64,000 nucleotides of DNA from Thalassospira sp. Its GTDB lineage: Bacteria; Pseudomonadota; Alphaproteobacteria; Rhodospirillales; Thalassospiraceae. The stretch spans positions 62,001 to 126,000 of the forward strand of contig NZ_JAUYHK010000011.1 in NCBI RefSeq assembly GCF_030690045.1. The letters run 5' to 3'. Position 1 is the stretch's first letter; the number at the start of each line of letters is the position of its first letter. Shown one piece after another: positions 1-64,000 of the stretch. The position numbers and the translations under genes are program-made. The notes under the pieces are model-generated. The model was not told the DNA's origin. It did no database searches and saw only the letters and a list, made by a program, of their open reading frames with translations.

Positions 1-3000
1 CTTGATCTGCCGGAAATTCACATCGTCAATCCGGGCGATGGCAGGATATTTTCCTATCGCCTGGCGGCCAACGGGGCGGCTTTGGCCGATGGATCGGCGC
101 GGCTTGCGCTGGAACTTGATCCGCTGGATGGCGGGATTGATCATGTGTCGGCGCAAATGGATTATGACCCGGCCCGGCGCGATTTGAACATCAATCTTGC
201 CGGGCGTCTTGACCGTGCCGGGGTGGTGATGACACTGGCCGGGATGGCACCCGAAGATGCGCCCGATATTACCATCTCCCTGATTGGCGATGGCCCGGCG
301 GATCAATGGCAGGGGCAGCTTGATTTTACCGCCAGCGATCTGGCAAGCCTGTCCGGGCGGCTTGGCGTGCAGGCCACAGCCCCCGATATCGGGTTTGATT
401 TTACCGGGATTGCGGCGACCGGAGGTCGTCTGGCGCAGCAAGTACCGCCGGAAATTCAGGGGGATATCGATCTTGCGATTGCCGGGTCCTATGGGATGGA
501 CGACAGTCAACTTGCGATATCTAAATTTGATATCATCAAGGCCGGGTTGCTGAATCTTTCGGCGCAGGCCGGAATTGATTTTGACCGCGAAACCATAGAT
601 GCGCGTCTTGATGCGATGCTTGATCCGGCGGCAAGTGCGTTGCTGGACGGAAATGTTGCGTGGCAGGCCGCCAATCTGTCGGCGCAGGCCAGCGGGCCGT
701 TGGCGGCCCCGGATGTCACCGCCAGCCTGACCGCCCAAAACCTGAGTACCCCGGTTTCGGAAATTGCGCAGCTTGACCTTGCCGCCACGATGAAGGCGGT
801 TGGGGCGCGATTCATGATTGATGCCGGGGGCACGACGACGGGCCATGTATGGCAGGATGATGGTTTGGGTGCGATGTTGGGCGATCATCAAAACATCACC
901 CTGCAAATCGATCTGGCAGGCGATGGCGGTGATATTCAAATTCCGTCTGTGATGATCAGCGCACCGGGCATGACCGTAACCGGGCAGGCCGCCCTTGATG
1001 ATGCGGGCAATGTGACGCAGGGCAATATCGTTGCCGATGCCACCGATCTGGCAATTTTTTCGGCGATTTCCGGGCTTGATCTGAGCGGGCAGGGCCGGGT
1101 CGGCATTGAGGATATTGTCTGGAACGCAGATGATGGTGGTGCGGCGAAACTGGCGATTACCGCGCAAGAGGCCGGTTTTGGTCTTGCCGATCTGGACCGG
1201 GTGATCGGACCGCAGCCGGTGATTGGCGGGCAGGTAAACATATCGCCGCAATTTGATCTGGAAATCGATTTTGACCGCATTGGTCTGGCGGCAGTTGATG
1301 GGGGTGGATCGGTCAGTATTTCAAATAATTTCAGTGATTTGTTGGCAAATATTAATCTGGAACTTGCGCCATCCATCATCCCGCCGGGGATCGGGGTGAC
1401 GGCATCGCAACCCGCCCAATTGAATGCCGCCATCGCCGGGCCGATGGCGGTCCCGGCGGGGCAAATCAAACTGACACTGCCGCGCCTTGATGTCAGTGGC
1501 GAGGATTTCCGGCGCATCAGCCTGACCACGGATATGACATGGTCGGATGCCGGGGTTTTGCGGCTTGATCACCGTGCCGGGTTTACCCTGCGCGATCAGC
1601 CTTATACGGCACGCGCCACGGTTTCGCTGCCCGATGACGGGGTGAGGGTATCGGCGATTGGATTGACGGGCGAGGGGATTGGCATCCGCGGTGACATTGC
1701 CCTGCCCGATTACAGCGCACCTTTAAGCGGTCGCATCGTGGTGGATTATCTGGATGCCGGGATGCTGGCAGCATGGGGCGGGCCGTTTGAGGCCGGGACG
1801 ATAACGGGCGATATCGGTTTTGTCCCCGACCAGACCCGCCAGACGGTGACACTTGCCGCCGATGCCGCCGGATTGCGATTGGCGATGGCCGAAGGGGACG
1901 AAACGCCGGGCCGGATTGAAAAGATCGCCCTGTCGGGCGAGGTGCGCGATGCCTTTGACAATCCTGCGCTGGCGCTGCGTCTGAACGGATCGGAGATTGT
2001 TGTTGCGCCGGTTCGGATTGATACGGTTGGCGTGACCCTTGACGGGGCCTTGTCCGAACTGGTGGTGACGGCGCAATTGGCGGGCAAGGTGCAGGATGAT
2101 ATTGCCCTGCGGCTTGACAGTGCGGCGGTGGTCGGCCTTGGGGATGACATACAGGTGCGGCTGGACCGGTTTGATGCGGGTGTGGGGGCGCAAAAGATCG
2201 CATTGCGTGAACCGGCCCTGTTTCGCCAGACCGCACAGGGGGCACAGGAAGCCTCATTGGCCCTTGCCGTTGGTTCGGGGCAGATTGATGCGCAATTGCG
2301 CCATAGCCCGTTGCAACAATTTACGGCATCTTTGGATATTGCCGGGCTGGCCCTTGGTCCGTGGGGAGAGATGTTTGATATCAAGGGGATGGATGGCAAT
2401 CTTGATCTGAATGGTGATGTATCGGAACAGGCCGGGCAAATGGCCGAAGCCCGGATGGAGGGGCGGATTTCCGATATTCGCATCAATGCCGCCGGGAATT
2501 TGCCGCCGTTGGAACTGGTGCTGAACAGCACATTGGCAAATGGGCGGGTAGAAACGGCATTGTCGCTGGGGCGGCCTGATCTGGATGTTTTGACGGCATC
2601 AGGCAGCCTGCCGGTGGCCTTTTCGGCCCTGCGCGGCGAATTTGCGCCGGTGCGCGATGCGCCATTGAGCCTTGATGCCGATATTGATGGTCAGATCGAG
2701 GATTTTTGGCCCTATGTGCCTTTGCCCGATCATGCCTTGTCGGGGCGCATCCTGCTTGATTTTTCAGCGCAGGGGACATTGGCACAACCCGACTGGAACG
2801 GTATTTTGCGTCTTGAGGACGGACGGTATGAACATTTGCAATATGGCACCCTTTTGGCCGCCATCAATCTGGATGGTCGGTTTGATGATCGCGGATTGAT
2901 CATTCCGTCGATCACGGCGACCGATGGCGGCAAGGGGACGATTTCGGGCAAGGCCGCAGTTCGGCTGGATGATGATCCGGCCCTGTCTTATGAGGCGGAA

Positions 3001-3936
3001 CTGACGATGCGCAATGCGGCGATGGCGCGGATGGATGAAGTCAAAATCTGGACCGATATGGATATGGCGGTAACGGGCGATGATACCAGGGCCGATATTA
3101 CCGGGCAGATTACCTTGCAGCGTGGTGAAATTGATTTGAATGTCGCGTTACCGGCATCGGTATCGCAGCTTGAGATCGATAATCTGCAACAGGGGACCGA
3201 AGCAGAAGATGCAAAGGACGCCCCGAATGCCTTTGCCAGTGTGCTGGATGTGCGGGTATCGATTCCGGGGCGGTTGTTTGTGCGCGGCAAGGGGCTTGAG
3301 TCCGAATGGGGCGGTAATCTGGCAATCAGCGGCGCGGCCGATGATCCGGTTATTGTCGGGGAATTGCGCGCCTTGCGCGGGCAACTGGATGTGATCGGCA
3401 AGACCTTTGTGATCCGGGATTCCACCATCACTTTTTCGGGGGCGCAACCGCCCGACCCGTTGCTCGATATTGCCGGGGTTTACAGCACCGATGACCTGAT
3501 CGTGACGGCGGCGTTTAAGGGACCGGCAAGTGACCCGGAACTGGTTCTGACATCCGAGCCATCCTTGCCACAGGATGAAATCCTGTCGCGGGTGCTGTTT
3601 GGCAAATCGCAAGGCAGTCTGTCGGCGATTGAAGCGGTGCAGCTTGCCAGTGCGGCATCGGAATTGTCGGGCGGCGGCGGGGGTCTGGATGTGGTGGGAT
3701 CGATCCGGAAATTTGTCGGTGTTGATGTCTTGCAGGTGGGCGGCAGCGATAGTGGCGCGAATGTCCGTGTCGGGCAATATCTGGCCGACGGGGTTTATGT
3801 TGGCACCAAACAGGGCACCACGCCGGGTTCCAGCGGGGTCGAGGTGGAAATTGAACTGACCCCGAATATCAAGGTCACCAGCGAAACCGGTGCCGCCGAT
3901 ACCAAGGCGGGGATTCAGTTCAAGCTGGATTATTAA
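1..3936 (+). CDS. tamB: Translocation and assembly module subunit TamB, 5' truncated by window edge
   Basis: The reading frame is open from base 1, so the gene starts outside the window; 1,311 residues are visible. TamB is a very long inner-membrane-anchored periplasmic protein that pairs with TamA or BamA in outer-membrane protein and lipid traffic. Nearly the whole visible part is the repetitive, Asp/Gly-rich amphipathic beta-strand sequence typical of the family. The last roughly 350 residues form the TamB C-terminal (DUF490) domain, with the characteristic stretch DEILSRVLFGKSQGSLSAIE followed by a glycine tract and an aromatic C-terminus (FKLDY). The N-terminal anchor is not seen. The stop overlaps the convergent kinase gene by 4 bases. 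The TTG at 82 is internal, not the start. Confidence 0.9.
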   Translation, partial: LDLPEIHIVNPGDGRIFSYRLAANGAALADGSARLALELDPLDGGIDHVSAQMDYDPARRDLNINLAGRLDRAGVVMTLAGMAPEDAPDITISLIGDGPADQWQGQLDFTASDLASLSGRLGVQATAPDIGFDFTGIAATGGRLAQQVPPEIQGDIDLAIAGSYGMDDSQLAISKFDIIKAGLLNLSAQAGIDFDRETIDARLDAMLDPAASALLDGNVAWQAANLSAQASGPLAAPDVTASLTAQNLSTPVSEIAQLDLAATMKAVGARFMIDAGGTTTGHVWQDDGLGAMLGDHQNITLQIDLAGDGGDIQIPSVMISAPGMTVTGQAALDDAGNVTQGNIVADATDLAIFSAISGLDLSGQGRVGIEDIVWNADDGGAAKLAITAQEAGFGLADLDRVIGPQPVIGGQVNISPQFDLEIDFDRIGLAAVDGGGSVSISNNFSDLLANINLELAPSIIPPGIGVTASQPAQLNAAIAGPMAVPAGQIKLTLPRLDVSGEDFRRISLTTDMTWSDAGVLRLDHRAGFTLRDQPYTARATVSLPDDGVRVSAIGLTGEGIGIRGDIALPDYSAPLSGRIVVDYLDAGMLAAWGGPFEAGTITGDIGFVPDQTRQTVTLAADAAGLRLAMAEGDETPGRIEKIALSGEVRDAFDNPALALRLNGSEIVVAPVRIDTVGVTLDGALSELVVTAQLAGKVQDDIALRLDSAAVVGLGDDIQVRLDRFDAGVGAQKIALREPALFRQTAQGAQEASLALAVGSGQIDAQLRHSPLQQFTASLDIAGLALGPWGEMFDIKGMDGNLDLNGDVSEQAGQMAEARMEGRISDIRINAAGNLPPLELVLNSTLANGRVETALSLGRPDLDVLTASGSLPVAFSALRGEFAPVRDAPLSLDADIDGQIEDFWPYVPLPDHALSGRILLDFSAQGTLAQPDWNGILRLEDGRYEHLQYGTLLAAINLDGRFDDRGLIIPSITATDGGKGTISGKAAVRLDDDPALSYEAELTMRNAAMARMDEVKIWTDMDMAVTGDDTRADITGQITLQRGEIDLNVALPASVSQLEIDNLQQGTEAEDAKDAPNAFASVLDVRVSIPGRLFVRGKGLESEWGGNLAISGAADDPVIVGELRALRGQLDVIGKTFVIRDSTITFSGAQPPDPLLDIAGVYSTDDLIVTAAFKGPASDPELVLTSEPSLPQDEILSRVLFGKSQGSLSAIEAVQLASAASELSGGGGGLDVVGSIRKFVGVDVLQVGGSDSGANVRVGQYLADGVYVGTKQGTTPGSSGVEVEIELTPNIKVTSETGAADTKAGIQFKLDY

Positions 3937-4904
3937 ACAGCAAGGTCAAGGTCACTGATATCGACCAGCGCACCATGCCGGGTGATGACCCGACCGGCGA
4001 CTTTTTGTGCAATCATGATGGCATCATCAATGCGGTGCCCCGATTGCCGGGCGGCAAGGAAGGACCCGTTAAAGGAATCGCCCGCCGATGTGGTATCGAC
4101 AATGTGCGGAACTTTGGGCGGGGTGAGGGTGCCGGTTGCGCCTGAACTGTCAAGATACAGGGTGGCGTCGCCACCATTCTTGACGATGATTTCAGATGCG
4201 CCCCAGTCCTGCCAGCGTCGTGCCGTATCTTGCGGGGTCGGGTCGCCAAACAGCACATGTTCATCGTCAAAGGTCGGCAGGACATTATCGCACAGGGCCG
4301 CGAATTTCTGATAGCAGGCACGGGCGGAATCCGCATCATTCCACAGGCGCGGGCGATGATTGCTGTCAAAGCCGATGCGGCCCCCGGCGGATTTGACATC
4401 CTGCAAGATGCCAAACAATGTATCGCGATCCGCAGCAGGCAGGATTGCCAGCGAAATTCCCGACAGATAAACCAGATCACACTGCGCCAGCCCGTCGCGC
4501 AATACGGCATCGCCGCCATTGGTGATCAGATTGCGGGCGGCGGCATTATTGCGCCAATAGTGAAAGCTGCGTTCGCCGTGTGTGTCGGTCTGGATCGCAT
4601 AAAGGCCGGGCAATTGACCGGGCAGGCGGCGCACCAGACCGGTATGCAGGCCGTCGCGTTGCCAGCCTGCGATCATGGCGTCGCTATAGGAATCGTCGCC
4701 AAGGGCGGTGACATAGGCAATATCAAGGGGGGCATTGCCCAAAAGCCGGGCGGTGCGTGCCATATAAATTGCTGCATTCAGCGTATCGCCCGCATAGCCA
4801 AGAGTGCACGGGCCAAACGGGCCGTGTCCGGACCCTTGTGATGCGCCGGGTGACGCGCCGGAAATTTCGATCATACATTCGCCAATGCAGGCAATTCTGG
4901 TCAT
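3933..4904 (-). CDS. kdgK: PfkB-family sugar kinase, probably 2-keto-3-deoxygluconate kinase
   Basis: This 323-residue ribokinase/PfkB-family protein begins MTRIACIGECMIE, an opening typical of KDG kinases. It carries the PfkB C-terminal signature VDTTSAGDSFNG, with the catalytic base Asp in AGDSFN. KDG kinase phosphorylates 2-keto-3-deoxygluconate to KDPG, the entry to the lower Entner-Doudoroff branch. The start at 4904 is preferred over the ATG seven codons upstream because a GAGG ribosome-binding site lies 8 bases before it. It sits 24 bases downstream of an RpiR/HexR-type regulator gene on the same strand, which fits co-transcription and sugar-acid control. The exact substrate is inferred from sequence feel, so another PfkB sugar specificity remains possible. 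Confidence 0.78.
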   Translation of the reverse strand: MTRIACIGECMIEISGASPGASQGSGHGPFGPCTLGYAGDTLNAAIYMARTARLLGNAPLDIAYVTALGDDSYSDAMIAGWQRDGLHTGLVRRLPGQLPGLYAIQTDTHGERSFHYWRNNAAARNLITNGGDAVLRDGLAQCDLVYLSGISLAILPAADRDTLFGILQDVKSAGGRIGFDSNHRPRLWNDADSARACYQKFAALCDNVLPTFDDEHVLFGDPTPQDTARRWQDWGASEIIVKNGGDATLYLDSSGATGTLTPPKVPHIVDTTSAGDSFNGSFLAARQSGHRIDDAIMIAQKVAGRVITRHGALVDISDLDLAV

Positions 4905-4928
4905 TCGGGAACCTCGTTCAATCAATAT

Positions 4929-5813
4929 TCAGTCGCCGATCGGCTGACGCGAAACCGGGGGATACAGGGTGAGCAACGAAGACCGGATTCGCCGCAGTTT
5001 TTCCTTGCTTTTGGTCGGGGTGCGGCGGGCAACCGCCGTTGCGATGATATCAATGGTGGCCAGAAAGACATGGCGGGTGGCGGTGGGTTTGTATACATCG
5101 GGATTTTCGGGCATATCAAGCCCGATGACAATATCGCTTTCCTGTGCCAGCGGGCTGTCGGGCTTGGTCAGGGAAATGACGGTTGCCCCATATTGCCGGG
5201 CGATTGCCGCACTGTGGATCAGTTCGGTCGGCAGGCCGCTGGTGGAAATGGCAAACAGCACGTCTTCCTCGCCCAGTGTCGAGGCCAGCATGCGTTGCAA
5301 ATAACCGTCACTTTGCGCCTGTACCGGAATACCCAGCCGGAAAAACCGGTGGGCGGCATCCAGCGCGACGGTGGTGGAACCGCCCCCCACCCCGAAAAAT
5401 ACCACCTGCCGGGCCCGCGACAGGGCATCGGCGGCGGCGGTGATTTTATCTTGCGGCAATTGTTCGCGCAAGGTGCGCAGATTATCGATGATGACGCCCA
5501 GAACATGGTTGGTCAGGACATCGGCATCGGTGGTGTCGTCGGATAAATCCTCGGTCCCCAGATATTGCATGCTGACCGCAAGGTTCTGGGCCAGCCTGAT
5601 CTTGAAATCGCGAAAACCGTCACAGCCAAGGGTGCGGCAAAACCGGATGACGGTGGGTTCGCTGACGCCAACCTTTTGTGCCAGTTCCGACAGCGCAATG
5701 GTCGTCACATCCTGAAGATGATTCTGGATGTAATCGGCCACTTTTTGTTCGCGGGCCGGAAAGGACCCGGAATGGCGGCTGATCTGGCTGATAATATCTG
5801 TGGCTGGTTGCAT
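4929..5813 (-). CDS. RpiR/HexR-family transcriptional regulator (HTH + SIS)
   Basis: This is a 294-residue protein with an N-terminal RpiR helix-turn-helix (about residues 1-80; SEPTVIRFCRTLGCDGFRDF is diagnostic) and a C-terminal SIS sugar-phosphate-binding domain (about residues 125-260, FFGVGGGSTTVALDAAHRFF). The overall pattern resembles HexR, the phosphosugar-responsive repressor of hexose and Entner-Doudoroff genes. It is followed by the KDG-kinase-like gene and preceded by ridA, from which it is separated by an intrinsic terminator. Three tandem palindromes of HexR-like architecture between ridA and the TRAP genes are its most likely binding sites. The effector cannot be told from sequence. 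Confidence 0.85.
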   Translation of the reverse strand: MQPATDIISQISRHSGSFPAREQKVADYIQNHLQDVTTIALSELAQKVGVSEPTVIRFCRTLGCDGFRDFKIRLAQNLAVSMQYLGTEDLSDDTTDADVLTNHVLGVIIDNLRTLREQLPQDKITAAADALSRARQVVFFGVGGGSTTVALDAAHRFFRLGIPVQAQSDGYLQRMLASTLGEEDVLFAISTSGLPTELIHSAAIARQYGATVISLTKPDSPLAQESDIVIGLDMPENPDVYKPTATRHVFLATIDIIATAVARRTPTKSKEKLRRIRSSLLTLYPPVSRQPIGD

Positions 5814-5835
5814 CAGGATATCCCGAAACTGCGCA

Positions 5836-5877
5836 GAAAAAGGGCGGGGTGCCCGGCGACGTCACCCGACACCCCGC
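5836..5877 (-). terminator. Intrinsic terminator of ridA
   Basis: Read on the minus strand, an 8-bp perfect stem (GCGGGGTG / CACCCCGC, 5844-5851 with 5870-5877) has an 18-base loop and is followed by CC and a run of five T. It lies between the ridA stop and the rpiR start, so ridA mRNA probably ends here and the regulator depends on its own promoter or on read-through. Confidence 0.7.
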
Positions 5878-5886
5878 TGACAAATA

Positions 5887-6276
5887 TCATTTTTCCGGTT
5901 TGTAGGCGATAACTTCGATTTCAATTTTGGCATCCACCATCATTTGCGACTGTACGGTGGAGCGTGCCGGGCGTTCATTGGGGAAATATTCGGCATAGAC
6001 GCGGTTGAATGTCCAGAAATCCCGCGTGTCGGCCAGCCAGACATTGACCTTGAACACATCTTCAAGGGTGCAATTGGCAAGGGCGAGGGTGGCTTTGACA
6101 TTTTCCATTGTCCGTTTGGTCTGGGATTCGATGCCACCCGGTTCGATTTCGCCATTTTCCTTCATCGCGACCTGGCCTGAAATATAGACATAATCACCGG
6201 CGCGTACCGCCGGGGTAAAGGGCAGTTTCTGGCCGCCAGCACCGCTGCGTTCATTGCCAAAATATTGAATTGTCAT
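5887..6276 (-). CDS. RidA family enamine/imine deaminase
   Basis: This 129-residue RidA (YjgF/YER057c/UK114) protein accelerates hydrolysis of reactive enamine/imine intermediates from PLP enzymes and amine oxidases to ketoacids and ammonia. The conserved substrate-binding Arg sits in NERPARSTVQ, and the following acidic segment KIEIEVIAYK matches the family end. The start at 6276 is chosen because GGGAG lies at good distance; an upstream ATG at 6309 has no such site. It is divergent from the TRAP transporter operon, and the shared 204-base promoter region contains three palindromes, so it is probably controlled together with the uptake system. Confidence 0.88.
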   Translation of the reverse strand: MTIQYFGNERSGAGGQKLPFTPAVRAGDYVYISGQVAMKENGEIEPGGIESQTKRTMENVKATLALANCTLEDVFKVNVWLADTRDFWTFNRVYAEYFPNERPARSTVQSQMMVDAKIEIEVIAYKPEK

Positions 6277-6330
6277 GGAAATCTCCCTGTCAGACATTGT
6301 GGGTTGCACCTGAAAACAGGCTGCGTGATA

Positions 6331-6447
6331 GGTAGCTAAGCTACTTATTTTGCGATAATTTAACCATTATATAGCGTAAAGTGCCAAATTATGTCAAAAA
6401 AATGTAGACAAACTACAAAATGCTCCTCAGGATGTAGAAAAATTACA
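6331..6447. promoter_or_regulatory. Three tandem RpiR/HexR-like operator palindromes in the ridA / TRAP divergent promoter
   Basis: Three 15-base dyads share the form xGTAG-N5-YTACx: GGTAG-CTAAG-CTACT (6331-6345), TGTAG-ACAAA-CTACA (6403-6417) and TGTAG-AAAAA-TTACA (6433-6447). The last two start exactly 30 bases apart. The surrounding region is AT-rich, unlike the flanking coding DNA, and lies between ridA (start 6276) and dctQ (start 6481). The pattern resembles the TGTAAT-N-ATTACA boxes known for HexR. The neighbouring RpiR/HexR-type regulator is the natural candidate to bind here. Sequence pattern is direct; regulator assignment is inference. Confidence 0.65.
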
Positions 6448-6480
6448 TAACAACGGCATTCAGCGGAGAGATATCTGGCG

Positions 6481-7002
6481 ATGGTATTTTATGGCCTTGA
6501 AAATGTGGCCGGGCGGCTGAGCAAGGGGCTGAACTGGGCCGTCGAGCGCGTGGTGGCCTGTTTGATGCTGCTTTTGGTCGTCGATGTCTGGATCGGCGTG
6601 ATGGATCGCTATCTTTTTCACTGGCAATTGCCGTGGCCCGAGGAACTGGCGCGGTATCTGATGATCTGGGCGGCTCTTTTGGCGGTATCGGCGGGGATTG
6701 CCCGGCGCGAACATATCGGCATTGGCATGGTTGTCCTGAATTTGCCGATGATCTTGCAGCGCCCGATCCTGATTGCGATGGATCTGATTGCGCTCAGTGC
6801 CTTTGCCTATCTGGCGATTTACGGGTTTGATTTTGCAGCGGGCGGCATGCGCCGTCAGGCGATGATTTTCGGCATGAGCCTTGCCCTGCCTTATGCCGCC
6901 GTACCGGTTTCAGCCAGCCTTGCCGCAATTCAATTATTGCTGGTGGCGTTGCGCGATCAGGGCCGGTTCGTGCCCATCGATATTACGGAGGGTGCGGAAT
7001 GA
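6481..7002 (+). CDS. dctQ: TRAP transporter small permease (DctQ type)
   Basis: This 173-residue integral membrane protein has four hydrophobic segments, the usual size and topology of the DctQ small subunit of tripartite ATP-independent periplasmic transporters. The motif WPEELARYLMIWAALL is a strong DctQ hallmark. A GGAGAG ribosome-binding site precedes the ATG. Its end overlaps the large permease gene by 4 bases (ATGA), so the two are translationally coupled. With DctM and DctP it forms a secondary, sodium-driven uptake system. The substrate is not identifiable from this subunit. Confidence 0.92.
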   Translation: MVFYGLENVAGRLSKGLNWAVERVVACLMLLLVVDVWIGVMDRYLFHWQLPWPEELARYLMIWAALLAVSAGIARREHIGIGMVVLNLPMILQRPILIAMDLIALSAFAYLAIYGFDFAAGGMRRQAMIFGMSLALPYAAVPVSASLAAIQLLLVALRDQGRFVPIDITEGAE

Positions 7003-8279
7003 TCGTCGCGATTCTTTTTGTCGTTCTGATGGTTCTGGGCATGCCGATTGGCTTTGCCCTTGGCGTTGCGGGGATTGCCGGTCTGTTTGACATGGGCGGC
7101 GGCATGTTTCTCGCACAGGGACCCAGCAAGATTTTCAACGGGTTGAATGTGTTTCCGTTTCTGGCCATGCCGTTTTTCATTCTGGCAGGCGAGATCATGA
7201 ACCATATCGGCATTACCAGCCGTCTGGTGTTGTTTGCCCAGGCGCTGGTCGGGCATTTTCGCGGCGGGCTTGCCCATACCAATATGCTGGCGTCGGTGTT
7301 TTTTGCCGGACTGACCGGGGCGGCGACCGCCGATGCGGCGGCCTTTGGCAAAACCCTTGTGCCTGCCATGGTCGAACGCGGATATCGGCGCGATTATGCC
7401 TGTGCGGTGACGGCCGCCGGATCGATCATCGGCCCGACCATTCCGCCATCCGGTTTGATGGTGGTGTATGGATCGCTGATGGGGGTATCGATTGGCGGAT
7501 TGTTTGCGGCAGGTATTTTGCCCGGCCTGATGATTTGCCTGATCTGCATGACGGTGATTGCGGTGACGGCGCGGTCGAAAAACCTGCCCAAGGAAGAACG
7601 CCGGGCGTCGCTTTTGCAAATCTGGGCGATTTTCAAATCCTCGATTTCGGCCCTGATCATGCCGATCATTATTCTGGGCGGCATTCTGGGCGGGATTGTC
7701 ACCCCGACCGAGGCGGCGGCGGTGGCGGTGGGTTATGCGCTGTTTATCGGGGTGTTTATCTATCGTGCCCTGACGGTGAAGGCTTTTATCGGCATGCTGA
7801 TCCGCACCGCCCGGGTGACAGGGGTGATTTTCATCATCATCGCCTTTGCCTCGATCATGGGCTGGTGGCTGAGCTTTAACCGCATTCCGCAGGAAGTGGC
7901 GGAAATGGTGCTGAGCCTGTCGGACAACCGTTACATGATCATTCTGATGATTGTTGCGCTGTTGCTGGCGATTGGCATGGTGATGGATATCAACGCCATC
8001 CTGATCATTCTGGCCCCGGTTCTGGTGCCGTTGACCGTTCAGATCGGCATGGACCCGATCCATGCCGGGATCATCTTTGTGCTGGCGCTCAATATTTCAT
8101 TGATGACGCCGCCGGTCGGGGCCTGTCTGTTTGTTCTGTCTTCGGTGACCGGCGAGAAACTTGAGAAAATTGCGGCCCAACTGTGGCCGTTCCTGATCGC
8201 CGAACTTGCCATTCTGTTTGTTTTTGCCTTCTGGGCCGATCTGGCCTTGCTGATCCCGCGATTGTTGGGATTTCGGTGA
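6999..8279 (+). CDS. dctM: TRAP transporter large permease (DctM type)
   Basis: This 426-residue polytopic membrane protein, with about a dozen hydrophobic segments, has the DctM signature features: an N-terminal GMPIGFALGVAG segment, the ANMLASVFFAGLTGAATADAA-type helical-hairpin region and AAGSIIGPTIPPSGLMVVYG. It is the transport-catalysing subunit that exchanges substrate and sodium after delivery by the binding protein. It overlaps dctQ by 4 bases and is followed by a 102-base gap with a hairpin before the binding-protein gene. Confidence 0.93.
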   Translation: MIVAILFVVLMVLGMPIGFALGVAGIAGLFDMGGGMFLAQGPSKIFNGLNVFPFLAMPFFILAGEIMNHIGITSRLVLFAQALVGHFRGGLAHTNMLASVFFAGLTGAATADAAAFGKTLVPAMVERGYRRDYACAVTAAGSIIGPTIPPSGLMVVYGSLMGVSIGGLFAAGILPGLMICLICMTVIAVTARSKNLPKEERRASLLQIWAIFKSSISALIMPIIILGGILGGIVTPTEAAAVAVGYALFIGVFIYRALTVKAFIGMLIRTARVTGVIFIIIAFASIMGWWLSFNRIPQEVAEMVLSLSDNRYMIILMIVALLLAIGMVMDINAILIILAPVLVPLTVQIGMDPIHAGIIFVLALNISLMTPPVGACLFVLSSVTGEKLEKIAAQLWPFLIAELAILFVFAFWADLALLIPRLLGFR

Positions 8280-8299
8280 GGGCGGTCGCCTGTGATTTC

Positions 8300-8322
8300 C
8301 CCTGATCTGGTCCGGATCAGGG
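8300..8322 (+). other. Intercistronic hairpin between dctM and dctP
   Basis: A perfect 8-bp stem, CCCTGATC (8300-8307) with GATCAGGG (8315-8322), encloses a 7-base loop. There is no T-run, so it is not a classical terminator. Its position just before the binding-protein ribosome-binding site suggests an mRNA processing or stabilising element that raises dctP expression above the permeases. This is inference. Confidence 0.45.
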
Positions 8323-8381
8323 CGCTGGGCAACGGCGCAATATCGGATCGTAACAACAATGACGCATCAAGGAGAGGTGTT

Positions 8382-9437
8382 ATGAACACATTTAAACGTT
8401 TGGGGGCCGCCGCATTGGCGACTGCCCTTCTGGCGACCACGGCAACCGGGGCCTATGCCGACGGCAAGGTTCTGAAATTTGCCCATGACAACAAGACCGA
8501 CCCGTTTGAAAACCCGGCCCATGCCTGTACCGCCGTTTTTGCCAATATTGTCGAAGCTGACACCAATGGCGCGATCAAGGTTGAAGTTTACCCGTCCAAT
8601 CAGTTGGGATCGGCTGCCGAACATGTGCAGATGGTGCGCGATGGTTTGATCCAGGGCACCCTGACATCGACCGGGGCGATTGCATCCTATTATCCGCGGA
8701 TCGATGTCCTGAATCTGGCCTTTGCCTTTGACAGTAACGCATCGACCTATGACGTGTTTGATGGTCCGTTTGGCCAGGCCTTGGCCGAAGATGTCGAAAA
8801 GACGCTGGGCGATGTTGTGGTTCTGGGTTTCCCCGATACCGGCGGATTTTTTGCCGTGACCAATTCAAAACGGCCGATTGCGACACTGGAAGATTTCAAG
8901 GGTATCCGCATTCGCACCATGGCGCTGCCCGCCCATCAGAAAATCATGCAGGCGATGGGAGCAGAAGCCTATCCGATGGCATGGGGCGAAGTGTATGCCG
9001 GGCTTCAGACCGGTGTGATCGACGGTCAGATGAACCCGGTGCCAACAGTGACTTTTTCAAAATTTGACGAAGTGCAGCCCTATCTGACCCTGACCAACCA
9101 TCTGTTTTCGCCTTACACCATGATGCTGTCCAAAAGTTTTTGGGATGAGCTGACCCCCGATGAACAGAAAATCGTGCGCTATGCCGCGAAATCCTGTGTG
9201 GTTGCCAGCCGTGGTTTGTCGCGGGTGATCGAGGCATCGGACCGCGGGCTTAAAGGCCTGACCGGCAAGATGGAAATCACCGCCCTGTCGGCAGAAGACC
9301 GCGAAGAATTCAAAAAGGCAACCCAGCCGGTTGTCATCAACCATGTTACCGAAACGCTGGGCGCGGAAGGCGTGGCACTTCTCGAACTGTTCCAGCAGGA
9401 AGTCGATAAGGCCAACACCAGCCGCTACATGGAATAA
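8382..9437 (+). CDS. dctP: TRAP transporter substrate-binding protein (DctP family)
   Basis: This 351-residue periplasmic binding protein has a clear signal peptide (MNTFKRLGAAALATALLATT, cleavage after AYA) and DctP-type mature sequence: LKFAHDNKTDPFENPAHA, the NQLGSAAEHVQMVRDG region and IRIRTMALPAHQKIMQAMGA. The start at 8382 has an AGGAGAGG ribosome-binding site; a GTG further upstream (8292) would place 30 unlikely residues before the signal peptide. Ligand class (acid, amino acid or other) cannot be assigned with confidence. A strong terminator follows. Confidence 0.9.
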   Translation: MNTFKRLGAAALATALLATTATGAYADGKVLKFAHDNKTDPFENPAHACTAVFANIVEADTNGAIKVEVYPSNQLGSAAEHVQMVRDGLIQGTLTSTGAIASYYPRIDVLNLAFAFDSNASTYDVFDGPFGQALAEDVEKTLGDVVVLGFPDTGGFFAVTNSKRPIATLEDFKGIRIRTMALPAHQKIMQAMGAEAYPMAWGEVYAGLQTGVIDGQMNPVPTVTFSKFDEVQPYLTLTNHLFSPYTMMLSKSFWDELTPDEQKIVRYAAKSCVVASRGLSRVIEASDRGLKGLTGKMEITALSAEDREEFKKATQPVVINHVTETLGAEGVALLELFQQEVDKANTSRYME

Positions 9438-9446
9438 TCCACGTAA

Positions 9447-9484
9447 GGGAGGATGGTGCAATCATCCTCCCGCTTTTTTCTTTT
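9447..9484 (+). terminator. Strong intrinsic terminator after dctP
   Basis: A 9-bp perfect stem (GGGAGGATG / CATCCTCCC, 9447-9455 with 9463-9471) with a 7-base loop is followed by GC and T-runs (TTTTTTCTTTT). It separates TRAP genes from the metabolic genes that follow, so the latter are either expressed by read-through or from a promoter in 9485-9526. Confidence 0.85.
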
Positions 9485-9526
9485 GCCGATAATCATGACA
9501 AAAACAAAGAACAAAAGGATGGGATC

Positions 9527-10996
9527 ATGAGGATTTTCTGTGCTTCGATTGCGACCGAAACCAATACATTTTCGCCGCTGCGGACTGATTTTTCAGATTT
9601 TACCGAAAGTTTTTATGCGCCCCCCGGCCAACATCCGGCCACCCCGACCCTGTGCAGCGCCATTTTTCCGGTCGCCCGCCGCCGTGCGAGCGCCGAAGGA
9701 TGGGATTTGATCGAGGGCACGGCGACATGGGCCGAGCCGGGCGGGCTGGTCAGCCGCGCCACATATGAACAATTGCGCGACGAGGTTTTGGGGCAATTGC
9801 GCGATGCCCTGCCGGTGGATGGGGTGATGCTGGGCCTGCACGGGGCGATGGTGGCGCAAGGATATCTGGATTGCGAGGGGGATTTGCTGACCCATGTGCG
9901 GGCAATTGTCGGGCCGGATGTGGTGATCGGGGCCAGTTTCGATCCGCACAGCCATTTAAGTGCCGCCCGGATTGACAATGCCGATATCATCGTCGCCTTT
10001 AAGGAATTTCCGCATACCGATTTTGTCGATGCGGGCGAGGCGGTGGTTGATCTGGTGCTGCGGACCCTGCGCGGCGAGATTGTGCCGGTCAAGGCGGTGT
10101 TTGATTGCCGGATGATTGAAGTGTTGCCGACATCGCGCGAACCGATGCGGTCCTTTATAGACCGTGCCCGTGCGATGGAGGGGCAGGGCGATATTTTGTC
10201 GATATCCTTCATTCATGGTTTCATGGCCGGGGATGTGCCCGATCTGGGCACCAAGGCGGTGGTAATTACCAACAACAACCCGGTACTGGCACAGGAAACG
10301 GCGCAGCGGCTGGGGCTTGAACTGTTCGGGTTTCGGGGCACGACGCGGCCCGATTTCCTGCAAACAGATGTCGCGCTTGACCGGGCCGTTGCCGCCAATA
10401 CGGCCCCGGTGGTGATTACCGATGTCTGGGACAATCCCGGCGGCGGGGTGCCGGGGGATTCGACCCTGTTACTGCGTGCCGTGATGGATCGCGGATTGCG
10501 CGATTATGCCTTTGGCACGATCTGGGACCCGATGGCGGTGCGCACCTGTTTTTCGGCGGGGGAAGGGGCGGTTTTGCCCTTGCGCTTTGGGGCCAAGACA
10601 TCGGCACATGGCGGCGCGCCGGTGGATGCCGAGGTGGTGGTGAAAAAATTGCGTCGGGATTCCTGGCAAAGTTTTGGTGACAGCATCGTGCCGCTGGGCG
10701 ATTGTGCCCTGATTGAATTGCCCGATGGTGGCGAGGTGATCCTCAATTCCAACCGGGCGCAAAGTTTCGAGCCGGACCTGTTTTCCAATATGGGGGTTGA
10801 CCCGGCAGCAAAAAAATACCTGTTTATCAAATCGACCAATCACTTCTACGATGCCTTTGCACGGATTGCCGGGGAAATCATTTATGTCGATGTTCACGGC
10901 CCCTATCCATCGGACCCGAAAACCAATGATTACCGTCATCTGAGCCGCCCGATCTGGCCGATTGTCGATGATCCTTTTGCCATTGCCGAGACCTGA
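9527..10996 (+). CDS. M81 family metallopeptidase (MlrC-like)
   Basis: This 489-residue protein of the M81/MlrC family, named for the microcystinase MlrC, opens with RIFCASIATETNTFSP. Probable zinc ligands are visible as D139 and H141 in FDPHSHLSA and H163 in FPHTDFVDAG. Family members are metal-dependent amidases or peptidases, usually of unproven substrate, and are frequently encoded beside uptake systems, as here. It lies 2 bases before the PLP-enzyme gene, suggesting one transcript. A role in opening an amide bond of the TRAP-imported compound is inference. Confidence 0.85.
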   Translation: MRIFCASIATETNTFSPLRTDFSDFTESFYAPPGQHPATPTLCSAIFPVARRRASAEGWDLIEGTATWAEPGGLVSRATYEQLRDEVLGQLRDALPVDGVMLGLHGAMVAQGYLDCEGDLLTHVRAIVGPDVVIGASFDPHSHLSAARIDNADIIVAFKEFPHTDFVDAGEAVVDLVLRTLRGEIVPVKAVFDCRMIEVLPTSREPMRSFIDRARAMEGQGDILSISFIHGFMAGDVPDLGTKAVVITNNNPVLAQETAQRLGLELFGFRGTTRPDFLQTDVALDRAVAANTAPVVITDVWDNPGGGVPGDSTLLLRAVMDRGLRDYAFGTIWDPMAVRTCFSAGEGAVLPLRFGAKTSAHGGAPVDAEVVVKKLRRDSWQSFGDSIVPLGDCALIELPDGGEVILNSNRAQSFEPDLFSNMGVDPAAKKYLFIKSTNHFYDAFARIAGEIIYVDVHGPYPSDPKTNDYRHLSRPIWPIVDDPFAIAET

Positions 10997-10998
10997 AA

Positions 10999-12063
10999 AT
11001 GACCGATTTCCCCGATCTTGATACCCCCTGTGCCGTCATTGACCTTGATTGTGTCGATCGCAATATCCGGAAATATCAGGATTATTGCGACTTGCACGGC
11101 ATCGGGTTGCGTCCGCATATCAAGACGCACAAAATCCCCGATTTCGCCCGTCAGCAAATGGCCGTCGGGGCGACGGGGATTACCTGCCAGAAAATCGGCG
11201 AGGCCGAAGTTATGGCCGATGCCGGAATCCGGGATATTCTGATTACCTATAATATTCTGGGGGTGCGCAAGCTGGCCCGGTTGCGCAAACTTGCGGATCG
11301 TCTGACCCGCTTGCAGGTGGTGGCGGACAATGAAACGGTGATCAGCGGTCTTGCCAATGCCTTTGCCGGGGCGGACAGGCCACTGGAAGTTCTGGTGGAA
11401 TGTGATACCGGCGGCGGGCGGTGCGGTGTGCAAAGCCCGGATGATGCCGTGGCGCTGGCCAAAATGGTTGATGCGGCGCCGGGTCTGATTTTTATGGGAT
11501 TGATGACCTATCCGGCGGCCGGTGGCACGCAGAAGGTCGAGGCGTTTTTTGAAACGGCGATGGCCGGGTGCCGGGATGCCGGAATCGAATGCCCGGTGCG
11601 CAGTTCCGGCGGGACGCCTGATATGTGGCAGGCCCATTTGTCGCCCCTGACCACGGAATATCGCATCGGGACCTATATCTATAATGACCGGTCCCTGATG
11701 GCGCGGGGGGTGTGTGGCGCAGAAGATTGCGCCTTGCAGGTTCTGTGCGAAATTGTATCGGTGCCAACCGCCGGTCGGGCGATTATCGATGCCGGGTCCA
11801 AGGTTCTGACATCGGATTTGCTGGGGCTTTCGGGCTATGGCTATGTGGTCGGGCATCCCGATGTTGCGGTATCGTCGCTCAGCGAGGAACACGGTATTCT
11901 GACCTATGATCCGGCGACGGTGCCCTTTGTTGTCGGGCAACGCATCCGGATCATTCCCAACCATGTTTGCGTGGTCAGCAATATGCTGGACGAAGTGCAT
12001 CTGACGCGGGGCGGGGTTCTGGAACGGACCGTGCCGGTGGCGGCACGTGGACGTGTAACCTGA
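10999..12063 (+). CDS. D-threonine aldolase / D-serine dehydratase-like PLP enzyme (alanine racemase-like barrel)
   Basis: This 354-residue fold-type III PLP enzyme has the Schiff-base Lys probably at K42 in RPHIKTHK. Near the C-terminus is the metal-binding motif PNHVCVV that defines the D-threonine aldolase / D-serine dehydratase (DSD1) group. Members cleave or dehydrate D-3-hydroxy amino acids. Its overlap-free junction, 2 bases after the M81 gene, indicates the two act on the same substrate flow. Aldolase versus dehydratase activity cannot be separated by eye. Confidence 0.83.
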   Translation: MTDFPDLDTPCAVIDLDCVDRNIRKYQDYCDLHGIGLRPHIKTHKIPDFARQQMAVGATGITCQKIGEAEVMADAGIRDILITYNILGVRKLARLRKLADRLTRLQVVADNETVISGLANAFAGADRPLEVLVECDTGGGRCGVQSPDDAVALAKMVDAAPGLIFMGLMTYPAAGGTQKVEAFFETAMAGCRDAGIECPVRSSGGTPDMWQAHLSPLTTEYRIGTYIYNDRSLMARGVCGAEDCALQVLCEIVSVPTAGRAIIDAGSKVLTSDLLGLSGYGYVVGHPDVAVSSLSEEHGILTYDPATVPFVVGQRIRIIPNHVCVVSNMLDEVHLTRGGVLERTVPVAARGRVT

Positions 12064-12555
12064 TCAGACGATGTGATGGGGCAGATAGCCGGTAAAACCG
12101 GTAATCAGCCATGTCCCGCCCGGCGTTTTTTCGCAGTAATAATGGGTTTTCCACAGCAGATGGTGCGATGTGCCGTCTGCTTTTTTGAGGGTGCCGTTGA
12201 AATGTTTGCGCACCAGCGCCCGGTTGCCGGAAATTTCGATGGTTTCAAGCTGTGTCGCCCGCATTACGGCATCAAACACATCTTCGGCCCATTTGATTTT
12301 GCGGCTTTCATGGGCCTGACGCAGCCATTCATCGCGATAGGCATCCAGATTTGGAAAAGCCATTTCCCAGTCATCAGGATTGGGGGATTTTTGTGCATCG
12401 ATTGCATAAAACCCGTCGGCCTTGAAATCATCGGCAATCTGGGACCAGTCGGCGGCGACAAAGGCCGCAATATCGCGCACCACCAGCATTTCCCAAATCT
12501 GGCAACGATCCAGGTCATCGGCGGTAAAGGGGCAGGAATAATCAGATTTTGTCAC
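12064..12555 (-). CDS. NTF2/SnoaL-like hypothetical protein
   Basis: This 163-residue soluble protein has no signal peptide. Its alternating aromatic pattern and terminal segment WLITGFTGYLPH suggest the cone-shaped NTF2-like (SnoaL) fold, which is used for small-molecule binding or lyase and isomerase reactions. No catalytic residues can be assigned confidently. It is convergent with the PLP-enzyme gene (directly abutting, 12063/12064) and is the only minus-strand gene inside the catabolic cluster, so its link to the pathway is uncertain. Confidence 0.6.
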   Translation of the reverse strand: MTKSDYSCPFTADDLDRCQIWEMLVVRDIAAFVAADWSQIADDFKADGFYAIDAQKSPNPDDWEMAFPNLDAYRDEWLRQAHESRKIKWAEDVFDAVMRATQLETIEISGNRALVRKHFNGTLKKADGTSHHLLWKTHYYCEKTPGGTWLITGFTGYLPHHIV

Positions 12556-12734
12556 AACTTATCCCCTTGATTTCAAAATTTGATTTTTCCGATTGTGCCA
12601 GTGATGACGGTTTTCATCAAGCTGACATGACGGGATTTTCTGCCCCGTAAAATCCGGGCAATTGCAAATGTCTTGGAAATAAAGAAAAATAATCGATATC
12701 GTCAGGCGGCAGCATAAAACAGGGAAACAAGCCA

Positions 12735-13586
12735 ATGGGTTGGGGTGGTTTTACCGCAGCAGAACTGGAATGGCAGTATAATCCGCGCGAAACCGTCCCG
12801 GATTTTATGGAGGATTTTCAGCGGTTTGCGCAGCAATCCGACGTGGCCCGTGCGGCCCTGAATCATCAGCCTGATGTGCGGTTCGGCCCCGGCCCCAGAG
12901 AAACCATGGATATTTATCCGGCGGCAACGCCGGGTGCGCCGGTGCATGTGTTTTTTCATGGCGGTTATTGGCGCAGTCAGGACAAAAAGGATTATGCCTT
13001 TATCGCACCGGGGCTGGTATCGGCGGGGTTTACTGTCATTTGCGCCAATTATGATTTGTGCCCGGATGTTACGGTTGCCGATATTCACGAACAGGCGGTA
13101 CGGTGCGTCAAATATGTGTTTGAAAATGTTGCCGATTTTAAAGGCGACCGCGACCAGATCAGCCTGTCGGGCCATTCGGCGGGCGGGCAGATTGTCGCGC
13201 GCCTTGCCAGTCATGACTGGCACGCGGAACTGGGCGATACGCGGCCCTTTAATACCGTGGTGCCGGTATCTGGGGTGTTTGATCTGGAACCCATCCGTTT
13301 TACCAGCCTGAATGACGATATCCGTCTGGATGAACAGATGGCGGCGGAATGTTCGCCGATGCTGGATGCTGCGCCGGTTGAACCCCGCATGATGTTGGTG
13401 GTCGGGGCCAATGAAAGCCCGGAATTTGTCCGCCAGAGCGAGGCCTATGCCGCCTATTGCCGTCGCGCCGGGGTTTCTGTGCCGGTGATCAAGGCATGGG
13501 GTGCCAACCATTTTACCGTGCTGGAAGAACTTTATGTACAGGGCGGGGCGCAGTTTGGCGAATTCAAGCGGTTTCTGAAAAGTTGA
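12735..13586 (+). CDS. Alpha/beta hydrolase of the arylformamidase (HGGYW) type
   Basis: This 283-residue alpha/beta hydrolase has the oxyanion motif HGGYW (residues 75-79) and the nucleophile elbow GHSAGG (Ser148); the C-terminal GANHFTVLEEL supplies the catalytic His. HGGYW is characteristic of kynurenine formamidase (BNA7-like) and related esterases that cleave formyl or acyl amides. No kynureninase or tryptophan dioxygenase gene is near, so a role in the TRAP-linked cluster on another acylated amine is as likely as kynurenine metabolism. Confidence 0.8.
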   Translation: MGWGGFTAAELEWQYNPRETVPDFMEDFQRFAQQSDVARAALNHQPDVRFGPGPRETMDIYPAATPGAPVHVFFHGGYWRSQDKKDYAFIAPGLVSAGFTVICANYDLCPDVTVADIHEQAVRCVKYVFENVADFKGDRDQISLSGHSAGGQIVARLASHDWHAELGDTRPFNTVVPVSGVFDLEPIRFTSLNDDIRLDEQMAAECSPMLDAAPVEPRMMLVVGANESPEFVRQSEAYAAYCRRAGVSVPVIKAWGANHFTVLEELYVQGGAQFGEFKRFLKS

Positions 13587-13711
13587 GGCGCAAGAACGGC
13601 TGTAAAATCCGGTTATTTTGGTGGTTCATCCTGTGACGGTTCGGGGCAATTCATGCTATAAGAATATCTGCGTTAGAGATTGAATTTCCACGAAAAACAG
13701 CAGGTATTGCG

Positions 13712-14653
13712 ATGCGTTTTGTAACCGCCGAAGATATTGACCGTTCCGTCCCGCCGCGTGCCATGGTCGAGGCTCTGCGCACATGGTTTGCCAAAGGGTG
13801 TGAAACCCCGCTGCGCAGCCATTTCAACATGGAACGATCCGGTGAAGACGACGCCACCTTGCTGATCATGCCGTCATGGGAAAAGGACGGGGCGGCCGGG
13901 GTCAAGGTTGCCGCCGTGGTGCCGGGCAATGCGGCGCGCAATCTTCCGGCGGTATCGGGGATTTACATTTTGCTGGACGGGGTGACCGGGCAACCGTCTG
14001 CGGTTCTGGATGGCACGCGCCTGACGACGCGGCGCACGGCGGCGGCATCGGCTCTTGCCGCCGATTATCTGGCACGCAAGGATGCCAGCCATCTGGTGAT
14101 GGTCGGGTCGGGGGCGTTGGCCCCCAATCTGATTGCGGCCCATGCGTCGGTGCGACCGATCAAAAAAGTCACGATCTGGAACCGCAATGCGGCCAAGGCG
14201 CAGGCCCTTGCGGCGGAAACCGCGCGGCTTGGCTTTGACGCGGTTGGCACGGATGATCTGGAAAGTGCCTGCAAGACGGCGGATATCATTTCATGTGCGA
14301 CGCTTAGCACCGAACCGTTGGTGCGCGGGGCGTGGTTGCGGGCCGGAACGCATGTGGATCTGGTCGGGGCGTTCAAGCCGACCATGCGCGAAACCGATGA
14401 TGATGTGATGCGCAAATGCCGGATTTTCGTTGACAGTTTTGAAGGGGCGAGTGCGGAGGGCGGCGATATTGTCCAACCGATCAAGGCCGGTGTGATTGCC
14501 AAGGAAGATATTCTGGGTGATTTGTTTGGTCTGACCCGGGGGATGGTGACAGGCCGTCAATCCGACGATGAATGCACGGTGTTTAAATCGGTCGGACATG
14601 CGCTGGAAGATTTTGCGGCGGCGGTTACGGTCGTCGGGGCATTGTATCAATGA
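13712..14653 (+). CDS. Ornithine cyclodeaminase / mu-crystallin family protein
   Basis: This 313-residue protein has the family layout: an N-terminal substrate-binding part with RSHFNMERSG and LLIMPSW, and a central Rossmann segment GSGALAPNLIAAHA (about residues 131-144) for NAD(P). Members act as ornithine cyclodeaminase, ketimine or pyrroline-2-carboxylate reductase, or alanine dehydrogenase. It overlaps the thioesterase gene by 4 bases (ATGA), so the two are coupled. In this setting imine reduction or amino-acid deamination is plausible; the specific activity is not decidable from sequence. Confidence 0.85.
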   Translation: MRFVTAEDIDRSVPPRAMVEALRTWFAKGCETPLRSHFNMERSGEDDATLLIMPSWEKDGAAGVKVAAVVPGNAARNLPAVSGIYILLDGVTGQPSAVLDGTRLTTRRTAAASALAADYLARKDASHLVMVGSGALAPNLIAAHASVRPIKKVTIWNRNAAKAQALAAETARLGFDAVGTDDLESACKTADIISCATLSTEPLVRGAWLRAGTHVDLVGAFKPTMRETDDDVMRKCRIFVDSFEGASAEGGDIVQPIKAGVIAKEDILGDLFGLTRGMVTGRQSDDECTVFKSVGHALEDFAAAVTVVGALYQ

Positions 14654-15144
14654 GCCGCCCCGATTTGTTTGCCCCGGAAATGCTGCGGACTTATGACGGG
14701 ACGGTGCCGCAGCAATGGATTGATTTTAACGGCCATGTCAATGTCGGCTATTACGTGGTTGCCTTTGATCTGGGATCGGTGGCGTTTTTGGATGCGGTCG
14801 GGATGGGGGCGACTTATCCGCAACGGCGCGGTTTTTCAACCTTTGCCCTTGAAATGCATGTGACCTATGACCGGGAAATTCATCTGAATGATCCGTTTGT
14901 TATTCATACGCACATTCTGGATTGCGATCACAAACGCATTCACATGTATCATGAATTGCGCCACGGCACCGCAGGGTGGCTGTCGGCGACCAATGAAATC
15001 ATCACCATGCATATCGATATGAAAACCCGCCGGTCGGCACCATTTCCCGATGATATGCAAAAGACGCTTGATCTGATCCGGGCGGCGCACAAGGATTTGC
15101 CGGTGCCATCCGGCGTGGGGCGCAAGATCGGTATTCGGCGCTAA
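14650..15144 (+). CDS. Hotdog-fold acyl-CoA thioesterase
   Basis: This 164-residue hotdog thioesterase of the 4-hydroxybenzoyl-CoA thioesterase class has the active-site Asp in QQWIDFNGHVN (residues 21-31). The middle segment FALEMHVTYDREIHLND and the HKRIHMYHEL motif resemble the betainyl-CoA thioesterases found in carnitine degradation operons. It overlaps the cyclodeaminase-family gene and ends 4 bases before a convergent GNAT gene. It probably releases a short or quaternary acyl group from CoA at the end of the cluster's pathway; that is inference. Confidence 0.8.
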   Translation: MSRPDLFAPEMLRTYDGTVPQQWIDFNGHVNVGYYVVAFDLGSVAFLDAVGMGATYPQRRGFSTFALEMHVTYDREIHLNDPFVIHTHILDCDHKRIHMYHELRHGTAGWLSATNEIITMHIDMKTRRSAPFPDDMQKTLDLIRAAHKDLPVPSGVGRKIGIRR

Positions 15145-15148
15145 ACCG

Positions 15149-15658
15149 TTACGGGGCGGGGACAAACAATTTGCAGGCGTCCCGGTCGCCATCAATATGG
15201 ATCATCCTGTCAAAGACCAGCCCCAGCCGTTCCAGCAACCGGATTGAACCGTGATTTTCCGGCAAGGCAAAACCAACCACGCGCGCCAGGCCCAGATCAT
15301 GGCGGGCATGGGCCATGACGGCGGTTGCGGCTTCAAGGGCGTAGCCCTTGCCACCATGCGCCGCACTTAACGCAAAGCCGATATCGGGGCAATCCAGACT
15401 GTCGCGTTTGACCAGCCCGCACAGACCAATCGGCGTGCCGGAATCCCGCAATGTGATCAGATACGAGCCAAAACCGTTTTGGGTATAACTGGCGATCAGT
15501 TTGTCGGTAATATAGCCGCGGGCAGCGTCAAGATCATGGACATTGCGATCCCCGATATATTTGATCCAGTCGGGTTCATTCAGCAGTTCAAGGATAAAGG
15601 CGGCATCTTCGAGGGTTGCATGGCGCAGCAAGGTGCGGTCGGTTTCAAGACAAAACAT
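15149..15658 (-). CDS. GNAT family N-acetyltransferase (RimJ/RimL-like)
   Basis: This 169-residue GNAT protein begins with the RimJ/RimL-type ETDRTLLRHATLEDAAFI. It has the acetyl-CoA-binding segment GLCGLVKRDSLDCPDIGFAL followed by HGGKGYALEA, the equivalent of the R/Q-x-x-G-x-G/A loop. Such proteins acetylate amino termini of ribosomal proteins or small amines; the substrate is unknown. It is convergent with the thioesterase gene and divergent from the OsmC fusion. Confidence 0.82.
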   Translation of the reverse strand: MFCLETDRTLLRHATLEDAAFILELLNEPDWIKYIGDRNVHDLDAARGYITDKLIASYTQNGFGSYLITLRDSGTPIGLCGLVKRDSLDCPDIGFALSAAHGGKGYALEAATAVMAHARHDLGLARVVGFALPENHGSIRLLERLGLVFDRMIHIDGDRDACKLFVPAP

Positions 15659-15751
15659 GATTTAACCTGAAATGGCAGAGACGATCCGTGATAGATTATC
15701 CCGGCTGCGGCCAAAGCGGGAGCAATATTTCAGACGAAAGGAGGGCCGGGA

Positions 15752-16987
15752 ATGACGGTTCGACCCATCAGATTGCGTTTTGAAGGGGCCATGGGGGCGG
15801 AATTATCCGCCCGCCTTGATCTGCCCGCCGGGCCGGTGATGGCTTATGCGCTGTTTGCCCATTGTTTTACCTGTTCCAAGGATTTGACGGCGGCGCGCCA
15901 TATTGCGCAATCGTTGACCATGCAGGGCATTGGTGTTTTGCGGTTTGATTTTACCGGGCTTGGGGGATCGGGCGGCGATTTTGCCTCGACCAATTTTACC
16001 TCGAATCTTGAAGATTTAAGGCGGGCGGCGGATTATCTGCGCCGTCATTTTGCCGCGCCGAAATTGCTGATCGGGCATTCGTTGGGCGGGGCGGCGGTTT
16101 TGGCTGTGGCACAGGATATTCCCGAGGCAACCGCGATTGCGACCATTGCCGCCCCCGCCGATGTTGATCATGTCACCCATAATTTCAGCGCCCATCTGGC
16201 CGACATCAACCGCGATGGCATGGCCGAGGTTTCGTTGGGCGGGCGGCCCTTTGTGATCAAAAAACAGTTTGTCGAGGATTTGGCCGCGCACGATATTGCA
16301 CAGTCGGTCGGGGGTTTGCGCAAGGCGCTTTTGGTGTTGCACGGGCCGATGGATCAGACCGTCGGGATTGATAATGCCAGCCGTATTTTTGCCGCCGCCC
16401 GGCACCCGAAAAGTTTTGTATCGCTGGATCATGCCGACCATTTGCTGCGCGATCCCGATGATGCGGCCTATGCCGCCGGGGTGATTGCCGCCTGGGCGAA
16501 ACGTTATGTCGGGACGGTGGATGCGGCACCGGAAGAAACCCCGCCCGGTGTCGTGGTGCGCGAAACCGGGCAGGGCAAGTTTCAGGCGATGGTGATGGCC
16601 GGACCGCACCGGGCGCTGGCCGATGAGCCGGTTGATGTTGGCGGACTTGGCAGTGGCATGTCGCCTTATGATTATCTTGCCGCCGCCCTTGGGGCCTGTA
16701 CGGTGATGACATTGCGCATGTATGCCGATCACAAACAGATCGCCCTTGATGGCGTATCGGTTCAGGTGCTGCATGATAAAATTCATGCCGATGATTGCAT
16801 CGACTGCACGATGGAAGAAAAACAAAAGGGCGGCAAGATCGACAGGTTTGAGCGGATCATCACGATGCATGGCGATCTGGAGGAGGATGTGCGGGCGCGG
16901 CTTTTGGAAATCGCCGATAAATGCCCGGTGCATCGCACGTTGGAATCCACATCAAAAATCGTGACCCGCGATGCCCGTGACGCATAA
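15752..16987 (+). CDS. Bifunctional alpha/beta hydrolase / OsmC family protein
   Basis: This 411-residue fusion has an N-terminal alpha/beta hydrolase (about residues 1-250) with HCFTCSKD near residue 38 and nucleophile GHSLGG (Ser110). Its C-terminal OsmC-like peroxiredoxin domain (about residues 265-405) carries the redox Cys pair in GACTVMTLRMYADH and KCPVHRTL. OsmC domains reduce organic hydroperoxides. The fusion is a known architecture in Proteobacteria; the hydrolase may supply or process an ester-linked peroxide substrate. An independent promoter is expected upstream; a bidirectional terminator follows. Confidence 0.92.
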   Translation: MTVRPIRLRFEGAMGAELSARLDLPAGPVMAYALFAHCFTCSKDLTAARHIAQSLTMQGIGVLRFDFTGLGGSGGDFASTNFTSNLEDLRRAADYLRRHFAAPKLLIGHSLGGAAVLAVAQDIPEATAIATIAAPADVDHVTHNFSAHLADINRDGMAEVSLGGRPFVIKKQFVEDLAAHDIAQSVGGLRKALLVLHGPMDQTVGIDNASRIFAAARHPKSFVSLDHADHLLRDPDDAAYAAGVIAAWAKRYVGTVDAAPEETPPGVVVRETGQGKFQAMVMAGPHRALADEPVDVGGLGSGMSPYDYLAAALGACTVMTLRMYADHKQIALDGVSVQVLHDKIHADDCIDCTMEEKQKGGKIDRFERIITMHGDLEEDVRARLLEIADKCPVHRTLESTSKIVTRDARDA

Positions 16988-16990
16988 GCA

Positions 16991-17022
16991 AAACGCCCGG
17001 CGGGAAAGCCGGGCGTTTGATC
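16991..17022. terminator. Bidirectional intrinsic terminator
   Basis: An 11-bp perfect stem AAACGCCCGGC / GCCGGGCGTTT (16991-17001 with 17008-17018) has a 6-base loop, T-rich on both outer sides. It lies between the convergent hydrolase-OsmC gene and the ridA-like end of the large minus-strand operon, so it can stop both transcripts. Confidence 0.85.
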
Positions 17023-17046
17023 TTTTCGCAGAATAATCCGGACGGA

Positions 17047-17394
17047 TCAGTCTTTGGCGGCGATCACGATGAATTCGACCAGATAATCCGGGGTTGCCAG
17101 TTTGGCTTCGCCACAGGCGCGACCCGGTGTGTGGCCCTGCGGCACCCAGGCATCCCAGACGGAATTCATTTCGGCAAAATCTTTCATGTCGGCCAGCCAG
17201 ATGGTGGTCGAGAGGATTTTTTCCTTGGACGTGCCGCAACGCGCCAGCAGGGAATCAACCTTTGCCAGACATTGTCTGGTCTGTTCGGCGACCGATGAAC
17301 CGGGTTCACCGACCTGACCGGCCAGATAAACCGTGTTGCCATGAACAACGGCCTGACTCATGCGGGGGCCGGTATCAAAACGTTCGATGCTCAT
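17047..17394 (-). CDS. RidA family protein (second copy)
   Basis: This 115-residue RidA-family protein is the last gene of the long operon that begins with the polyamine ABC permeases. The conserved Arg is in HTPGRACGEAKLA and the C-terminal beta-strand VEFIVIAA matches the family. Its place after an FAD amino-acid-oxidase-like gene and an aminotransferase suggests it hydrolyses imines made by the oxidase. It differs clearly from the 5.9-kb RidA, being shorter and of another subgroup (Cys-Gly-Glu context). Confidence 0.87.
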   Translation of the reverse strand: MSIERFDTGPRMSQAVVHGNTVYLAGQVGEPGSSVAEQTRQCLAKVDSLLARCGTSKEKILSTTIWLADMKDFAEMNSVWDAWVPQGHTPGRACGEAKLATPDYLVEFIVIAAKD

Positions 17395-17432
17395 TTGAAA
17401 CTCCTTGGTTTTATTGGGATTTGTTAAAGAAT

Positions 17433-18728
17433 TTATGCGCTGTGACTATCACGATTTTCAACGCCGCACCAGTCTGCAATGAACAGGGCGAGGACTTCGG
17501 CGACAGTCATCATGCTGGAAATCGACACCCGTTCGTCGATGCCATGAATGTTTTCGGCCAATGGCCCGTAACAGGTGGCCGGGATGTTGCCGTAAATCTG
17601 AAAAAACCGGGCATCGGTGGTGGCGGTCGAGGCGAATTTTGCGATGTCCTTGCCGGTGACTTCGGCATGAATATCGCCGATCATCGTCATCATCGGGTGG
17701 GTTTGATCCATTACGCATCCTTCGGCCTGAAAGCCGCGATATTCGATGCGAAACTGCGCCCCCTTGCAGGCCGGATGGGTGGCGGTGGCATTTTGCGCGA
17801 CGGTTTCAATGGTGGTGCGGACCTGTTCAAGGGTCATGCCCGGATAAAATCCCACCCGGATATCGGCAACACAGGACGGCGGCACGGTTGATGCCCAGTC
17901 ACCGCCATCAATACGGCCCAGATTGAAATTGACCGGATGAATATGGGCGTCATAGCTTTCGTGCCGGTGACCGGGATGGTTCCAGAGTTCCTCGACTTCT
18001 TTTAACATGCTGAACATGCCACAGGCGGCCTCGATCGCATTGCTGCCCGCCGAGGTATCGAGAACATGGGCCGGTTTGCCGGTGACATGCACGCGAAACC
18101 ACATGACGCCAAGCTGGGCAATCATCAGGGTATGATTGAACGGTTCGGGGATGATGGCGGCATCGGCGCGGTATCCGGCATGCAGGCAGGCCAGAGCACC
18201 ATTGCCGGTGCATTCTTCCTCGACCACCGATTGCAGGATCAGCGGGGCGGCCGGTTGCAGGCCGATATCGTGCAAGGCCCGCACCGCGTGGCAAAAGGCA
18301 ATGATCCCGGCTTTCATATCGCCCGCCCCCCGGCCATACAGCCAGTCGCCCTCGACATAAGGGTTAAAGGGCGGTTTGTGCCATAAATTTTCGGGGCCGG
18401 TCGGCACCACGTCGATATGACCATTGAGGATCAGGCTGCGCCCGGTGACGGTTTTGGGCGTGTGGACGCCAACGATATTTTCCCGTTCGGAATAATCATC
18501 GATGACGGGGGGCGAGAATCCGGGCTGATCGCGCAGGGCATTGATATCAATTGCCACCCGGTCCACCCGCAATCCCATATCGGCAAATTGCCCGGCGATC
18601 CAATCCTGTGCGGCCTGTTCATGGCCCAGCAAACTGGCATGCGCGGTCAATGAAGACAAATCGGCAATGGCACGATCACGGCGTTGCGCGATGGCGTTGC
18701 GCAGGGCATTGCGGTCATAACCCGGCAT
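17433..18728 (-). CDS. M20 family deacylase (ArgE/DapE-like)
   Basis: This 431-residue M20 metallohydrolase has first zinc ligands H104 and D106 in LNGHIDVVPTG, the bridging Asp137 in GRGAGDMKAG, and the Glu pair E171/E172 in VVEEECTGNG; a late His is in ENIHGID. Family members remove N-acetyl or N-succinyl groups from amino acids. Eleven bases separate it from the upstream FAD oxidoreductase and 38 from the downstream RidA. In this operon it most likely deacylates an N-acyl amino acid intermediate, complementing the acetylpolyamine amidohydrolase. Confidence 0.88.
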   Translation of the reverse strand: MPGYDRNALRNAIAQRRDRAIADLSSLTAHASLLGHEQAAQDWIAGQFADMGLRVDRVAIDINALRDQPGFSPPVIDDYSERENIVGVHTPKTVTGRSLILNGHIDVVPTGPENLWHKPPFNPYVEGDWLYGRGAGDMKAGIIAFCHAVRALHDIGLQPAAPLILQSVVEEECTGNGALACLHAGYRADAAIIPEPFNHTLMIAQLGVMWFRVHVTGKPAHVLDTSAGSNAIEAACGMFSMLKEVEELWNHPGHRHESYDAHIHPVNFNLGRIDGGDWASTVPPSCVADIRVGFYPGMTLEQVRTTIETVAQNATATHPACKGAQFRIEYRGFQAEGCVMDQTHPMMTMIGDIHAEVTGKDIAKFASTATTDARFFQIYGNIPATCYGPLAENIHGIDERVSISSMMTVAEVLALFIADWCGVENRDSHSA

Positions 18729-18739
18729 TTCAGGCCCCC

Positions 18740-19882
18740 TTATGATTGCCGCAAACCCGGACGGGTCGGCGACAGGGCGGCGGCGGTGACGCCGATTTTG
18801 TTCATATGATCGGGGACACCATCACCCATTATCAGGCTGGCGGCGAGTTCGCCCATCGCCGGGCCGGTCTGGATGCCATAGCCGCCCTGTCCGGCCAGCC
18901 AGTAAAAACCGGGATGGTCGGGATCAAATCCCGATACCGGGTCGCCATCGGCAAAAAAGCTGCGCAATCCGGCCCATGCCTCGCCGGGGCGACCGACCGG
19001 AAGGCTGGTTGCGGTCATCAGACGGTCAATGGTAATCGCGATGTCGAGTTCTTCGGGTTGGACGTCCTGCGGTTCGGTCGGGGTAGCATCGGACGGTGAC
19101 ACCAGCAAGCGCCCGGCATCGGCCTTGAAATACAATCCTTCGCCGATATCCGATACCATGTGCCAGTGATCGGCTTTGGTTCCGGCAGGCAGATCGACCA
19201 TGACGGCGGTACGGCGTTTGGGCACCAGCCCCAGTGGTGTCACCCCGGCCATCCGCGCAATTTCATCGGCCCACGCCCCGGCGGCATCGACGATGACGGG
19301 GGCAGAAAAGACATCCCCACCGGTGACCGTTACGTGCCAGTCATGACCGGTTTTGGTGATGCTTGAAACCTCGGCCCGGGTGACAAGTTCGCCGCCCAAT
19401 TGTTTGAAATGGCGGATAAATCCCCAATACAGGGCATGAACATCAATATCCATTGCATCGGTTTCAAGCGCGCCGCCAATCAGGCGTTCGGTTTTGATGA
19501 TCGGGATCAGTTTGCCGATCTCATCGGCGGTCAGGGCCACAACATTGGCCCCGTTGGCGCGGCCTTCGGTCAGGACTTCGTCAAGGGCGGTTTCGTCGCC
19601 CGGCCCGGCGGTCAGGATGACGCCGCGCGGTGTCAGGATCGGATGATCGGTGAAACCATCGGGCGGGGTCAGGAAAAACGCCTTGCTGGCGGTGGAGAGC
19701 TTGCGGATGATTTGCGGGCCATAGGTTTCGCTATAAAGGGCGGCGGAGCGGCCCGTGCTGTGATAGCCGGGTTGATCCTCGCGCTCCAGCACCACAACTT
19801 TTTGGCCTTTGAGGGCTAGAAAATAAGCCGCCGACATGCCGGCAATGCCGCCGCCAATGATGACGATATCTGTTGGGGTCAT
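18740..19882 (-). CDS. FAD-dependent oxidoreductase (DAO family, glycine/D-amino acid oxidase-like)
   Basis: This 380-residue DAO-fold flavoprotein has the dinucleotide-binding motif IVIIGGGIAGMSAAYFLALK at residues 6-25 and the adjacent GYHSTGRSAALYSETYG typical of this group. The C-terminal segment FYWLAGQGGYGIQTGPAMG closes the FAD site. It probably oxidises a secondary amine or amino acid to an imine, releasing peroxide or feeding electrons to an acceptor. The start overlaps the amidohydrolase stop by 4 bases, giving translational coupling. The substrate is unknown. Confidence 0.87.
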   Translation of the reverse strand: MTPTDIVIIGGGIAGMSAAYFLALKGQKVVVLEREDQPGYHSTGRSAALYSETYGPQIIRKLSTASKAFFLTPPDGFTDHPILTPRGVILTAGPGDETALDEVLTEGRANGANVVALTADEIGKLIPIIKTERLIGGALETDAMDIDVHALYWGFIRHFKQLGGELVTRAEVSSITKTGHDWHVTVTGGDVFSAPVIVDAAGAWADEIARMAGVTPLGLVPKRRTAVMVDLPAGTKADHWHMVSDIGEGLYFKADAGRLLVSPSDATPTEPQDVQPEELDIAITIDRLMTATSLPVGRPGEAWAGLRSFFADGDPVSGFDPDHPGFYWLAGQGGYGIQTGPAMGELAASLIMGDGVPDHMNKIGVTAAALSPTRPGLRQS

Positions 19883-20910
19883 GGACGCTGCTCCGCAAAG
19901 GCATTGAGAAATTGATAGAGGTTTTCAGCAAGGCTTTTGCTGAGATATCCTCCTTCCTGCACTATCACGGTGGGCAGGTTGATCAAGCTGATTTTTTTGC
20001 CAGTTTTGGCAAATCCCGTCGGGCTGAGCGCCAACCCGCCGAACGGATCGTCAATCGAGGCATCCAGACCCGCCGCAATCACCAGCGCACCGGGAGCAAA
20101 TCGGGAAATCCGCGCCAATGCGGTATCAAGGGCGGCGAGAAACACATCATCGCCACTGCCAAGTGCCAGCGGCAGGTTGAAATTATAGCCCAATCCGGCA
20201 TTGGCACCGCGTTCATCGGCATGACCCCAGTAAAATGGGTAAAAGGCGTTGGGATCGGCATGGATTGAGACGGTTAAAACATCATCGCAATCGTAGAAAA
20301 TATGCTGCGTGCCATTGCCGTGATGAAGATCGATATCAAGAATGGCAACGCGATCATGACGATGGCGCAATTGTCGGGCGGCAATCGCGCTGTTGTTGAG
20401 GTAACAGAACCCGCCTGCGATATCGCGGCTGGCGTGGTGGCCGGGCGGACGGCAAAGGGCATAGGCGTGGTGGGCTCCGCCATCGCGGACTGCACGGGCG
20501 GCGGCGACAGCACTGTTGGCGCTGCTGCGGGCGGATTGCCATGTGGTGGCCGAAACCGGGCAGGATGTATCGCCCAGATGAAACCCGGCGCGTGCGGTTG
20601 GGGTTTGCGGATAAGGGCCGGTGCGGTCAAACGGGTGGATGCTGGGGATCACAATGTCCGATCCGCCTGCTGCCTGCCAGTCGGTATGAATCGATTCAAG
20701 AAATTCCAGATATTCCGGGCTGTGGACGGCGGCAACCGGACCCAGACCGTGATCGTCAGGACACAGGATTTCCATTCCCAGACGCAGCAATGCTTCGCGC
20801 AGGATTTCGGCGCGTTCGGGGATTTCGGGGATCGGTTTGCGTTCGCCTGCGACCAGAAAACTTTGGCCGTGATGCAATAACTGATCGGGTGAAAAATAGG
20901 CCCGCATCAT
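19879..20910 (-). CDS. Acetylpolyamine amidohydrolase (histone deacetylase family)
   Basis: This 343-residue class II HDAC-like enzyme matches the length of Mycoplana acetylpolyamine amidohydrolase. The catalytic set is complete and at nearly the same numbering: tandem His H158/H159 in CRPPGHHA, zinc ligands D194 and H196 in DIDLHHG and D283 in AAGLDASIDDP, and Tyr322 in EGGYL. It removes acetyl groups from acetylputrescine or acetylspermidine. Residence in an operon with a PotABCD-type transporter supports a polyamine substrate directly. Confidence in the family is high; exact chain length preference is unknown. Confidence 0.92.
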   Translation of the reverse strand: MMRAYFSPDQLLHHGQSFLVAGERKPIPEIPERAEILREALLRLGMEILCPDDHGLGPVAAVHSPEYLEFLESIHTDWQAAGGSDIVIPSIHPFDRTGPYPQTPTARAGFHLGDTSCPVSATTWQSARSSANSAVAAARAVRDGGAHHAYALCRPPGHHASRDIAGGFCYLNNSAIAARQLRHRHDRVAILDIDLHHGNGTQHIFYDCDDVLTVSIHADPNAFYPFYWGHADERGANAGLGYNFNLPLALGSGDDVFLAALDTALARISRFAPGALVIAAGLDASIDDPFGGLALSPTGFAKTGKKISLINLPTVIVQEGGYLSKSLAENLYQFLNAFAEQRP

Positions 20911-20951
20911 GATGCTGCCCTTTCCTGACTGTCGTTTTGGTCGGCCTGCAT

Positions 20952-21881
20952 CTAAAAGGCGACGTTATCGCCACCCTTGAGGCCAAGGGCGGTGCGTGCA
21001 TCGTCGGGGCTGGCGATTTCAAGCGATAATCCGTCCAGAACATCGCGAATTTTGCGGACCTGTTCGGCGTTTGATGTCGCCAGTTGGCCTTTGCGCAGAT
21101 ACAGATTGTCTTCCAGTCCGACCCGGACATGGCCGCCCATGCTGGCCGACATGGTTGCCAGCGGCATTTGATGGCGACCGGCCCCCAGGACTGAAAACTG
21201 ATACTGATCGCCAAACAGCCGGTCGGCAGTGGCCTTGAGATGCGTCAGGTTTTCCGGATCGGCGCCGATGCCGCCCAGAATGCCGAGCACGAATTGCAGG
21301 AAGATCGGCCCCCTGACCAGCCCGCGATCGACAAAATGCGCCAGCGTATAAAGATGACCAACGTCATAACATTCAAATTCAAACCGGGTACCATTGGCGA
21401 CCCCCAGATCGGCCAGAATGGTTTCGATATCGGCAAAGGTGTTTTTGAATACAAAGTCGCGGCTGTCTTCCAGAAATTTTGGTTCCCAGTCCTGTTGCCA
21501 GTCAGTCGGACGGGCAAGGGCGGGAAACAGGCCAAAATTCATCGTGCCCATATTCAGCGACGCCATTTCCGGGGCGGCGGTTTTGGCCGCCAGAATGCGG
21601 TCTCCAACCGACATGGTCATGCCACCCCCGGTCGAAATATTGATCACCGCATTGGTTGCCGCCCGGATTTTGGGCAGGAACTGCATAAACAGTTCGGGCG
21701 AGGGGGACGGAAACCCGGTTTGCGGATCGCGGGCATGCAGATGCAGGATCGCCGCCCCGGCATTGGCCGCGTCAATCGCCTGTTGGGCGATGTCATCGGG
21801 GGTGATCGGCAAATAGGGGCTCATGGATGGGGTATGCACCGATCCGGTGATGGCACAGGTAATGATTACTTTCCGGGTCAT
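20952..21881 (-). CDS. BKACE family beta-keto acid cleavage enzyme (DUF849)
   Basis: This 309-residue protein of the DUF849/Kce family was first known as 3-keto-5-aminohexanoate cleavage enzyme. Zinc ligands are H47 and H49 in ILHLHARDP, and E257 in HVRVGLEDNLYL. These enzymes transfer the acetoacetate part of a beta-keto acid, using acetyl-CoA, to give acetoacetate plus an acyl-CoA. It overlaps the aminotransferase gene by 4 bases, so a transaminase-made beta-keto acid is the expected substrate. The exact beta-keto acid is unknown. Confidence 0.92.
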   Translation of the reverse strand: MTRKVIITCAITGSVHTPSMSPYLPITPDDIAQQAIDAANAGAAILHLHARDPQTGFPSPSPELFMQFLPKIRAATNAVINISTGGGMTMSVGDRILAAKTAAPEMASLNMGTMNFGLFPALARPTDWQQDWEPKFLEDSRDFVFKNTFADIETILADLGVANGTRFEFECYDVGHLYTLAHFVDRGLVRGPIFLQFVLGILGGIGADPENLTHLKATADRLFGDQYQFSVLGAGRHQMPLATMSASMGGHVRVGLEDNLYLRKGQLATSNAEQVRKIRDVLDGLSLEIASPDDARTALGLKGGDNVAF

Positions 21882-23257
21882 GCAAAGGCTCCGGCCTGGG
21901 TGAGTTCGCGCGCAAGTTCAACCAGCGCATCTTCAAGCGGCCCCAGAATGTCGGCAAACTGGTCGCGTGTGATGGTCATGGGCGGGCAGATCATAACGTG
22001 ATCGCCACGATAACCGCCGCGGGTGCGCCGCCAGTAAATGATCAGGCCCTTGTCATAGGCGATATCGACCAGCCGGGATGCCGCCATATGGCGCGGATCA
22101 AAGGGGGCCATTGTCTGACGGTCGGCCACCAGTTCAACCGCCAGCAACAGGCCAAGGCCGCGCACATCGCCGATCATCGGATGGCGGGTTGCCATTTCGC
22201 ACAGGGCGGATTTTAGGGCAGCGCCCCCTTGCGCGGCATTGTCCAGAAGATTGTCGTCTTCGATCACCGATAAAACGCCGTTCCCGGCCGCACAGGCAAT
22301 CGGATTGCCGGCATAGGTATAGCCGTGAATAAAGCCGCCATGATCAAGTACCGGATTAACGATGCGGTCCGGCGCAATCATCGCGCCCAGCGGGGCATAA
22401 CCGGCGGCCAGGCCCTTGGACACCGCCAGAATATCGGGCACAATGCCCCAATGTTCGGCGGCAAAATAGGTGCCGGTGCGCCCGGCGCCGGTCATTACCT
22501 CGTCATAGATCAGCAAGATGCCATACTGATCGCAAATTTCGCGAATTCGGGCATAATAGCTGTCAGGGGCGACCAGCGCGCCGGTGGATGCCCCGCCGAC
22601 CGGCTCCATAATGAATCCCAGAACCGTTTCGGGTCCTTGCCGGATGATTTCGGCTTCCAGCATATTGGCGTATTTGATGCCGCGTTCATGATCGCTTAAA
22701 TCATCGCGATCCAGATAGCAGGTCGGGGCGGGGATTTTGGGTTGATCGACCATCATCGGTGCAAAGGGTGCGTGCATCGGCGTATAGCCGGTCAGGGCCA
22801 GTGCGCCAAGCGTTGAGCCGTGATAGCTGGGAAAGCGGGAAATGATTTTGAACCGCTGGGCCTGCCCGATTGCCAGGGCATATTGCCGGGCCAGCTTGAT
22901 GCAGCTTTCAACCGCCTCGGACCCGCCGGAGACAAAAAACACCCGGTCCAGATCGCCCGGTGCCCGTTCGGCCAGCCGCCATGCCAGCGTTTCGGCGGCG
23001 TCATTTTCAAAATGCAGGCGATAGGCGAAGGTTGCCTTGTCCATCTGGTCGCGCATGGCGGCCAGAACGCGCGGGTCGCTATGGCCGATATTGCTGACCA
23101 TTGCCCCGCTTGAGGCATCCAGATAGCGTTTGCCATTCACATCCCACATGAACACGCCCCGCGCATGATCAATCAACGGGCGGCGTGAATGGCTTTGATA
23201 AAACAGACGGGATTCCCGGTTATGGCCCGCAAGCGACATTTTCGTTTGATCTCCCAT
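21878..23257 (-). CDS. Class III (omega/beta) aminotransferase
   Basis: This 459-residue fold-type I, class III PLP aminotransferase has VFFVSGGSEAVESCIKLAR in the phosphate-binding region, IYDEVMTGAGRTG with the PLP-pyridine Asp, and the Schiff-base Lys in AVSKGLAAGY. The class works on omega-amino acids, diamines and beta-amino acids. It overlaps the BKACE gene by 4 bases and follows the ABC ATPase by 5. Met7 (23239), preceded by GGGAG at a longish distance, is an alternative start. A beta-amino acid substrate would yield a beta-keto acid for BKACE. Confidence 0.9.
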   Translation of the reverse strand: MGDQTKMSLAGHNRESRLFYQSHSRRPLIDHARGVFMWDVNGKRYLDASSGAMVSNIGHSDPRVLAAMRDQMDKATFAYRLHFENDAAETLAWRLAERAPGDLDRVFFVSGGSEAVESCIKLARQYALAIGQAQRFKIISRFPSYHGSTLGALALTGYTPMHAPFAPMMVDQPKIPAPTCYLDRDDLSDHERGIKYANMLEAEIIRQGPETVLGFIMEPVGGASTGALVAPDSYYARIREICDQYGILLIYDEVMTGAGRTGTYFAAEHWGIVPDILAVSKGLAAGYAPLGAMIAPDRIVNPVLDHGGFIHGYTYAGNPIACAAGNGVLSVIEDDNLLDNAAQGGAALKSALCEMATRHPMIGDVRGLGLLLAVELVADRQTMAPFDPRHMAASRLVDIAYDKGLIIYWRRTRGGYRGDHVMICPPMTITRDQFADILGPLEDALVELARELTQAGAFA

Positions 23258-23262
23258 ACCGG

Positions 23263-24372
23263 TCAGTCAGCGTGACCGGGCAATATGACACAGTTGCGTG
23301 CCGCGATATTCATGAACACATCGGCGCCCTCGGCGTGGGGATGGGCGTTGATCGGATTGATCACCTGCCAGTCCCGCCCATTGACGGTGACAAAATAGCG
23401 GGCCGTCTGCCCCAGATAATCAACGGTTTTGATCCGGCCCGGAAGGGCGACCATGCCGTCCTGCGGAATATTTTCCGTTGAAAGATCAATTTTTTCAGCG
23501 CGAATGACGGCGCGAACGGATTTTGACCCCTCGACCCGTGCGACACGTCCGGCCTGTTGGCGGGTGGTCAGAAGCGTTTCACCACTACTGAGATGGACCG
23601 GCATATATTCCTGATCCGGGCCGTCCAGTTCGCCCGCGATGATATTGGAATGGCCCAGAAAATCGGCGACAAAGGCCGAAACCGGGTTGTTATAGACATC
23701 CTCGGGCGCACCTTCCTGTTCGATCATGCCGTTATTCATCACCACCAACTTGTCCGACATCGCAAGGGCTTCGGATTGGTCATGGGTGACAAAAACCGTG
23801 GCAATGCCCAGTTCGCGTTGAATGCGTTTCAATTCAACCCGCATTTCTTCGCGCAGATTGGCATCAAGGGCCGACAGCGGTTCATCAAGCAGCAAAACAT
23901 CGGGTTCAATGACAATGGCACGCGCCAGTGCAATGCGTTGCTGTTGCCCGCCAGAAAGCTGATTGGGGTAACGGTCGCCGACATTGGGCAATTGCACCAG
24001 ATCAAGGGCGCGTTTGACTTTTTCCCCGATCATGGATCGCGGGATTTTGCGATATTTCAGGCCAAAGGCGATATTGTCGAAAATGGTTTTATGGGGAAAC
24101 AGGGCATAACTTTGAAATACCAGCCCCAGATTGCGCTTGTGGATCGGCAGTGCGTTGACCCGTTTGTCCCGGATCAGCAAATCACCGTCGGTAATGTCGG
24201 TCAGACCGGCGATCATGCGCAAGGTAGTGGTTTTGCCACAACCCGACGGCCCAAGAAAAGTGACAAAACTGTTGTCTGGCACGGTCAGATTCATGCGCTG
24301 CACGGCGGTAAATTCACCAAACCGTTTGACGACATTGCGCAGTTCGACCGCGTTTCGGGTTTCTGCCATCAC
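23263..24372 (-). CDS. Polyamine-type ABC transporter ATP-binding protein (PotA-like)
   Basis: This 369-residue importer ATPase has Walker A GPSGCGKTTT, Q-loop FQSYALFPH, signature LSGGQQQR, Walker B VLLLDEPLSALD and switch THDQSEAL, plus a C-terminal TOBE region (about residues 280-365). It forms an inner-membrane complex with the two permeases and the binding protein encoded upstream. A 95-base gap with a hairpin and short tandem repeats separates it from the binding-protein gene. Most similar in form to spermidine/putrescine (PotA) ATPases. Confidence 0.93.
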   Translation of the reverse strand: MMAETRNAVELRNVVKRFGEFTAVQRMNLTVPDNSFVTFLGPSGCGKTTTLRMIAGLTDITDGDLLIRDKRVNALPIHKRNLGLVFQSYALFPHKTIFDNIAFGLKYRKIPRSMIGEKVKRALDLVQLPNVGDRYPNQLSGGQQQRIALARAIVIEPDVLLLDEPLSALDANLREEMRVELKRIQRELGIATVFVTHDQSEALAMSDKLVVMNNGMIEQEGAPEDVYNNPVSAFVADFLGHSNIIAGELDGPDQEYMPVHLSSGETLLTTRQQAGRVARVEGSKSVRAVIRAEKIDLSTENIPQDGMVALPGRIKTVDYLGQTARYFVTVNGRDWQVINPINAHPHAEGADVFMNIAARNCVILPGHAD

Positions 24373-24401
24373 ATAATAACCTTGTCAGAAGCCGGAAGAA
24401 C

Positions 24402-24437
24402 GACCCGGCCAGCATATTAAAACAGACTGGCCGGGTC
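24402..24437 (-). other. Intercistronic hairpin between binding-protein and ATPase genes
   Basis: A perfect 11-bp stem, GACCCGGCCAG (24402-24412) with CTGGCCGGGTC (24427-24437), has a 14-base loop and no T-run on the minus strand. This is the usual position of a stabilising or attenuating structure that leaves the binding-protein mRNA in excess over the downstream genes. Confidence 0.6.
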
Positions 24438-24443
24438 CCTGGA

Positions 24444-24470
24444 TCAGGTGATCAGCGGATCAGCGGATCA
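24444..24470 (-). repeat. 8-bp tandem repeat carrying stop codons in all three frames
   Basis: On the minus strand TGATCCGC is repeated directly (with a third, altered copy TGATCACC and a final TGA), starting at the binding-protein stop codon. Because the unit is 8 bases, the TGA triplets at 24470, 24462, 24454 and 24446 fall in all three reading frames. It may be replication slippage that happens to give frame-independent termination. Confidence 0.7.
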
Positions 24471-25622
24471 GTAACCGCGCTGTACCCGCGAAAAGGTCTT
24501 GGACCATTCAGCTTCGTTGCTGTTCCAGTATTCCGGATTAAAGAAGCTGAGACCGTCAAGGGTGCCTGCCGGATCAAAGGCGGGCAGGGATTTGACCAGA
24601 TCGGTCAGTTCCACCTTGTTGGGGTCAAGGGCGGGCGGATAAAACTGGCCTTCGGCCACCGCGATGGCGACTTCGGGTTCCAGCATGAAGTTCAGAAGTT
24701 CCTCGCATTCGGCCATCGGGCTGCCGCGCAGAACAAAGATACATTCCTGCCAGCCAAGGCCGCCTTTGGGATCGAAATAACCGATATCATGGCCCTGATC
24801 CTGCAAGGCACGGATACGGCCGGACCAGCCTTCGGTGACATAGATTTCTTCTTCGGCCAGAAGGCTCATCAGTTCCGCACCCGATGTCCAGTATTTCAGT
24901 GCCAGATCGCGGTGGATGCGGATTTGATCCCAGACCGCATCGATATCCTGAATATTGTTGGGGTCCTGATCCGATTGCAGGGCACCGTACCAGATGCGGG
25001 TTTTCCATTCGGCCCAGCCGCCGATTTTGCCCTTATAGGCGTCATCGACCATCAGTTTTGCACCCTTGGCCTTTGCTTCGTCATCGCTGATATATTTGCG
25101 GTTATAGGCGATGCTGGTGGTGCCATAATTATACGGCACCGCCGAAAGGGTGCCGCCGGTGATATTGCGCAGCGGGGTGATCAGGCCGGGAATCACATTG
25201 GCCAGATTGGGAATGTTGGCTTCGTTCAGTTCGGATGTCAGTTCCAGCCCATGATAACGGGCATAGTCAAACACGCCGGACAGATGGGCAAGGTTGAATT
25301 CGCCGGTCTGGCTGGCTTTTACACGGGCGATATATTCATCAGCCCCGCCAAAGGTGCCGGAAACCACCTTGATGCCGGTTTTGGCGGTATAGGGGGCGAA
25401 GGCGAATTTTTCAAAGGCTTCGGACACCACACCGCCCCAGCCGTCAAAACGGATTTGTTCGGGGGTGGCGGCACGGGCAGCACGGGTCAGCATGCCCATC
25501 GGGCCCCCGACCAGACCGGCGGTGACACCGGCCGCACCCAGGGCGGTTAAAAAGCTGCGGCGATTGATATCGCCGTCTTTCAGGCGGGAAAGCAGGCGTT
25601 CGTATCTTTTGGTCTTATCCAT
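24468..25622 (-). CDS. ABC transporter substrate-binding protein (PotD-like), Tat-type signal
   Basis: This 384-residue extracytoplasmic solute-binding protein has an N-terminus with the twin-arginine motif NRRSFLTALGAAG (Arg21-Arg22) and a hydrophobic stretch ending at ARA, suggesting Tat export. The mature part resembles spermidine/putrescine PotD: IRFDGWGGVVSEAFEKFAF and SAVPYNYGTTSIAYN. It captures the substrate for the PotBC-like permeases encoded just upstream. Exact ligand (polyamine versus acyl-polyamine or other cationic amine) is not decidable here. Confidence 0.88.
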   Translation of the reverse strand: MDKTKRYERLLSRLKDGDINRRSFLTALGAAGVTAGLVGGPMGMLTRAARAATPEQIRFDGWGGVVSEAFEKFAFAPYTAKTGIKVVSGTFGGADEYIARVKASQTGEFNLAHLSGVFDYARYHGLELTSELNEANIPNLANVIPGLITPLRNITGGTLSAVPYNYGTTSIAYNRKYISDDEAKAKGAKLMVDDAYKGKIGGWAEWKTRIWYGALQSDQDPNNIQDIDAVWDQIRIHRDLALKYWTSGAELMSLLAEEEIYVTEGWSGRIRALQDQGHDIGYFDPKGGLGWQECIFVLRGSPMAECEELLNFMLEPEVAIAVAEGQFYPPALDPNKVELTDLVKSLPAFDPAGTLDGLSFFNPEYWNSNEAEWSKTFSRVQRGY

Positions 25623-25679
25623 TTCAGGCCTCCTGATAAAGGTGTTTGGTTGGTTTTGGCGGTTTTCCGCTTCGTTTGT

Positions 25680-26489
25680 TCAGGTCTTGGCAGATTTCAT
25701 TTTTGCCGCCGACATGCGCCGGGCGATTGCGGTGCCCAAAAGCGGCAGGGCGACGGTGAAAATTACCATTACCGCCCCCAGTGCATTGATTTCCGGGCTG
25801 ATGGAATTGCGCAGCATGGCGAAAATCTGGGTCGGGACGGTTTCGATGCCGCCCGGCTTCCAGAACAGGGTGCCGGTGATATCGTCAAAGGAGATGGTGA
25901 AGGAAAACAGCATTCCGGCCATCACCGCAGGCAGCATCAAGGGCAGGGTGATTTCAAAAAAGGTTTGTATGGGCGTTGCGCCAAGGCTCATGGCGGCTTC
26001 TTCGACATCGCGGCGGATGGATACCAGCCGTGCCTGTACCACCAGAACGACAAAGGGCAGGGTGAAAACCACATGCCCCATCAACAACAGAAAAAAGCTT
26101 TTGGGCAGCGACAGAAATTGCAGGAATAAAAGAAGTGCCACGGCCAGAACGACCTCGGGAATCAGGATCGGGGCAACCAAAAGGCTTGATACTGTGCGTT
26201 TCCCGGGGAAATCGTACCTGACCATGGCAAGTGCTGCGAGGGTACCCAGCGTCGTCGAGATCGCACTCGTTAAAACGCCAAGCAGCAGGGATGTTTTGAA
26301 CGCCCGGACAATGGCGTCATTGTGATAAAGGGCTTCAAACCAGCGCAGGGAAAATCCCTGTATCGGGAAACTGCCAAACTGGTTGGCATTAAAGGCCAGC
26401 AGGATCACCACCGCGACCGGGGCGAACAAAAACAGGTAAACCAGAATGGTGGCAATGCGGATCCAGGACCAGCCTGTCATGATGATCAT
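25680..26489 (-). CDS. ABC transporter permease (PotC-like)
   Basis: This 269-residue inner-membrane permease has about six hydrophobic segments and the EAA loop VEEAAMSLGATPIQTFFEIT that contacts the ATPase. The N-terminal IATILVYLFLFAPVAVVILL fits PotC-type subunits. It follows the first permease gene by 5 bases and precedes the binding-protein gene by 57. Together they form a heterodimeric channel for a polyamine-like substrate. Confidence 0.92.
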   Translation of the reverse strand: MIIMTGWSWIRIATILVYLFLFAPVAVVILLAFNANQFGSFPIQGFSLRWFEALYHNDAIVRAFKTSLLLGVLTSAISTTLGTLAALAMVRYDFPGKRTVSSLLVAPILIPEVVLAVALLLFLQFLSLPKSFFLLLMGHVVFTLPFVVLVVQARLVSIRRDVEEAAMSLGATPIQTFFEITLPLMLPAVMAGMLFSFTISFDDITGTLFWKPGGIETVPTQIFAMLRNSISPEINALGAVMVIFTVALPLLGTAIARRMSAAKMKSAKT

Positions 26490-26494
26490 CCCCC

Positions 26495-27367
26495 TTACCG
26501 GAAACTCTTGGCGATTTGATCAACACCCAGATAACGGCTGTAAACCGCAACCAGAACACCCAGCAAGGCCAGTAGCACGAGCGACAGCGCCGAACCCAAA
26601 GGCCAGTTCAACTGTGTGACGATGGCCTCGAACACCAGATTGGCAAACATTGCATCACGCGGCCCGCCCAGAACCAGCGGCGTGATATAGGTGCCCGATG
26701 CCAGCACGAAACACAAAAGCGACCCCGCCGCCAGACCGGGAAATGACAGGGGCAGGGTGACTTCGCGAAAAGCCTGCCAGCCATTGCATCCCAGGCTTTG
26801 TGCGGCTTCGGTCAGGTTCTTTTCGATACCGTCCAGACTGACATAGATATTGAGGATCATGAAAGGCAGCAGATAATGCACCAGCCCCAGAATCACGGTG
26901 GTCTGGTTGTAGAGCATGCTGATCGGGCTATCGATGGCACCGGTCCAGATCAGGAAGGTGTTGATCGCACCCGATGATCCCAGAATGTTGATCCATGACA
27001 TGGTGCGGATGATGTAGCTGATCCAGAATGGCAGCATCAGCATCAACAACAACAGGGTTTTGCTGCGCATGCGGGTGTTGGCGACAAAATAGGCGGGGAT
27101 ATACCCGACCAGCGCACAGATCACGGTGGTGTAAAAGGCAATCTGGAACGTTTGAAACAGGATGTCGCGGTAATAACGGTCTGTGAGGACTTCCTGCCAG
27201 TTATCGAGATAAAAACCGACCTGATCGGCCCCGGTTGCGGTGCGCAGCCAGAAGGAATACACCACGATGAACATCATCGGGATGATCAGCAAGAAACTGA
27301 TGGTCGCCAGCGATGGTGACAACAGAATCCAGGGTTGCCTGCGCCCCCTCGCACTCTCTGCGGCCAT
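26495..27367 (-). CDS. ABC transporter permease (PotB-like)
   Basis: This 290-residue permease has six predicted membrane segments and the EAA loop LTEAAQSLGCNGWQAFREVT. The first gene of the ten-gene minus-strand operon, it has a strong GGGAGG ribosome-binding site before the ATG at 27367. It is divergent from a LysR-type regulator, with 171 bases between them containing a T-N11-A dyad. PotB-type membership is supported by the PotC-, PotD- and PotA-like genes that follow. Confidence 0.92.
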   Translation of the reverse strand: MAAESARGRRQPWILLSPSLATISFLLIIPMMFIVVYSFWLRTATGADQVGFYLDNWQEVLTDRYYRDILFQTFQIAFYTTVICALVGYIPAYFVANTRMRSKTLLLLMLMLPFWISYIIRTMSWINILGSSGAINTFLIWTGAIDSPISMLYNQTTVILGLVHYLLPFMILNIYVSLDGIEKNLTEAAQSLGCNGWQAFREVTLPLSFPGLAAGSLLCFVLASGTYITPLVLGGPRDAMFANLVFEAIVTQLNWPLGSALSLVLLALLGVLVAVYSRYLGVDQIAKSFR

Positions 27368-27492
27368 GTATGCCTCCCGTTCTGTCTGCGACCCGGTTGC
27401 GGGTCTGGCGGTTCTGCCGTTTTTTGGCTGTTTTTTGATCGTCGGGAATTTTTGCCCAAATTCATTTCACCTGATGCTTGGACATAGCGCAA

Positions 27493-27530
27493 ATAGATAA
27501 GTAATATACGACCCATAGATAAAAACTATG
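27493..27530. promoter_or_regulatory. Candidate LysR-type regulator site between lysR and potB
   Basis: A perfect inverted repeat CATAG-ATAAAAA-CTATG (27514-27530) contains the T-N11-A pattern of LysR-type boxes and ends 9 bases before the lysR start. A direct copy of ATAGATAA lies 22 bases upstream (27493-27500 and 27515-27522), about two helical turns away. Autoregulation plus control of the divergent polyamine operon is the likely role; this is inferred. Confidence 0.6.
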
Positions 27531-27538
27531 AGGGCGTC

Positions 27539-28483
27539 ATGGCCGAGATTTTCCGCCGCCGGTTTGACTGGAATCTGCTGCATACTTTCAGCGTCATTGT
27601 CGAGGAACGGTCGATCACCGGGGCGGCCAACCGGCTTTTATTGCGCCAGCCCAGCGTCAGTAATGCGTTAAAGCGTCTGGAGGATCAGATCGGGGCGCGG
27701 CTGATTGACCGCGATCGTGGCCGGTTTGAAGTGACTGAACAGGGATTGGCGCTGTATCAGGAATGTCAGGAAATTTGCGGGGCGATTGGCCGTCTGTCCG
27801 ATGTCATGCAGGATAGTGGCGCGCAATTATCCGGGCATTTGCATTTGTGGCTGGCAAGTCATGTGGTGTTTCCGCCGTTGGATGAGGCCCTGTTTGATTT
27901 TAACCGCGCCCATCCGCAGGTCAGCTATGAAATCAATGTCGCGACATCTGTGCATGTCGTCAGTCAGGTGTTGTCGCAGCAGGCCAGTTTCGGCATTTGT
28001 CTGGTCCATGAACAACATCCACGCCTGCATTACCGGCGGCTTTATCGCGAACATTTCGGATTTTTTTGCGGGCCGACCCATCATTTGTTCGGGCGCACCG
28101 ACCTGACCCTTGCCGATCTGCGCAATGAACCGTTTGTTTCGTTTTCGACCGACCAGTTATCGGGCGCATTGGCCCCGGTGGCGGTATTGCGCGCCCGTGA
28201 AGGCATGAAGGGCAAGGTGATTGCCACAAGCCCGCATCTGGAAGAAGTGCGGCGTTTGATCAATGCCGGGCTGGGGATCGGGCCGTTGCCGATCCATGTG
28301 GTGCAAAATGCGCTGGAACGCGGCATGTTATGGCGTTTGCCGCCCTATGATGCGCCGCCCGCGATTGATATTTATCTGGTGACCAATCCGCGCATGTCGT
28401 TGAGCCGGGCGGAACGGTTTTTTGTCGCCAATCTGATTTCACGGCTGGACGCGGCACCGGGCGGCTTTTTTGTTTATCCCTGA
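27539..28483 (+). CDS. LysR family transcriptional regulator
   Basis: This 314-residue LysR-type regulator has an N-terminal winged HTH (about residues 8-67, NRLLLRQPSVSNALKRLEDQ) followed by a periplasmic-binding-protein-like effector domain. A GAGGG ribosome-binding site precedes the ATG. Divergent orientation from the ten-gene polyamine/BKACE operon makes it the probable regulator of that operon, with the substrate or a pathway intermediate as inducer. No further functional subtype is recognisable. Confidence 0.9.
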   Translation: MAEIFRRRFDWNLLHTFSVIVEERSITGAANRLLLRQPSVSNALKRLEDQIGARLIDRDRGRFEVTEQGLALYQECQEICGAIGRLSDVMQDSGAQLSGHLHLWLASHVVFPPLDEALFDFNRAHPQVSYEINVATSVHVVSQVLSQQASFGICLVHEQHPRLHYRRLYREHFGFFCGPTHHLFGRTDLTLADLRNEPFVSFSTDQLSGALAPVAVLRAREGMKGKVIATSPHLEEVRRLINAGLGIGPLPIHVVQNALERGMLWRLPPYDAPPAIDIYLVTNPRMSLSRAERFFVANLISRLDAAPGGFFVYP

Positions 28484-28560
28484 CAGTTGGCCTTGTCAGG
28501 GCCGCCCGACTGCGCCAACAATGCGCCGTATTCAAAGGTCATCACAAGACAGGACGCACG

Positions 28561-28812
28561 ATGAAACTGGTCTATTTCGCCTGGGTCAAGGACCGGATCG
28601 GCCTTGCCGAAGAAACTCTTGATCTGCCCGATGAGGTAACGACAGTGGCCGCCCTGATGGCATGGTTGCCACAGCGCGGGGCCAATTATGCCGCGGCCCT
28701 CAAGGACCCTGATCTGATCCGGGTTGCGGTCGATCAGGAATATGCACAAGGCGACCGCAGCCTTGCCGGGGCGCAGGAAATTGCCCTGTTTCCGCCGGTT
28801 ACGGGTGGCTGA
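28561..28812 (+). CDS. moaD: Molybdopterin synthase sulfur-carrier subunit MoaD
   Basis: This 83-residue ubiquitin-like protein has the start MKLVYFAWVKDRIGLAEE and the invariant C-terminal Gly-Gly (PPVTGG), which is thiocarboxylated and donates sulfur to precursor Z in molybdenum cofactor synthesis. MoaE, its usual partner and neighbour, is not adjacent. The downstream gene is an unrelated convergent hypothetical whose stop directly abuts this stop (28812/28813). Length is normal for MoaD. Confidence 0.85.
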   Translation: MKLVYFAWVKDRIGLAEETLDLPDEVTTVAALMAWLPQRGANYAAALKDPDLIRVAVDQEYAQGDRSLAGAQEIALFPPVTGG

Positions 28813-29565
28813 TCAGGGATTGCTGCCGGGTTCGGGCGGCAGGCCGTTCTGATCCACTTTGGCAGCGAGGACAACTGGTTCGGCAGGTGCCGCCGGTACA
28901 ACCGGGGCGGGCCAGCCCACGGCATGGGGCAAATACATCAAATGCCCGTCCTGCAATTCCGACACGCAGATTTCGGTCAATAACGGGTGCGCCCCCCAGA
29001 CATGGCCGCATCTTGTATTGACCGGGTTCACCCCGGCATCGCGCTGGGTATATTGCCAGGCCGGGTTGTCGGGGGCTGCGATATTGTTCTTCAGGCCCAG
29101 CGCCCAGTGTTCCCATGTGTACCAATGATCGGACGCCATGACGATTTTGTAATTTGTCGGGGCCTCGGGGATCGTCAGGCCATTGACGATGATACAGAGT
29201 TTGGCAAAGGCGGTGCGGCAGGCATCCTGCGCATCATCATCAAGTTCAATCAGGGCGGGGTTGAAATTTTCGCTCAGGATACGGGCCTGATTGTTGGCAT
29301 TGACATTGGCACCAAAGGCGACATTGACCCAATCGACAAAATCCGGTTTCAGGCCAGTGACATAGCCCCCGGTATTGGTGTTGATGGCATTGCCGAAAAT
29401 GGTTGCCGGTTCGGCATTGCCATGCAGGCTTGGCCCGCCACACAACGCCCAGCCCCAACAGGCGGCATCGGGATAGGGATCGTTGAAACGGGGATCAAGT
29501 TCGGTGCCTGCGTCCAGATCCGGCGAAGCCAGACCCTGCAACTGAGCATTTGTCAAAAGCGCCAT
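28813..29565 (-). CDS. Protein of unrecognised family, Trp/Cys-containing, Pro/Ala-rich C-terminus
   Basis: I do not recognise this 250-residue protein. It begins MALLTNAQLQGLASPDLDAG, has no signal peptide or membrane segment, and contains notable aromatic/cysteine patches (ACWGWALCGG; HWYTWEHWAL; RCGHVWGAHPLL). The last 35 residues are rich in Pro, Ala and Val. The start at 29565 is supported by GGAG at suitable distance; longer readings upstream lack this. It is convergent with moaD and divergent from the serine dehydratase gene. Codon use looks native, so it is probably a real gene. Confidence 0.65.
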   Translation of the reverse strand: MALLTNAQLQGLASPDLDAGTELDPRFNDPYPDAACWGWALCGGPSLHGNAEPATIFGNAINTNTGGYVTGLKPDFVDWVNVAFGANVNANNQARILSENFNPALIELDDDAQDACRTAFAKLCIIVNGLTIPEAPTNYKIVMASDHWYTWEHWALGLKNNIAAPDNPAWQYTQRDAGVNPVNTRCGHVWGAHPLLTEICVSELQDGHLMYLPHAVGWPAPVVPAAPAEPVVLAAKVDQNGLPPEPGSNP

Positions 29566-29720
29566 GTGATTGCTCCGCCAGAGGTGAGGATATTCGACGA
29601 CGCAGTACACACGAATTTGTGACGCGGCAAAACGGGGTGCTGGATCATTGCATTTGCCGGGCGAAAGGGGGATGATTGCGGATAACAAGATGCGAAAATC
29701 GCCGCCCGCCAGAGAGAGCC

Positions 29721-31298
29721 ATGCAAGAAATCAGCCTGCTTAATTCCGTCATCGGTCCGGTGATGCGCGGTCCGTCCAGTTCCCATTGTGCCGCGCCCTA
29801 TATGATGGCAAGGCTGGTGCGTGAATTATCAACCACGAATGGCGAAGTTTTGACCCGTGCCATTGTGCGGTTTGACTCGCGAGGGTCGTTTGCACCGGTC
29901 TATCAGGCGCAAAGTTCGGATGAAAATTTTGCCGCAGGTCTGGCCGGGGTGGGCCTGACAGATACCGGTTTTCGTCAGGTTTTGCCGCGTGTCTTGCGCG
30001 GCGAAGGATTTGAGTTTGCCGTTGAAATCACCGAACTTGCCAATAACAACCATCCCAACCGGGTTGATTTGCACCTGACCGTGCAGGCCCCCGATGGCAG
30101 CACGCGCACCGATCTTTATCAGGGGGCGTCGATTGGCGGCGGGATGTTTTATATTGACCGCATGAATGATGTGCCGGTTTTTCTGACCGGTAAAACCGCG
30201 GTGGTGTTTGTTTGGGGCAATGCGCCCGATGATGTCGCCACGATGTTGTGCGGCAAGGATAATGTCGTTTTGGGACAGGAAACCGGGCCGGACGGGCGGA
30301 TTGACATATCCCTGCAAGCCTTGCCTTCGCAGGCCGCATTCAAAACGCTGCGCCAGATGCCGGGCATTCATGATGTGCGGATGGCCGATGCGTCGCAATA
30401 TCCGGTGTGTTCAACCGATGATCTGTTTTCAACCACCGATGCGGTGATCAATGTGGCCGAGGCGCAGGGTGGGTCGCTGGCGCAAGCCGGGCTGGTTCTG
30501 GAGGCGCAGCGTCTGGGTCGCAGCCTTGATGACACCCGCGCCCTGTTTCGACAGCGTGGTGAATTGATGTTGCAGGTGGTGGCCGAAGGATTTGACGCCA
30601 AACCCGAAGATAACGTCATGCGGTTTTTGACCTTGCGGGCGCGCAAGGTGCGGGATGCCAATTTGCCCGCCGGTCTGGGCGGGGCGGTGTTGCAGGATGC
30701 GATTGCCGGGGCCTTGTCAGCGATGGAACGCGATTCCAACCGTGGGCTGGTCTGTGCTGCGCCAACAGCGGGTAGCGCCGGGGTGGTGCCGGGTACGCTG
30801 TATGGCCTGATCCGGCATGGCATCGACCCGGATGGCATGACGGATGCCTTGCAGGTGATGGCGCTGGTGGGGGCGGTATTTGCGGCGCGCGGCACCTTTG
30901 CGGCGGAATGCGGGGGATGTTCGGTTGAAACCGGGGCATCGGCGGCGATGGCCGCCGCCGGGGTGGTGCAGGCCTATGGCGGTACGGCGCAACAATGTTT
31001 TGATGCAGCGGCGATGTGTTTGATGAATACGCTGGGGCTTGTGTGTGATCCGGTGGGCGGGGATGTTGAAATTCCGTGTCATGCGCGTAATGTGGCCGGT
31101 GTTTCACATGCCTTTTCATCGGCGATGGCCGTGATGGCCGGGTTTGATGCGGTTCTGGGATTTGACGAGCTGGTCGATCAGACCGTAAAAATTGGCGCGA
31201 TGATGCATCCGGATTTGCGCTGTACGGCGCGGGGCGGCTGTGCCGCGACCAAAACCGCCCTGAAACTGGTTGAACAGACATCCGGTATTGCCGGATAG
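29721..31298 (+). CDS. L-serine ammonia-lyase, iron-sulfur dependent, single chain
   Basis: This 525-residue protein fuses the beta domain (about residues 1-160, GPVMRGPSSSHCAAP) with the alpha catalytic domain. Cluster cysteines are seen in AECGGCSVETG, LGLVCDPVGG and EIPCHARN. It deaminates L-serine to pyruvate using a 4Fe-4S centre. The start at 29721 is preferred because it begins MQEISLLNSVIGPVMRGP, the family start. It lies 26 bases before a PuuB-like oxidase and may be co-transcribed with it. Confidence 0.87.
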   Translation: MQEISLLNSVIGPVMRGPSSSHCAAPYMMARLVRELSTTNGEVLTRAIVRFDSRGSFAPVYQAQSSDENFAAGLAGVGLTDTGFRQVLPRVLRGEGFEFAVEITELANNNHPNRVDLHLTVQAPDGSTRTDLYQGASIGGGMFYIDRMNDVPVFLTGKTAVVFVWGNAPDDVATMLCGKDNVVLGQETGPDGRIDISLQALPSQAAFKTLRQMPGIHDVRMADASQYPVCSTDDLFSTTDAVINVAEAQGGSLAQAGLVLEAQRLGRSLDDTRALFRQRGELMLQVVAEGFDAKPEDNVMRFLTLRARKVRDANLPAGLGGAVLQDAIAGALSAMERDSNRGLVCAAPTAGSAGVVPGTLYGLIRHGIDPDGMTDALQVMALVGAVFAARGTFAAECGGCSVETGASAAMAAAGVVQAYGGTAQQCFDAAAMCLMNTLGLVCDPVGGDVEIPCHARNVAGVSHAFSSAMAVMAGFDAVLGFDELVDQTVKIGAMMHPDLRCTARGGCAATKTALKLVEQTSGIAG

Positions 31299-31324
31299 AA
31301 AATTCACAAATAACGAGGCCTTGC

Positions 31325-32644
31325 GTGTTTCATCCTGCTTTTCTGACAGCCAACGACATCCCCGGAAGCTATCCCCCTTCTTATTACGCGGCCACGGCCA
31401 ATCCGATGGCACCCTTTGCGGCACCCGAAGGGGATTTGACCTGTGATGTGGTGGTGATTGGCGGGGGGTATACCGGCCTGTCATCGGCCCTGCATCTGGC
31501 GGAACGCGGATATGATGTGGTGTTGCTGGAGGCACACCGGGTTGGCTGGGGCGCATCGGGGCGCAATGGTGGGCAGGTTGGATCGGGGCAACGCCGCGAA
31601 CAGGATGATCTGGAAAAAATGGTTGGTCGTGACGATGCCCGCAGTTTGTGGGATATCGCCGAACAATCCAAGGATCTGGTGCGCAGCCTGATTGACCACC
31701 ATGATATTGCCTGTGACTGGAAACCGGGCATTCTCCATGCCGATCATCGCGCCCGCATGGTGGCAGGCAGCCATGCCTATTGCGACAAATTGCGCACCGA
31801 TTATGGCTATGACCAGATTCGGGCGATTGATCGCGATGAAATCTGCCAGATGCTGGGCACCGGATTTTATCATGGCGGGTCGCTGGATATGGGGGCGGGG
31901 CATTTGCATCCGCTGAATTTTGCCCTGGGTCTTGCGCAGGCGGCGCAAAAGGCCGGGGTGCGGATTTATGAAAATGCGATGGTTACCGGATATGACAATG
32001 GACCGACGGTGACGGTGACGGTGCGCCTTGCGGGCGGGCAGGTGGTGCGGGCCGGGTTTATGATTCTGGGGTGCAACGGGTATCTTGACGGGCTGGAAGA
32101 CCGGGTGGCGCGTAGCGTCATGCCGATCAATAATTTCATCATCGCGACGGAACCGCTGGGCGATGATCTGGCCGGTGAGTTGATCCGCGATGATGTGGCG
32201 GTCGCCGATTCAAAGTTCGTGATTAACTATTACCGGTTAAGTGCCGATAAACGCATGCTTTTTGGCGGCGGGGAAACCTATAGTTATCATTTCCCCAAGG
32301 ATATCGGATCGTTTGTTCGGCCCTGCATGCTGGAAGTGTATCCGCAATTGCGCGATGTGAAGATTGATTATGGCTGGGGCGGGACATTGGCGATTACGAT
32401 GAACCGCATGCCGTATTTCCGGCGGATCAAGGGCAATGTCCTGACGGCCAGCGGTTATTCCGGGCATGGGGTGGCGATGGCGACACTGGCCGGGCAGATC
32501 ATGGCCGATGCGGTGGCCGGTACGATGGAACGGTTCGATGTGATGGCGCGGGTGCCGGTTCCACCATTTCCGGGAGGTAAAAGCCTGCGTTATCCGTTGC
32601 TGGTGCTGGCGATGATGTGGTTTTCGCTGCGCGACAGACTTTAG
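31325..32644 (+). CDS. FAD-dependent oxidoreductase, gamma-glutamylputrescine oxidase-like (PuuB), copy 1
   Basis: This 439-residue DAO-fold flavoprotein, GTG start, resembles PuuB. The opening IPGSYPPSYYAATANP is the PuuB-type N-terminus, followed by VVVIGGGYTGLSSALHLAER (about residues 42-61) and GWGASGRNGGQVGSGQR. It would oxidise gamma-glutamylputrescine to the aldehyde in the glutamylated putrescine pathway. It ends with the same xLRDRL C-terminus as the second copy. Its stop overlaps the convergent hemoglobin gene by 4 bases. Confidence 0.85.
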   Translation: MFHPAFLTANDIPGSYPPSYYAATANPMAPFAAPEGDLTCDVVVIGGGYTGLSSALHLAERGYDVVLLEAHRVGWGASGRNGGQVGSGQRREQDDLEKMVGRDDARSLWDIAEQSKDLVRSLIDHHDIACDWKPGILHADHRARMVAGSHAYCDKLRTDYGYDQIRAIDRDEICQMLGTGFYHGGSLDMGAGHLHPLNFALGLAQAAQKAGVRIYENAMVTGYDNGPTVTVTVRLAGGQVVRAGFMILGCNGYLDGLEDRVARSVMPINNFIIATEPLGDDLAGELIRDDVAVADSKFVINYYRLSADKRMLFGGGETYSYHFPKDIGSFVRPCMLEVYPQLRDVKIDYGWGGTLAITMNRMPYFRRIKGNVLTASGYSGHGVAMATLAGQIMADAVAGTMERFDVMARVPVPPFPGGKSLRYPLLVLAMMWFSLRDRL

Positions 32645-33126
32645 GGCGTCCAGGATTTTACCGGGTTGGGATCATAACGTTCGCCCTTGCCCAGAATAAC
32701 CCCGTTATGGGCGGCGATGCCCAGTTCGAAACTTTGGGCTATTCGCAGGGCGCGTTCCATGAAATGGCGGGCGGCGGCAGGCGGGCATAAATCCTTCAGG
32801 GTTTCGGCAAACAGTTCCAGCCAGCGATCAAAATGATGGCGATCAATGGCAAGGGGCATGTGTTTTTGCATCGGGCGGCCATCATAGGCCCCCTTGGCCA
32901 GGGCAACCGACCCCCAGAAGGCACACATGCGATCCAGATGGAAATCCCAATCGTTGATTTTTTCGGCAAAGATCGGCCCCAAAACCGCATCGGCCCGCAC
33001 CCGGTCGTAAAATCCATGCACAACATCATGGATCATGACATCGGTAATGCCGGTTTCATCGCTGATTTTGCGGGTGGCGATTTCGCGGCGGTCGCGTATT
33101 TCCTGTAAGGACGGGCGGTCGGACAT
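32641..33126 (-). CDS. Group III truncated hemoglobin
   Basis: This 161-residue truncated globin has the group III pattern DVVHGFYDRVRADAVLGPIF and WDFHLDRMCAFWGSV, with candidate proximal His89 in MQKHMPL. Such globins bind O2 or NO; physiological role varies and is often unproven. It lies between two FAD amine oxidases, overlapping the end of one and on the same strand as the other, an arrangement that might reflect oxygen or peroxide handling, but simple chance is equally possible. Confidence 0.87.
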   Translation of the reverse strand: MSDRPSLQEIRDRREIATRKISDETGITDVMIHDVVHGFYDRVRADAVLGPIFAEKINDWDFHLDRMCAFWGSVALAKGAYDGRPMQKHMPLAIDRHHFDRWLELFAETLKDLCPPAAARHFMERALRIAQSFELGIAAHNGVILGKGERYDPNPVKSWTP

Positions 33127-33150
33127 GATGGCTTTCGGGGCTCCGGCGGA

Positions 33151-33216
33151 TCAGTATTTATCGGCGTTATAGGCGGTGGCGTCTTGCTGCGACATGACAT
33201 AGGTCAGTTTGCCGCC
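33151..33216 (-). other. 21-codon in-frame open stretch after the amber stop of the PuuB-like gene
   Basis: Downstream of the TAG stop of the second PuuB-like gene the same frame continues for 21 sense codons (GGKLTYVMSQQDATAYNADK, then Tyr) and ends in TGA. An ATG inside (33195) could give a 14-residue peptide, but no ribosome-binding site is evident. The paralogue ends at the equivalent of the TAG (xLRDRL), so this is probably not part of the oxidase. It may be a degraded gene end or a leader/peptide of unknown function. Confidence 0.3.
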
Positions 33217-34566
33217 CTATGCCAGCCGGTCGCGCAACTGATAAGACAAATAGGCGGCGGTGCGGGCCTGACGGCGCAGACCGGGCAGGGGGAATTTGCC
33301 CGGTGGTGTTGCCAGAACAGGGCCGATATCGCCCGGTGAAACGGCACCGGTCATTTGCCCGGCCAAAAGATCGCCGCACAGGCTGCCCATCGCGACCCCG
33401 TTGCCATGATAGCCCAGCGCCACCCAGACGTCGCGATGCCCCGGCACCGGCCCGACATAGGGCCGGAAAGAATACATCAGACAGGCCAGACCGTTCCAGT
33501 GATGGGTGATGTCAACATCGCGCCATGCCGGAAACAGGGCGCGGAAGCCTGCAAATAATTGCCGTTTTGCCTTCTCGAACGCCGCCGGGGTGGCGGCGAG
33601 CCCGCCGCGCCCGCCAAACATCAACCGGCCATCCGGCAATTTGCGGAAATAATGCAGCAGGATGCGGGTGTCATAGGCCATCAGGTCGCTGGTCCAGCCC
33701 TGTTGCGCCTGTTCGGCATTACTCAGGGGGCGGGTGGTGAAAATGCCCGAAAAGACCGGCAATAACCGCCCGCCAATCCAGTCGGGCAGGTTTTCGGCAC
33801 TGTAGCCATTGGTGGCGATGACCACGCGATCAGCGGTAATCCTGCAATTACCTGCCGTCAGGGTATATCGCCCGGCCTGATCGTCAAGGCGGGTGATTTG
33901 CGCCTGTGCGAAAATCCGAACACCTTGCGCCTGACAGGCGCGATGCAGCCCGGCCAGATATTTCAGCGGATGCAGGCCAAACCCGGCCTTGACGTGCAGG
34001 CCGCCAAAGGTGCCGGTGGCATTCAGGCCACGCGCGACAAGGTCATTATGATCCAGTAATTCGGATTCGATTCCGGCGAATTCCCTGAGGTGCCGGGCTT
34101 CATCCTGTAATTTCTGCACGCGGTTTTGTTTGTGGGCCAGAACGATTTCACCATCGGAATGGCGGTCTGCATCAAGGTTCCAGTCGGCCAGATGTCCTGC
34201 GACCAGATCAATCGAGGATCGTTGCTGTCTGGCGAAATGGCGGGCGGCATCGGTGCCAAATTGCCGGGCCAGATCGTCATAGGATGCAATCGCCCCGCCG
34301 ATGCAGCAAAAACCGCCATTGCGCCCCGATGCACCCCAGCCGGTCCTGCCCATGTCAAAGACGCAGACATCAACCCCGGTTTTGGCCAGACGCAGGGCCG
34401 CCGACAGGCCGGTATAACCGCCGCCAATCACCGCGACCGTGGTTTTAAGGCCACCTTCGGCGGGTAATGTTTCGCAATCGGGCAGGGGATGCGCGGTTTC
34501 GGCCCAATAGCTGTCAGGCAGACGGGCGGCATCATAGGCGGCGGGTTCATAGAAACGTTTCAGCAT
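33217..34566 (-). CDS. FAD-dependent oxidoreductase, PuuB-like, copy 2
   Basis: This 449-residue paralogue of the 31.3-kb oxidase has TVAVIGGGYTGLSAALRLAK and GRTGWGASGRNGGFCCIGGA near the N-terminus and ends LSYQLRDRLA. It has the size and motifs of gamma-glutamylputrescine oxidase or a related amine/amino-acid oxidase. The start at 34566 (MLKRFYEPAAYDAARLPDSY) is favoured over an ATG 24 bases upstream. An intrinsic terminator separates it from the aminotransferase gene upstream on the same strand, so it needs its own promoter. Confidence 0.85.
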   Translation of the reverse strand: MLKRFYEPAAYDAARLPDSYWAETAHPLPDCETLPAEGGLKTTVAVIGGGYTGLSAALRLAKTGVDVCVFDMGRTGWGASGRNGGFCCIGGAIASYDDLARQFGTDAARHFARQQRSSIDLVAGHLADWNLDADRHSDGEIVLAHKQNRVQKLQDEARHLREFAGIESELLDHNDLVARGLNATGTFGGLHVKAGFGLHPLKYLAGLHRACQAQGVRIFAQAQITRLDDQAGRYTLTAGNCRITADRVVIATNGYSAENLPDWIGGRLLPVFSGIFTTRPLSNAEQAQQGWTSDLMAYDTRILLHYFRKLPDGRLMFGGRGGLAATPAAFEKAKRQLFAGFRALFPAWRDVDITHHWNGLACLMYSFRPYVGPVPGHRDVWVALGYHGNGVAMGSLCGDLLAGQMTGAVSPGDIGPVLATPPGKFPLPGLRRQARTAAYLSYQLRDRLA

Positions 34567-34583
34567 GAAAAGACCTGAAGATG

Positions 34584-34621
34584 AAAACACCCGGCAGACG
34601 ATATCGCGTGCCGGGTGTTTT
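34584..34621 (-). terminator. Intrinsic terminator after the putrescine-type aminotransferase
   Basis: A 12-bp perfect stem AAAACACCCGGC / GCCGGGTGTTTT (34584-34595 with 34610-34621) has a 14-base loop and ends in TTTT on the minus strand. It falls just after the aminotransferase stop and before the PuuB-like start. Confidence 0.8.
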
Positions 34622-34644
34622 GATAAGGCTTTGATTGAGGGCGG

Positions 34645-36015
34645 TTACATCTTGCCGATTTTGCGTGCGGTGGCGTCAAAGGCGGCGGTGGCCTTTTCAA
34701 CGATTTCGTCAATTTCGCTGTGCGAAATCACCAAAGGCGGCGACATCACCATGCGGTCGCCACAGGCGCGCATGATCACGCCATGTTCAACACAGAAATC
34801 GCGACAGATGGTGCCAACCGTGCCGGGCTTTTCGAACCCCTTGCGGGTTTTCTTGTCCGATACCAGTGGCATCCCGGCAATCAGCCCGACGCTTTCAACC
34901 GCGCCGACCAGCGGGTGATCGGCAAGGCTGGCGAGTTTTTTGCGCAGATAGGGGCCGATATCATCACGGACCCGTTCCACCAGTTTTTCATCACGAATGA
35001 TGCGGATATTTTCCAGCGCCACAGCCGCACAGACCGGATGACCGGAATAGGTAAAGCCGTGGGTGAATTCACCGCATTGATTGATCAGCACATCGGCCAC
35101 CCGGTCGCCGACCATGACGGCGGAAATCGGCAAATAACCCGATGACATGCCCTTGGCCATCGGCATCAGGTCGGGTTTGATGTCAAATGTGTCGCTGCCA
35201 AACCAGTTGCCGGTGCGGCCAAACCCGCAAATGACTTCATCCACCACCAGCAAAATATCGTATTTATCGCAGATACGCTGAATTTCCGGCCAGTAGGTTG
35301 CAGGTGGAATGATGACGCCCCCCGCGCCCTGAATCGGTTCACCGATAAAGGCACCGACCTTGTCCGCACCCAGTTCCAGAATTTTGTCTTCCAACGCACG
35401 CGCCGCAATCAGGCCGAATTCATCGGGGGTATGATCGCCACCTTCGCCAAACCAGTATGGTTGCATGATATGGGCGACATTGGGCAACATCGGCCCGCCT
35501 TGCGAATGCATCCCGGCCATTCCGCCCAGCGACGCCCCGGCAATGGTCGATCCGTGATAGGCGTTATGGCGGCTGATGATATGGCTGCGATCCGGTTGGC
35601 CTTTGAGTTTCCAGTATTGCCGCACCATGCGCACAACGGTGTCGTTCGCCTCGGACCCGGAATTGGCATAAAAAACATGATTGAGGCCATCGGGCGTGAT
35701 ATCGGCCAGGACCTGCGACAATTCAATCGCCGGGGCGTTCGCACACTGGAAAAAATTGTTGTAATAGGGCAGTTCCATCATCTGGCGCGATGCGACATCA
35801 GCCAGTTCCTTGCGGCCATAACCGACATTGACACACCACAGGCCGGCCATGCCGTCGATATAACGTTTGCCGTGCGAATCCTCGATATAGACACCTTGCG
35901 CCTTGGTAATGATCCGTGTACCGCGTGCATTGAGGTCGGCGGTATCGGTAAAGGGGTGCATGTGGTGTTGCTGGTCGATATTCTGCCAATGGGTGGTTTT
36001 GTCGATCTGGTTCAT
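34645..36015 (-). CDS. spuC: Class III aminotransferase, putrescine-pyruvate/polyamine type (SpuC-like)
   Basis: This 456-residue class III PLP enzyme has HPFTDTADLNARGTRIITKA near the start, YANSGSEANDTVVRM at the phosphate loop, VVDEVICGFGRTGNW with the Asp and the Schiff-base Lys in MPMAKGMSSGYLPISAV. These segments match putrescine-pyruvate aminotransferases that make 4-aminobutanal. The start at 36015 has a GGGAGA site, better than the ATG 7 codons upstream. It is divergent from puuA with a shared 304-base promoter region containing PuuR-like sites. Confidence 0.86.
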   Translation of the reverse strand: MNQIDKTTHWQNIDQQHHMHPFTDTADLNARGTRIITKAQGVYIEDSHGKRYIDGMAGLWCVNVGYGRKELADVASRQMMELPYYNNFFQCANAPAIELSQVLADITPDGLNHVFYANSGSEANDTVVRMVRQYWKLKGQPDRSHIISRHNAYHGSTIAGASLGGMAGMHSQGGPMLPNVAHIMQPYWFGEGGDHTPDEFGLIAARALEDKILELGADKVGAFIGEPIQGAGGVIIPPATYWPEIQRICDKYDILLVVDEVICGFGRTGNWFGSDTFDIKPDLMPMAKGMSSGYLPISAVMVGDRVADVLINQCGEFTHGFTYSGHPVCAAVALENIRIIRDEKLVERVRDDIGPYLRKKLASLADHPLVGAVESVGLIAGMPLVSDKKTRKGFEKPGTVGTICRDFCVEHGVIMRACGDRMVMSPPLVISHSEIDEIVEKATAAFDATARKIGKM

Positions 36016-36059
36016 GACGTCTCCCGGCAGCGACAATGCGCCTTGCTCTGTGTGGAATG

Positions 36060-36076
36060 TTGAACGGCTTGTTCAA
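36060..36076. promoter_or_regulatory. Perfect operator-like palindrome upstream of the aminotransferase
   Basis: TTGAAC-GGCTT-GTTCAA is a perfect 17-base dyad 45 bases upstream of the aminotransferase start. The half-site TTGAAC/GTTCAA also appears as TTGTTCA (36204-36210) and TGAACAA (36239-36245) nearer puuA, so the same regulator may bind several places in this divergent region. Confidence 0.55.
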
Positions 36077-36229
36077 GTGTTCGTTTTTTCGCACACCTTT
36101 GCAAGAGGAAATTTTTGTCGCCTTGTCCGAGGTATCGTGGCGCAAAAAAGCCAACAGATGTTCTGATGAGGCAGAAACAATGCCGTATTGTGCGGCGCAA
36201 TGTTTGTTCAGGGATAAAATGGCAGATGC

Positions 36230-36244
36230 ACGATATAATGAACA
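36230..36244 (+). promoter_or_regulatory. Near-consensus PuuR binding site overlapping a -10 box, upstream of puuA
   Basis: ACGATATAATGAACA differs at only two positions from the 15-base PuuR recognition sequence as I recall it from E. coli (AAAATATAATGAACA). It contains TATAAT (36234-36239), so a bound repressor would block the promoter. It lies 75 bases before the puuA ATG, and a PuuR-like gene follows puuA directly. The rest of the 36016-36319 gap shows one flanking inverted repeat of TTGTTCA and no open frame of note. Confidence 0.65.
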
Positions 36245-36319
36245 AGGGCTTGACCAAATCCCGGCGGCGCGGCACCATGAGGCATTCATAACAAAGACGC
36301 TATCTGGGGGTATAAACCG

Positions 36320-37702
36320 ATGAACAAGACGTTCGTCGAAGACAGTCGGGCCGAAGCCCAAAGGTTCTTTGATGCCAATCCGGATATCGAACTGGTCGAA
36401 ATTTTGCTGCCCGATATCAACGGGGTGTTTCGCGGCAAGCGCGTCAGCAAGAACAAATTTCTGAAAAGTTATGCCGAGGGCGTCAATATGCCCGGTTCGA
36501 TGTGTCTGGTCGATATTACCGGCAACAATCCCGAAGGTACGGGGATGTTATGGTCCAGCGGCGATCAGGATAATATCGCCCATCCGATTCCCGGCACATT
36601 GCATCGCGTGCCGTATGGCAAGCAGGCATTGGCACAGGTGATGATGTCGTTGCATGACCTTGACGGGGAACGGTTTTTTGCCGATCCGCGTAATGTCTTG
36701 CAAGGGGTCGTTGACCGGATGGCGGCGGATGGCCTGTTTCCGACCGTGGCACTGGAACTGGAATTTTATCTGGCCGACCAGAATACCGAAACCGGGATTC
36801 CGTTGCCGCCCGCACCATTGGGCGGTGGTTATGCGTCTGACGGGGTACAGGTTTATGGTTTGCAGGAAATCGAAAATTTCGACCGGGTGCTGCATGATGC
36901 GGTCAGTGAGCTGAACCGGCAGGGGATTCCGGCCGATACCATCGTGGCCGAAGCCGGCCCCGGACAGTTCGAAATCAATCTGGGCCATGTCAATGACCCG
37001 ATGCAGGCCGCCGATCATGCCATGCAGTTAAAGCGCGTGGTCAAGGGGATTGCGTGGGATCACAAGGTCACGGCGACCTTTATGGCCAAGCCTTATTCCG
37101 ATCAGGCCGGCAACGGTTTGCATGTTCATGTCAGCTTGCGCGATGCGGCAGGCAAGAATGTATTGTCGCCAGTTGGTGATGAAGACGTTTCCGATATGCT
37201 GCGATATTCGATTGGCGGGTTGCAGGCATCGATGTTTGAAAGCATGGCGATTTTTGCGCCCAATCCCAATTCGTTCCGGCGTTTCCAGAACAATGCCTAT
37301 GCGCCGATGTCGCCCAATTGGGGCCTGAATAACCGTACCGTGGCCTTGCGGGTTCCGGCGGGTGGCCCTGAAAGTGCGCGGATCGAACATCGGGTGTCGG
37401 GGGCGGATTCCAACCCTTATCTGGTGCTGGCCTGTGTTTTGGCCGGGATGCATTACGGAATCAAACACAAACTTGATCCCGGTGCGCCGGTTGAAGGCAA
37501 CGGTTATGAGCAGACCGGCGGCAAGATCGTGCCGCGCAGCATGATTTCGGCGCTGGATTGTTTTGTGGATGGCAAGATCGTCAAGGATTATCTGGGCGAA
37601 CGGTTTGTCGAGGTTTATGACGTTTGCCGCCGTGCCGAATATGACCAGTTCTTTGCCGAAGTCACCACGCTTGAATATCGCTGGTATCTGGATGCGGTTT
37701 AA
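36320..37702 (+). CDS. puuA: Glutamine-synthetase family, gamma-glutamylputrescine synthetase-like (PuuA)
   Basis: This 460-residue glutamine synthetase family protein is of PuuA type. It shows the Glu-rich metal site in VALELEFYLAD, the conserved NGLHVHVSL in the catalytic region and RIEHRVSGADSNPYLVLA towards the end. It would ligate glutamate to putrescine with ATP, the first step of the glutamylated pathway. Its stop TAA overlaps the next gene start (TAATG). Divergence from the SpuC-like gene and a PuuR-like site upstream support the assignment. Confidence 0.88.
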   Translation: MNKTFVEDSRAEAQRFFDANPDIELVEILLPDINGVFRGKRVSKNKFLKSYAEGVNMPGSMCLVDITGNNPEGTGMLWSSGDQDNIAHPIPGTLHRVPYGKQALAQVMMSLHDLDGERFFADPRNVLQGVVDRMAADGLFPTVALELEFYLADQNTETGIPLPPAPLGGGYASDGVQVYGLQEIENFDRVLHDAVSELNRQGIPADTIVAEAGPGQFEINLGHVNDPMQAADHAMQLKRVVKGIAWDHKVTATFMAKPYSDQAGNGLHVHVSLRDAAGKNVLSPVGDEDVSDMLRYSIGGLQASMFESMAIFAPNPNSFRRFQNNAYAPMSPNWGLNNRTVALRVPAGGPESARIEHRVSGADSNPYLVLACVLAGMHYGIKHKLDPGAPVEGNGYEQTGGKIVPRSMISALDCFVDGKIVKDYLGERFVEVYDVCRRAEYDQFFAEVTTLEYRWYLDAV

Positions 37703-38289
37703 TGGCCACGGTCATTGAGGACGGAAAACCGCACCGTGTGGCTTCCAACAAGATTGGGGACCGCCTGAAATCGGTGCGCAATATGTATGGATTATCGCAA
37801 CGCGAACTGGCGCGTCGGGCCGGGGTGACCAACAGCACGATTTCAACCATCGAACAGAACCGGGTCAGCCCGTCGGTAGACTCGCTGACCAAGGTTCTGG
37901 ACGGCATTCCGATGAGCCTGATCGATTTTTTCACCATTGATCTGGATAATGGCGAGGAAATCTTTTTCCGGCGGGATGATCTGGTGGAGCTGTCGGACGG
38001 CACGATGTCGATGCGTCTGGTCGGGGCAACCCGCAAGGATCGCAAATTGCGGGTGTTGCATGAAATCTATCCGCCCAAAGGCGGCACCGGGGATCGCCTG
38101 ATTATTCAAAAGGGCGAAGAAGCCGGGGTTGTGGTGCGGGGCAGGCTGGAAGTCACCGTGGGCGACCGGGTGCAGGTATTGGAACCGGGCGATGCCTATT
38201 ATTTCAATGCCGAAATCCCGCACCGGTTCCGCAATCCCGACGATGCCGAATGCGAAGTCGTCAGTGCGGCAACGCCGCCGTCATATTGA
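37702..38289 (+). CDS. puuR: XRE-cupin transcriptional regulator (PuuR-like)
   Basis: This 195-residue regulator has an N-terminal XRE HTH (about residues 10-70, LKSVRNMYGLSQRELARRAG and VTNSTISTIEQNRVSPSVDS) and a C-terminal cupin (about residues 115-190, GEEAGVVVRGRLEVTVGDRV). This is the architecture of PuuR, the putrescine-sensitive repressor. It starts within the stop of puuA and probably binds the TATAATGAACA site at 36230. Autoregulation is likely because both genes share one promoter. Confidence 0.86.
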   Translation: MATVIEDGKPHRVASNKIGDRLKSVRNMYGLSQRELARRAGVTNSTISTIEQNRVSPSVDSLTKVLDGIPMSLIDFFTIDLDNGEEIFFRRDDLVELSDGTMSMRLVGATRKDRKLRVLHEIYPPKGGTGDRLIIQKGEEAGVVVRGRLEVTVGDRVQVLEPGDAYYFNAEIPHRFRNPDDAECEVVSAATPPSY

Positions 38290-38299
38290 AATCATATTT

Positions 38300-38329
38300 T
38301 GACCGACAAGTATGTGGCACACTCGGTCA
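38300..38329. promoter_or_regulatory. Inverted repeat between regulator and aldehyde dehydrogenase genes
   Basis: TGACCGA (38300-38306) and TCGGTCA (38323-38329) form a perfect 7-bp inverted repeat with a 16-base centre. No T-run follows, so termination is unlikely; an operator or mRNA structure in the 64-base gap before puuC is possible. Confidence 0.4.
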
Positions 38330-38353
38330 CGTCCTGTATCAGGAGATTATCCA

Positions 38354-39859
38354 ATGACCAAAGTCATGAGCTTTGACGCCCTGAAATCACAAGCGGCCAG
38401 CCTTGATATCCGTCGTCAGGCCTTTATCAACGGGGTTTATGTGGATGCGGCGTCGGGTCGCACCTTTGATTGCGTCAGTCCGCGCGATGGCAAGGTTCTG
38501 GCGAAAATCGCCGAATGCGATGTCGAAGACGTCAACCGTGCCGTGGCAGCCGCCCGTGCGGTGTTTGAAAAAGGCAGCTGGTCGGAGGCCGCGCCGGGCA
38601 AACGCAAGGCGATTTTGATGAAATTCGCCGATCTGATGGCACAACATGCGTCTGAACTGGCCCTGCTGGAAAGCCTTGATATGGGCAAGCCGATTTCGAT
38701 GTCATCGGGCGATGATATTCCATTGTCGATCAGTTGCATGCGCTGGTACGCCGAGGCGATCGACAAGGTGTATGACGAAATTTCGCCGCGTGACCCACGC
38801 GCGATTGGCATGATCACCCGCGAACCTTTGGGCGTGATCGCCGCCGTGGTGCCGTGGAATTTTCCCTTGATGATGGCGATGTGGAAACTGGGCCCGGCAT
38901 TGGCGATGGGCAATTCAGTGGTTTTGAAACCCGCCGAACAATCGCCGCTGACGGCGTTGCGGATTGCCGAACTGGCGACAGAGGCCGGGTTGCCCGACGG
39001 GGTTTTGAATGTGGTGCCCGGTTTTGGCCCGACGGCGGGCAAGGCACTGGGCCTGCATGACGATGTTGATTGCGTGACCTTTACCGGGTCGGGCGAAGTC
39101 GGAAAACTGTTTTTGCAATATGCAGGACAGTCGAACATGAAACGGGTCTGGCTGGAATGCGGCGGCAAAAGCCCCAATATCGTTCTGGCCGATTGCCCGG
39201 ATATGGATGCGGCAGCGGCCGCCGCAGCGGGCGGGATTTTCTATAATCAGGGTGAAGTTTGTACCGCCGGATCGCGCCTGATTGTTGAAAACAGCATCAA
39301 GGATGAATTCATCGAAAAAGTGATTGCCCAGGGCAAGAAAATGGTGCCGGGCGATCCGCTGGACCCGGCCAGCCAGATGGGGGCGATTGTTGATGAAAAC
39401 CAGATGAACCGCGTTTTGGGCTTTATCGAAAAAGGCCATGCCGAAGGCGCGCAATTGCGCACCGGTGGTAACCGTGTGCGCACCGAAACCGGCGGCTATT
39501 TCATCGAACCCACGGTATTTGACGGGGTGGGCAACGATATGACGATTGCCCGCGAGGAAATTTTTGGCCCGGTATTGTCGGTGATATCAGTTCACGATTG
39601 GCAGGAAGCGGTGAAAACCGCCAATGATACGCCGTATGGCCTTGCTGCTGCCGTCTGGACGCGGGATATCAACAAGGCGCATCTGGCCGCGAAAAAATTG
39701 CGGGCCGGTCTGGTCTGGATCAATTGCTGGGACGGCGGGTCGATCACCATGCCGTTTGGCGGTTACAAACAATCGGGCACAGGCCGCGACCGTTCGTTGC
39801 ATGCCCTTGATAAATATTGTGAAATCAAATCGACATGGATCGCCCTTGGCGATGCCTGA
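38354..39859 (+). CDS. puuC: Aldehyde dehydrogenase, gamma-glutamyl-gamma-aminobutyraldehyde type (PuuC-like)
   Basis: This 501-residue NAD(P)-dependent aldehyde dehydrogenase has the catalytic Cys303 in NQGEVCTAGSRL, general base Glu268 in LECGGKSPN and the nucleotide loop TFTGSGEVGK. The opening IRRQAFINGVYVDAASG is typical of PuuC. It oxidises the aldehyde made by PuuB-like or SpuC-like enzymes. The start at 38354 follows AGGAG; an upstream in-frame codon (38312) has no such site. The agmatinase gene follows 19 bases later. Confidence 0.9.
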   Translation: MTKVMSFDALKSQAASLDIRRQAFINGVYVDAASGRTFDCVSPRDGKVLAKIAECDVEDVNRAVAAARAVFEKGSWSEAAPGKRKAILMKFADLMAQHASELALLESLDMGKPISMSSGDDIPLSISCMRWYAEAIDKVYDEISPRDPRAIGMITREPLGVIAAVVPWNFPLMMAMWKLGPALAMGNSVVLKPAEQSPLTALRIAELATEAGLPDGVLNVVPGFGPTAGKALGLHDDVDCVTFTGSGEVGKLFLQYAGQSNMKRVWLECGGKSPNIVLADCPDMDAAAAAAAGGIFYNQGEVCTAGSRLIVENSIKDEFIEKVIAQGKKMVPGDPLDPASQMGAIVDENQMNRVLGFIEKGHAEGAQLRTGGNRVRTETGGYFIEPTVFDGVGNDMTIAREEIFGPVLSVISVHDWQEAVKTANDTPYGLAAAVWTRDINKAHLAAKKLRAGLVWINCWDGGSITMPFGGYKQSGTGRDRSLHALDKYCEIKSTWIALGDA

Positions 39860-39878
39860 GCGTGAGGAAACTGGAAAG

Positions 39879-40844
39879 ATGAGCAGTACCGGAGTGATTG
39901 ATACCAAGGGCGGCGACAACGCCTTTACCGCCAAATCGGTGCATCAGAACACCAGCGAGCCGATGTATTCCGGCGCACTGTCTTTCATGCGCCGGATCTA
40001 TAGCCGCGATCTGAGCGGCATTGATGTTGCTGTGACTGGCGTTCCCTATGATCTGGCGACCAGCAGCCGACCGGGAACGCGGCTTGGCCCGCAGGGGGTG
40101 CGCCGGGCATCGGCCCATCTGGCATGGGCCCCGCATTTTCCGTCGGGTCGCGATATTTTTGCGCAACTGGCCGTGATTGACTATGGCGATATGGTGATTG
40201 ATCCGGGCCATCCGCAAATGATCCCCGATGCCATCGAAGACCATGCGCGAACCATCGTGCAATCGGGTGCCAAAATGTTGACGATTGGCGGCGATCATTT
40301 CGTCAGCTATCCGATCCTCAAGGCCCATGCCGAAAAATACGGCAAGGGGATTTCCCTGATCCAGTTTGATGCCCATTCCGATACGTGGGAAGATGACGGT
40401 GACCGGATCGATCATGGCACGATGTTCTGGCATGCTGCGAAAAACGGCATTGTCGATCCGGCCAAATCCATACAGGTCGGCATCCGTACCCATAATGAAT
40501 CGACGCAGGGGTTTAACATCCTGTACGGCCCGGATGTGCAGGCGATGTCGATCGAGGCGATTGTCGCCAAAATCAAGGCGGTGGTCGGGGATAACCCGGC
40601 CTATATCACCTTTGACATTGATGGCCTTGATCCCTGTTACGCGCCAGGCACAGGAACCCCGGTTCTGGGCGGGTTGACCACCCATCAGGCGGTATCGATC
40701 CTGCGCGGGCTGGAGGGGATCAACCTGATCGGCAGCGATGTGGTGGAAGTATCCCCGCCCTTTGATGTGGCGGATATTACCGCCCTTGCCGGGGCGACGA
40801 TTGCGTGGGAAATGTTGAATTTACACGCAGCCAACAAGAAATAG
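39879..40844 (+). CDS. speB: Agmatinase / ureohydrolase (SpeB)
   Basis: This 321-residue ureohydrolase has a complete binuclear manganese site: H140 in IGGDHF, D164/H166/D168 in FDAHSDTW and D246/D248 in TFDIDGLDP, with the downstream YAPGTGTPVLGG motif. It hydrolyses agmatine to putrescine and urea, feeding the putrescine genes around it; related guanidino acid hydrolases cannot be fully excluded. The start is the ATG at 39879 with GGAAA upstream, after the aldehyde dehydrogenase stop. Confidence 0.88.
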   Translation: MSSTGVIDTKGGDNAFTAKSVHQNTSEPMYSGALSFMRRIYSRDLSGIDVAVTGVPYDLATSSRPGTRLGPQGVRRASAHLAWAPHFPSGRDIFAQLAVIDYGDMVIDPGHPQMIPDAIEDHARTIVQSGAKMLTIGGDHFVSYPILKAHAEKYGKGISLIQFDAHSDTWEDDGDRIDHGTMFWHAAKNGIVDPAKSIQVGIRTHNESTQGFNILYGPDVQAMSIEAIVAKIKAVVGDNPAYITFDIDGLDPCYAPGTGTPVLGGLTTHQAVSILRGLEGINLIGSDVVEVSPPFDVADITALAGATIAWEMLNLHAANKK

Positions 40845-40861
40845 TCCGTTATGGGCGATCA

Positions 40862-40891
40862 GGCCGGTACAGATGTACCGGCCTTTGTTTT
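40862..40891 (+). terminator. Intrinsic terminator after speB
   Basis: A 9-bp perfect stem GGCCGGTAC / GTACCGGCC (40862-40870 with 40875-40883), loop AGAT, is followed by TTTGTTTT. It ends the puu/speB transcript. The phosphatase-like gene starts 20 bases after it. Confidence 0.85.
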
Positions 40892-40910
40892 GGGTCTGAT
40901 ACAGGAAAGC

Positions 40911-41495
40911 ATGATGCAGTCGGTTTCGATTTCGGTTTTGACGATTTGTGGCATTGAAGAACTTCCGGGGCATGCAGCGCGGTCTGTGACGCATGTTTTA
41001 TCGGTGATTGACCCGGAAACCCCCGATCCCGAGGCCTTTGGCACCTATGCGCCGCATGACCGCACCCTGTTGCGGTTTCACGATATTATCGAGGAAAAAC
41101 CCGGCATGATCATGCCGCAATCCGGCCATGTCGAGGAAATCCTTGGTTTTGGCGAGAAACTGGCCGGGTCCTGTGACAGCCGGACCGACGGGCATTTGCT
41201 GGTGCATTGTCATATGGGCGTATCGCGGTCAACGGCGGCGATGATGACCCTGATGGCACAGGCGCAACCCGATGCCAGCGAGGATGAACTCTTTCACCGT
41301 CTGGCCATGATCCGGCCCCAGGCGTGGCCCAATTCTGTGATGATCGGCTATGCCGATGCGTATCTGGGTCGCAAGGGGCGTTTGAGTGCGGCCCTGACCC
41401 GCCATTATGGTCGCCAGTTGCAAAAGGACCCGTCAATCGGCGAATGGATGACCGAACTGGGCCGGGCGCGTGAAGTTGAAATGGCGCTTTATTGA
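40911..41495 (+). CDS. Dual-specificity/tyrosine phosphatase-like protein
   Basis: This 194-residue protein has the Cys-based phosphatase signature HC-x5-R (LLVHCHMGVSRSTAAM, Cys100 and Arg106) and an upstream acid candidate Asp58 in RFHDIIEE. It is short and soluble, a minimal PTP fold. Substrates are unknown; the placement after the speB terminator gives no functional link. The start at 40911 has AGGAAAG upstream; the first 20 residues of a longer reading overlap the terminator and are unlikely to be protein. Confidence 0.8.
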   Translation: MMQSVSISVLTICGIEELPGHAARSVTHVLSVIDPETPDPEAFGTYAPHDRTLLRFHDIIEEKPGMIMPQSGHVEEILGFGEKLAGSCDSRTDGHLLVHCHMGVSRSTAAMMTLMAQAQPDASEDELFHRLAMIRPQAWPNSVMIGYADAYLGRKGRLSAALTRHYGRQLQKDPSIGEWMTELGRAREVEMALY

Positions 41496-41535
41496 GGGGG
41501 AAATGCAGCGCTTTTTGCTGTTTTGATCCTGTCGG

Positions 41536-41569
41536 GCCGTTCGGGAAATTTCCGGGCGGCTTTTTCTTT
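41536..41569 (+). terminator. Intrinsic terminator after the phosphatase-like gene
   Basis: Stem GCCGTTCGGGAAA with TTTCCGGGCGGC (41536-41548 and 41549-41560, two G-U pairs and one bulge) is followed by TTTTTCTTT. It separates this gene from the sugar kinase. Confidence 0.7.
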
Positions 41570-41653
41570 GCGACCGTAATTGAATCGATTTAAAAGATGC
41601 TGTCCCACGTCACAAAACACCAGGCCATAAAGGCCATCAAACCGGAGATAAAC

Positions 41654-42613
41654 ATGACAGTGAAAGCAGTTTGCCTTGGGGAATTGCTGATTGATTTTGT
41701 CCCGACCGTGACGGGGACGGGACTTGCCGATGCACCGGCCTTTGCCAAGGCGGCAGGCGGTGCGCCGGGCAATGTGGCAGTGGGGTTGCAGCGCCAGGGG
41801 ATTGCCACCGGCTTTATCGGCAAGCTGGGCGATGATGCCTTCGGGCATTTTCTGGTGGATACGTTAAAATCCGATCATGTCGATACATCGGGAATTGTCC
41901 TGACGAAAGAAGCCCTGACCGGGCTGGCCTTTGTGTCGTTGCGGGCCGATGGCGAACGCGAATTTTCGTTTTACCGTTCGCCTTCGGCCGATATGTTGCT
42001 GTCGCCTGCCGATCTGGATGTGGCGATGCTGCAAGGATGCGATCTGTTTCATTACGGTACGCTGTGCATGATTGATGACGACCCACGAGCGGCGACATTA
42101 AAGGCCATTGAAATTGCGCGGGCAGGCGGGGCGATTATTTCCTGCGATCCCAATTTGCGCCTGCCATTGTGGCCCCATGAGGATGCCGCGCGCGAGATGT
42201 TGCTGCTGGCGATTTCAAAGGCCGATATTGTTAAAATTTCCGATGACGAAGTGGCCTTTCTGACCGGTGAAAAAGATATTGATGCCGGGGTCAAAAAGCT
42301 GTGGTGTGCGGGCTGGAAACTTCTGATCGTGACCTCCGGCCCTGAAGGTAGCCGGTTTTTCACCCCTGATTTTACCGGGCATGCCGATGCTTTCAGGGTG
42401 ACGGCGGTTGATGCCACCGGGGCCGGGGATGGATTTACCGCCGGTTTCCTGTCACGATTGCTGAAAGATCCGGAATTGCTGTCATCACAGGATAAAATTG
42501 CCGCCGCCTGCCGGTTTGCCAATGCGATGGGGGCGCTGACCGCGACCAAACGCGGGGCGATTGCCGCCCTGCCGACCGAGGCGGAAGTTACATCTTTTAT
42601 GGCGCAAGCCTGA
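41654..42613 (+). CDS. PfkB-family fructokinase
   Basis: This 319-residue PfkB kinase opens [20 protein letters not shown] with the [12 protein letters not shown] motif and the C-terminal signature [15 protein letters not shown] (catalytic Asp in GAGDGF). This set is typical of bacterial fructokinases. The start at 41654 has GGAG upstream. The next gene is Pgi 76 bases away, so fructose to fructose-6-phosphate to glucose-6-phosphate is a natural sequence, feeding the Entner-Doudoroff route. Confidence 0.86.
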
Positions 42614-42689
42614 TTGCCAGACCATCTATAGACGTCCCACGCATATCATCATGGCCTGCGGGCCGACCTGTTTGAAAACCGAGGATGCC

Positions 42690-44336
42690 ATGTCCACCGA
42701 AAATCTGACGGATCGCTGGGAAAATCTGGAGAAACTGGGCGCGGATATTGCGCAAAATTTCCATCTGCGACGGGCCTTTGCCAGTGATGCCGGGCGGTTT
42801 GGCCGTTATCATTTGCAGTTTGACGATCTGTTTGTCGATTATTCCAAGAATCTTGTTACCGATGCGGTGATGGGTGAATTGATCGACCTTGCCAAGGCCG
42901 CCAATGTGACTGAATGGCGGGACCGGATGTTTGCCGGGGACCGGATCAATATCACCGAAAACCGGGCGGTTTTGCATACTGCCCTGCGCAATCTGGATGG
43001 TGGCCCGGTGATGGTGGACGGGCAGGATATCATGCCCGGTATCAAGGATGTGCTGGCGCGAATGAAGGCCTTTGCCGCCCGCGTGCAGGGGGGCGACTGG
43101 AAAGGTCATACCGGCAAAACCATCTGCGATGTCGTCAATATCGGCATTGGCGGATCCGATCTGGGGCCGGTGATGATCAACGAGGCGCTGCGCCCGTTTC
43201 ATCTTGACGGCATTCGGGCCCATTTCGTGTCCAATGTCGATGGTGCGCATCTGGTCGATACGCTGAAAGACCTTGATCCGGAACGCACCCTGTTTGTGAT
43301 TGCGTCGAAAACCTTTACCACCGATGAAACCCTGACCAATGCCCTGTCGGCCCGTGCGTGGCTGATTGAAAAGCTGGGCGATGACGGGGCGGTGGCAAAG
43401 CATTTTGTCGCGGTATCGACCGCCCTTGATAAGGTCGCAGATTTCGGCATTGATACCGACAATGCCTTTGGTTTCTGGGACTGGGTTGGCGGGCGATACA
43501 GCCTGTGGTCGGCAATTGGATTGCCGGTTATTCTGGCGGTGGGCTATGACAAATTCGAGGAATTGTTGCGCGGTGCGGCATCAATGGATCATCATTTTCG
43601 CACCGCCCGTCTGGCCGAAAACATTCCGGTTATCCTTGCCCTGATCGGGGTGTGGTATCGCAATATTCTGGGCGCGGCCAGCCATGCCATCCTGCCTTAT
43701 GATCAGCATCTGTCGCGGCTTCCGGCCTATTTGCAGCAGGCCGATATGGAAAGCAATGGCAAGTCGGTGCAGCGCGATGGCAAAAAAGTTACCCGTGCCA
43801 GCGGCCCGGTGATCTGGGGGGAACCGGGCACCAATGGTCAACATGCCTTTTATCAATTGATCCATCAGGGCACGGAATTGATCCCGGTTGATTTTCTGGT
43901 GGCGGCCAAGGCGCTGCATCCGTTGCAAAACCATCATGACAAGTTGGTGGCAAATTGCCTTGCCCAGGCCGAAGCCCTGATGCGCGGCAAAACTGCGCAG
44001 GAGGTGCAGGTTGAACTGGCTGCACAGGGCATGTCGGACGGTGAAATCGCGGCATTGGCCCCGCACAAGGTTTTTGCCGGGAATAAACCCAGCACCATGA
44101 TCCTGTATAAACAGCTTGATCCCTTTACGCTGGGGCGGCTGGTGGCGATGTATGAACATAAAATCTTTGTTCAGGGGATTATCTGGAACGTCAATTCCTA
44201 TGACCAGTGGGGGGTGGAACTGGGCAAGCAATTGGCGAAAGAATTGCTGCCGATGGTCCGGGGCGAGGAGACTGCGCAAAACCGCGACAGTTCAACCGCC
44301 GGTCTGATCGACCAGCTTTACAGTCTGCGATCCTGA
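42690..44336 (+). CDS. pgi: Glucose-6-phosphate isomerase
   Basis: At 548 residues it is nearly the same length as E. coli Pgi. Recognisable segments include the phosphate-binding [23 protein letters not shown] and the second signature [20 protein letters not shown] containing an active-site His. It interconverts glucose-6-phosphate and fructose-6-phosphate in the cytosol. The ATG at 42690 has GAGG upstream. The 3' end overlaps the convergent DUF2256 gene by 19 bases. Confidence 0.95.
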
Positions 44337-44518
44337 ACGGAGAGTGTTGCGGATTGCCGGGTACGACGGCATTTTTCCGAACAATACCGCACCTGATCCC
44401 AACACACCGCCCATTTGCGTCGCCATGCAAATGGGCGGTGGCATATTACGCAGATTTTGGCAGGAAGGTCGGCCTTTTTACGCATTTTCCCGCCGGTGGT
44501 TTGGGCGGCCTTACCCAT
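44318..44518 (-). CDS. DUF2256 domain-containing small protein
   Basis: This 66-residue protein has the four-cysteine zinc-finger-like pattern of DUF2256: [20 protein letters not shown] and YCSEKCRR. Function is unknown; it often lies beside flavin or photolyase genes. It begins within the last codons of the upstream FAD protein (44511/44518 overlap) so it is coupled to it. A start at 44485 ([12 protein letters not shown]) is also possible. It overlaps the convergent pgi end. Confidence 0.8.
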
Positions 44519-45488
44519 AAAATGTTTCGATCAGGGCATTGGCGGCACAACGGCCACTGTCATAGGCGGCCTCGACCCGTGCGCCAAGGCACCAGTCCCC
44601 CGCGGCAATGATCCTGCCATTGAGCCCGGCCAGATGGCTGCGGCCCAGTGGGGATTGCGTGCGGGCAAAACGCCAGAGATGGGCATCAACCGAGATGACG
44701 GCAGGCAACAGAGCGGGATTAACATCTTCAAACCGGGCCAGCAGGCGGGAGATCACCCTATCCCTGTCATCTTCCAGATGGTCTTGCGACCATTGCGGGC
44801 TGGCATGGATCACCCATAAATCCGGACGTCCGGGCATGCTGGCTTCGCTGCGTGCGGCCCAACTGATGGCCGGGTCGGGATGCAGCATGGCATCGCAGCG
44901 CATATCCAGTGATTTGGCAAAGGCCACCATTACCGCCCAGCACGGGGCCATTGTCACATCGCCAAGGCAGTCAAACCGACCGCTCAACGGCATCAGAAGA
45001 TTTGCGGTTTGCGGGGCGGGGGCGGTGACGATCACACTGTCAAATTCCCCAAATTGTTCGTCTGCCGCACCATGCAGGATGAATTTGCGGCCCAGTGGTT
45101 CAATCGCGGTAATGGTGCTCTGTCTGATCAGCGGATAAGAGGCGAGCAGGGGATTGACCAGCCGGTTCATCTGTGGCGCACCGCGATACCAGTCCTGTCG
45201 CGGATCGGCATTGCCACCCGGTTGGGGGTGGATATGCGGATGCCAGCCCGATGCGGCATTGAGATTGGCAGCACGGATCAGATAGGCGGTAAAATCGGGA
45301 CGTTTGGCGGTGACATATTGCGCACCATGATTAAACATACCCAATTCCGTGCGCCGGGTCGCCAGACGCCCGCCAAGGCTGTGTCTTTTTTCAAAAACGG
45401 TAACGGAAAACCCGGCGCGATTCAGGCTGGATGCCGCCTTGAGCCCGGTCATCCCAGCCCCGATGATGGCAATTTTTTGCTGTGACAT
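44511..45488 (-). CDS. FAD-dependent oxidoreductase, renalase-like (COG3380-type)
   Basis: This 325-residue flavoprotein begins KIAIIGAGMTGLKAASSLNR, with the following EKRHSLGGRLATRRT region of the NAD(P)/FAD-dependent oxidoreductases related to renalase. No signal peptide. The start at 45488 is the ATG next to IAIIGAG; an upstream reading adds 15 unlikely residues. It is co-oriented and overlapping with DUF2256, a pairing repeated in many proteobacteria. Substrate unknown. Confidence 0.82.
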   Translation of the reverse strand: MSQQKIAIIGAGMTGLKAASSLNRAGFSVTVFEKRHSLGGRLATRRTELGMFNHGAQYVTAKRPDFTAYLIRAANLNAASGWHPHIHPQPGGNADPRQDWYRGAPQMNRLVNPLLASYPLIRQSTITAIEPLGRKFILHGAADEQFGEFDSVIVTAPAPQTANLLMPLSGRFDCLGDVTMAPCWAVMVAFAKSLDMRCDAMLHPDPAISWAARSEASMPGRPDLWVIHASPQWSQDHLEDDRDRVISRLLARFEDVNPALLPAVISVDAHLWRFARTQSPLGRSHLAGLNGRIIAAGDWCLGARVEAAYDSGRCAANALIETFYG

Positions 45489-45589
45489 GAAAAATGCTGG
45501 CCCTGTTGATTGTGCTGTTTTCTCAATACGCATCGGGGACCGGGTCGGAGCACATCCTTTGCAAAGATATTTATCAAAGCATCATATCA

Positions 45590-45608
45590 TTGTCATGAAA
45601 CCGTTACC
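45590..45608 (+). promoter_or_regulatory. Candidate PHO box
   Basis: TTGTCAT-GAAA-CCGTTACC matches the 7-4-7 arrangement of PhoB sites (CTGTCAT repeats): 6 of 7 in the first repeat and 5 of 7 in the second. It lies 55 bases upstream of the exported choice-of-anchor protein. Similarity only; not proven. Confidence 0.45.
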
Positions 45609-45663
45609 CGTAACTCTCATTGTTGAATCCTTGATAAATTTCACAGACAAAAAGGGTTAATTC

Positions 45664-47265
45664 ATGCGTCGTTCAGTATTGCTGGCAGGTGTTGCGATTT
45701 CTGGTCTGTTATCGGCAGGTGCCGCTAGTGGCATGCAGATGAAAAATGATATTTCCTTGCGCAGCGCCAATATGGCGGCGCATACGCTTGCAATTACGCC
45801 GATGGGAGAATATCGGACGAAGTTGTTTGATGAAGGTGGGGCAGAAATTGTCGCTTTTGATGCCGACAGCAAGCGGGCGTTTGTTGTCAATGGCGGGGAC
45901 AAGGGAATTGATATTCTGGATCTGTCCGATCCCATGAATATTCGCAAAATTTCAACGATTGAACTGGCACAGTGGGGCAAGACCGCCAACAGTGTTTCCA
46001 TTCATAATGGCCTGATTGCGGCCGCTGTTGAAAACACCGAGAAACAGGCACCGGGCAAAGCGGTATTTTTTGATATCGACGGCAATTTCAAAGCGGCAGT
46101 AACCGTTGGTGCCTTGCCCGACATGATCAAGTTTACCCACGACGGCCGACATGTGCTGGTCGCCAATGAAGGCGAACCCAATGACGCCTTCGACAATGAC
46201 CCGGAAGGGAGCGTTTCTGTCATTTCCGTTCCGGCCGACATTACCACAATAACCGATGAAAATGTTAAATTCGCAACATTTGAACATCTGAACGAAGCGG
46301 TTCTGCCATATGGTATGCGCACAGCAAATCCGGGGACATCCAGCATCGCACAGGATATTGAACCGGAATATATTGCGATCAGTGCGGATGACAGCAAAGC
46401 CTATGTGACTTTGCAGGAAAACAACGCCATTGCAATTGTCGATATTGCGACCGCCCGCGTAACGGATGTTGTTGCTCTTGGGTTCAAGGATCATTCGATC
46501 CATGCCCTTGATGCCAGCAACAAGGATGACGCGATCAATATAAAAACCTGGCCGGTTTGGGGCATGTATATGCCTGATACCATTGAGGGCATTGAAATTG
46601 ACGGCAAAGATTATTTCATCATCGCCAATGAAGGTGATTCCCGCGATTATGACGGATACAGCGAAGAAGCCCGCATTGGCGATTTGAAACTGGATCCGAC
46701 GGCGTTTCCCGATGCCGAAACATTGCAGAAAAAGGAAAATCTGGGCCGTCTGAAGGTGACAACGGCCCAGGGAGATGTTGATGGCGACGGTGATTTTGAC
46801 AAGCTTTACACATTCGGCGGTCGGTCGTTTTCTGTCCTGAACGATCATGCTGCGATGATTTTTGATAGCGGCGATCAGTTTGAACAATATCTGGCCGTGC
46901 ATTTTGCAAGCGACTTTAACGCTGACAGCAGCGAAAATGGCAGCTTTGATGATCGTTCCGATGATAAAGGCCCTGAGCCGGAAGGTGTTACCAGCGGCTA
47001 TGTCAATGGCGTCCCTTATGCGTTTATTGGTCTGGAACGGCAGGGTGGTTTCATGGTCTATGACCTGAGCAATCCACAAAACCCGCAATTTGTGACCTAT
47101 CATACTGACCGTAATTTTGCCGGTGATCCCAAGACCGACAAAGCGGGTGAACTGGCCCCGGAAGGGATGCTGTTTATTGATGCGGCAAAAAGCCCGACGG
47201 GTAATGCCATGCTGGTGATTGCGTCAGAAGTTTCTGGCAGCACCAAAATTTATGATCTGAAATAA
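45664..47265 (+). CDS. Exported choice-of-anchor I family beta-propeller protein
   Basis: This 533-residue protein has a signal peptide (MRRSVLLAGVAISGLLSAG, cleavage near ASG) and long propeller-like repeats: VVNGGDKGIDILDLSDP, HVLVANEGEPNDAF, FIIANEGDSRDYDGY and AFIGLERQGGFMVYDLSNP. The family is known in marine bacteria and is linked to phosphatase-like proteins; a catalytic role is not proven. A PHO-box-like sequence upstream suggests phosphate control. The terminator at 47326 follows. Confidence 0.82.
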   Translation: MRRSVLLAGVAISGLLSAGAASGMQMKNDISLRSANMAAHTLAITPMGEYRTKLFDEGGAEIVAFDADSKRAFVVNGGDKGIDILDLSDPMNIRKISTIELAQWGKTANSVSIHNGLIAAAVENTEKQAPGKAVFFDIDGNFKAAVTVGALPDMIKFTHDGRHVLVANEGEPNDAFDNDPEGSVSVISVPADITTITDENVKFATFEHLNEAVLPYGMRTANPGTSSIAQDIEPEYIAISADDSKAYVTLQENNAIAIVDIATARVTDVVALGFKDHSIHALDASNKDDAINIKTWPVWGMYMPDTIEGIEIDGKDYFIIANEGDSRDYDGYSEEARIGDLKLDPTAFPDAETLQKKENLGRLKVTTAQGDVDGDGDFDKLYTFGGRSFSVLNDHAAMIFDSGDQFEQYLAVHFASDFNADSSENGSFDDRSDDKGPEPEGVTSGYVNGVPYAFIGLERQGGFMVYDLSNPQNPQFVTYHTDRNFAGDPKTDKAGELAPEGMLFIDAAKSPTGNAMLVIASEVSGSTKIYDLK

Positions 47266-47325
47266 AAGCATAAAGTTAGCTACCCGATTTGTGGCTGATG
47301 CGTGTGGGAATGTGACGGGTGTTAC

Positions 47326-47366
47326 AATGGCGGGCCGAATGATCATTTCGGCCTGCCATTTTGTTT
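47326..47366 (+). terminator. Intrinsic terminator after the choice-of-anchor gene
   Basis: A 14-bp stem, AATGGCGGGCCGAA (47326-47339) with TTCGGCCTGCCATT (47347-47360), has one G-U pair and a 7-base loop and is followed by TTGTTT. It insulates the response-regulator gene. Confidence 0.8.
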
Positions 47367-47486
47367 GGCAGTCCGATATCCCCAAAATCAACAGGGCGAT
47401 GATCGCAGAATGCTTCAATTTGTTACAAAAACCGATTACACTCCGCCGCAATTGGACAAAGCCATTGATTTTGCAGGAGACAGAGC

Positions 47487-48215
47487 CTGAGTTCCCGCCG
47501 TGAACCCCATATTCTTGTCGTCGATGACGATCAGGAAATACAGCGCCTGTTGAAGAAATTCCTGCTTCAACACGGTTTTCGCATTACGACGGTTTCCGAT
47601 GGCGGCGAGATGCACAAGGCCCTGCGCGACTGGAATATTGATCTGGTGATCCTTGATATCATGTTGCCAGGTGATGACGGGTTTGCGTTGTGCCGAGATG
47701 TGCGGCGCAATTCCAAGGTGCCGATCATTATGCTGACTGCCGTGGGCGAGGATACCGACCGGATTTTGGGGCTGGAACTGGGCGCGGATGATTATCTGAC
47801 CAAACCGTTCAATCCACGGGAATTGCTGGCGCGTATTCGGGCTATTTTCCGGCGGGCAGAAACCGGCACCAAAGCCCCGCCAGATCAGGGCGGATCGGAA
47901 AAAATCCTGTTTGGGTCGTGGGTTCTGGATTTGGGGGCGCGGGAATTGCGCGGGTCCGACAATGTGGTGGTGCATTTGTCGAGCGGCGAATTCGCCCTGT
48001 TACGCGCGCTGGTCAAACATAACAAGCGGCCTTTGTCACGCGAACAGCTTGTGGATATTGTGCGCGGGCAAAGTTCTATTCCGTTTGACCGCAGCATCGA
48101 CATCCAGATCAGCCGATTGCGGCGCAAGATTGAAAAAGATGCCAAAAATCCCAAGCTGATCAAAACCGTGCGCGGCATCGGGTATCAGTTTTGCGCCGAT
48201 ACCCGTCTGGAGTAG
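47487..48215 (+). CDS. OmpR-family response regulator, apparent CTG start
   Basis: This 242-residue regulator has a receiver (acidic pair D13/D14 in VVDDDQE, phospho-acceptor D57 in VILDIMLPGDDG, K106 in YLTKPF) and a winged-helix OmpR output domain with the C-terminal RGIGYQF. No ATG, GTG or TTG in frame precedes the receiver acidic residues. The only in-frame choice with an ideal AGGAG (7-base spacing) is CTG at 47487; TTG at 47550 would delete the acidic pocket. It is followed 3 bases later by the sensor kinase gene. Confidence 0.85.
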   Translation: MSSRREPHILVVDDDQEIQRLLKKFLLQHGFRITTVSDGGEMHKALRDWNIDLVILDIMLPGDDGFALCRDVRRNSKVPIIMLTAVGEDTDRILGLELGADDYLTKPFNPRELLARIRAIFRRAETGTKAPPDQGGSEKILFGSWVLDLGARELRGSDNVVVHLSSGEFALLRALVKHNKRPLSREQLVDIVRGQSSIPFDRSIDIQISRLRRKIEKDAKNPKLIKTVRGIGYQFCADTRLE

Positions 48216-48218
48216 GGC

Positions 48219-49721
48219 GTGCAGGGCCGCCGCAGCGCCATCGCCGAAATTTTACGGCATTACAAACCCCGCACCCTGGGCGGGCGGATTTTCGTGATCA
48301 TGATGCTGGGCGGTGTGATTATTGCCGGGATCAGCACAATGGCGTCGCAATATATCATTGACCGCAGCGAACGCATCAGCCGCGCCTATACGCTGGGCTT
48401 TACCATCCGGGAATTGATCCTGATTGCCGAAAACCCGGAATTGCGGTCCAGTGCCGCTGATCTTGGCGCACGCGATGGGCTTTTGGTGACATTGATGGCG
48501 GCGGACGAGCCGGGAACATCGCTGTTATTTAGCCGTCCGGCGCAACATATCGCCCTGCCGGTCCGGTTAAGCGAAACCGGTTGGCCGACATCGGTAAAGG
48601 TGTATTTCCGGCGTGGACGATTAAGTTCCGAACAAAGATCATCGATTGAAAAGTCCGAAAGTCCCGGTCTGTTTTTTGCCGGTCTGTCGCGTGAAATTGC
48701 CCGGCTGGGGCTGGAGGGGCGGCTGGAAGTTACCATGCCATCGGGCAACCGGTTGTTGGTCGCGCATCCGGTGTTATGGGCCGATCACGCATCGCCCTCT
48801 GTGGTATTTATTATGTTTCTGGTGGGCGTGGTGGCAGTTCTGGCAGTGTTTGCCGCCCTTGCCGATTTGCTGGCAGGGCCGTTCAAATCCCTGACCCATG
48901 CGATTTTGCGCAATGGGGATGAAGTCGAAGGCCCGCCGGTTGAAGAACGCGGGCCAACCGAGGCACGGTCAATGGCGGCGGCCTATAACGGGTTGCGGTT
49001 GCGGATTGCGCGGATGCTGGATGACCGGACCCGGATGTTGGCGGCGATTTCCCATGATTTGCGTACGCCCAGCACGCGGTTGCGGTTGCGCGCCGAATTT
49101 ATCGATAATGACGAATTACGCGAAACTGTGCTGCGCGATCTGGATGAAATGGATGATTTGCTGAGCGATGCGATGGATTTCCTTGGTGACTGGATTCACA
49201 AGGAAGAAGAACGCACCGTTGACTTCATTTCGGTGCTGGAAGCAATTTGCGATGATTATGCCGATCTGGGCCGCCCGGTGGTATTTGAAGGACCAAAACC
49301 GTTAAAATTCAGTTCTGTACATACGGTTTTTGGCGGCGGGGACGAGGCCCATTCCTTTGGCGATAAACGGTCCATTCGCCTGACCTGCCGGGCTGGAACC
49401 TTAAAACGCGCCTTTACCAATCTGATTGAAAATGCCCTGAAATACGGTCATCGCGCCTATGTCAGTCTGGATGCCACGGCAGATCGGGTGATGGTGACGG
49501 TTTGTGACGAAGGGCCGGGCATTCCCGAAGAAGAACAGGAAAAGGTGTTTTTACCGTTTTACCGGGTTGAGGGATCCCGGGCACGCAGCACTGGCGGCAG
49601 TGGCCTTGGCCTGTCGATTGTCAAAACCGTGATTGACGCCCATGAGGGCGATATCAGCCTGCGCAATTTGCCGCGCCGGGGATTGCAGGTTACGATCACC
49701 CTGCCGCGCCGGGTGGCCTGA
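48219..49721 (+). CDS. Sensor histidine kinase (EnvZ-like)
   Basis: This 500-residue inner-membrane kinase has TM1 near residues 25-47, a periplasmic domain of roughly 145 residues, TM2 near 194-218, a HAMP domain (about 220-270), His279 in AAISHDLRTPSTRLR, N-box NLIENALKYG, G1 DEGPGIPEEEQEKV and G2 GSGLGLSIVK. It starts at GTG 3 bases after the response-regulator gene, so the two form a pair. The signal is not evident from sequence. It is followed by a terminator. Confidence 0.92.
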   Translation: MQGRRSAIAEILRHYKPRTLGGRIFVIMMLGGVIIAGISTMASQYIIDRSERISRAYTLGFTIRELILIAENPELRSSAADLGARDGLLVTLMAADEPGTSLLFSRPAQHIALPVRLSETGWPTSVKVYFRRGRLSSEQRSSIEKSESPGLFFAGLSREIARLGLEGRLEVTMPSGNRLLVAHPVLWADHASPSVVFIMFLVGVVAVLAVFAALADLLAGPFKSLTHAILRNGDEVEGPPVEERGPTEARSMAAAYNGLRLRIARMLDDRTRMLAAISHDLRTPSTRLRLRAEFIDNDELRETVLRDLDEMDDLLSDAMDFLGDWIHKEEERTVDFISVLEAICDDYADLGRPVVFEGPKPLKFSSVHTVFGGGDEAHSFGDKRSIRLTCRAGTLKRAFTNLIENALKYGHRAYVSLDATADRVMVTVCDEGPGIPEEEQEKVFLPFYRVEGSRARSTGGSGLGLSIVKTVIDAHEGDISLRNLPRRGLQVTITLPRRVA

Positions 49722-49755
49722 ACACCCGGCCAGACGGGGCAGGCCGGGTGTTTTG
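49722..49755 (+). terminator. Intrinsic terminator after the kinase gene
   Basis: Stem ACACCCGGCC / GGCCGGGTGT (49722-49731 with 49742-49751) with a 10-base loop is followed by TTT. It lies between the convergent kinase and chemoreceptor genes. Confidence 0.8.
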
Positions 49756-49761
49756 ATATAT

Positions 49762-52626
49762 TCAGCCTTGCCGGACATCGCGCAGAAATCCATCAACCTC
49801 GTGCTGGATATGGCTGGCCTTGCGGCCAAGATTTTGGGCGGCGGTCAAAACATCGCGCGATATTTCCCCGGTTTCCAGAACCACCGTATTGGCTGCGGAC
49901 ACGTCGCTTGCGGCGCGGCGGGTGGTGTCGTTGGCGGCCTGGGCATTGCGGGTGATTTCATCGGTGGCCGATGCCTGTTGTTCCACGGCACTCGACAAAT
50001 TGCTGGTGATGCCGTCAAGGTCGGCAATCGCGGTGCTGATTGCGTTGATTTCGTCGCTGGCATGTCGGGTGGCATCCTGAACGGCACGGACCCGGCCTTC
50101 GATATCGGCGGTTGCCTTGGCGGTTTGATCGGCCAGATGTTTGACCTCGTTGGCGACCACGGCAAACCCCTTGCCGGCGTCTCCGGCGCGGGCGGCCTCG
50201 ATGGTGGCATTCAACGCCAGCAGGTTGGTCTGTTCGGCAATGGTTGAAATCAGGGTGACAACATCGCCGATTTCTTCGGCCAGCTTGTTGAGTTGACCGA
50301 CACTTTGCGCCGATTCTTCGGCGCGTTTGGCTGTGGTGCGGGCAATATCGGTGGAATCAGCCGTCTGGCGGCGGATTTCCCGGATCGAGGCGGCCAGTTG
50401 TTCGGCGGCGGCTGCGACGGTTTCAACGCTGTGTGCTGTTGCCTCTGTTGCAGCGGCAGCACTTTCGGAACGTTGGGCGCTGACGGTGCTGCGTTCGCTA
50501 AGTATCTGGGCTGATGCGTTCATTTGTTCCGATGCGGTGCCGATTTCTTCGGCAACCGATTTGATGCGCGTTTCAAAATCGGCGGCAAGATTGTTCAGGG
50601 CATCCTGACGTTCGCGGGCGGCGGCATCGCGCTGTTGTGCCTCGCGCTGCTGGGCGGCGGTAATTTCGACGGCATTGGCGCGGAAAACTTCCAGTGTCCT
50701 GCCCATTTCCGAAATTTCATCATTGCCGGTATCGTCAATGATGGTGGCAGTATTGCCTGCGGCAATATCGGCCATCGCCACGCGGACCCGTTCCAGACGG
50801 GCAATCAGGCCGCGCCCGACATACAACCACGCCAGCAACCCGGCCAGAATCAGAGACCCGATGCCAAGAGAGATCAGAATCCAGCGACCCTGGGCAATGG
50901 CGCGTGCCGATTGCCGGGTGACGGCAGAGGCTTGTTGGCTTGCCGCACCGGCCACACCCTGCACACCCATTTTTTCAACCGACGTCCGAACGCCGTCAAG
51001 GGCTGCGGCGGCTTCGTTACGCGCCAGAAGGGCGGCGCGACGTTGTTCGACAATGGTGGGGCCGGTCAGGCTGGCGGCGGCATTGATAATGTCGGTTTGC
51101 CCGCTGAGCGATCGGGCAATTGCCGTACTTTGGGTTGCGGTATCGCCAAGACGTGCCGATACCTGATCCAGCGCGGCCAGATCGGACGAAGCCGCCGCCT
51201 GATTTTGATATCCGACGGCAAGATTGCCGGTGGCTTCAAGGCGCACCATCGTGATCAGGGCGGTCAACTGGTCTTCAAGCAGGCTGGTCAGGGCGGTGCG
51301 GCTTTCTTCCTGGATGCTGGCGGAACGGTCCCGCAGATTGGCATCGGCGGTTTCGACCACCGGCTGGATGGCATCGCGGAACGCGACATGGGTGGCAACC
51401 AGTTCGGCCTTGCGTTCGGCGGCAAGTCGCGACCATGTGGCGATGGCGCGCTCGATGGCTTCCAGTTCCTGGGCGCGCAGATCAAACAGTGCCCCACGGG
51501 TGATGCCAAGACGGAAAAAATCGCCAATCGGTTTTTTGAAATCGGCACTGATTTCTTCGGGGATTTTACGGTTTTCAGAATAGAATTTCTGGAAATTGTC
51601 CTTGGCCTCGCGCACCTTGGCGATATTGGTGGCGGCAATTCCCGAGACCATCATTGCATAGCTTTGCGCGACAATCGCCTTGACCTGATTGCGCGGGGCA
51701 GGCAGCAGGGCGGTGTTGCCGTCAACCAGTGCCATCACCTCGCCATAGGCCTGATGCAGGCGGGCTTCCAGTCCCTCGCGGGCCTTGCGAAACACTTCGC
51801 TGGATTGTGCGGTTGCCGTCAGTTCGTTGCGGCGTATCGAAAAGACATTGTTGTTGCCTTCGCCAAAACCGATCAGGGAAAGGGTAATGTCGGCCAGTTC
51901 GGGTGACTGAATTTCCATGCCCAGATCGCCCAGAACCTTGCTGGTTTCGGCAAAACGGCTTTCCAGCGCGTCAAGGGCGGCGGCATTTTCGGCGTTGGCT
52001 GCCTCCAACAGGATACTGACCATCAGATTGCCCTCGGCCTGCAAGGTCAGGGCGGTGCGCAAGGTGCCGACTTCGCCGGTGATCAGGGTATTGATATTGT
52101 CATTGGCGGTATTGATGACCGAATTGCTGCCCGATACCAGATCGCGATTGGCGTTTTCAACCTGTTGATTGATATTGCCCAGAAATCCGTCATGGGAGCG
52201 GCGCAGGGTTTCAACGCCTGCGGCAACCGCACTGTCATATTGTTTGCGTGTGTTGGCTGCTGTGATCAGCGAGGTCAGGCGTGGCTGCAATGTGGCGGCA
52301 TCGTCGGCCAGCAGGCTGTTTTGTGTTGCAGCCTGAAGATTTTGCATGCGCTGATTGGCCAGACCGGACAATTGTTCGATATTGGCCGATGGATTGTTTG
52401 CCAGTTCCGATGCAATCACGGCAATCGCGCTGCTTTCCTCGGCGGCGCGCAGGGCCTGTGCCACCGACGAGGTTTCGGTAACGCTGTTCAGGGCCGAACT
52501 GATCCGTTCAATCGAGATAATGCCGACAATGGCGGCAATCGTCGTCATGGTTGCCATCGCACCAAACGAGGCCCCCAATTTGAAACGGATGCCAACCCCC
52601 TTGCCGGTCCGGTCTTGTGTGGTCAT
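49762..52626 (-). CDS. Methyl-accepting chemotaxis protein with a very long periplasmic region
   Basis: This 954-residue chemoreceptor has TM1 near residues 20-40, TM2 near 582-603, HAMP about 604-660, then the signalling coiled coil with the hairpin tip [20 protein letters not shown] (about 796-815). The periplasmic part of about 540 residues is helical, Ala-rich, and much longer than the common 150-300. Segments around residues 190-235 and 455-500 ([12 protein letters not shown] and [12 protein letters not shown]) look like repeated modules. No CheR-binding pentapeptide at the C-terminus. The ligand is unknown. Confidence 0.9.
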
Positions 52627-52715
52627 GTGACCTGTCTCCCTGAAAGCACATGTTTGCGCGCGCTTTTCGTCGCCCGGTTTCTGCGCCCGGTGCGGTTTGC
52701 TGGCGGATAGACGAT

Positions 52716-52760
52716 GTAAAAAGAAGAACGGCGGGCGGCCCCCAGACCCTCCCGCCGTTC
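52716..52760 (-). terminator. Intrinsic terminator of the sugar ABC operon
   Basis: A 10-bp perfect stem GAACGGCGGG / CCCGCCGTTC (52726-52735 with 52751-52760) is followed on the minus strand by TTCTTTTT. It ends the gts operon; the chemoreceptor promoter should lie in 52627-52715. Confidence 0.8.
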
Positions 52761-52763
52761 AGA

Positions 52764-53876
52764 TCAGATCCGCAGTTCCGTTACCGGATCAAACAGACTG
52801 ATCTGAGACATATCGGCCGAGAATGTCATGGTTTCGCCCGGATGGGGTGCCCGGTCGGGCCGGACACGCGCCACGATTTCCTTACCGCCGATTTCTATGA
52901 CCGTCATGGTGTCGGCCCCGGTCGGTTCGATGACTTCGACCTTGCTGTCGAAATTGACATACTGGCTGCCCGGTTCTTCCGACCCGGTCCGCTTGTGCGT
53001 CAGGCCTTCGGGGCGGATGCCAAACACCACATCCTTGCCGACATAGGCGTTATAGCTTTCGGGTGCATCTTTCAGCGGCAGGACAATCGGGTTGCTGCCG
53101 CGTTCGATGGATATGGCCAGACGGCCATTGTCGCTGATCAGTTTGGCATGAATGAAATTCATCGAGGGCGACCCGATGAAACCGGCAACGAACATATTGT
53201 TGGGGTGTTCATAAATCCGCTGCGGCGTGTCGAACTGTTGCAGGATACCGTCTTTCATCACCGCAATGCGCGACGCCAGAGTCATGGCTTCGATCTGGTC
53301 GTGGGTGACATAGACGATGGTCGCGCCCAGACGCTGATGCAGTTTCTTGATTTCGGTGCGCATATCGACGCGCAGTTTGGCATCAAGATTTGACAGCGGT
53401 TCGTCAAACAGGAAAATGTCCGGGTTCCGCACCAAGGCACGGCCCATCGCCACACGTTGACGCTGACCGCCCGACAATTGTGCCGGTTTGCGGTCCAGAA
53501 GCGGTTCGATTTGCAGAAGTTTTGCGACGCTGGCAACAGCCTTGTCGCGTTCTTCTGCCGATACCCGGCGGATTTCCAGACCAAAGGTGATGTTCTTGCG
53601 CACAGTCATATTGGGATAGAGCGCATAGGACTGAAACACCATTGCGATGTTGCGGTCCTTGGGGTGAACATCGTTGATCACCCGGTCGCCAATGCGGATT
53701 TCGCCACCAGATGACGATTCCAGACCGGCAATCAGGTTCAGAAGGGTGGATTTGCCGCAACCCGACGGACCGACAAGGACCAGAAACTCGCCGTCTTCAA
53801 TCGCCAGATTGATTTCTTTGAGAACCTCGACCGGGCCATAGGCCTTGCGCACTTTATCAAGGGTGAGTGATGACAT
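52764..53876 (-). CDS. Sugar ABC transporter ATP-binding protein (MalK/UgpC-like)
   Basis: This 370-residue ATPase has Walker A GPSGCGKST, Q-loop FQSYALYPN, signature LSGGQRQR, Walker B IFLFDEPLSNLD and switch VTHDQIEA, plus a C-terminal regulatory OB-like region of about 130 residues. It powers the permease pair encoded upstream and binds at the inner face of the membrane. Four bases separate it from the permease gene. It is the last gene of the operon. Confidence 0.93.
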   Translation of the reverse strand: MSSLTLDKVRKAYGPVEVLKEINLAIEDGEFLVLVGPSGCGKSTLLNLIAGLESSSGGEIRIGDRVINDVHPKDRNIAMVFQSYALYPNMTVRKNITFGLEIRRVSAEERDKAVASVAKLLQIEPLLDRKPAQLSGGQRQRVAMGRALVRNPDIFLFDEPLSNLDAKLRVDMRTEIKKLHQRLGATIVYVTHDQIEAMTLASRIAVMKDGILQQFDTPQRIYEHPNNMFVAGFIGSPSMNFIHAKLISDNGRLAISIERGSNPIVLPLKDAPESYNAYVGKDVVFGIRPEGLTHKRTGSEEPGSQYVNFDSKVEVIEPTGADTMTVIEIGGKEIVARVRPDRAPHPGETMTFSADMSQISLFDPVTELRI

Positions 53877-53880
53877 TTGA

Positions 53881-54768
53881 TTATCCCTTCACCGAGCCGG
53901 CAGTCAGGCCGCGGACAAAATATTTCCCGGCCAAAACATAAACCAACAGGGTCGGCAGGCCGGTCAGCAGGGCTGTGGCCATATCGACATTGTATGCTTT
54001 GACGCCAGTGGTGGTATTGACGATGTTATTAAGAGCAACAGTCATGGGCGCGTTATCGCCCGAACTGAACGAAGCCCCGAACAGGAAGTCGTTCCAGATC
54101 TGGGTAAACTGCCAGATGACAGACACCACAATGATCGGGGTTGAAATCGGCAGGATGATCCGCCAGAAAATCGTAAAGAAACCCGCACCATCGATGGTGG
54201 CCGCCTTGACCAGTTCATCGGGGATCGAAACATAGTAATTGCGGAAAAACAGGGTGGTGAAGCACAGGCCATACACAACATGGACCATGACCAGACCCGG
54301 TGTTGAACTGGCAAGGCCCAGCTTGCCCAGAACCTGTGACATCGGCAGCAAAACCACCTGAAACGGGATAAAACAGCCAAACAGCAACAGGGCAAACACC
54401 ACATTGGCCCCCTTGAACCGGAACTTGGTCAGGGCATAGCCGTTGATCGCGCCCAGAAAGGTCGAAATCAAAACGGCCGGAATGGCCATTTTGACCGAAT
54501 TCCAGAAATAGACCTTGATCCCCGAACAGGTGACGCCAACACAGGCGTCGTTCCAGGCATAGGTCCATGCGTCAAAAGTGATGACGCGGGGCAGGGAGAT
54601 CAAAGATCCTTCGCGAATTTCCGTCAATGATTTCAGTGATGTCGAAACCATTACAAACAGCGGAAACAGGTAATAGAGCGCAAACAGGATCAGTACGAGA
54701 TAAAGCAAGCCGCGCAGAACGGCATTTTTCCAGCCTGCGCCATGGCTGTATTGCTGAAGATCAGCCAT
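53881..54768 (-). CDS. Sugar ABC transporter permease (GtsC/MalG-like)
   Basis: This 295-residue inner-membrane protein has six hydrophobic segments and the EAA region in PDELVKAATIDGAGFFTIF (EAA loop). Membership in the GtsC/MalG group follows from VMVSTSLKSLTEIREGSL near the N-terminus. The start at 54768 overlaps the upstream permease by 8 bases and has AGG-like sequence before it; an ATG 14 codons upstream is less likely. It forms a heterodimer with the next protein. Confidence 0.9.
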   Translation of the reverse strand: MADLQQYSHGAGWKNAVLRGLLYLVLILFALYYLFPLFVMVSTSLKSLTEIREGSLISLPRVITFDAWTYAWNDACVGVTCSGIKVYFWNSVKMAIPAVLISTFLGAINGYALTKFRFKGANVVFALLLFGCFIPFQVVLLPMSQVLGKLGLASSTPGLVMVHVVYGLCFTTLFFRNYYVSIPDELVKAATIDGAGFFTIFWRIILPISTPIIVVSVIWQFTQIWNDFLFGASFSSGDNAPMTVALNNIVNTTTGVKAYNVDMATALLTGLPTLLVYVLAGKYFVRGLTAGSVKG

Positions 54769-55669
54769 TTTTCCTGCCTCCCCGCAGTTCGGAATAGAGA
54801 TAGGGCACAATGATCGCCATCACGGTCGCCAGCATCATCATTGCACTGGCGGCACCAATGCCGAGCTGGTTGCGCTGGAACGCCATCGTATACATGAAGG
54901 TCGCAGGCAAATCCGAGGCATAGCCGGGGCCACCGCCGGTCAGGGCAATCACAAGGTCAAAACTTTTGACCGCGAGATGGGCCAGAACGACAATCGCGCT
55001 GAGGAAAACCGGGCGGATCGATGGAATGATAATGCCGAAATAAATGCGAGGCAGGCTGGCGCCATCCATATAGGCGGCGCGAATAATGTCCTGATCGACA
55101 CCGCGCAACGCCGCAAGGAACATCGCCATCACAAAGCCCGACGCCTGCCAGACCCCGGCGATGACAACGGTATAGATCGCCATGTCGGAATTGATCAGCC
55201 AGTCGAACTTGAAACTGGCCCAGCCCAGTTCGTGCATCATGTTTTCCAGACCAAGGCCCGGATTGAGAATCCATTTCCAGACGGTCCCGGTGACAATGAA
55301 AGACAGGGCCATCGGATAGAGAAAAATGGTGCGAAGTGCGCCTTCGGCCCGGATGCGCTGATCCAGCAGGACCGCAAGCAAACAACCCAGAAGAAGACAA
55401 ATCGTAATAAACAATCCGCCGAAAATCAGCAGATTTTCGATGGCAACATGCCAGCGTTCCATCGACCACAGGCGTTCATATTGCCGCAAGCCCGTCCAGC
55501 CATAGGAAGGCATCATGCGTGAATCTGAAAACGCCATATAGGCCGTCCACAGGATAAACCCATAGACAAAAAACAGGGACGCAGCAAAGGACGGTGCGAC
55601 AACGATCTTGGACAGATTGCGTTGAATGAGCGCCGTCAGGTTGCTTTTGGTGCTTGAAGAAGCCCCCAT
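54761..55669 (-). CDS. Sugar ABC transporter permease (GtsB/MalF-like)
   Basis: This 302-residue permease has about six membrane segments and EAA loop ALRGVDQDIIRAAYMDGASL. The N-terminal MGASSSTKSNLTALIQ region has no signal peptide. The start at 55669 follows AAAGGG. It sits between the binding-protein gene and the second permease. The hairpin at 55695-55739 separates it from the binding-protein gene. Confidence 0.9.
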   Translation of the reverse strand: MGASSSTKSNLTALIQRNLSKIVVAPSFAASLFFVYGFILWTAYMAFSDSRMMPSYGWTGLRQYERLWSMERWHVAIENLLIFGGLFITICLLLGCLLAVLLDQRIRAEGALRTIFLYPMALSFIVTGTVWKWILNPGLGLENMMHELGWASFKFDWLINSDMAIYTVVIAGVWQASGFVMAMFLAALRGVDQDIIRAAYMDGASLPRIYFGIIIPSIRPVFLSAIVVLAHLAVKSFDLVIALTGGGPGYASDLPATFMYTMAFQRNQLGIGAASAMMMLATVMAIIVPYLYSELRGGRKNG

Positions 55670-55694
55670 AACCCTTTGCCTCAACTTTATTTAT

Positions 55695-55739
55695 AAATGC
55701 GGGACACTGGCCCCGGACAAAAGCCCGGAGCCAGCATTT
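55695..55739 (-). other. Intercistronic hairpin between binding-protein and permease genes
   Basis: Stem CTGGC-CCGG with CCGG-GCCAG (55707-55716 and 55725-55734, one mismatch) is extended by AAATGC with GCATTT further out. It probably stabilises the binding-protein mRNA or attenuates read-through to the permeases, as at 24402 and 8300. Confidence 0.5.
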
Positions 55740-55773
55740 TCACGTCAGGCGCAATGCCTGTTTATGAAGGTGA

Positions 55774-57036
55774 TCAGTCTTTGGCCAGTTCAACGGCTTC
55801 GACCAGACGGATGACGGCTTCGTCAGACGACATGTCGGAGTTGAAATGTGCGGTAACGACGTCAATGATTGCACCGGCAAGGTGACCACGCAGGGCCATG
55901 CCATGTGCCATCGACGGCAGGAACCCGCCCGCTTCTTCGGCCGATTTCAGGTCGGATTCGGATTTGATGGCGCAATCGTCAAAATTGGTCATCGGAACGC
56001 CCAGACGTGCCGGGATCGAACCTTTGAGCAGATTGAAGGTTTCCTGAAACTTTTCGCCAACAATCAGTTCGGCCAGAAGTTTCTGACCGGCAACCTTGTC
56101 ATCGCCGCTGACTTCAAACATGGCAAAGCTGTCGGTGTTGAACAGATAGCCGTTTTCCGACGGGGTCGGGGCGCAGATGAAATCCTTGCCCGGTACCTTG
56201 CCGGCTGCCATGAATTCGCCCTTGGCCCAGTCACCCATGATCTGCATGGCGGCATCGCCATTCATGACCATCGCGGTGGCAAGGTTCCAGTCCCGACCGG
56301 AGAAATCGGCATCGACATAACCGCGCATTTTGCGCATCTGGTCGAACACGGCTTTCATCGTGTCTGATTTCAGCGCGTCTTCATCAAGGTCGATCATGGT
56401 TTGCTGATAGAATTCCGGTCCGCCAACACCCAGAACAACCGTTTCAAAGATGGTTGCGTCCTGCCACGGCTGACCACCATGGGCCAGCGGGGTAATCCCG
56501 GCGGCTTTCAGTTTGTCAGCAAGGCTGTTGAATTCTTCCCACGTACCGGGAACTTCGGTGACATCAACCTTGGCCAGCACTTCCGGGTTTGCCCAGATCC
56601 AGTCAACACGGTGAATATTGACGGGAACGGCCACGTAATCACCTTCATACTGCATGATCGTCTGGATGGCGGCAGGCAGAACATCGTTCCAGCCTTCGGC
56701 AGCGGCAACGTCATTCAAATCGGCAAGGGCGCCTTGTTCGGCCCATTCCTGAATTGCCGGACCTTTGAGCTGAACGGCCGCCGGTGCATCGCCCGACAGG
56801 ACGCGCGAACGCAGAACCGTCATGGCCGCATCACCGGCACCACCGGCGACCGGGCTGTCTACCCATTTACCGCCCTTGGCTTCAAAGTCTTCTTTCAAAG
56901 CCGAAACGGCCTTGGCTTCGCCGCCCGATGTCCACCAATGCAGAACTTCGGCAGTCGGTTCGGCATGGGCGAAGGTTGCGGTTGCAAGTGCAGAAAATGC
57001 CACACCGGTGGCCAGAATTGTTTTGGTAAGTTTCAT
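55774..57036 (-). CDS. Glucose/mannose-type ABC substrate-binding protein (GtsA-like)
   Basis: This 420-residue binding protein has a signal peptide (MKLTKTILATGVAFSALATA; cleavage near AHA) and an opening EVLHWWTSGGEAKAVSALKE, followed by VAGGAGDAAMTVLRSRVLSG, characteristic of the GtsA glucose/mannose family. It delivers the sugar to GtsB/C. Presence of fructokinase and Pgi elsewhere in the window fits sugar catabolism. The operon is probably controlled by the dyad at 57113. It is the first gene of the operon. Confidence 0.9.
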   Translation of the reverse strand: MKLTKTILATGVAFSALATATFAHAEPTAEVLHWWTSGGEAKAVSALKEDFEAKGGKWVDSPVAGGAGDAAMTVLRSRVLSGDAPAAVQLKGPAIQEWAEQGALADLNDVAAAEGWNDVLPAAIQTIMQYEGDYVAVPVNIHRVDWIWANPEVLAKVDVTEVPGTWEEFNSLADKLKAAGITPLAHGGQPWQDATIFETVVLGVGGPEFYQQTMIDLDEDALKSDTMKAVFDQMRKMRGYVDADFSGRDWNLATAMVMNGDAAMQIMGDWAKGEFMAAGKVPGKDFICAPTPSENGYLFNTDSFAMFEVSGDDKVAGQKLLAELIVGEKFQETFNLLKGSIPARLGVPMTNFDDCAIKSESDLKSAEEAGGFLPSMAHGMALRGHLAGAIIDVVTAHFNSDMSSDEAVIRLVEAVELAKD

Positions 57037-57112
57037 TTGGGTTTCCTCCCTGGTTTAAAACCATTTGCCGCGACACCATGCTGCGGGAGGACGGGGAATG
57101 CATCTACAAAAC

Positions 57113-57158
57113 TGTAACAGGGCGTTTCCAAAAGCACGCATGGAAACAAATTGTTACA
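57113..57158. promoter_or_regulatory. Nested symmetric dyad upstream of the sugar ABC operon
   Basis: TGTAACA (57113-57119) pairs with TGTTACA (57152-57158) and, inside, TTTCC (57125-57129) with GGAAA (57142-57146). Both pairs share one exact centre (between 57135 and 57136) and each is separated by 5 bases. Each outer arm is also palindromic (CTGTAACAG, ATTGTTACAAT). It lies 77 bases upstream of the GtsA-like start and is probably a repressor or activator site, or two sites 39 bases apart. Confidence 0.6.
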
Positions 57159-57289
57159 ATAATCTGCATGTATAGCATGTTGATAGCGCATACCGGACCG
57201 TATTTTTAGTCACCGGTTCAGAACGGATGTTATTCCGGTGCGTCACAATTGGAAAAGGTCGGGGCGGTTTGGCGTCGATAATAAATAGG

Positions 57290-57518
57290 GAAACCGTTTG
57301 TGTCTGACGGTTTTGCCGTGCCGGTTCTGGTTCGGGCATGGTTTATGGTGCGGTGCACTGTGTTGAAAAATCGTGATTTTTCTCAGATTACTCCGTTTGC
57401 AGCAGGAATTTTCATCCAATAAAACAATTGAACCCATTCAATTGTGCCGAAATGGCATAGATGATGTGCAATCTTTGCAGATTGAGAGGGGGGCTGTTTC
57501 TGATATGCTGCATTGCAG
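57290..57518. other. Dyad-rich non-coding region upstream of the DUF1127 gene
   Basis: Between the sugar operon promoter and the DUF1127 start (57159-57602) no convincing gene is seen. Five inverted repeats stand out: AAACCGT/ACGGTTT (57291-57313), GAAAAAT-CGTG-ATTTTTC (57365-57382), ACAATTGAA-CCCA-TTCAATTGT (57424-57445), CAATCT-TTGC-AGATTG (57469-57484) and CTGCA-T-TGCAG (57508-57518). They may be regulator sites or hairpins of a small RNA or long leader. Confidence 0.5.
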
Positions 57519-57602
57519 AAGGAACATCGCTGAACGCCGTCCGGTCAGGATACAGTGTCCATATCAGGAAGCGTTCGATTTTTTTAACACAGGAGGTTCA
57601 AC

Positions 57603-57767
57603 ATGTTGTTGTCCAGTATGATCGTTGCTGTTCGTCGTTGGGCCTATGCACGGTCTGTCGCGAATGAACTTTACAATCTCGACACCCGTGATCTTGACGA
57701 TGTCGGGATTTCCCGCTGGCAGATCAGGGACGTTGCGCGGAAAGCCGCTCGCGACGCCATCGCCTGA
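57603..57767 (+). CDS. DUF1127 small protein
   Basis: This 54-residue, basic, Arg-rich protein has the DUF1127 core ELYNLDTRDLDDVGISRWQI, the typical alphaproteobacterial version of LxxLxDxxLxDIGIxRxxI. A perfect AGGAGG lies before the ATG. Members are small, often stress-induced, and in some alphaproteobacteria linked to RNA turnover and phosphate or growth-phase response; the role here is unknown. It has its own intrinsic terminator 49 bases later. Confidence 0.85.
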   Translation: MLLSSMIVAVRRWAYARSVANELYNLDTRDLDDVGISRWQIRDVARKAARDAIA

Positions 57768-57815
57768 GCCAGACGAAACACCGACAGCGCCAGACTATAG
57801 GCAGCTGTAACGCAG

Positions 57816-57845
57816 AAGCCGGACATTTTGTCCGGCTTTTTGTTT
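57816..57845 (+). terminator. Intrinsic terminator after the DUF1127 gene
   Basis: A 9-bp perfect stem AAGCCGGAC / GTCCGGCTT (57816-57824 with 57830-57838), loop ATTTT, is followed by TTTGTTT. Beyond it, 57846-58247 holds no convincing gene and contains the bacterioferritin promoter region. Confidence 0.85.
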
Positions 57846-58097
57846 GCGCGACCGCCTGATGCGATCATCGGTGAAACCGGTTCGGCAAGCGCCCGATACG
57901 GGCATCGTTCCCAAATGAGATATCACAGAAAGAATTCCCTTGTGCAAATCTGCGGCACGACGGGGCACGTGGTTTGGTTGCCCGACAGTCATGCCTTGCC
58001 GGTGACAGGAGAGCGCGAATCGCGTGAGGATATTCAAAACAGATTGGCGGAAAGAGGAAAGAATATGTTCCTAATAATCATTTGCGCGAAAATTCAT

Positions 58098-58116
58098 GAG
58101 AATGATTTTCATTGTG
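58098..58116 (+). promoter_or_regulatory. Candidate Fur/iron box upstream of the bacterioferritin genes
   Basis: GAGAATGATTTTCATTGTG agrees with the 19-bp Fur consensus (GATAATGATAATCATTATC) at about 14 positions. A weaker similar stretch lies at 58159-58177. Both fall in the AT-rich leader 131-150 bases upstream of the first bfr gene. Iron-dependent control, by Fur or Irr, is the expectation; not proven. Confidence 0.45.
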
Positions 58117-58247
58117 GTGATTACTTTGGTTCTTTTATCAAAAAATGCCTAAGTTATTGATAATGGAAATCAAATTCACTTAAATGACTTGAATTCATTG
58201 AGCGTGGGGGGCAGTATTCAGGCAAGCTTTATAAAAGGAGTGCCGCA

Positions 58248-58724
58248 ATGAAAGGTGATCCCAAGATCATCAGCCATCTCAATCGCGTTCTGACCAATCA
58301 GTTGAGCGCGATTAACCAGTATTTCCTGCATGCCCGTATGTTGCGGGACTGGGGTGTCGAAGAGATGGGCGAATATGAATATAAATTGTCGATCAAGGAA
58401 ATGAAACGCGCCGATGACACCATCGGGCGCATTCTGTTTCTGGAGGGGCTGCCCAATTTGCAGAATCTTAACAAATTGCTGATCGGCGAAAATGTCGTCG
58501 AAATCCTTGAATGCGATATGAAATACGAACTGGCCGCCTTGCCGCAATTGCGCGAGGCGATTGCAGCCTGTGAAAAGGCCGAGGATTTTGTGACCCGTGA
58601 TTTGCTGGTGAAATTTCTGGATGACCAGGAAGAGCATGTCGACTGGATGGAAACCGAGCAGTGGCAGATCGAGCACACCGGAATCCAGAATTATATTCAA
58701 AGCCGTTCGGGCGACGGCGATTAA
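58248..58724 (+). CDS. bfr: Bacterioferritin, heme-binding subunit with incomplete ferroxidase site
   Basis: This 158-residue bacterioferritin begins MKGDPKIISHLNRVLTNQLS. In E. coli numbering it keeps the heme ligand Met52 and E51, E94 and H130. It has Gln18 for Glu18, Arg54 for His54 and Gln127 for Glu127, so the di-iron oxidation centre is broken. It therefore probably acts as the heme subunit of a mixed shell with the next gene product, 15 bases downstream. AAGGAG precedes the ATG. Confidence 0.9.
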   Translation: MKGDPKIISHLNRVLTNQLSAINQYFLHARMLRDWGVEEMGEYEYKLSIKEMKRADDTIGRILFLEGLPNLQNLNKLLIGENVVEILECDMKYELAALPQLREAIAACEKAEDFVTRDLLVKFLDDQEEHVDWMETEQWQIEHTGIQNYIQSRSGDGD

Positions 58725-58739
58725 AGGAGCACCAAGGCC

Positions 58740-59231
58740 ATGAAGGGCAGCAAGAAAATCATCGAAGCGCTGAACAAGCAGCTGACCGCCGAATTATCGG
58801 CCGCCGATCAGTATAATATTCATGCCGAGATGTATCGCGATTTCGGTCTGCATGCGCTTTATGAACGTATGCATCATGAAATGGAAGAAGAACTCGAACA
58901 CGCCAAAATGCTGATTGAGCGTATTCTGTTTCTGGAAGGGACCCCCGATACGGCATCCCGCGAAAAGATCAAGGTCGGCAAAACCGTGCCGGAAATGATC
59001 AAGCTCGATCTTGAATACGAATATGTCGTCATCAGCTATCTGAAAGACGCGATCAAGTTAGCGGAGAAGGAAGGCGATTACCAGACCCGCAATATGCTGA
59101 CCAAGCTTCTGGATGACAGCGAAGAAGATCATGCCTACTGGCTGGAACAGCAATTGCGCCTGATCGATATGATGGGCCTGCAAAACTATATTCAGTTCCG
59201 TGCTGTGGGCGAACCGAACCCGCACGCCTGA
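58740..59231 (+). CDS. bfr: Bacterioferritin, ferroxidase-competent subunit lacking the heme Met
   Basis: This 163-residue bacterioferritin begins MKGSKKIIEALNKQLTAELS. All six ferroxidase ligands are present (E18, E51, H54, E94, and E128/H131, shifted by a one-residue insertion), but Leu52 replaces the heme ligand Met52. It is thus complementary to the upstream subunit. Iron is oxidised in this subunit and stored in the shared 24-mer. It is followed by a terminator. Confidence 0.92.
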   Translation: MKGSKKIIEALNKQLTAELSAADQYNIHAEMYRDFGLHALYERMHHEMEEELEHAKMLIERILFLEGTPDTASREKIKVGKTVPEMIKLDLEYEYVVISYLKDAIKLAEKEGDYQTRNMLTKLLDDSEEDHAYWLEQQLRLIDMMGLQNYIQFRAVGEPNPHA

Positions 59232-59255
59232 TCTTTTGCCGCTATCTGCAATAAC

Positions 59256-59288
59256 AAGGCCCGCGTTCCAATCGCGGGCCTTTGTTTT
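59256..59288 (+). terminator. Intrinsic terminator after the bacterioferritin pair
   Basis: Stem AAGGCCCGCG / CGCGGGCCTT (59256-59265 with 59273-59282), loop TTCCAAT, is followed by TGTTTT. The copper promoter starts about 40 bases later. Confidence 0.85.
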
Positions 59289-59328
59289 GCGTGATTCCAG
59301 CTGTTACGCCTTGCTGAAAAATTGCCTG

Positions 59329-59359
59329 TTGACCTTCCTGTTGCGGGAACCTTTATGGT
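59329..59359 (+). promoter_or_regulatory. CueR-type promoter of copA (19-bp spacer)
   Basis: The -35 TTGACC (59329-59334) and -10 TATGGT (59354-59359) are separated by 19 bases. The spacer starts TTCC and contains GGGAACC, giving an imperfect TTCC-N7-GGAA dyad. The long spacer and dyad are hallmarks of MerR-family targets, and the sequence resembles the E. coli copA promoter. The CueR gene lies in the operon itself. Confidence 0.75.
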
Positions 59360-59415
59360 GACCCAAATAGTCAACACAGCCTGATGGTGTATCCTTGCGT
59401 CGTTGGGGCAACGGA

Positions 59416-61860
59416 ATGGTGGGTTTTATGACAATGGCAGTGACAGCAACGGGCGATATCACCTTGCCGGTGGACGGCATGACCTGTGCCAGTTGTTCCG
59501 GTCGGGTTGAGAAGGCCCTGTCGAAATTGCCCGGTGTGTCGCAGGCCGAGGTCAATCTGGCGATGAATACTGCCCACGTCACCTATGATGCCAATATGTT
59601 GGGGTTGGTCGATTTGACCCAGGCGATTGTCGATGCCGGATATGACGTTCCGCAACAGCCATTATCCTTTGATATTGATGGCATGACCTGTGCCAGTTGT
59701 TCCGGTCGGGTTGAAAAGGCCTTGTCGAAACTGCGTGGTGTGACAAATGTGAGTGTCAATCTGGCACTGGAACGCGCCAATATATCCGTATTGCCGGGGC
59801 AGGTGACGGATCAACAGGTGATCGAAGCGGTTGAACAGGCCGGATATCACGCTATTTCCCGCAACAAGGCCATAACAGGTACCCATGATGATGCGGAAGC
59901 CAGACATTCCCGCAAGGCAGACCGGGCAATCTGGTGGCTGGTGATTTCGGCGGTTCTGACGGTGCCGCTGGTGGGACAGATGATCTGGATGACGGCAGGG
60001 GTGAATTACCATTTACCCGCCTGGGTCGAACTTGTTCTGGCAACACCGGTGCAATTCATCATTGGTGCCCGGTTTTATCGCGGGGCGTGGAAGGCCGTGC
60101 GCGCCGGAAGTGCAAACATGGATGTTCTGGTCGCGCTGGGCACGTCGGCGGCCTATTTTCTGAGCGTCTATAATATGATTGCCCACAGTGACAATACACA
60201 CGGGCATTTGTATTTCGAGGCATCGGCGGCGATCATTACGCTGGTTCTGGCAGGCAAGATCATGGAAGAACGTGCCAAACGCGGTGCCTCGGCGGCCATT
60301 CGGGAATTGATGGCCTTGCGTCCGCGACGGGCGCGCCGCCTTGGCGCCGATGGCGGTGAAACCGAAATCGGCATCGAAGATTTGACTCTTGACGATATCG
60401 TGCGGGTATTGCCGGGCGAACGGTTGCCAATTGACGGTACGGTGGTATCGGGCGAAAGCGAGATTGACGAATCGCTGATTACCGGTGAAACCCGGCCCGT
60501 TGCCCGCAAACCCGGCGATGCCGTGGTTGGCGGGGCGGTGAATGGCACCGGACGTCTGGATATCCGGGTGGATGCGATTGGTGAAGACACCACCTTGTCG
60601 CGTATTATCCGTCTGGTCGAGCAGGCCCAGACAGGCAAGGCACCGGTGCAGAAAATGGTGGATCAGGTGGCCGCCGTGTTTGTACCGGTGATCATTGTCA
60701 TCGCCCTGATCACGATGGCGGTGTGGATGATCATCGGGCAGGGCAGCGAAGCGGCGATTGTCGCGGCTGTTTCGGTTCTGGTGATTGCCTGTCCCTGTGC
60801 GTTGGGTCTTGCGACGCCGACGGCATTGGTGGCCGGAACCGGGGTTGCGGCCAAATCAGGCATTCTGATCCGTAATTTTGACGCGCTGGAACAGGCGCAT
60901 AACGTCAATACCGTGATTTTCGATAAAACCGGCACCCTGACCGAAGGTGTACCGGCGGTGCATGATATCAGGGCGGTCGATGCCGCACAGAAGGATGATT
61001 TGTTGCGGGTCGTGGCTGCGTTGCAATCGGCCAGCGAACATCCTTTGGCGCGTGCCGTGGTTCGGGAGGCCAAAGAACGTAACATCAGCATACCCGAAGT
61101 GACGGATTTTCAGGGGCGAACCGGGGCGGGTGTTCTGGGCATGGTAGAAGGCCACAAGGTTTTGAGTGGCACCGCCGAATTGCTGAAGGATGAACAGGCG
61201 AGTTTGCCCGATGCGGCGATGGCGACAGAAATCCGCGATCATGAGGGGCAGGGGCGGACGGTTATTCTGGTGGCTGTTGATGGCTTTTTTGCCGGATATC
61301 TGACCCTTGAAGATCGCATCCGGCCCGAGGCAAGTGCCGCGATTGCGCTTTTGAAAGCACGCGGGATCGACAGCGTGATGTTGTCAGGCGATGCCGAAGA
61401 TGTGGCGGCCCATGTCGCCCGTGAAATCGGACTGGAACAATGGCGGGGGCGCATCCGGCCACAGGACAAGGCACGCGAAGTTGAGACCCTGCGTAAAAAC
61501 GGGCGTCATGTTGCGATGGTGGGAGATGGCATCAATGATGCGCCGGCCTTGGCGGCGGCCGATGTCGGCATTGCCATGGGCGGCGGGACCGATGTGGCGA
61601 TGGAAACGGCGGGTATTACCCTGATGCGGTCCGATCCGCGCATGGTGGCGGCGGCGATTGAGATTTCTGTCGCGACCCGGCGCAAAATCGCCCAGAACCT
61701 GTTTTGGGCCTTTGCCTATAATGTGATTGGTGTGCCATTGGCGGCCTTTGGCATTCTGAGCCCGACATTGGCCGGGGCGGCGATGGCACTAAGTTCGGTG
61801 TCGGTGGTGACCAATTCCCTGATGCTGCGGCGTTGGCGTGCCCGCCAGACGGAGGCCTGA
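59416..61860 (+). CDS. copA: Copper-translocating P-type ATPase (CopA)
   Basis: This 814-residue P1B-type ATPase exports Cu(I) to the periplasm. It has two N-terminal HMA domains with the metal motif GMTCASC (residues 21-27 and 89-95), a transmembrane CPC (IACPCALGLATPTAL), phosphorylated Asp in FDKTGTLTEG, and the GDGINDAPALAAADVG hinge. The two HMA domains are nearly identical at DNA level around their motif. Start choice is open: ATGs at 59416, 59428 and 59434. It precedes cueR by 3 bases under a CueR-type promoter. Confidence 0.95.
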   Translation: MVGFMTMAVTATGDITLPVDGMTCASCSGRVEKALSKLPGVSQAEVNLAMNTAHVTYDANMLGLVDLTQAIVDAGYDVPQQPLSFDIDGMTCASCSGRVEKALSKLRGVTNVSVNLALERANISVLPGQVTDQQVIEAVEQAGYHAISRNKAITGTHDDAEARHSRKADRAIWWLVISAVLTVPLVGQMIWMTAGVNYHLPAWVELVLATPVQFIIGARFYRGAWKAVRAGSANMDVLVALGTSAAYFLSVYNMIAHSDNTHGHLYFEASAAIITLVLAGKIMEERAKRGASAAIRELMALRPRRARRLGADGGETEIGIEDLTLDDIVRVLPGERLPIDGTVVSGESEIDESLITGETRPVARKPGDAVVGGAVNGTGRLDIRVDAIGEDTTLSRIIRLVEQAQTGKAPVQKMVDQVAAVFVPVIIVIALITMAVWMIIGQGSEAAIVAAVSVLVIACPCALGLATPTALVAGTGVAAKSGILIRNFDALEQAHNVNTVIFDKTGTLTEGVPAVHDIRAVDAAQKDDLLRVVAALQSASEHPLARAVVREAKERNISIPEVTDFQGRTGAGVLGMVEGHKVLSGTAELLKDEQASLPDAAMATEIRDHEGQGRTVILVAVDGFFAGYLTLEDRIRPEASAAIALLKARGIDSVMLSGDAEDVAAHVAREIGLEQWRGRIRPQDKAREVETLRKNGRHVAMVGDGINDAPALAAADVGIAMGGGTDVAMETAGITLMRSDPRMVAAAIEISVATRRKIAQNLFWAFAYNVIGVPLAAFGILSPTLAGAAMALSSVSVVTNSLMLRRWRARQTEA

Positions 61861-61863
61861 ATC

Positions 61864-62250
61864 ATGAATATTTCCGAAGCATCGCGCATTTGCGGCCTTC
61901 CGGCCAAGACCATCCGCTATTACGAGGAAATCGGCCTGATCATGCCGGGGCGTCTTGCCAATGGATATCGCGATTATGGCGATACCGACCTGCATAAACT
62001 GGGGTTCTTGCAACGATCCCGCGGTTTGGGGTTTTCGGTTGAGGATTGCCGGATGTTGTTATCGCTGTATGAGGATCGCAACCGGGCGTCCGGTGACGTC
62101 AAAAAACTGGCTCAGGACCATTTGACGGAAATTGACCGTAAAATCGCGGAATTAAAGGGATTGCGCCGCACCTTGTCGCAACTGGTTGACCAGTGTCAAG
62201 GTGACGACCGCCCGCATTGCCCCATCATTGATGATCTGGCCCGCCAGTAA
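61864..62250 (+). CDS. cueR: Cu(I)-responsive MerR-family regulator CueR
   Basis: This 128-residue MerR-family activator starts MNISEASRICGLPAKTIRYY. The metal-binding loop has Cys111 and Cys119 (CQGDDRPHC, C-x7-C) and Ser76 in the position that separates Cu(I) regulators from Zn(II) ones. It distorts the 19-bp-spacer promoter at 59329 when Cu(I) is bound, activating copA. It follows copA by 3 bases and is probably autoregulated through the same mRNA. Confidence 0.92.
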   Translation: MNISEASRICGLPAKTIRYYEEIGLIMPGRLANGYRDYGDTDLHKLGFLQRSRGLGFSVEDCRMLLSLYEDRNRASGDVKKLAQDHLTEIDRKIAELKGLRRTLSQLVDQCQGDDRPHCPIIDDLARQ

Positions 62251-62278
62251 ACCGACAAAACAAGAGAGAGAGCGACCC

Positions 62279-62761
62279 GTGAAAACGTCGATTAATATCG
62301 GACTTGCCGTTGCCATTCTGGCCGGGGCAGGTGCGGTTGCTTATGGGGTGCTGAAACCCGAAATATCTGACAGTGTATCTGTGCGGCTTGCCCCGGAAGA
62401 TACGTCGCTGGTGGCTATGGGCAAGAAAATTTATGAGGAAAATTGTGCCTCCTGCCACGGTGTCAGGTTGGAAGGGGAGCCGGACTGGCAACAGCGCCGA
62501 CCCGATGGCCTGTTACCCGCACCACCCCATGATGTTAGCGGCCATACATGGCACCATCCCGATGAGGTATTGTTTTCCCTGACCAAATATGGTCCGGCGC
62601 AAATTGTCGGCCAAGGATATCAAAGTGCCATGCCCGGTTATCAGGATATTCTTGATGACCGGCAGATCATCGCCGTGCTGTCCTATATCAAAAGCCGCTG
62701 GCCGCGTGAAATCCGCGCCCGGCATGACCAGATGAATGAAGCGGCCCAAAACAGGAACTGA
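62279..62761 (+). CDS. Membrane-anchored class I cytochrome c
   Basis: This 160-residue protein, GTG start with GAGAG upstream, has an N-terminal hydrophobic anchor (INIGLAVAILAGAGAVAYGV, probably uncleaved) and one heme c site: CASCH, with Met ligand in SAMPGY. It is in the periplasm. It follows cueR by 28 bases, so it is likely in the copper-induced transcript. A role in electron transfer for copper or cuproenzyme function is inference. Confidence 0.85.
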   Translation: MKTSINIGLAVAILAGAGAVAYGVLKPEISDSVSVRLAPEDTSLVAMGKKIYEENCASCHGVRLEGEPDWQQRRPDGLLPAPPHDVSGHTWHHPDEVLFSLTKYGPAQIVGQGYQSAMPGYQDILDDRQIIAVLSYIKSRWPREIRARHDQMNEAAQNRN

Positions 62762-62775
62762 CCGGTGGACCGGTT

Positions 62776-63888
62776 TCAGCGCGGCAAATGAATTTTGACG
62801 GTGGTACCCTGTCCGGGCAGGCTGTCGATGCCAATGCGCCCGCCATGCAGTTCGGCCAGCAATTTGGCCAGCGGCAGGCCCAGTCCTGTGCCTTCGCTTT
62901 CCTTGACCCCGGCGGGATGAAGTTGCGAATAGCGCATCATGGCGCGGGGAATGTCATCTGGCGACATGCCCACACCGTTATCGGTAATGACAAAAATGAT
63001 TTCATCATCCGCAATTTCCAGCGCCAGATGGATTTTGCCGCCATCCGGGGTGAATTTTGTCGCATTGCTGAGGATATTGATCAGGATTTGTTTCAGTTTC
63101 AGGCGGTCACAATTCACCATCAACGGCCCATCGGGCAATGACATTTCAAAGCTGTGATGGCGTTTTTTGATGTGATCCATGACAATGCGGGCCGCCTCAT
63201 GGGTGATCGCAATCACATCATCGGGCATGCTGTGCAGTTTCATCGCCCCGTCGGACAATTTCGAGACATCCAGCACATCATTGACAAGGGCCAGCAAATG
63301 CCGCCCGGCATCCAGAACATCCTGCGCACAATCGCGATAGTTTTGCGATAGCGGGCCCAGAACACCTTCGGCAATCAGTTCGGAATTGCCGATGATGGCA
63401 TTCAGCGGCGTGCGCAATTCATGGCCCATATTGGCCAGAAAATCGGATTTCGATGCATTGACGTCAACGCGATCCTGCCTTTGTTCGATCAGGCTGCGTT
63501 CTGCAAGCTGCCGACTGTTATTTTCCAGAAGTGATAACAGAAGGGCCGCACAGGTTTGGTTGTGATCGACATAATCGATGGCGGCAATCGACATTTCGCA
63601 CAGGATTTTTTCCTGTCTTGCATTGATAAACACAATGTCGCCCCGCCACGGTCGTCCGGAGACAAAGGCGGCATCCATATCGCCCAACAATCCGGGGGAC
63701 AGGAATCCGGCCTTGTGATTGACCATGCGGTCACGGGCAACGCCCATCATCCGGGCCAGTTCTTCGTTACATTGTAAAACACGGCCATTTCGTTCGCAAA
63801 TGGCAACGCCATAGGGCAGGGCATCCAGCACCACCTGACTGGTCAGGGATGGTCTGGTATCGGTCAGAATGACAGTGTCAGTCGTCAT
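62776..63888 (-). CDS. Soluble PAS-domain sensor histidine kinase
   Basis: This 370-residue kinase has no membrane segment. Its N-terminal PAS domain (about residues 15-120, DALPYGVAICERNGRVLQCN) is followed by HisKA with His156 in LANMGHELRTPLNAIIG and an ATPase domain with GVGMSPDDI and GTGLGLPLAKLLAELHGG. No response-regulator gene is adjacent, so it is an orphan. It is convergent with the cytochrome gene. Confidence 0.9.
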   Translation of the reverse strand: MTTDTVILTDTRPSLTSQVVLDALPYGVAICERNGRVLQCNEELARMMGVARDRMVNHKAGFLSPGLLGDMDAAFVSGRPWRGDIVFINARQEKILCEMSIAAIDYVDHNQTCAALLLSLLENNSRQLAERSLIEQRQDRVDVNASKSDFLANMGHELRTPLNAIIGNSELIAEGVLGPLSQNYRDCAQDVLDAGRHLLALVNDVLDVSKLSDGAMKLHSMPDDVIAITHEAARIVMDHIKKRHHSFEMSLPDGPLMVNCDRLKLKQILINILSNATKFTPDGGKIHLALEIADDEIIFVITDNGVGMSPDDIPRAMMRYSQLHPAGVKESEGTGLGLPLAKLLAELHGGRIGIDSLPGQGTTVKIHLPR

Positions 63889-63921
63889 ATCGAAGCCCCT
63901 GCTTGAACTGCGGTCTGCCGT

Positions 63922-64000
63922 TCAGAAACGGTCAATGCCCAGTCCGTTTAACGATATGTCGGTTTTTTGATCGGACATCAGATCGGCAATCGCCTTGCCT
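63922..64000 (-). CDS. C-terminal end of an FAD-dependent (DAO-family) oxidoreductase, partial
   Basis: On the minus strand an open frame runs from the window edge to a TGA at 63922, ending GKAIADLMSDQKTDISLNGL and then GIDRF. This tail pattern (GKAIADL followed by TDIS and GxxxDRF) is common in sarcosine oxidase or glycine/D-amino-acid oxidase proteins. Only about 25 residues are seen, so the family is tentative; the rest lies beyond the window. Confidence 0.55.
   Translation of the reverse strand, partial: GKAIADLMSDQKTDISLNGLGIDRF

Follow-up and report, generated by a model that had tools for sequence, protein, structure and literature searches.

Three 15-bp palindromes in the divergent spacer between ridA and the TRAP permease gene dctQ are, with a probability that we put at roughly 0.9, the operators of the RpiR-family protein encoded next to them at 4929-5813. 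We regard these boxes as candidate operators based on their genome-wide rarity, their conservation, their co-occurrence with the regulator and the existence of a characterised relative, RccR, that binds boxes of this kind. The window, i.e. the whole stretch of DNA that was analysed (64 kb), contains the following features:

3933..4925, minus strand: pfkB sugar kinase; 2-dehydro-3-deoxygluconokinase is its top-scoring NCBIfam model, at 314 bits against a cut-off of 400
4929..5813, minus strand: RpiR-family regulator (HTH_6 and SIS domains), the proposed binder; from NCBIfam, Pfam, structure model and clade
5887..6276, minus strand: RidA family protein; from NCBIfam and Pfam
6277..6480, no strand: divergent ridA/dctQ spacer, 204 bp, containing sites 1, 2 and 3
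6331..6345, no strand: site 1, GGTAGCTAAGCTACT, ridA-proximal operator candidate
6403..6417, no strand: site 2, TGTAGACAAACTACA, operator candidate
6433..6447, no strand: site 3, TGTAGAAAAATTACA, operator candidate, starting 30 bp after the start of site 2
6481..7002, plus strand: TRAP small permease DctQ; from NCBIfam and Pfam
6999..8279, plus strand: TRAP large permease DctM; aligns with annotated TRAP large permease genes in loci L190, L192 and L193
8382..9437, plus strand: TRAP solute-binding protein DctP; from NCBIfam and Pfam
9527..10996, plus strand: M81 metallohydrolase (MlrC-like); from NCBIfam and Pfam
10999..12063, plus strand: fold-type III PLP enzyme of the D-threonine aldolase / D-serine dehydratase family (D-TA); from NCBIfam and Pfam
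12064..12555, minus strand: small protein, part of the module; nine genomes lack it at the locus, along with kinase, ridA and D-TA
12735-14653, next after the small protein in position: alpha/beta hydrolase and OCD-family genes

Before the pfkB kinase, in order of position, lies a long open frame (82-3936) that we take to be TamB-like. The small protein showed no Pfam or NCBIfam match; a homologue of it occurs in a Peteryoungia module.

All three palindromes of the preliminary description were found where it had placed them, and the starts of sites 2 and 3 are exactly 30 bases apart. Sites 2 and 3 lie less than 80 bp from the dctQ start and site 1 about 150 bp upstream of it; both end bases of site 1 differ from the TGTAG...CTACA form (G and T versus T and A). 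Across the window, GTAG-N5-YTAC occurs at three places, all within the ridA/dctQ spacer, and its five strand matches compare with a mean of 0.18 and a maximum of 3 in 100 dinucleotide shuffles. A genome-wide scan, as the preliminary description had proposed, returned KGTAG-N5-YTACW at four places, three of which are sites 1-3 in the spacer and the fourth G000:C4:33992. The 4.23 Mb genome holds the strict form TGTAR-N5-YTACA three times, twice within the spacer. The third, again C4:33992 (about 5993-6007 of L085), is located between ECF-sigma-like and oxidase-like genes, as judged by eye from the ORFs, and was taken as chance because its sequence does not recur among the sites of the remaining 28 genomes. 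When one mismatch is tolerated, the strict form gives two window places versus 1.18 expected, a number reached by 40 of 100 shuffles. Since this relaxed count is ordinary, the strength of the motif lies in its exactness, clustering and conservation.

Next, we compared the spacers of the 28 Thalassospira genomes with rpiR, including the window; one of them (G022, locus L015) was dropped for a run of N across sites 1 and 2, leaving 27. The regulator has an ortholog in 27 of the 28 congeners (74-83% identity), and the best RpiR match across 31 genomes of the order that belong to other families reached an E-value of 1.9e-19 at 29% identity. Site 1 keeps GTAG-N5-CTAC, site 2 reads TGTAGACAA[A/G]CTACA and site 3 keeps TGTA-N7-TACA, each in 27/27 readable spacers; the count for site 3 includes five gapped forms taken from the spacer alignment, and its strict YTACA half is found in 19/27. 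Mean majority identity was 0.94 over the 45 site columns versus 0.677 over the 95 other columns of 6331-6470, and only 1 in 20,000 random triples of 15-bp windows was equally conserved. At the level of whole genomes, TGTAG-N5-YTACA is present in 28 of the 29 genus genomes. A further 17 strict places, scattered over 13/29 genomes (G000 included), have one sequence that is common to three genomes. Given this scatter, and with the third strict site of the window's own genome, the one whose context was inspected, taken as chance, we rejected a wider regulon.

The sole genome of the genus without TGTAG-N5-YTACA, G006, is also the one without regulator and module. Searching this genome, we found neither an rpiR ortholog nor an M81 match; its best DctM match is 42% identical, and its six RpiR-family matches are weak. 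At the locus itself, the alpha/beta hydrolase and OCD genes follow within about 220 bp after the TamB-like gene, and kinase, rpiR, module ridA, TRAP, M81, D-TA and small gene were not found there. A RidA relative (32%) lies some kilobases from the locus, as in several congeners. Because hydrolase and OCD genes adjoin the TamB-like gene in G006, the regulated module likely spans about 3933-12555 and excludes them (12735-14653). A regulon of the catabolic island, as initially proposed, therefore stands as one divergent promoter region for this module, and loses the hydrolase and OCD genes, which are present where the module is absent. Five congeners (G011, G020, G023, G026, G027) have about 5 kb between the module and the alpha/beta hydrolase; the one stretch scanned (G011, L080 3547-6886) contains branched-chain amino-acid-type ABC genes (Peripla_BP_6, BPD_transp_2).

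Within the genus, the module itself varies at the locus of the 27 other congeners. Full modules with kinase, ridA and D-TA were found in 13, in five ridA is degraded or gone beside an intact pair of kinase and D-TA genes, and nine keep rpiR, TRAP and M81 at a locus without kinase, ridA, D-TA and small gene. The box cores persist in all readable loci, irrespective of whether the module is full, ridA-decayed or kinase-less. As site 1 is kept in 8/8 readable genomes from the group of nine without ridA, it is not simply a ridA operator, and a purely ridA-directed role is unsupported. In the five congeners with decayed or lost ridA (G025, G016, G010, G028 and G005, loci L002-L006), the gene is present as fragments in four and undetected in one. 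The nine ridA-less congeners (e.g. L011, L013, L020) still have about 480 bp (300 bp extra) between rpiR and dctQ; no long open frame was seen in this gap in the three examined.

In order to assess conservation outside the genus, we started from the best 80 of 350 loci and scanned 59 non-Thalassospira ones (L112-L171 without L156). In 27 of these 59, dctQ is faced by the gene of an RpiR relative that is at least 44% identical. The strict box is present in 24/27 of these spacers, compared to a shuffle expectation of 0.03/27, and 30 strict boxes fall in 5,653 bp of spacers versus none in 332,986 bp elsewhere in the same loci. Absence of the motif from orthologous clusters had been named beforehand as grounds against the assignment; together with the 27/27 genus spacers, these counts show the opposite. 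The 27 spacers are not 27 independent cases, since many loci are closely related (e.g. six Ruegeria-type loci with one identical box). The three misses are L115 and L119, which depart by one or two bases, and L151 (TGTAACTAAGGTACA).

The strict R/Y pattern does not hold as a universal rule: it fails in all three plasmid TRAP clusters (Paracoccus, Phaeobacter, Ponticoccus), where the boxes are TGTAAC-N3-GGTACA-like. We replaced it by the TGTA-N7-TACA core, which was chosen after these clusters were seen and occurs twice in two of them and one base off in the third. With the 27 loci and the three plasmid clusters combined, the core is present in 27/30 rpiR-TRAP spacers; it occurs 36 times in 6,142 bp of spacers versus twice in 383,464 bp elsewhere. 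The other spacings (N4, N5, N6, N8, N9, N10) were found in 0/30.

Beyond facing spacers, 14 clade loci in which dctQ was not seen facing rpiR gave a strict box in five, a near match in three and none in six within the stretch examined, some contigs being short; the six loci without a box count against the regulator as the binder. The strict box was present near the gene in 2 of 18 gammaproteobacterial RccR-like loci (L157, L161). Four further plasmid loci (L191, L194, L195, L196) showed no strict box, and L191 has one near match beside rpiR. Three ORFs picked upstream of ridA in L131, in search of the transporter of that locus, gave no Pfam match. In L126 (151-5377), from a sister clade, an Opp/Dpp-type ABC transporter occupies the TRAP position, i.e. 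a transporter swap under a related regulator. The RpiR proteins of L151 (Enemella, a record labelled Actinomycetota) and L193 (Ponticoccus) are nearly identical (end branches 0 and 0.03), so that the Enemella contig may be a contaminant. We therefore rejected it as proof of spread to Actinomycetota; L151 is still counted among the 27.

The preliminary description had likened the box to HexR boxes; it matches instead the 15-bp RccR box of Pseudomonas, TGTAGT-N3-ACTACA (PMC5489143). At aceE, RccR binds two such sequences, TGTAGTAAAACTACA and TGTAGTTTTACTACT, which are separated by 68 bp, and KDPG lowers its affinity (PMC5489143). The first of these strings, TGTAGTAAAACTACA, is also found at the Maritalea loci L116, L117, L120 and L124. 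As a yardstick for HexR boxes, we scanned the E. coli zwf-yebK region, which gave a one-mismatch match only, with 54 of 200 shuffles as good. Between clades, box and recognition helix vary in parallel: EPTVI proteins mostly go with GTAGT or GTAAT, VATVN proteins mostly with GTAAG (one chosen site from each of seven loci) and KPTVV proteins with GTAAC, and for the TPTV helix the inner bases are mixed (GTAAC, GTACC and others). This joint change of helix and inner box bases is what a protein-operator pair would show, the comparison comprising few clades and few independent changes that are confounded with ancestry.

Regarding the regulator itself, PF01418 (HTH_6, N-terminal, 81.2 bits) and PF01380 (SIS, C-terminal, 61.0 bits) both score above their cut-offs, which places the protein in the RpiR (MurR/RpiR) family. 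Its highest NCBIfam score is to HexR (PRK11302), at 228.5 bits versus a cut-off of 296. Linkage to zwf, edd, eda or glk, as expected for HexR, was not found; the neighbours are kinase, ridA, TRAP, M81 and D-TA, and the one strict motif place of the genome outside the spacer is next to an ECF-sigma-like gene. In a tree of 53 proteins, the island regulators cluster together (100/100), separately from the RccR-like group. As two long branches, those of HexR and of the island, come together in this tree, we rely on the island clade and not on the rooting. In a second tree, of 32 proteins, the island clade is joined by the Vibrio L194 and Cupriavidus L196 regulators and, on a long branch, by that of Peteryoungia L195 (100/99). 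Judged by the curated cut-off, the separate clade and the changed KDPG pocket positions, the window protein is not a HexR. Of the initial proposal that the neighbouring RpiR/HexR-type regulator binds the boxes, the RpiR gene is thus supported, by the motif in orthologous spacers and its absence together with the regulator in G006, and the HexR label is dropped. The window regulator is OngR-like by its grouping with regulators of ong-type clusters, a link made through L194 and not through the published OngR sequence. Its AlphaFold model (mean pLDDT 85.3, pTM 0.64) is nearest to RccR (8ju9 and 8k3b, TM-scores 0.63-0.67), followed by NanR and MurR; the whole-chain rmsd of 12 versus RccR probably reflects domain placement.

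Next, we mapped the KDPG contacts of RccR (S139, H148, R152, H164, S183, S185, S188 and K270, plus R277; PMC10810197) onto the window protein by alignment. Eight contacts could be compared, the ninth (RccR R277) being outside the aligned stretch. At positions 146, 155, 159, 171, 190, 192, 195 and 277 the window protein reads S-H-R-Y-S-S-P-R versus S-H-R-H-S-S-S-K in RccR, and so does not show the full RccR contact set. Three phosphate-side serines and R152 are kept (RccR S139, R152, S183 and S185 as S146, R159, S190 and S192), and H164, S188 and K270 are replaced by Y171, P195 and R277. Clade-wide, the position of RccR 164 holds Y, or Q in two proteins, that of 188 holds P or A and that of 270 holds R, with mostly N at the second contact. 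The clade also has a P[I/L/V]GD C-terminus; the L194 and L196 proteins share this tail, and neither E. coli HexR nor the RccR-like proteins of gammaproteobacteria have it. Since the phosphate-side serines are kept and other pocket positions changed, we infer an effector that is a phosphorylated acid-type compound and need not be KDPG. KDPG itself, made by the neighbouring kinase and sensed as in RccR, is a possible but rather doubtful effector: the kinase resembles a KDG kinase and the four kept residues would suit such a ligand, whereas the three replaced contacts argue against it, as do the nine congeners without the kinase gene at the locus, which keep the regulator and, where readable, the boxes.

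For the divergent promoter region we infer binding, repression, cooperative filling and an inducer as follows. Each TGTA-N7-TACA box would be occupied by one dimer through its pair of HTH_6 domains. With a distance of 30 bp or about three helical turns, boxes 2 and 3 would be filled together on one DNA face upstream of the TRAP genes, with box 1 serving the ridA-rpiR-kinase side. The protein is proposed to repress both divergent units (ridA-rpiR-kinase and TRAP-M81-D-TA), including its own gene, until a phosphorylated sugar-acid-type intermediate from the module binds in the SIS domain and releases it. We searched 6260-6500 for a sigma-70-like promoter and for promoter hexamers under the boxes and found none. 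As no promoter was recognised, the sense of regulation follows from analogy with RccR and OngR; given the assignment of the protein to the boxes, this analogy makes repression quite likely.

The same boxes could instead serve an activator or dual regulator, which we consider unlikely. RpiR-family activators do exist, such as GlaR of Lactococcus (PMC6528599) and NanR of Streptococcus (PMC12713135), and the persistence of site 1, well upstream of dctQ, where ridA is lost would fit such a role. However, RccR (PMC5489143, PMC10810197) and OngR (PMC9537276) are described as repressors, and the position of boxes 2 and 3 close to the dctQ start also speaks for repression.

It is very improbable that the real binder is HexR or another RpiR paralogue, with the boxes belonging to a central-carbon regulon. 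None of the genome's protein matches reaches the HexR cut-off (PRK11302, 296 bits), neither the genome nor the genus showed a second conserved site, and G006 keeps other RpiR-family matches yet has no TGTAG-N5-YTACA. The TGTAG half-site is common to RccR-type boxes, and the recognition helix SEPTV-RFCR is common to the window protein and E. coli HexR, which would suit a paralogue; the Pseudomonas HexR consensus, however, is given as TTGT-N7-8-ACAA (PMC5489143). Finally, RNA or supercoiling features, or chance palindromes in a visibly A+T-rich spacer with ordinary one-mismatch counts, are scarcely credible and chance was rejected, given arms that are invariant across the genus against diverged flanks and an N7 spacing fixed in 27/30 spacers outside it with six other spacings at zero.

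With the RpiR protein as the binder of the three boxes, an anonymous spacer becomes a testable regulon, comprising one regulator, one box (TGTA-N7-TACA) and one module in many marine and other alphaproteobacteria. The regulator is of an ordinary kind and newly assigned; none of the titles listed from the open-licence PMC literature describes this RpiR/TRAP/M81/RidA regulon. Because its inducer should be a pathway product, it offers a handle on the role of M81 (MlrC-like) hydrolases and of this TRAP transporter in the sea. Moreover, the OngR group is extended beyond ong clusters, and the clades with differing helices and inner box bases represent a natural set for studying DNA specificity in the RpiR family.

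Comparing these results to known systems, HexR resembles the window regulator in family, in recognition helix and as the model of its highest NCBIfam score. It differs in that the window protein stays below the cut-off, has neighbours other than zwf/edd and branches separately in the trees; the targets of HexR are central carbon genes (PMC5343134), and the window regulator would control a local module. RccR is closer, being the best sequence and fold relative in the PDB (8k3b), with two boxes at aceE and autoregulation (PMC5489143) and with three of four phosphate-binding serines kept in the window protein. In contrast to the window regulator, it controls aceEF, glyoxylate-shunt and gluconeogenesis genes (PMC5489143); its pocket differs at positions 164, 188 and 270, and the window protein falls in a separate clade.

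A close counterpart of the module as a whole is the ong cluster of Pseudoalteromonas, which serves the catabolism of the oxidised chitin sugar GlcNAc1A and encodes the MurR/RpiR repressor OngR along with OngC, a fold-III PLP deaminase, the RidA protein OngD and the KDG kinase KdgK; OngR represses part of the ong genes (PMC9537276). OngC deaminates glucosaminate to KDG and also accepts D-serine and D-threonine, ong clusters of Vibrio carry an extra aldolase gene, and the available part of the source gives no OngR operator (PMC9537276). The window module likewise combines RpiR, D-TA, RidA and KDG-kinase-like families, so that all three enzyme families are present as assigned from sequence. It differs in having a TRAP transporter in place of the symporter and an M81 hydrolase in place of the deacetylase; neither an OngB-type amidohydrolase (Amidohydro_3) nor an SSS symporter was found among the 10 window proteins scanned.

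The link between both systems runs through Vibrio L194. Of its 21 ORFs, the eight scanned include a row of genes for KDPG aldolase, pfkB kinase, sodium:solute symporter, RidA, amidohydrolase, D-TA and RpiR, with a chemotaxis-receptor gene after rpiR, which is the layout described for ong clusters (PMC9537276). Its regulator groups with the island clade (100/99) and has the common P[I/L]GD C-terminus. The D-TA proteins of window and L194, by comparison, are only 29% identical over 166 residues, and a TGTA-type box was not found near the L194 regulator. A related module on a Peteryoungia plasmid (L195, 786-9480) combines two M81 genes and a GH20 glycoside hydrolase with D-TA, RidA and a distant RpiR, a gene content pointing to amino-sugar substrates.

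Taken together, the module looks like a TRAP-fed relative of the ong pathway (D-TA deaminase, RidA and KDG kinase) with an M81 hydrolase. More tentatively, the island may be an alphaproteobacterial counterpart of ong, in which M81 would deacylate and TRAP (an Opp-type ABC transporter in a sister locus) would take up an oxidised amino-sugar or D-hydroxy-amino-acid derivative, with the OngR-sister regulator sensing a non-KDPG phosphorylated keto-acid via its remodelled SIS pocket (Y171, P195, R277 and the PIGD tail).
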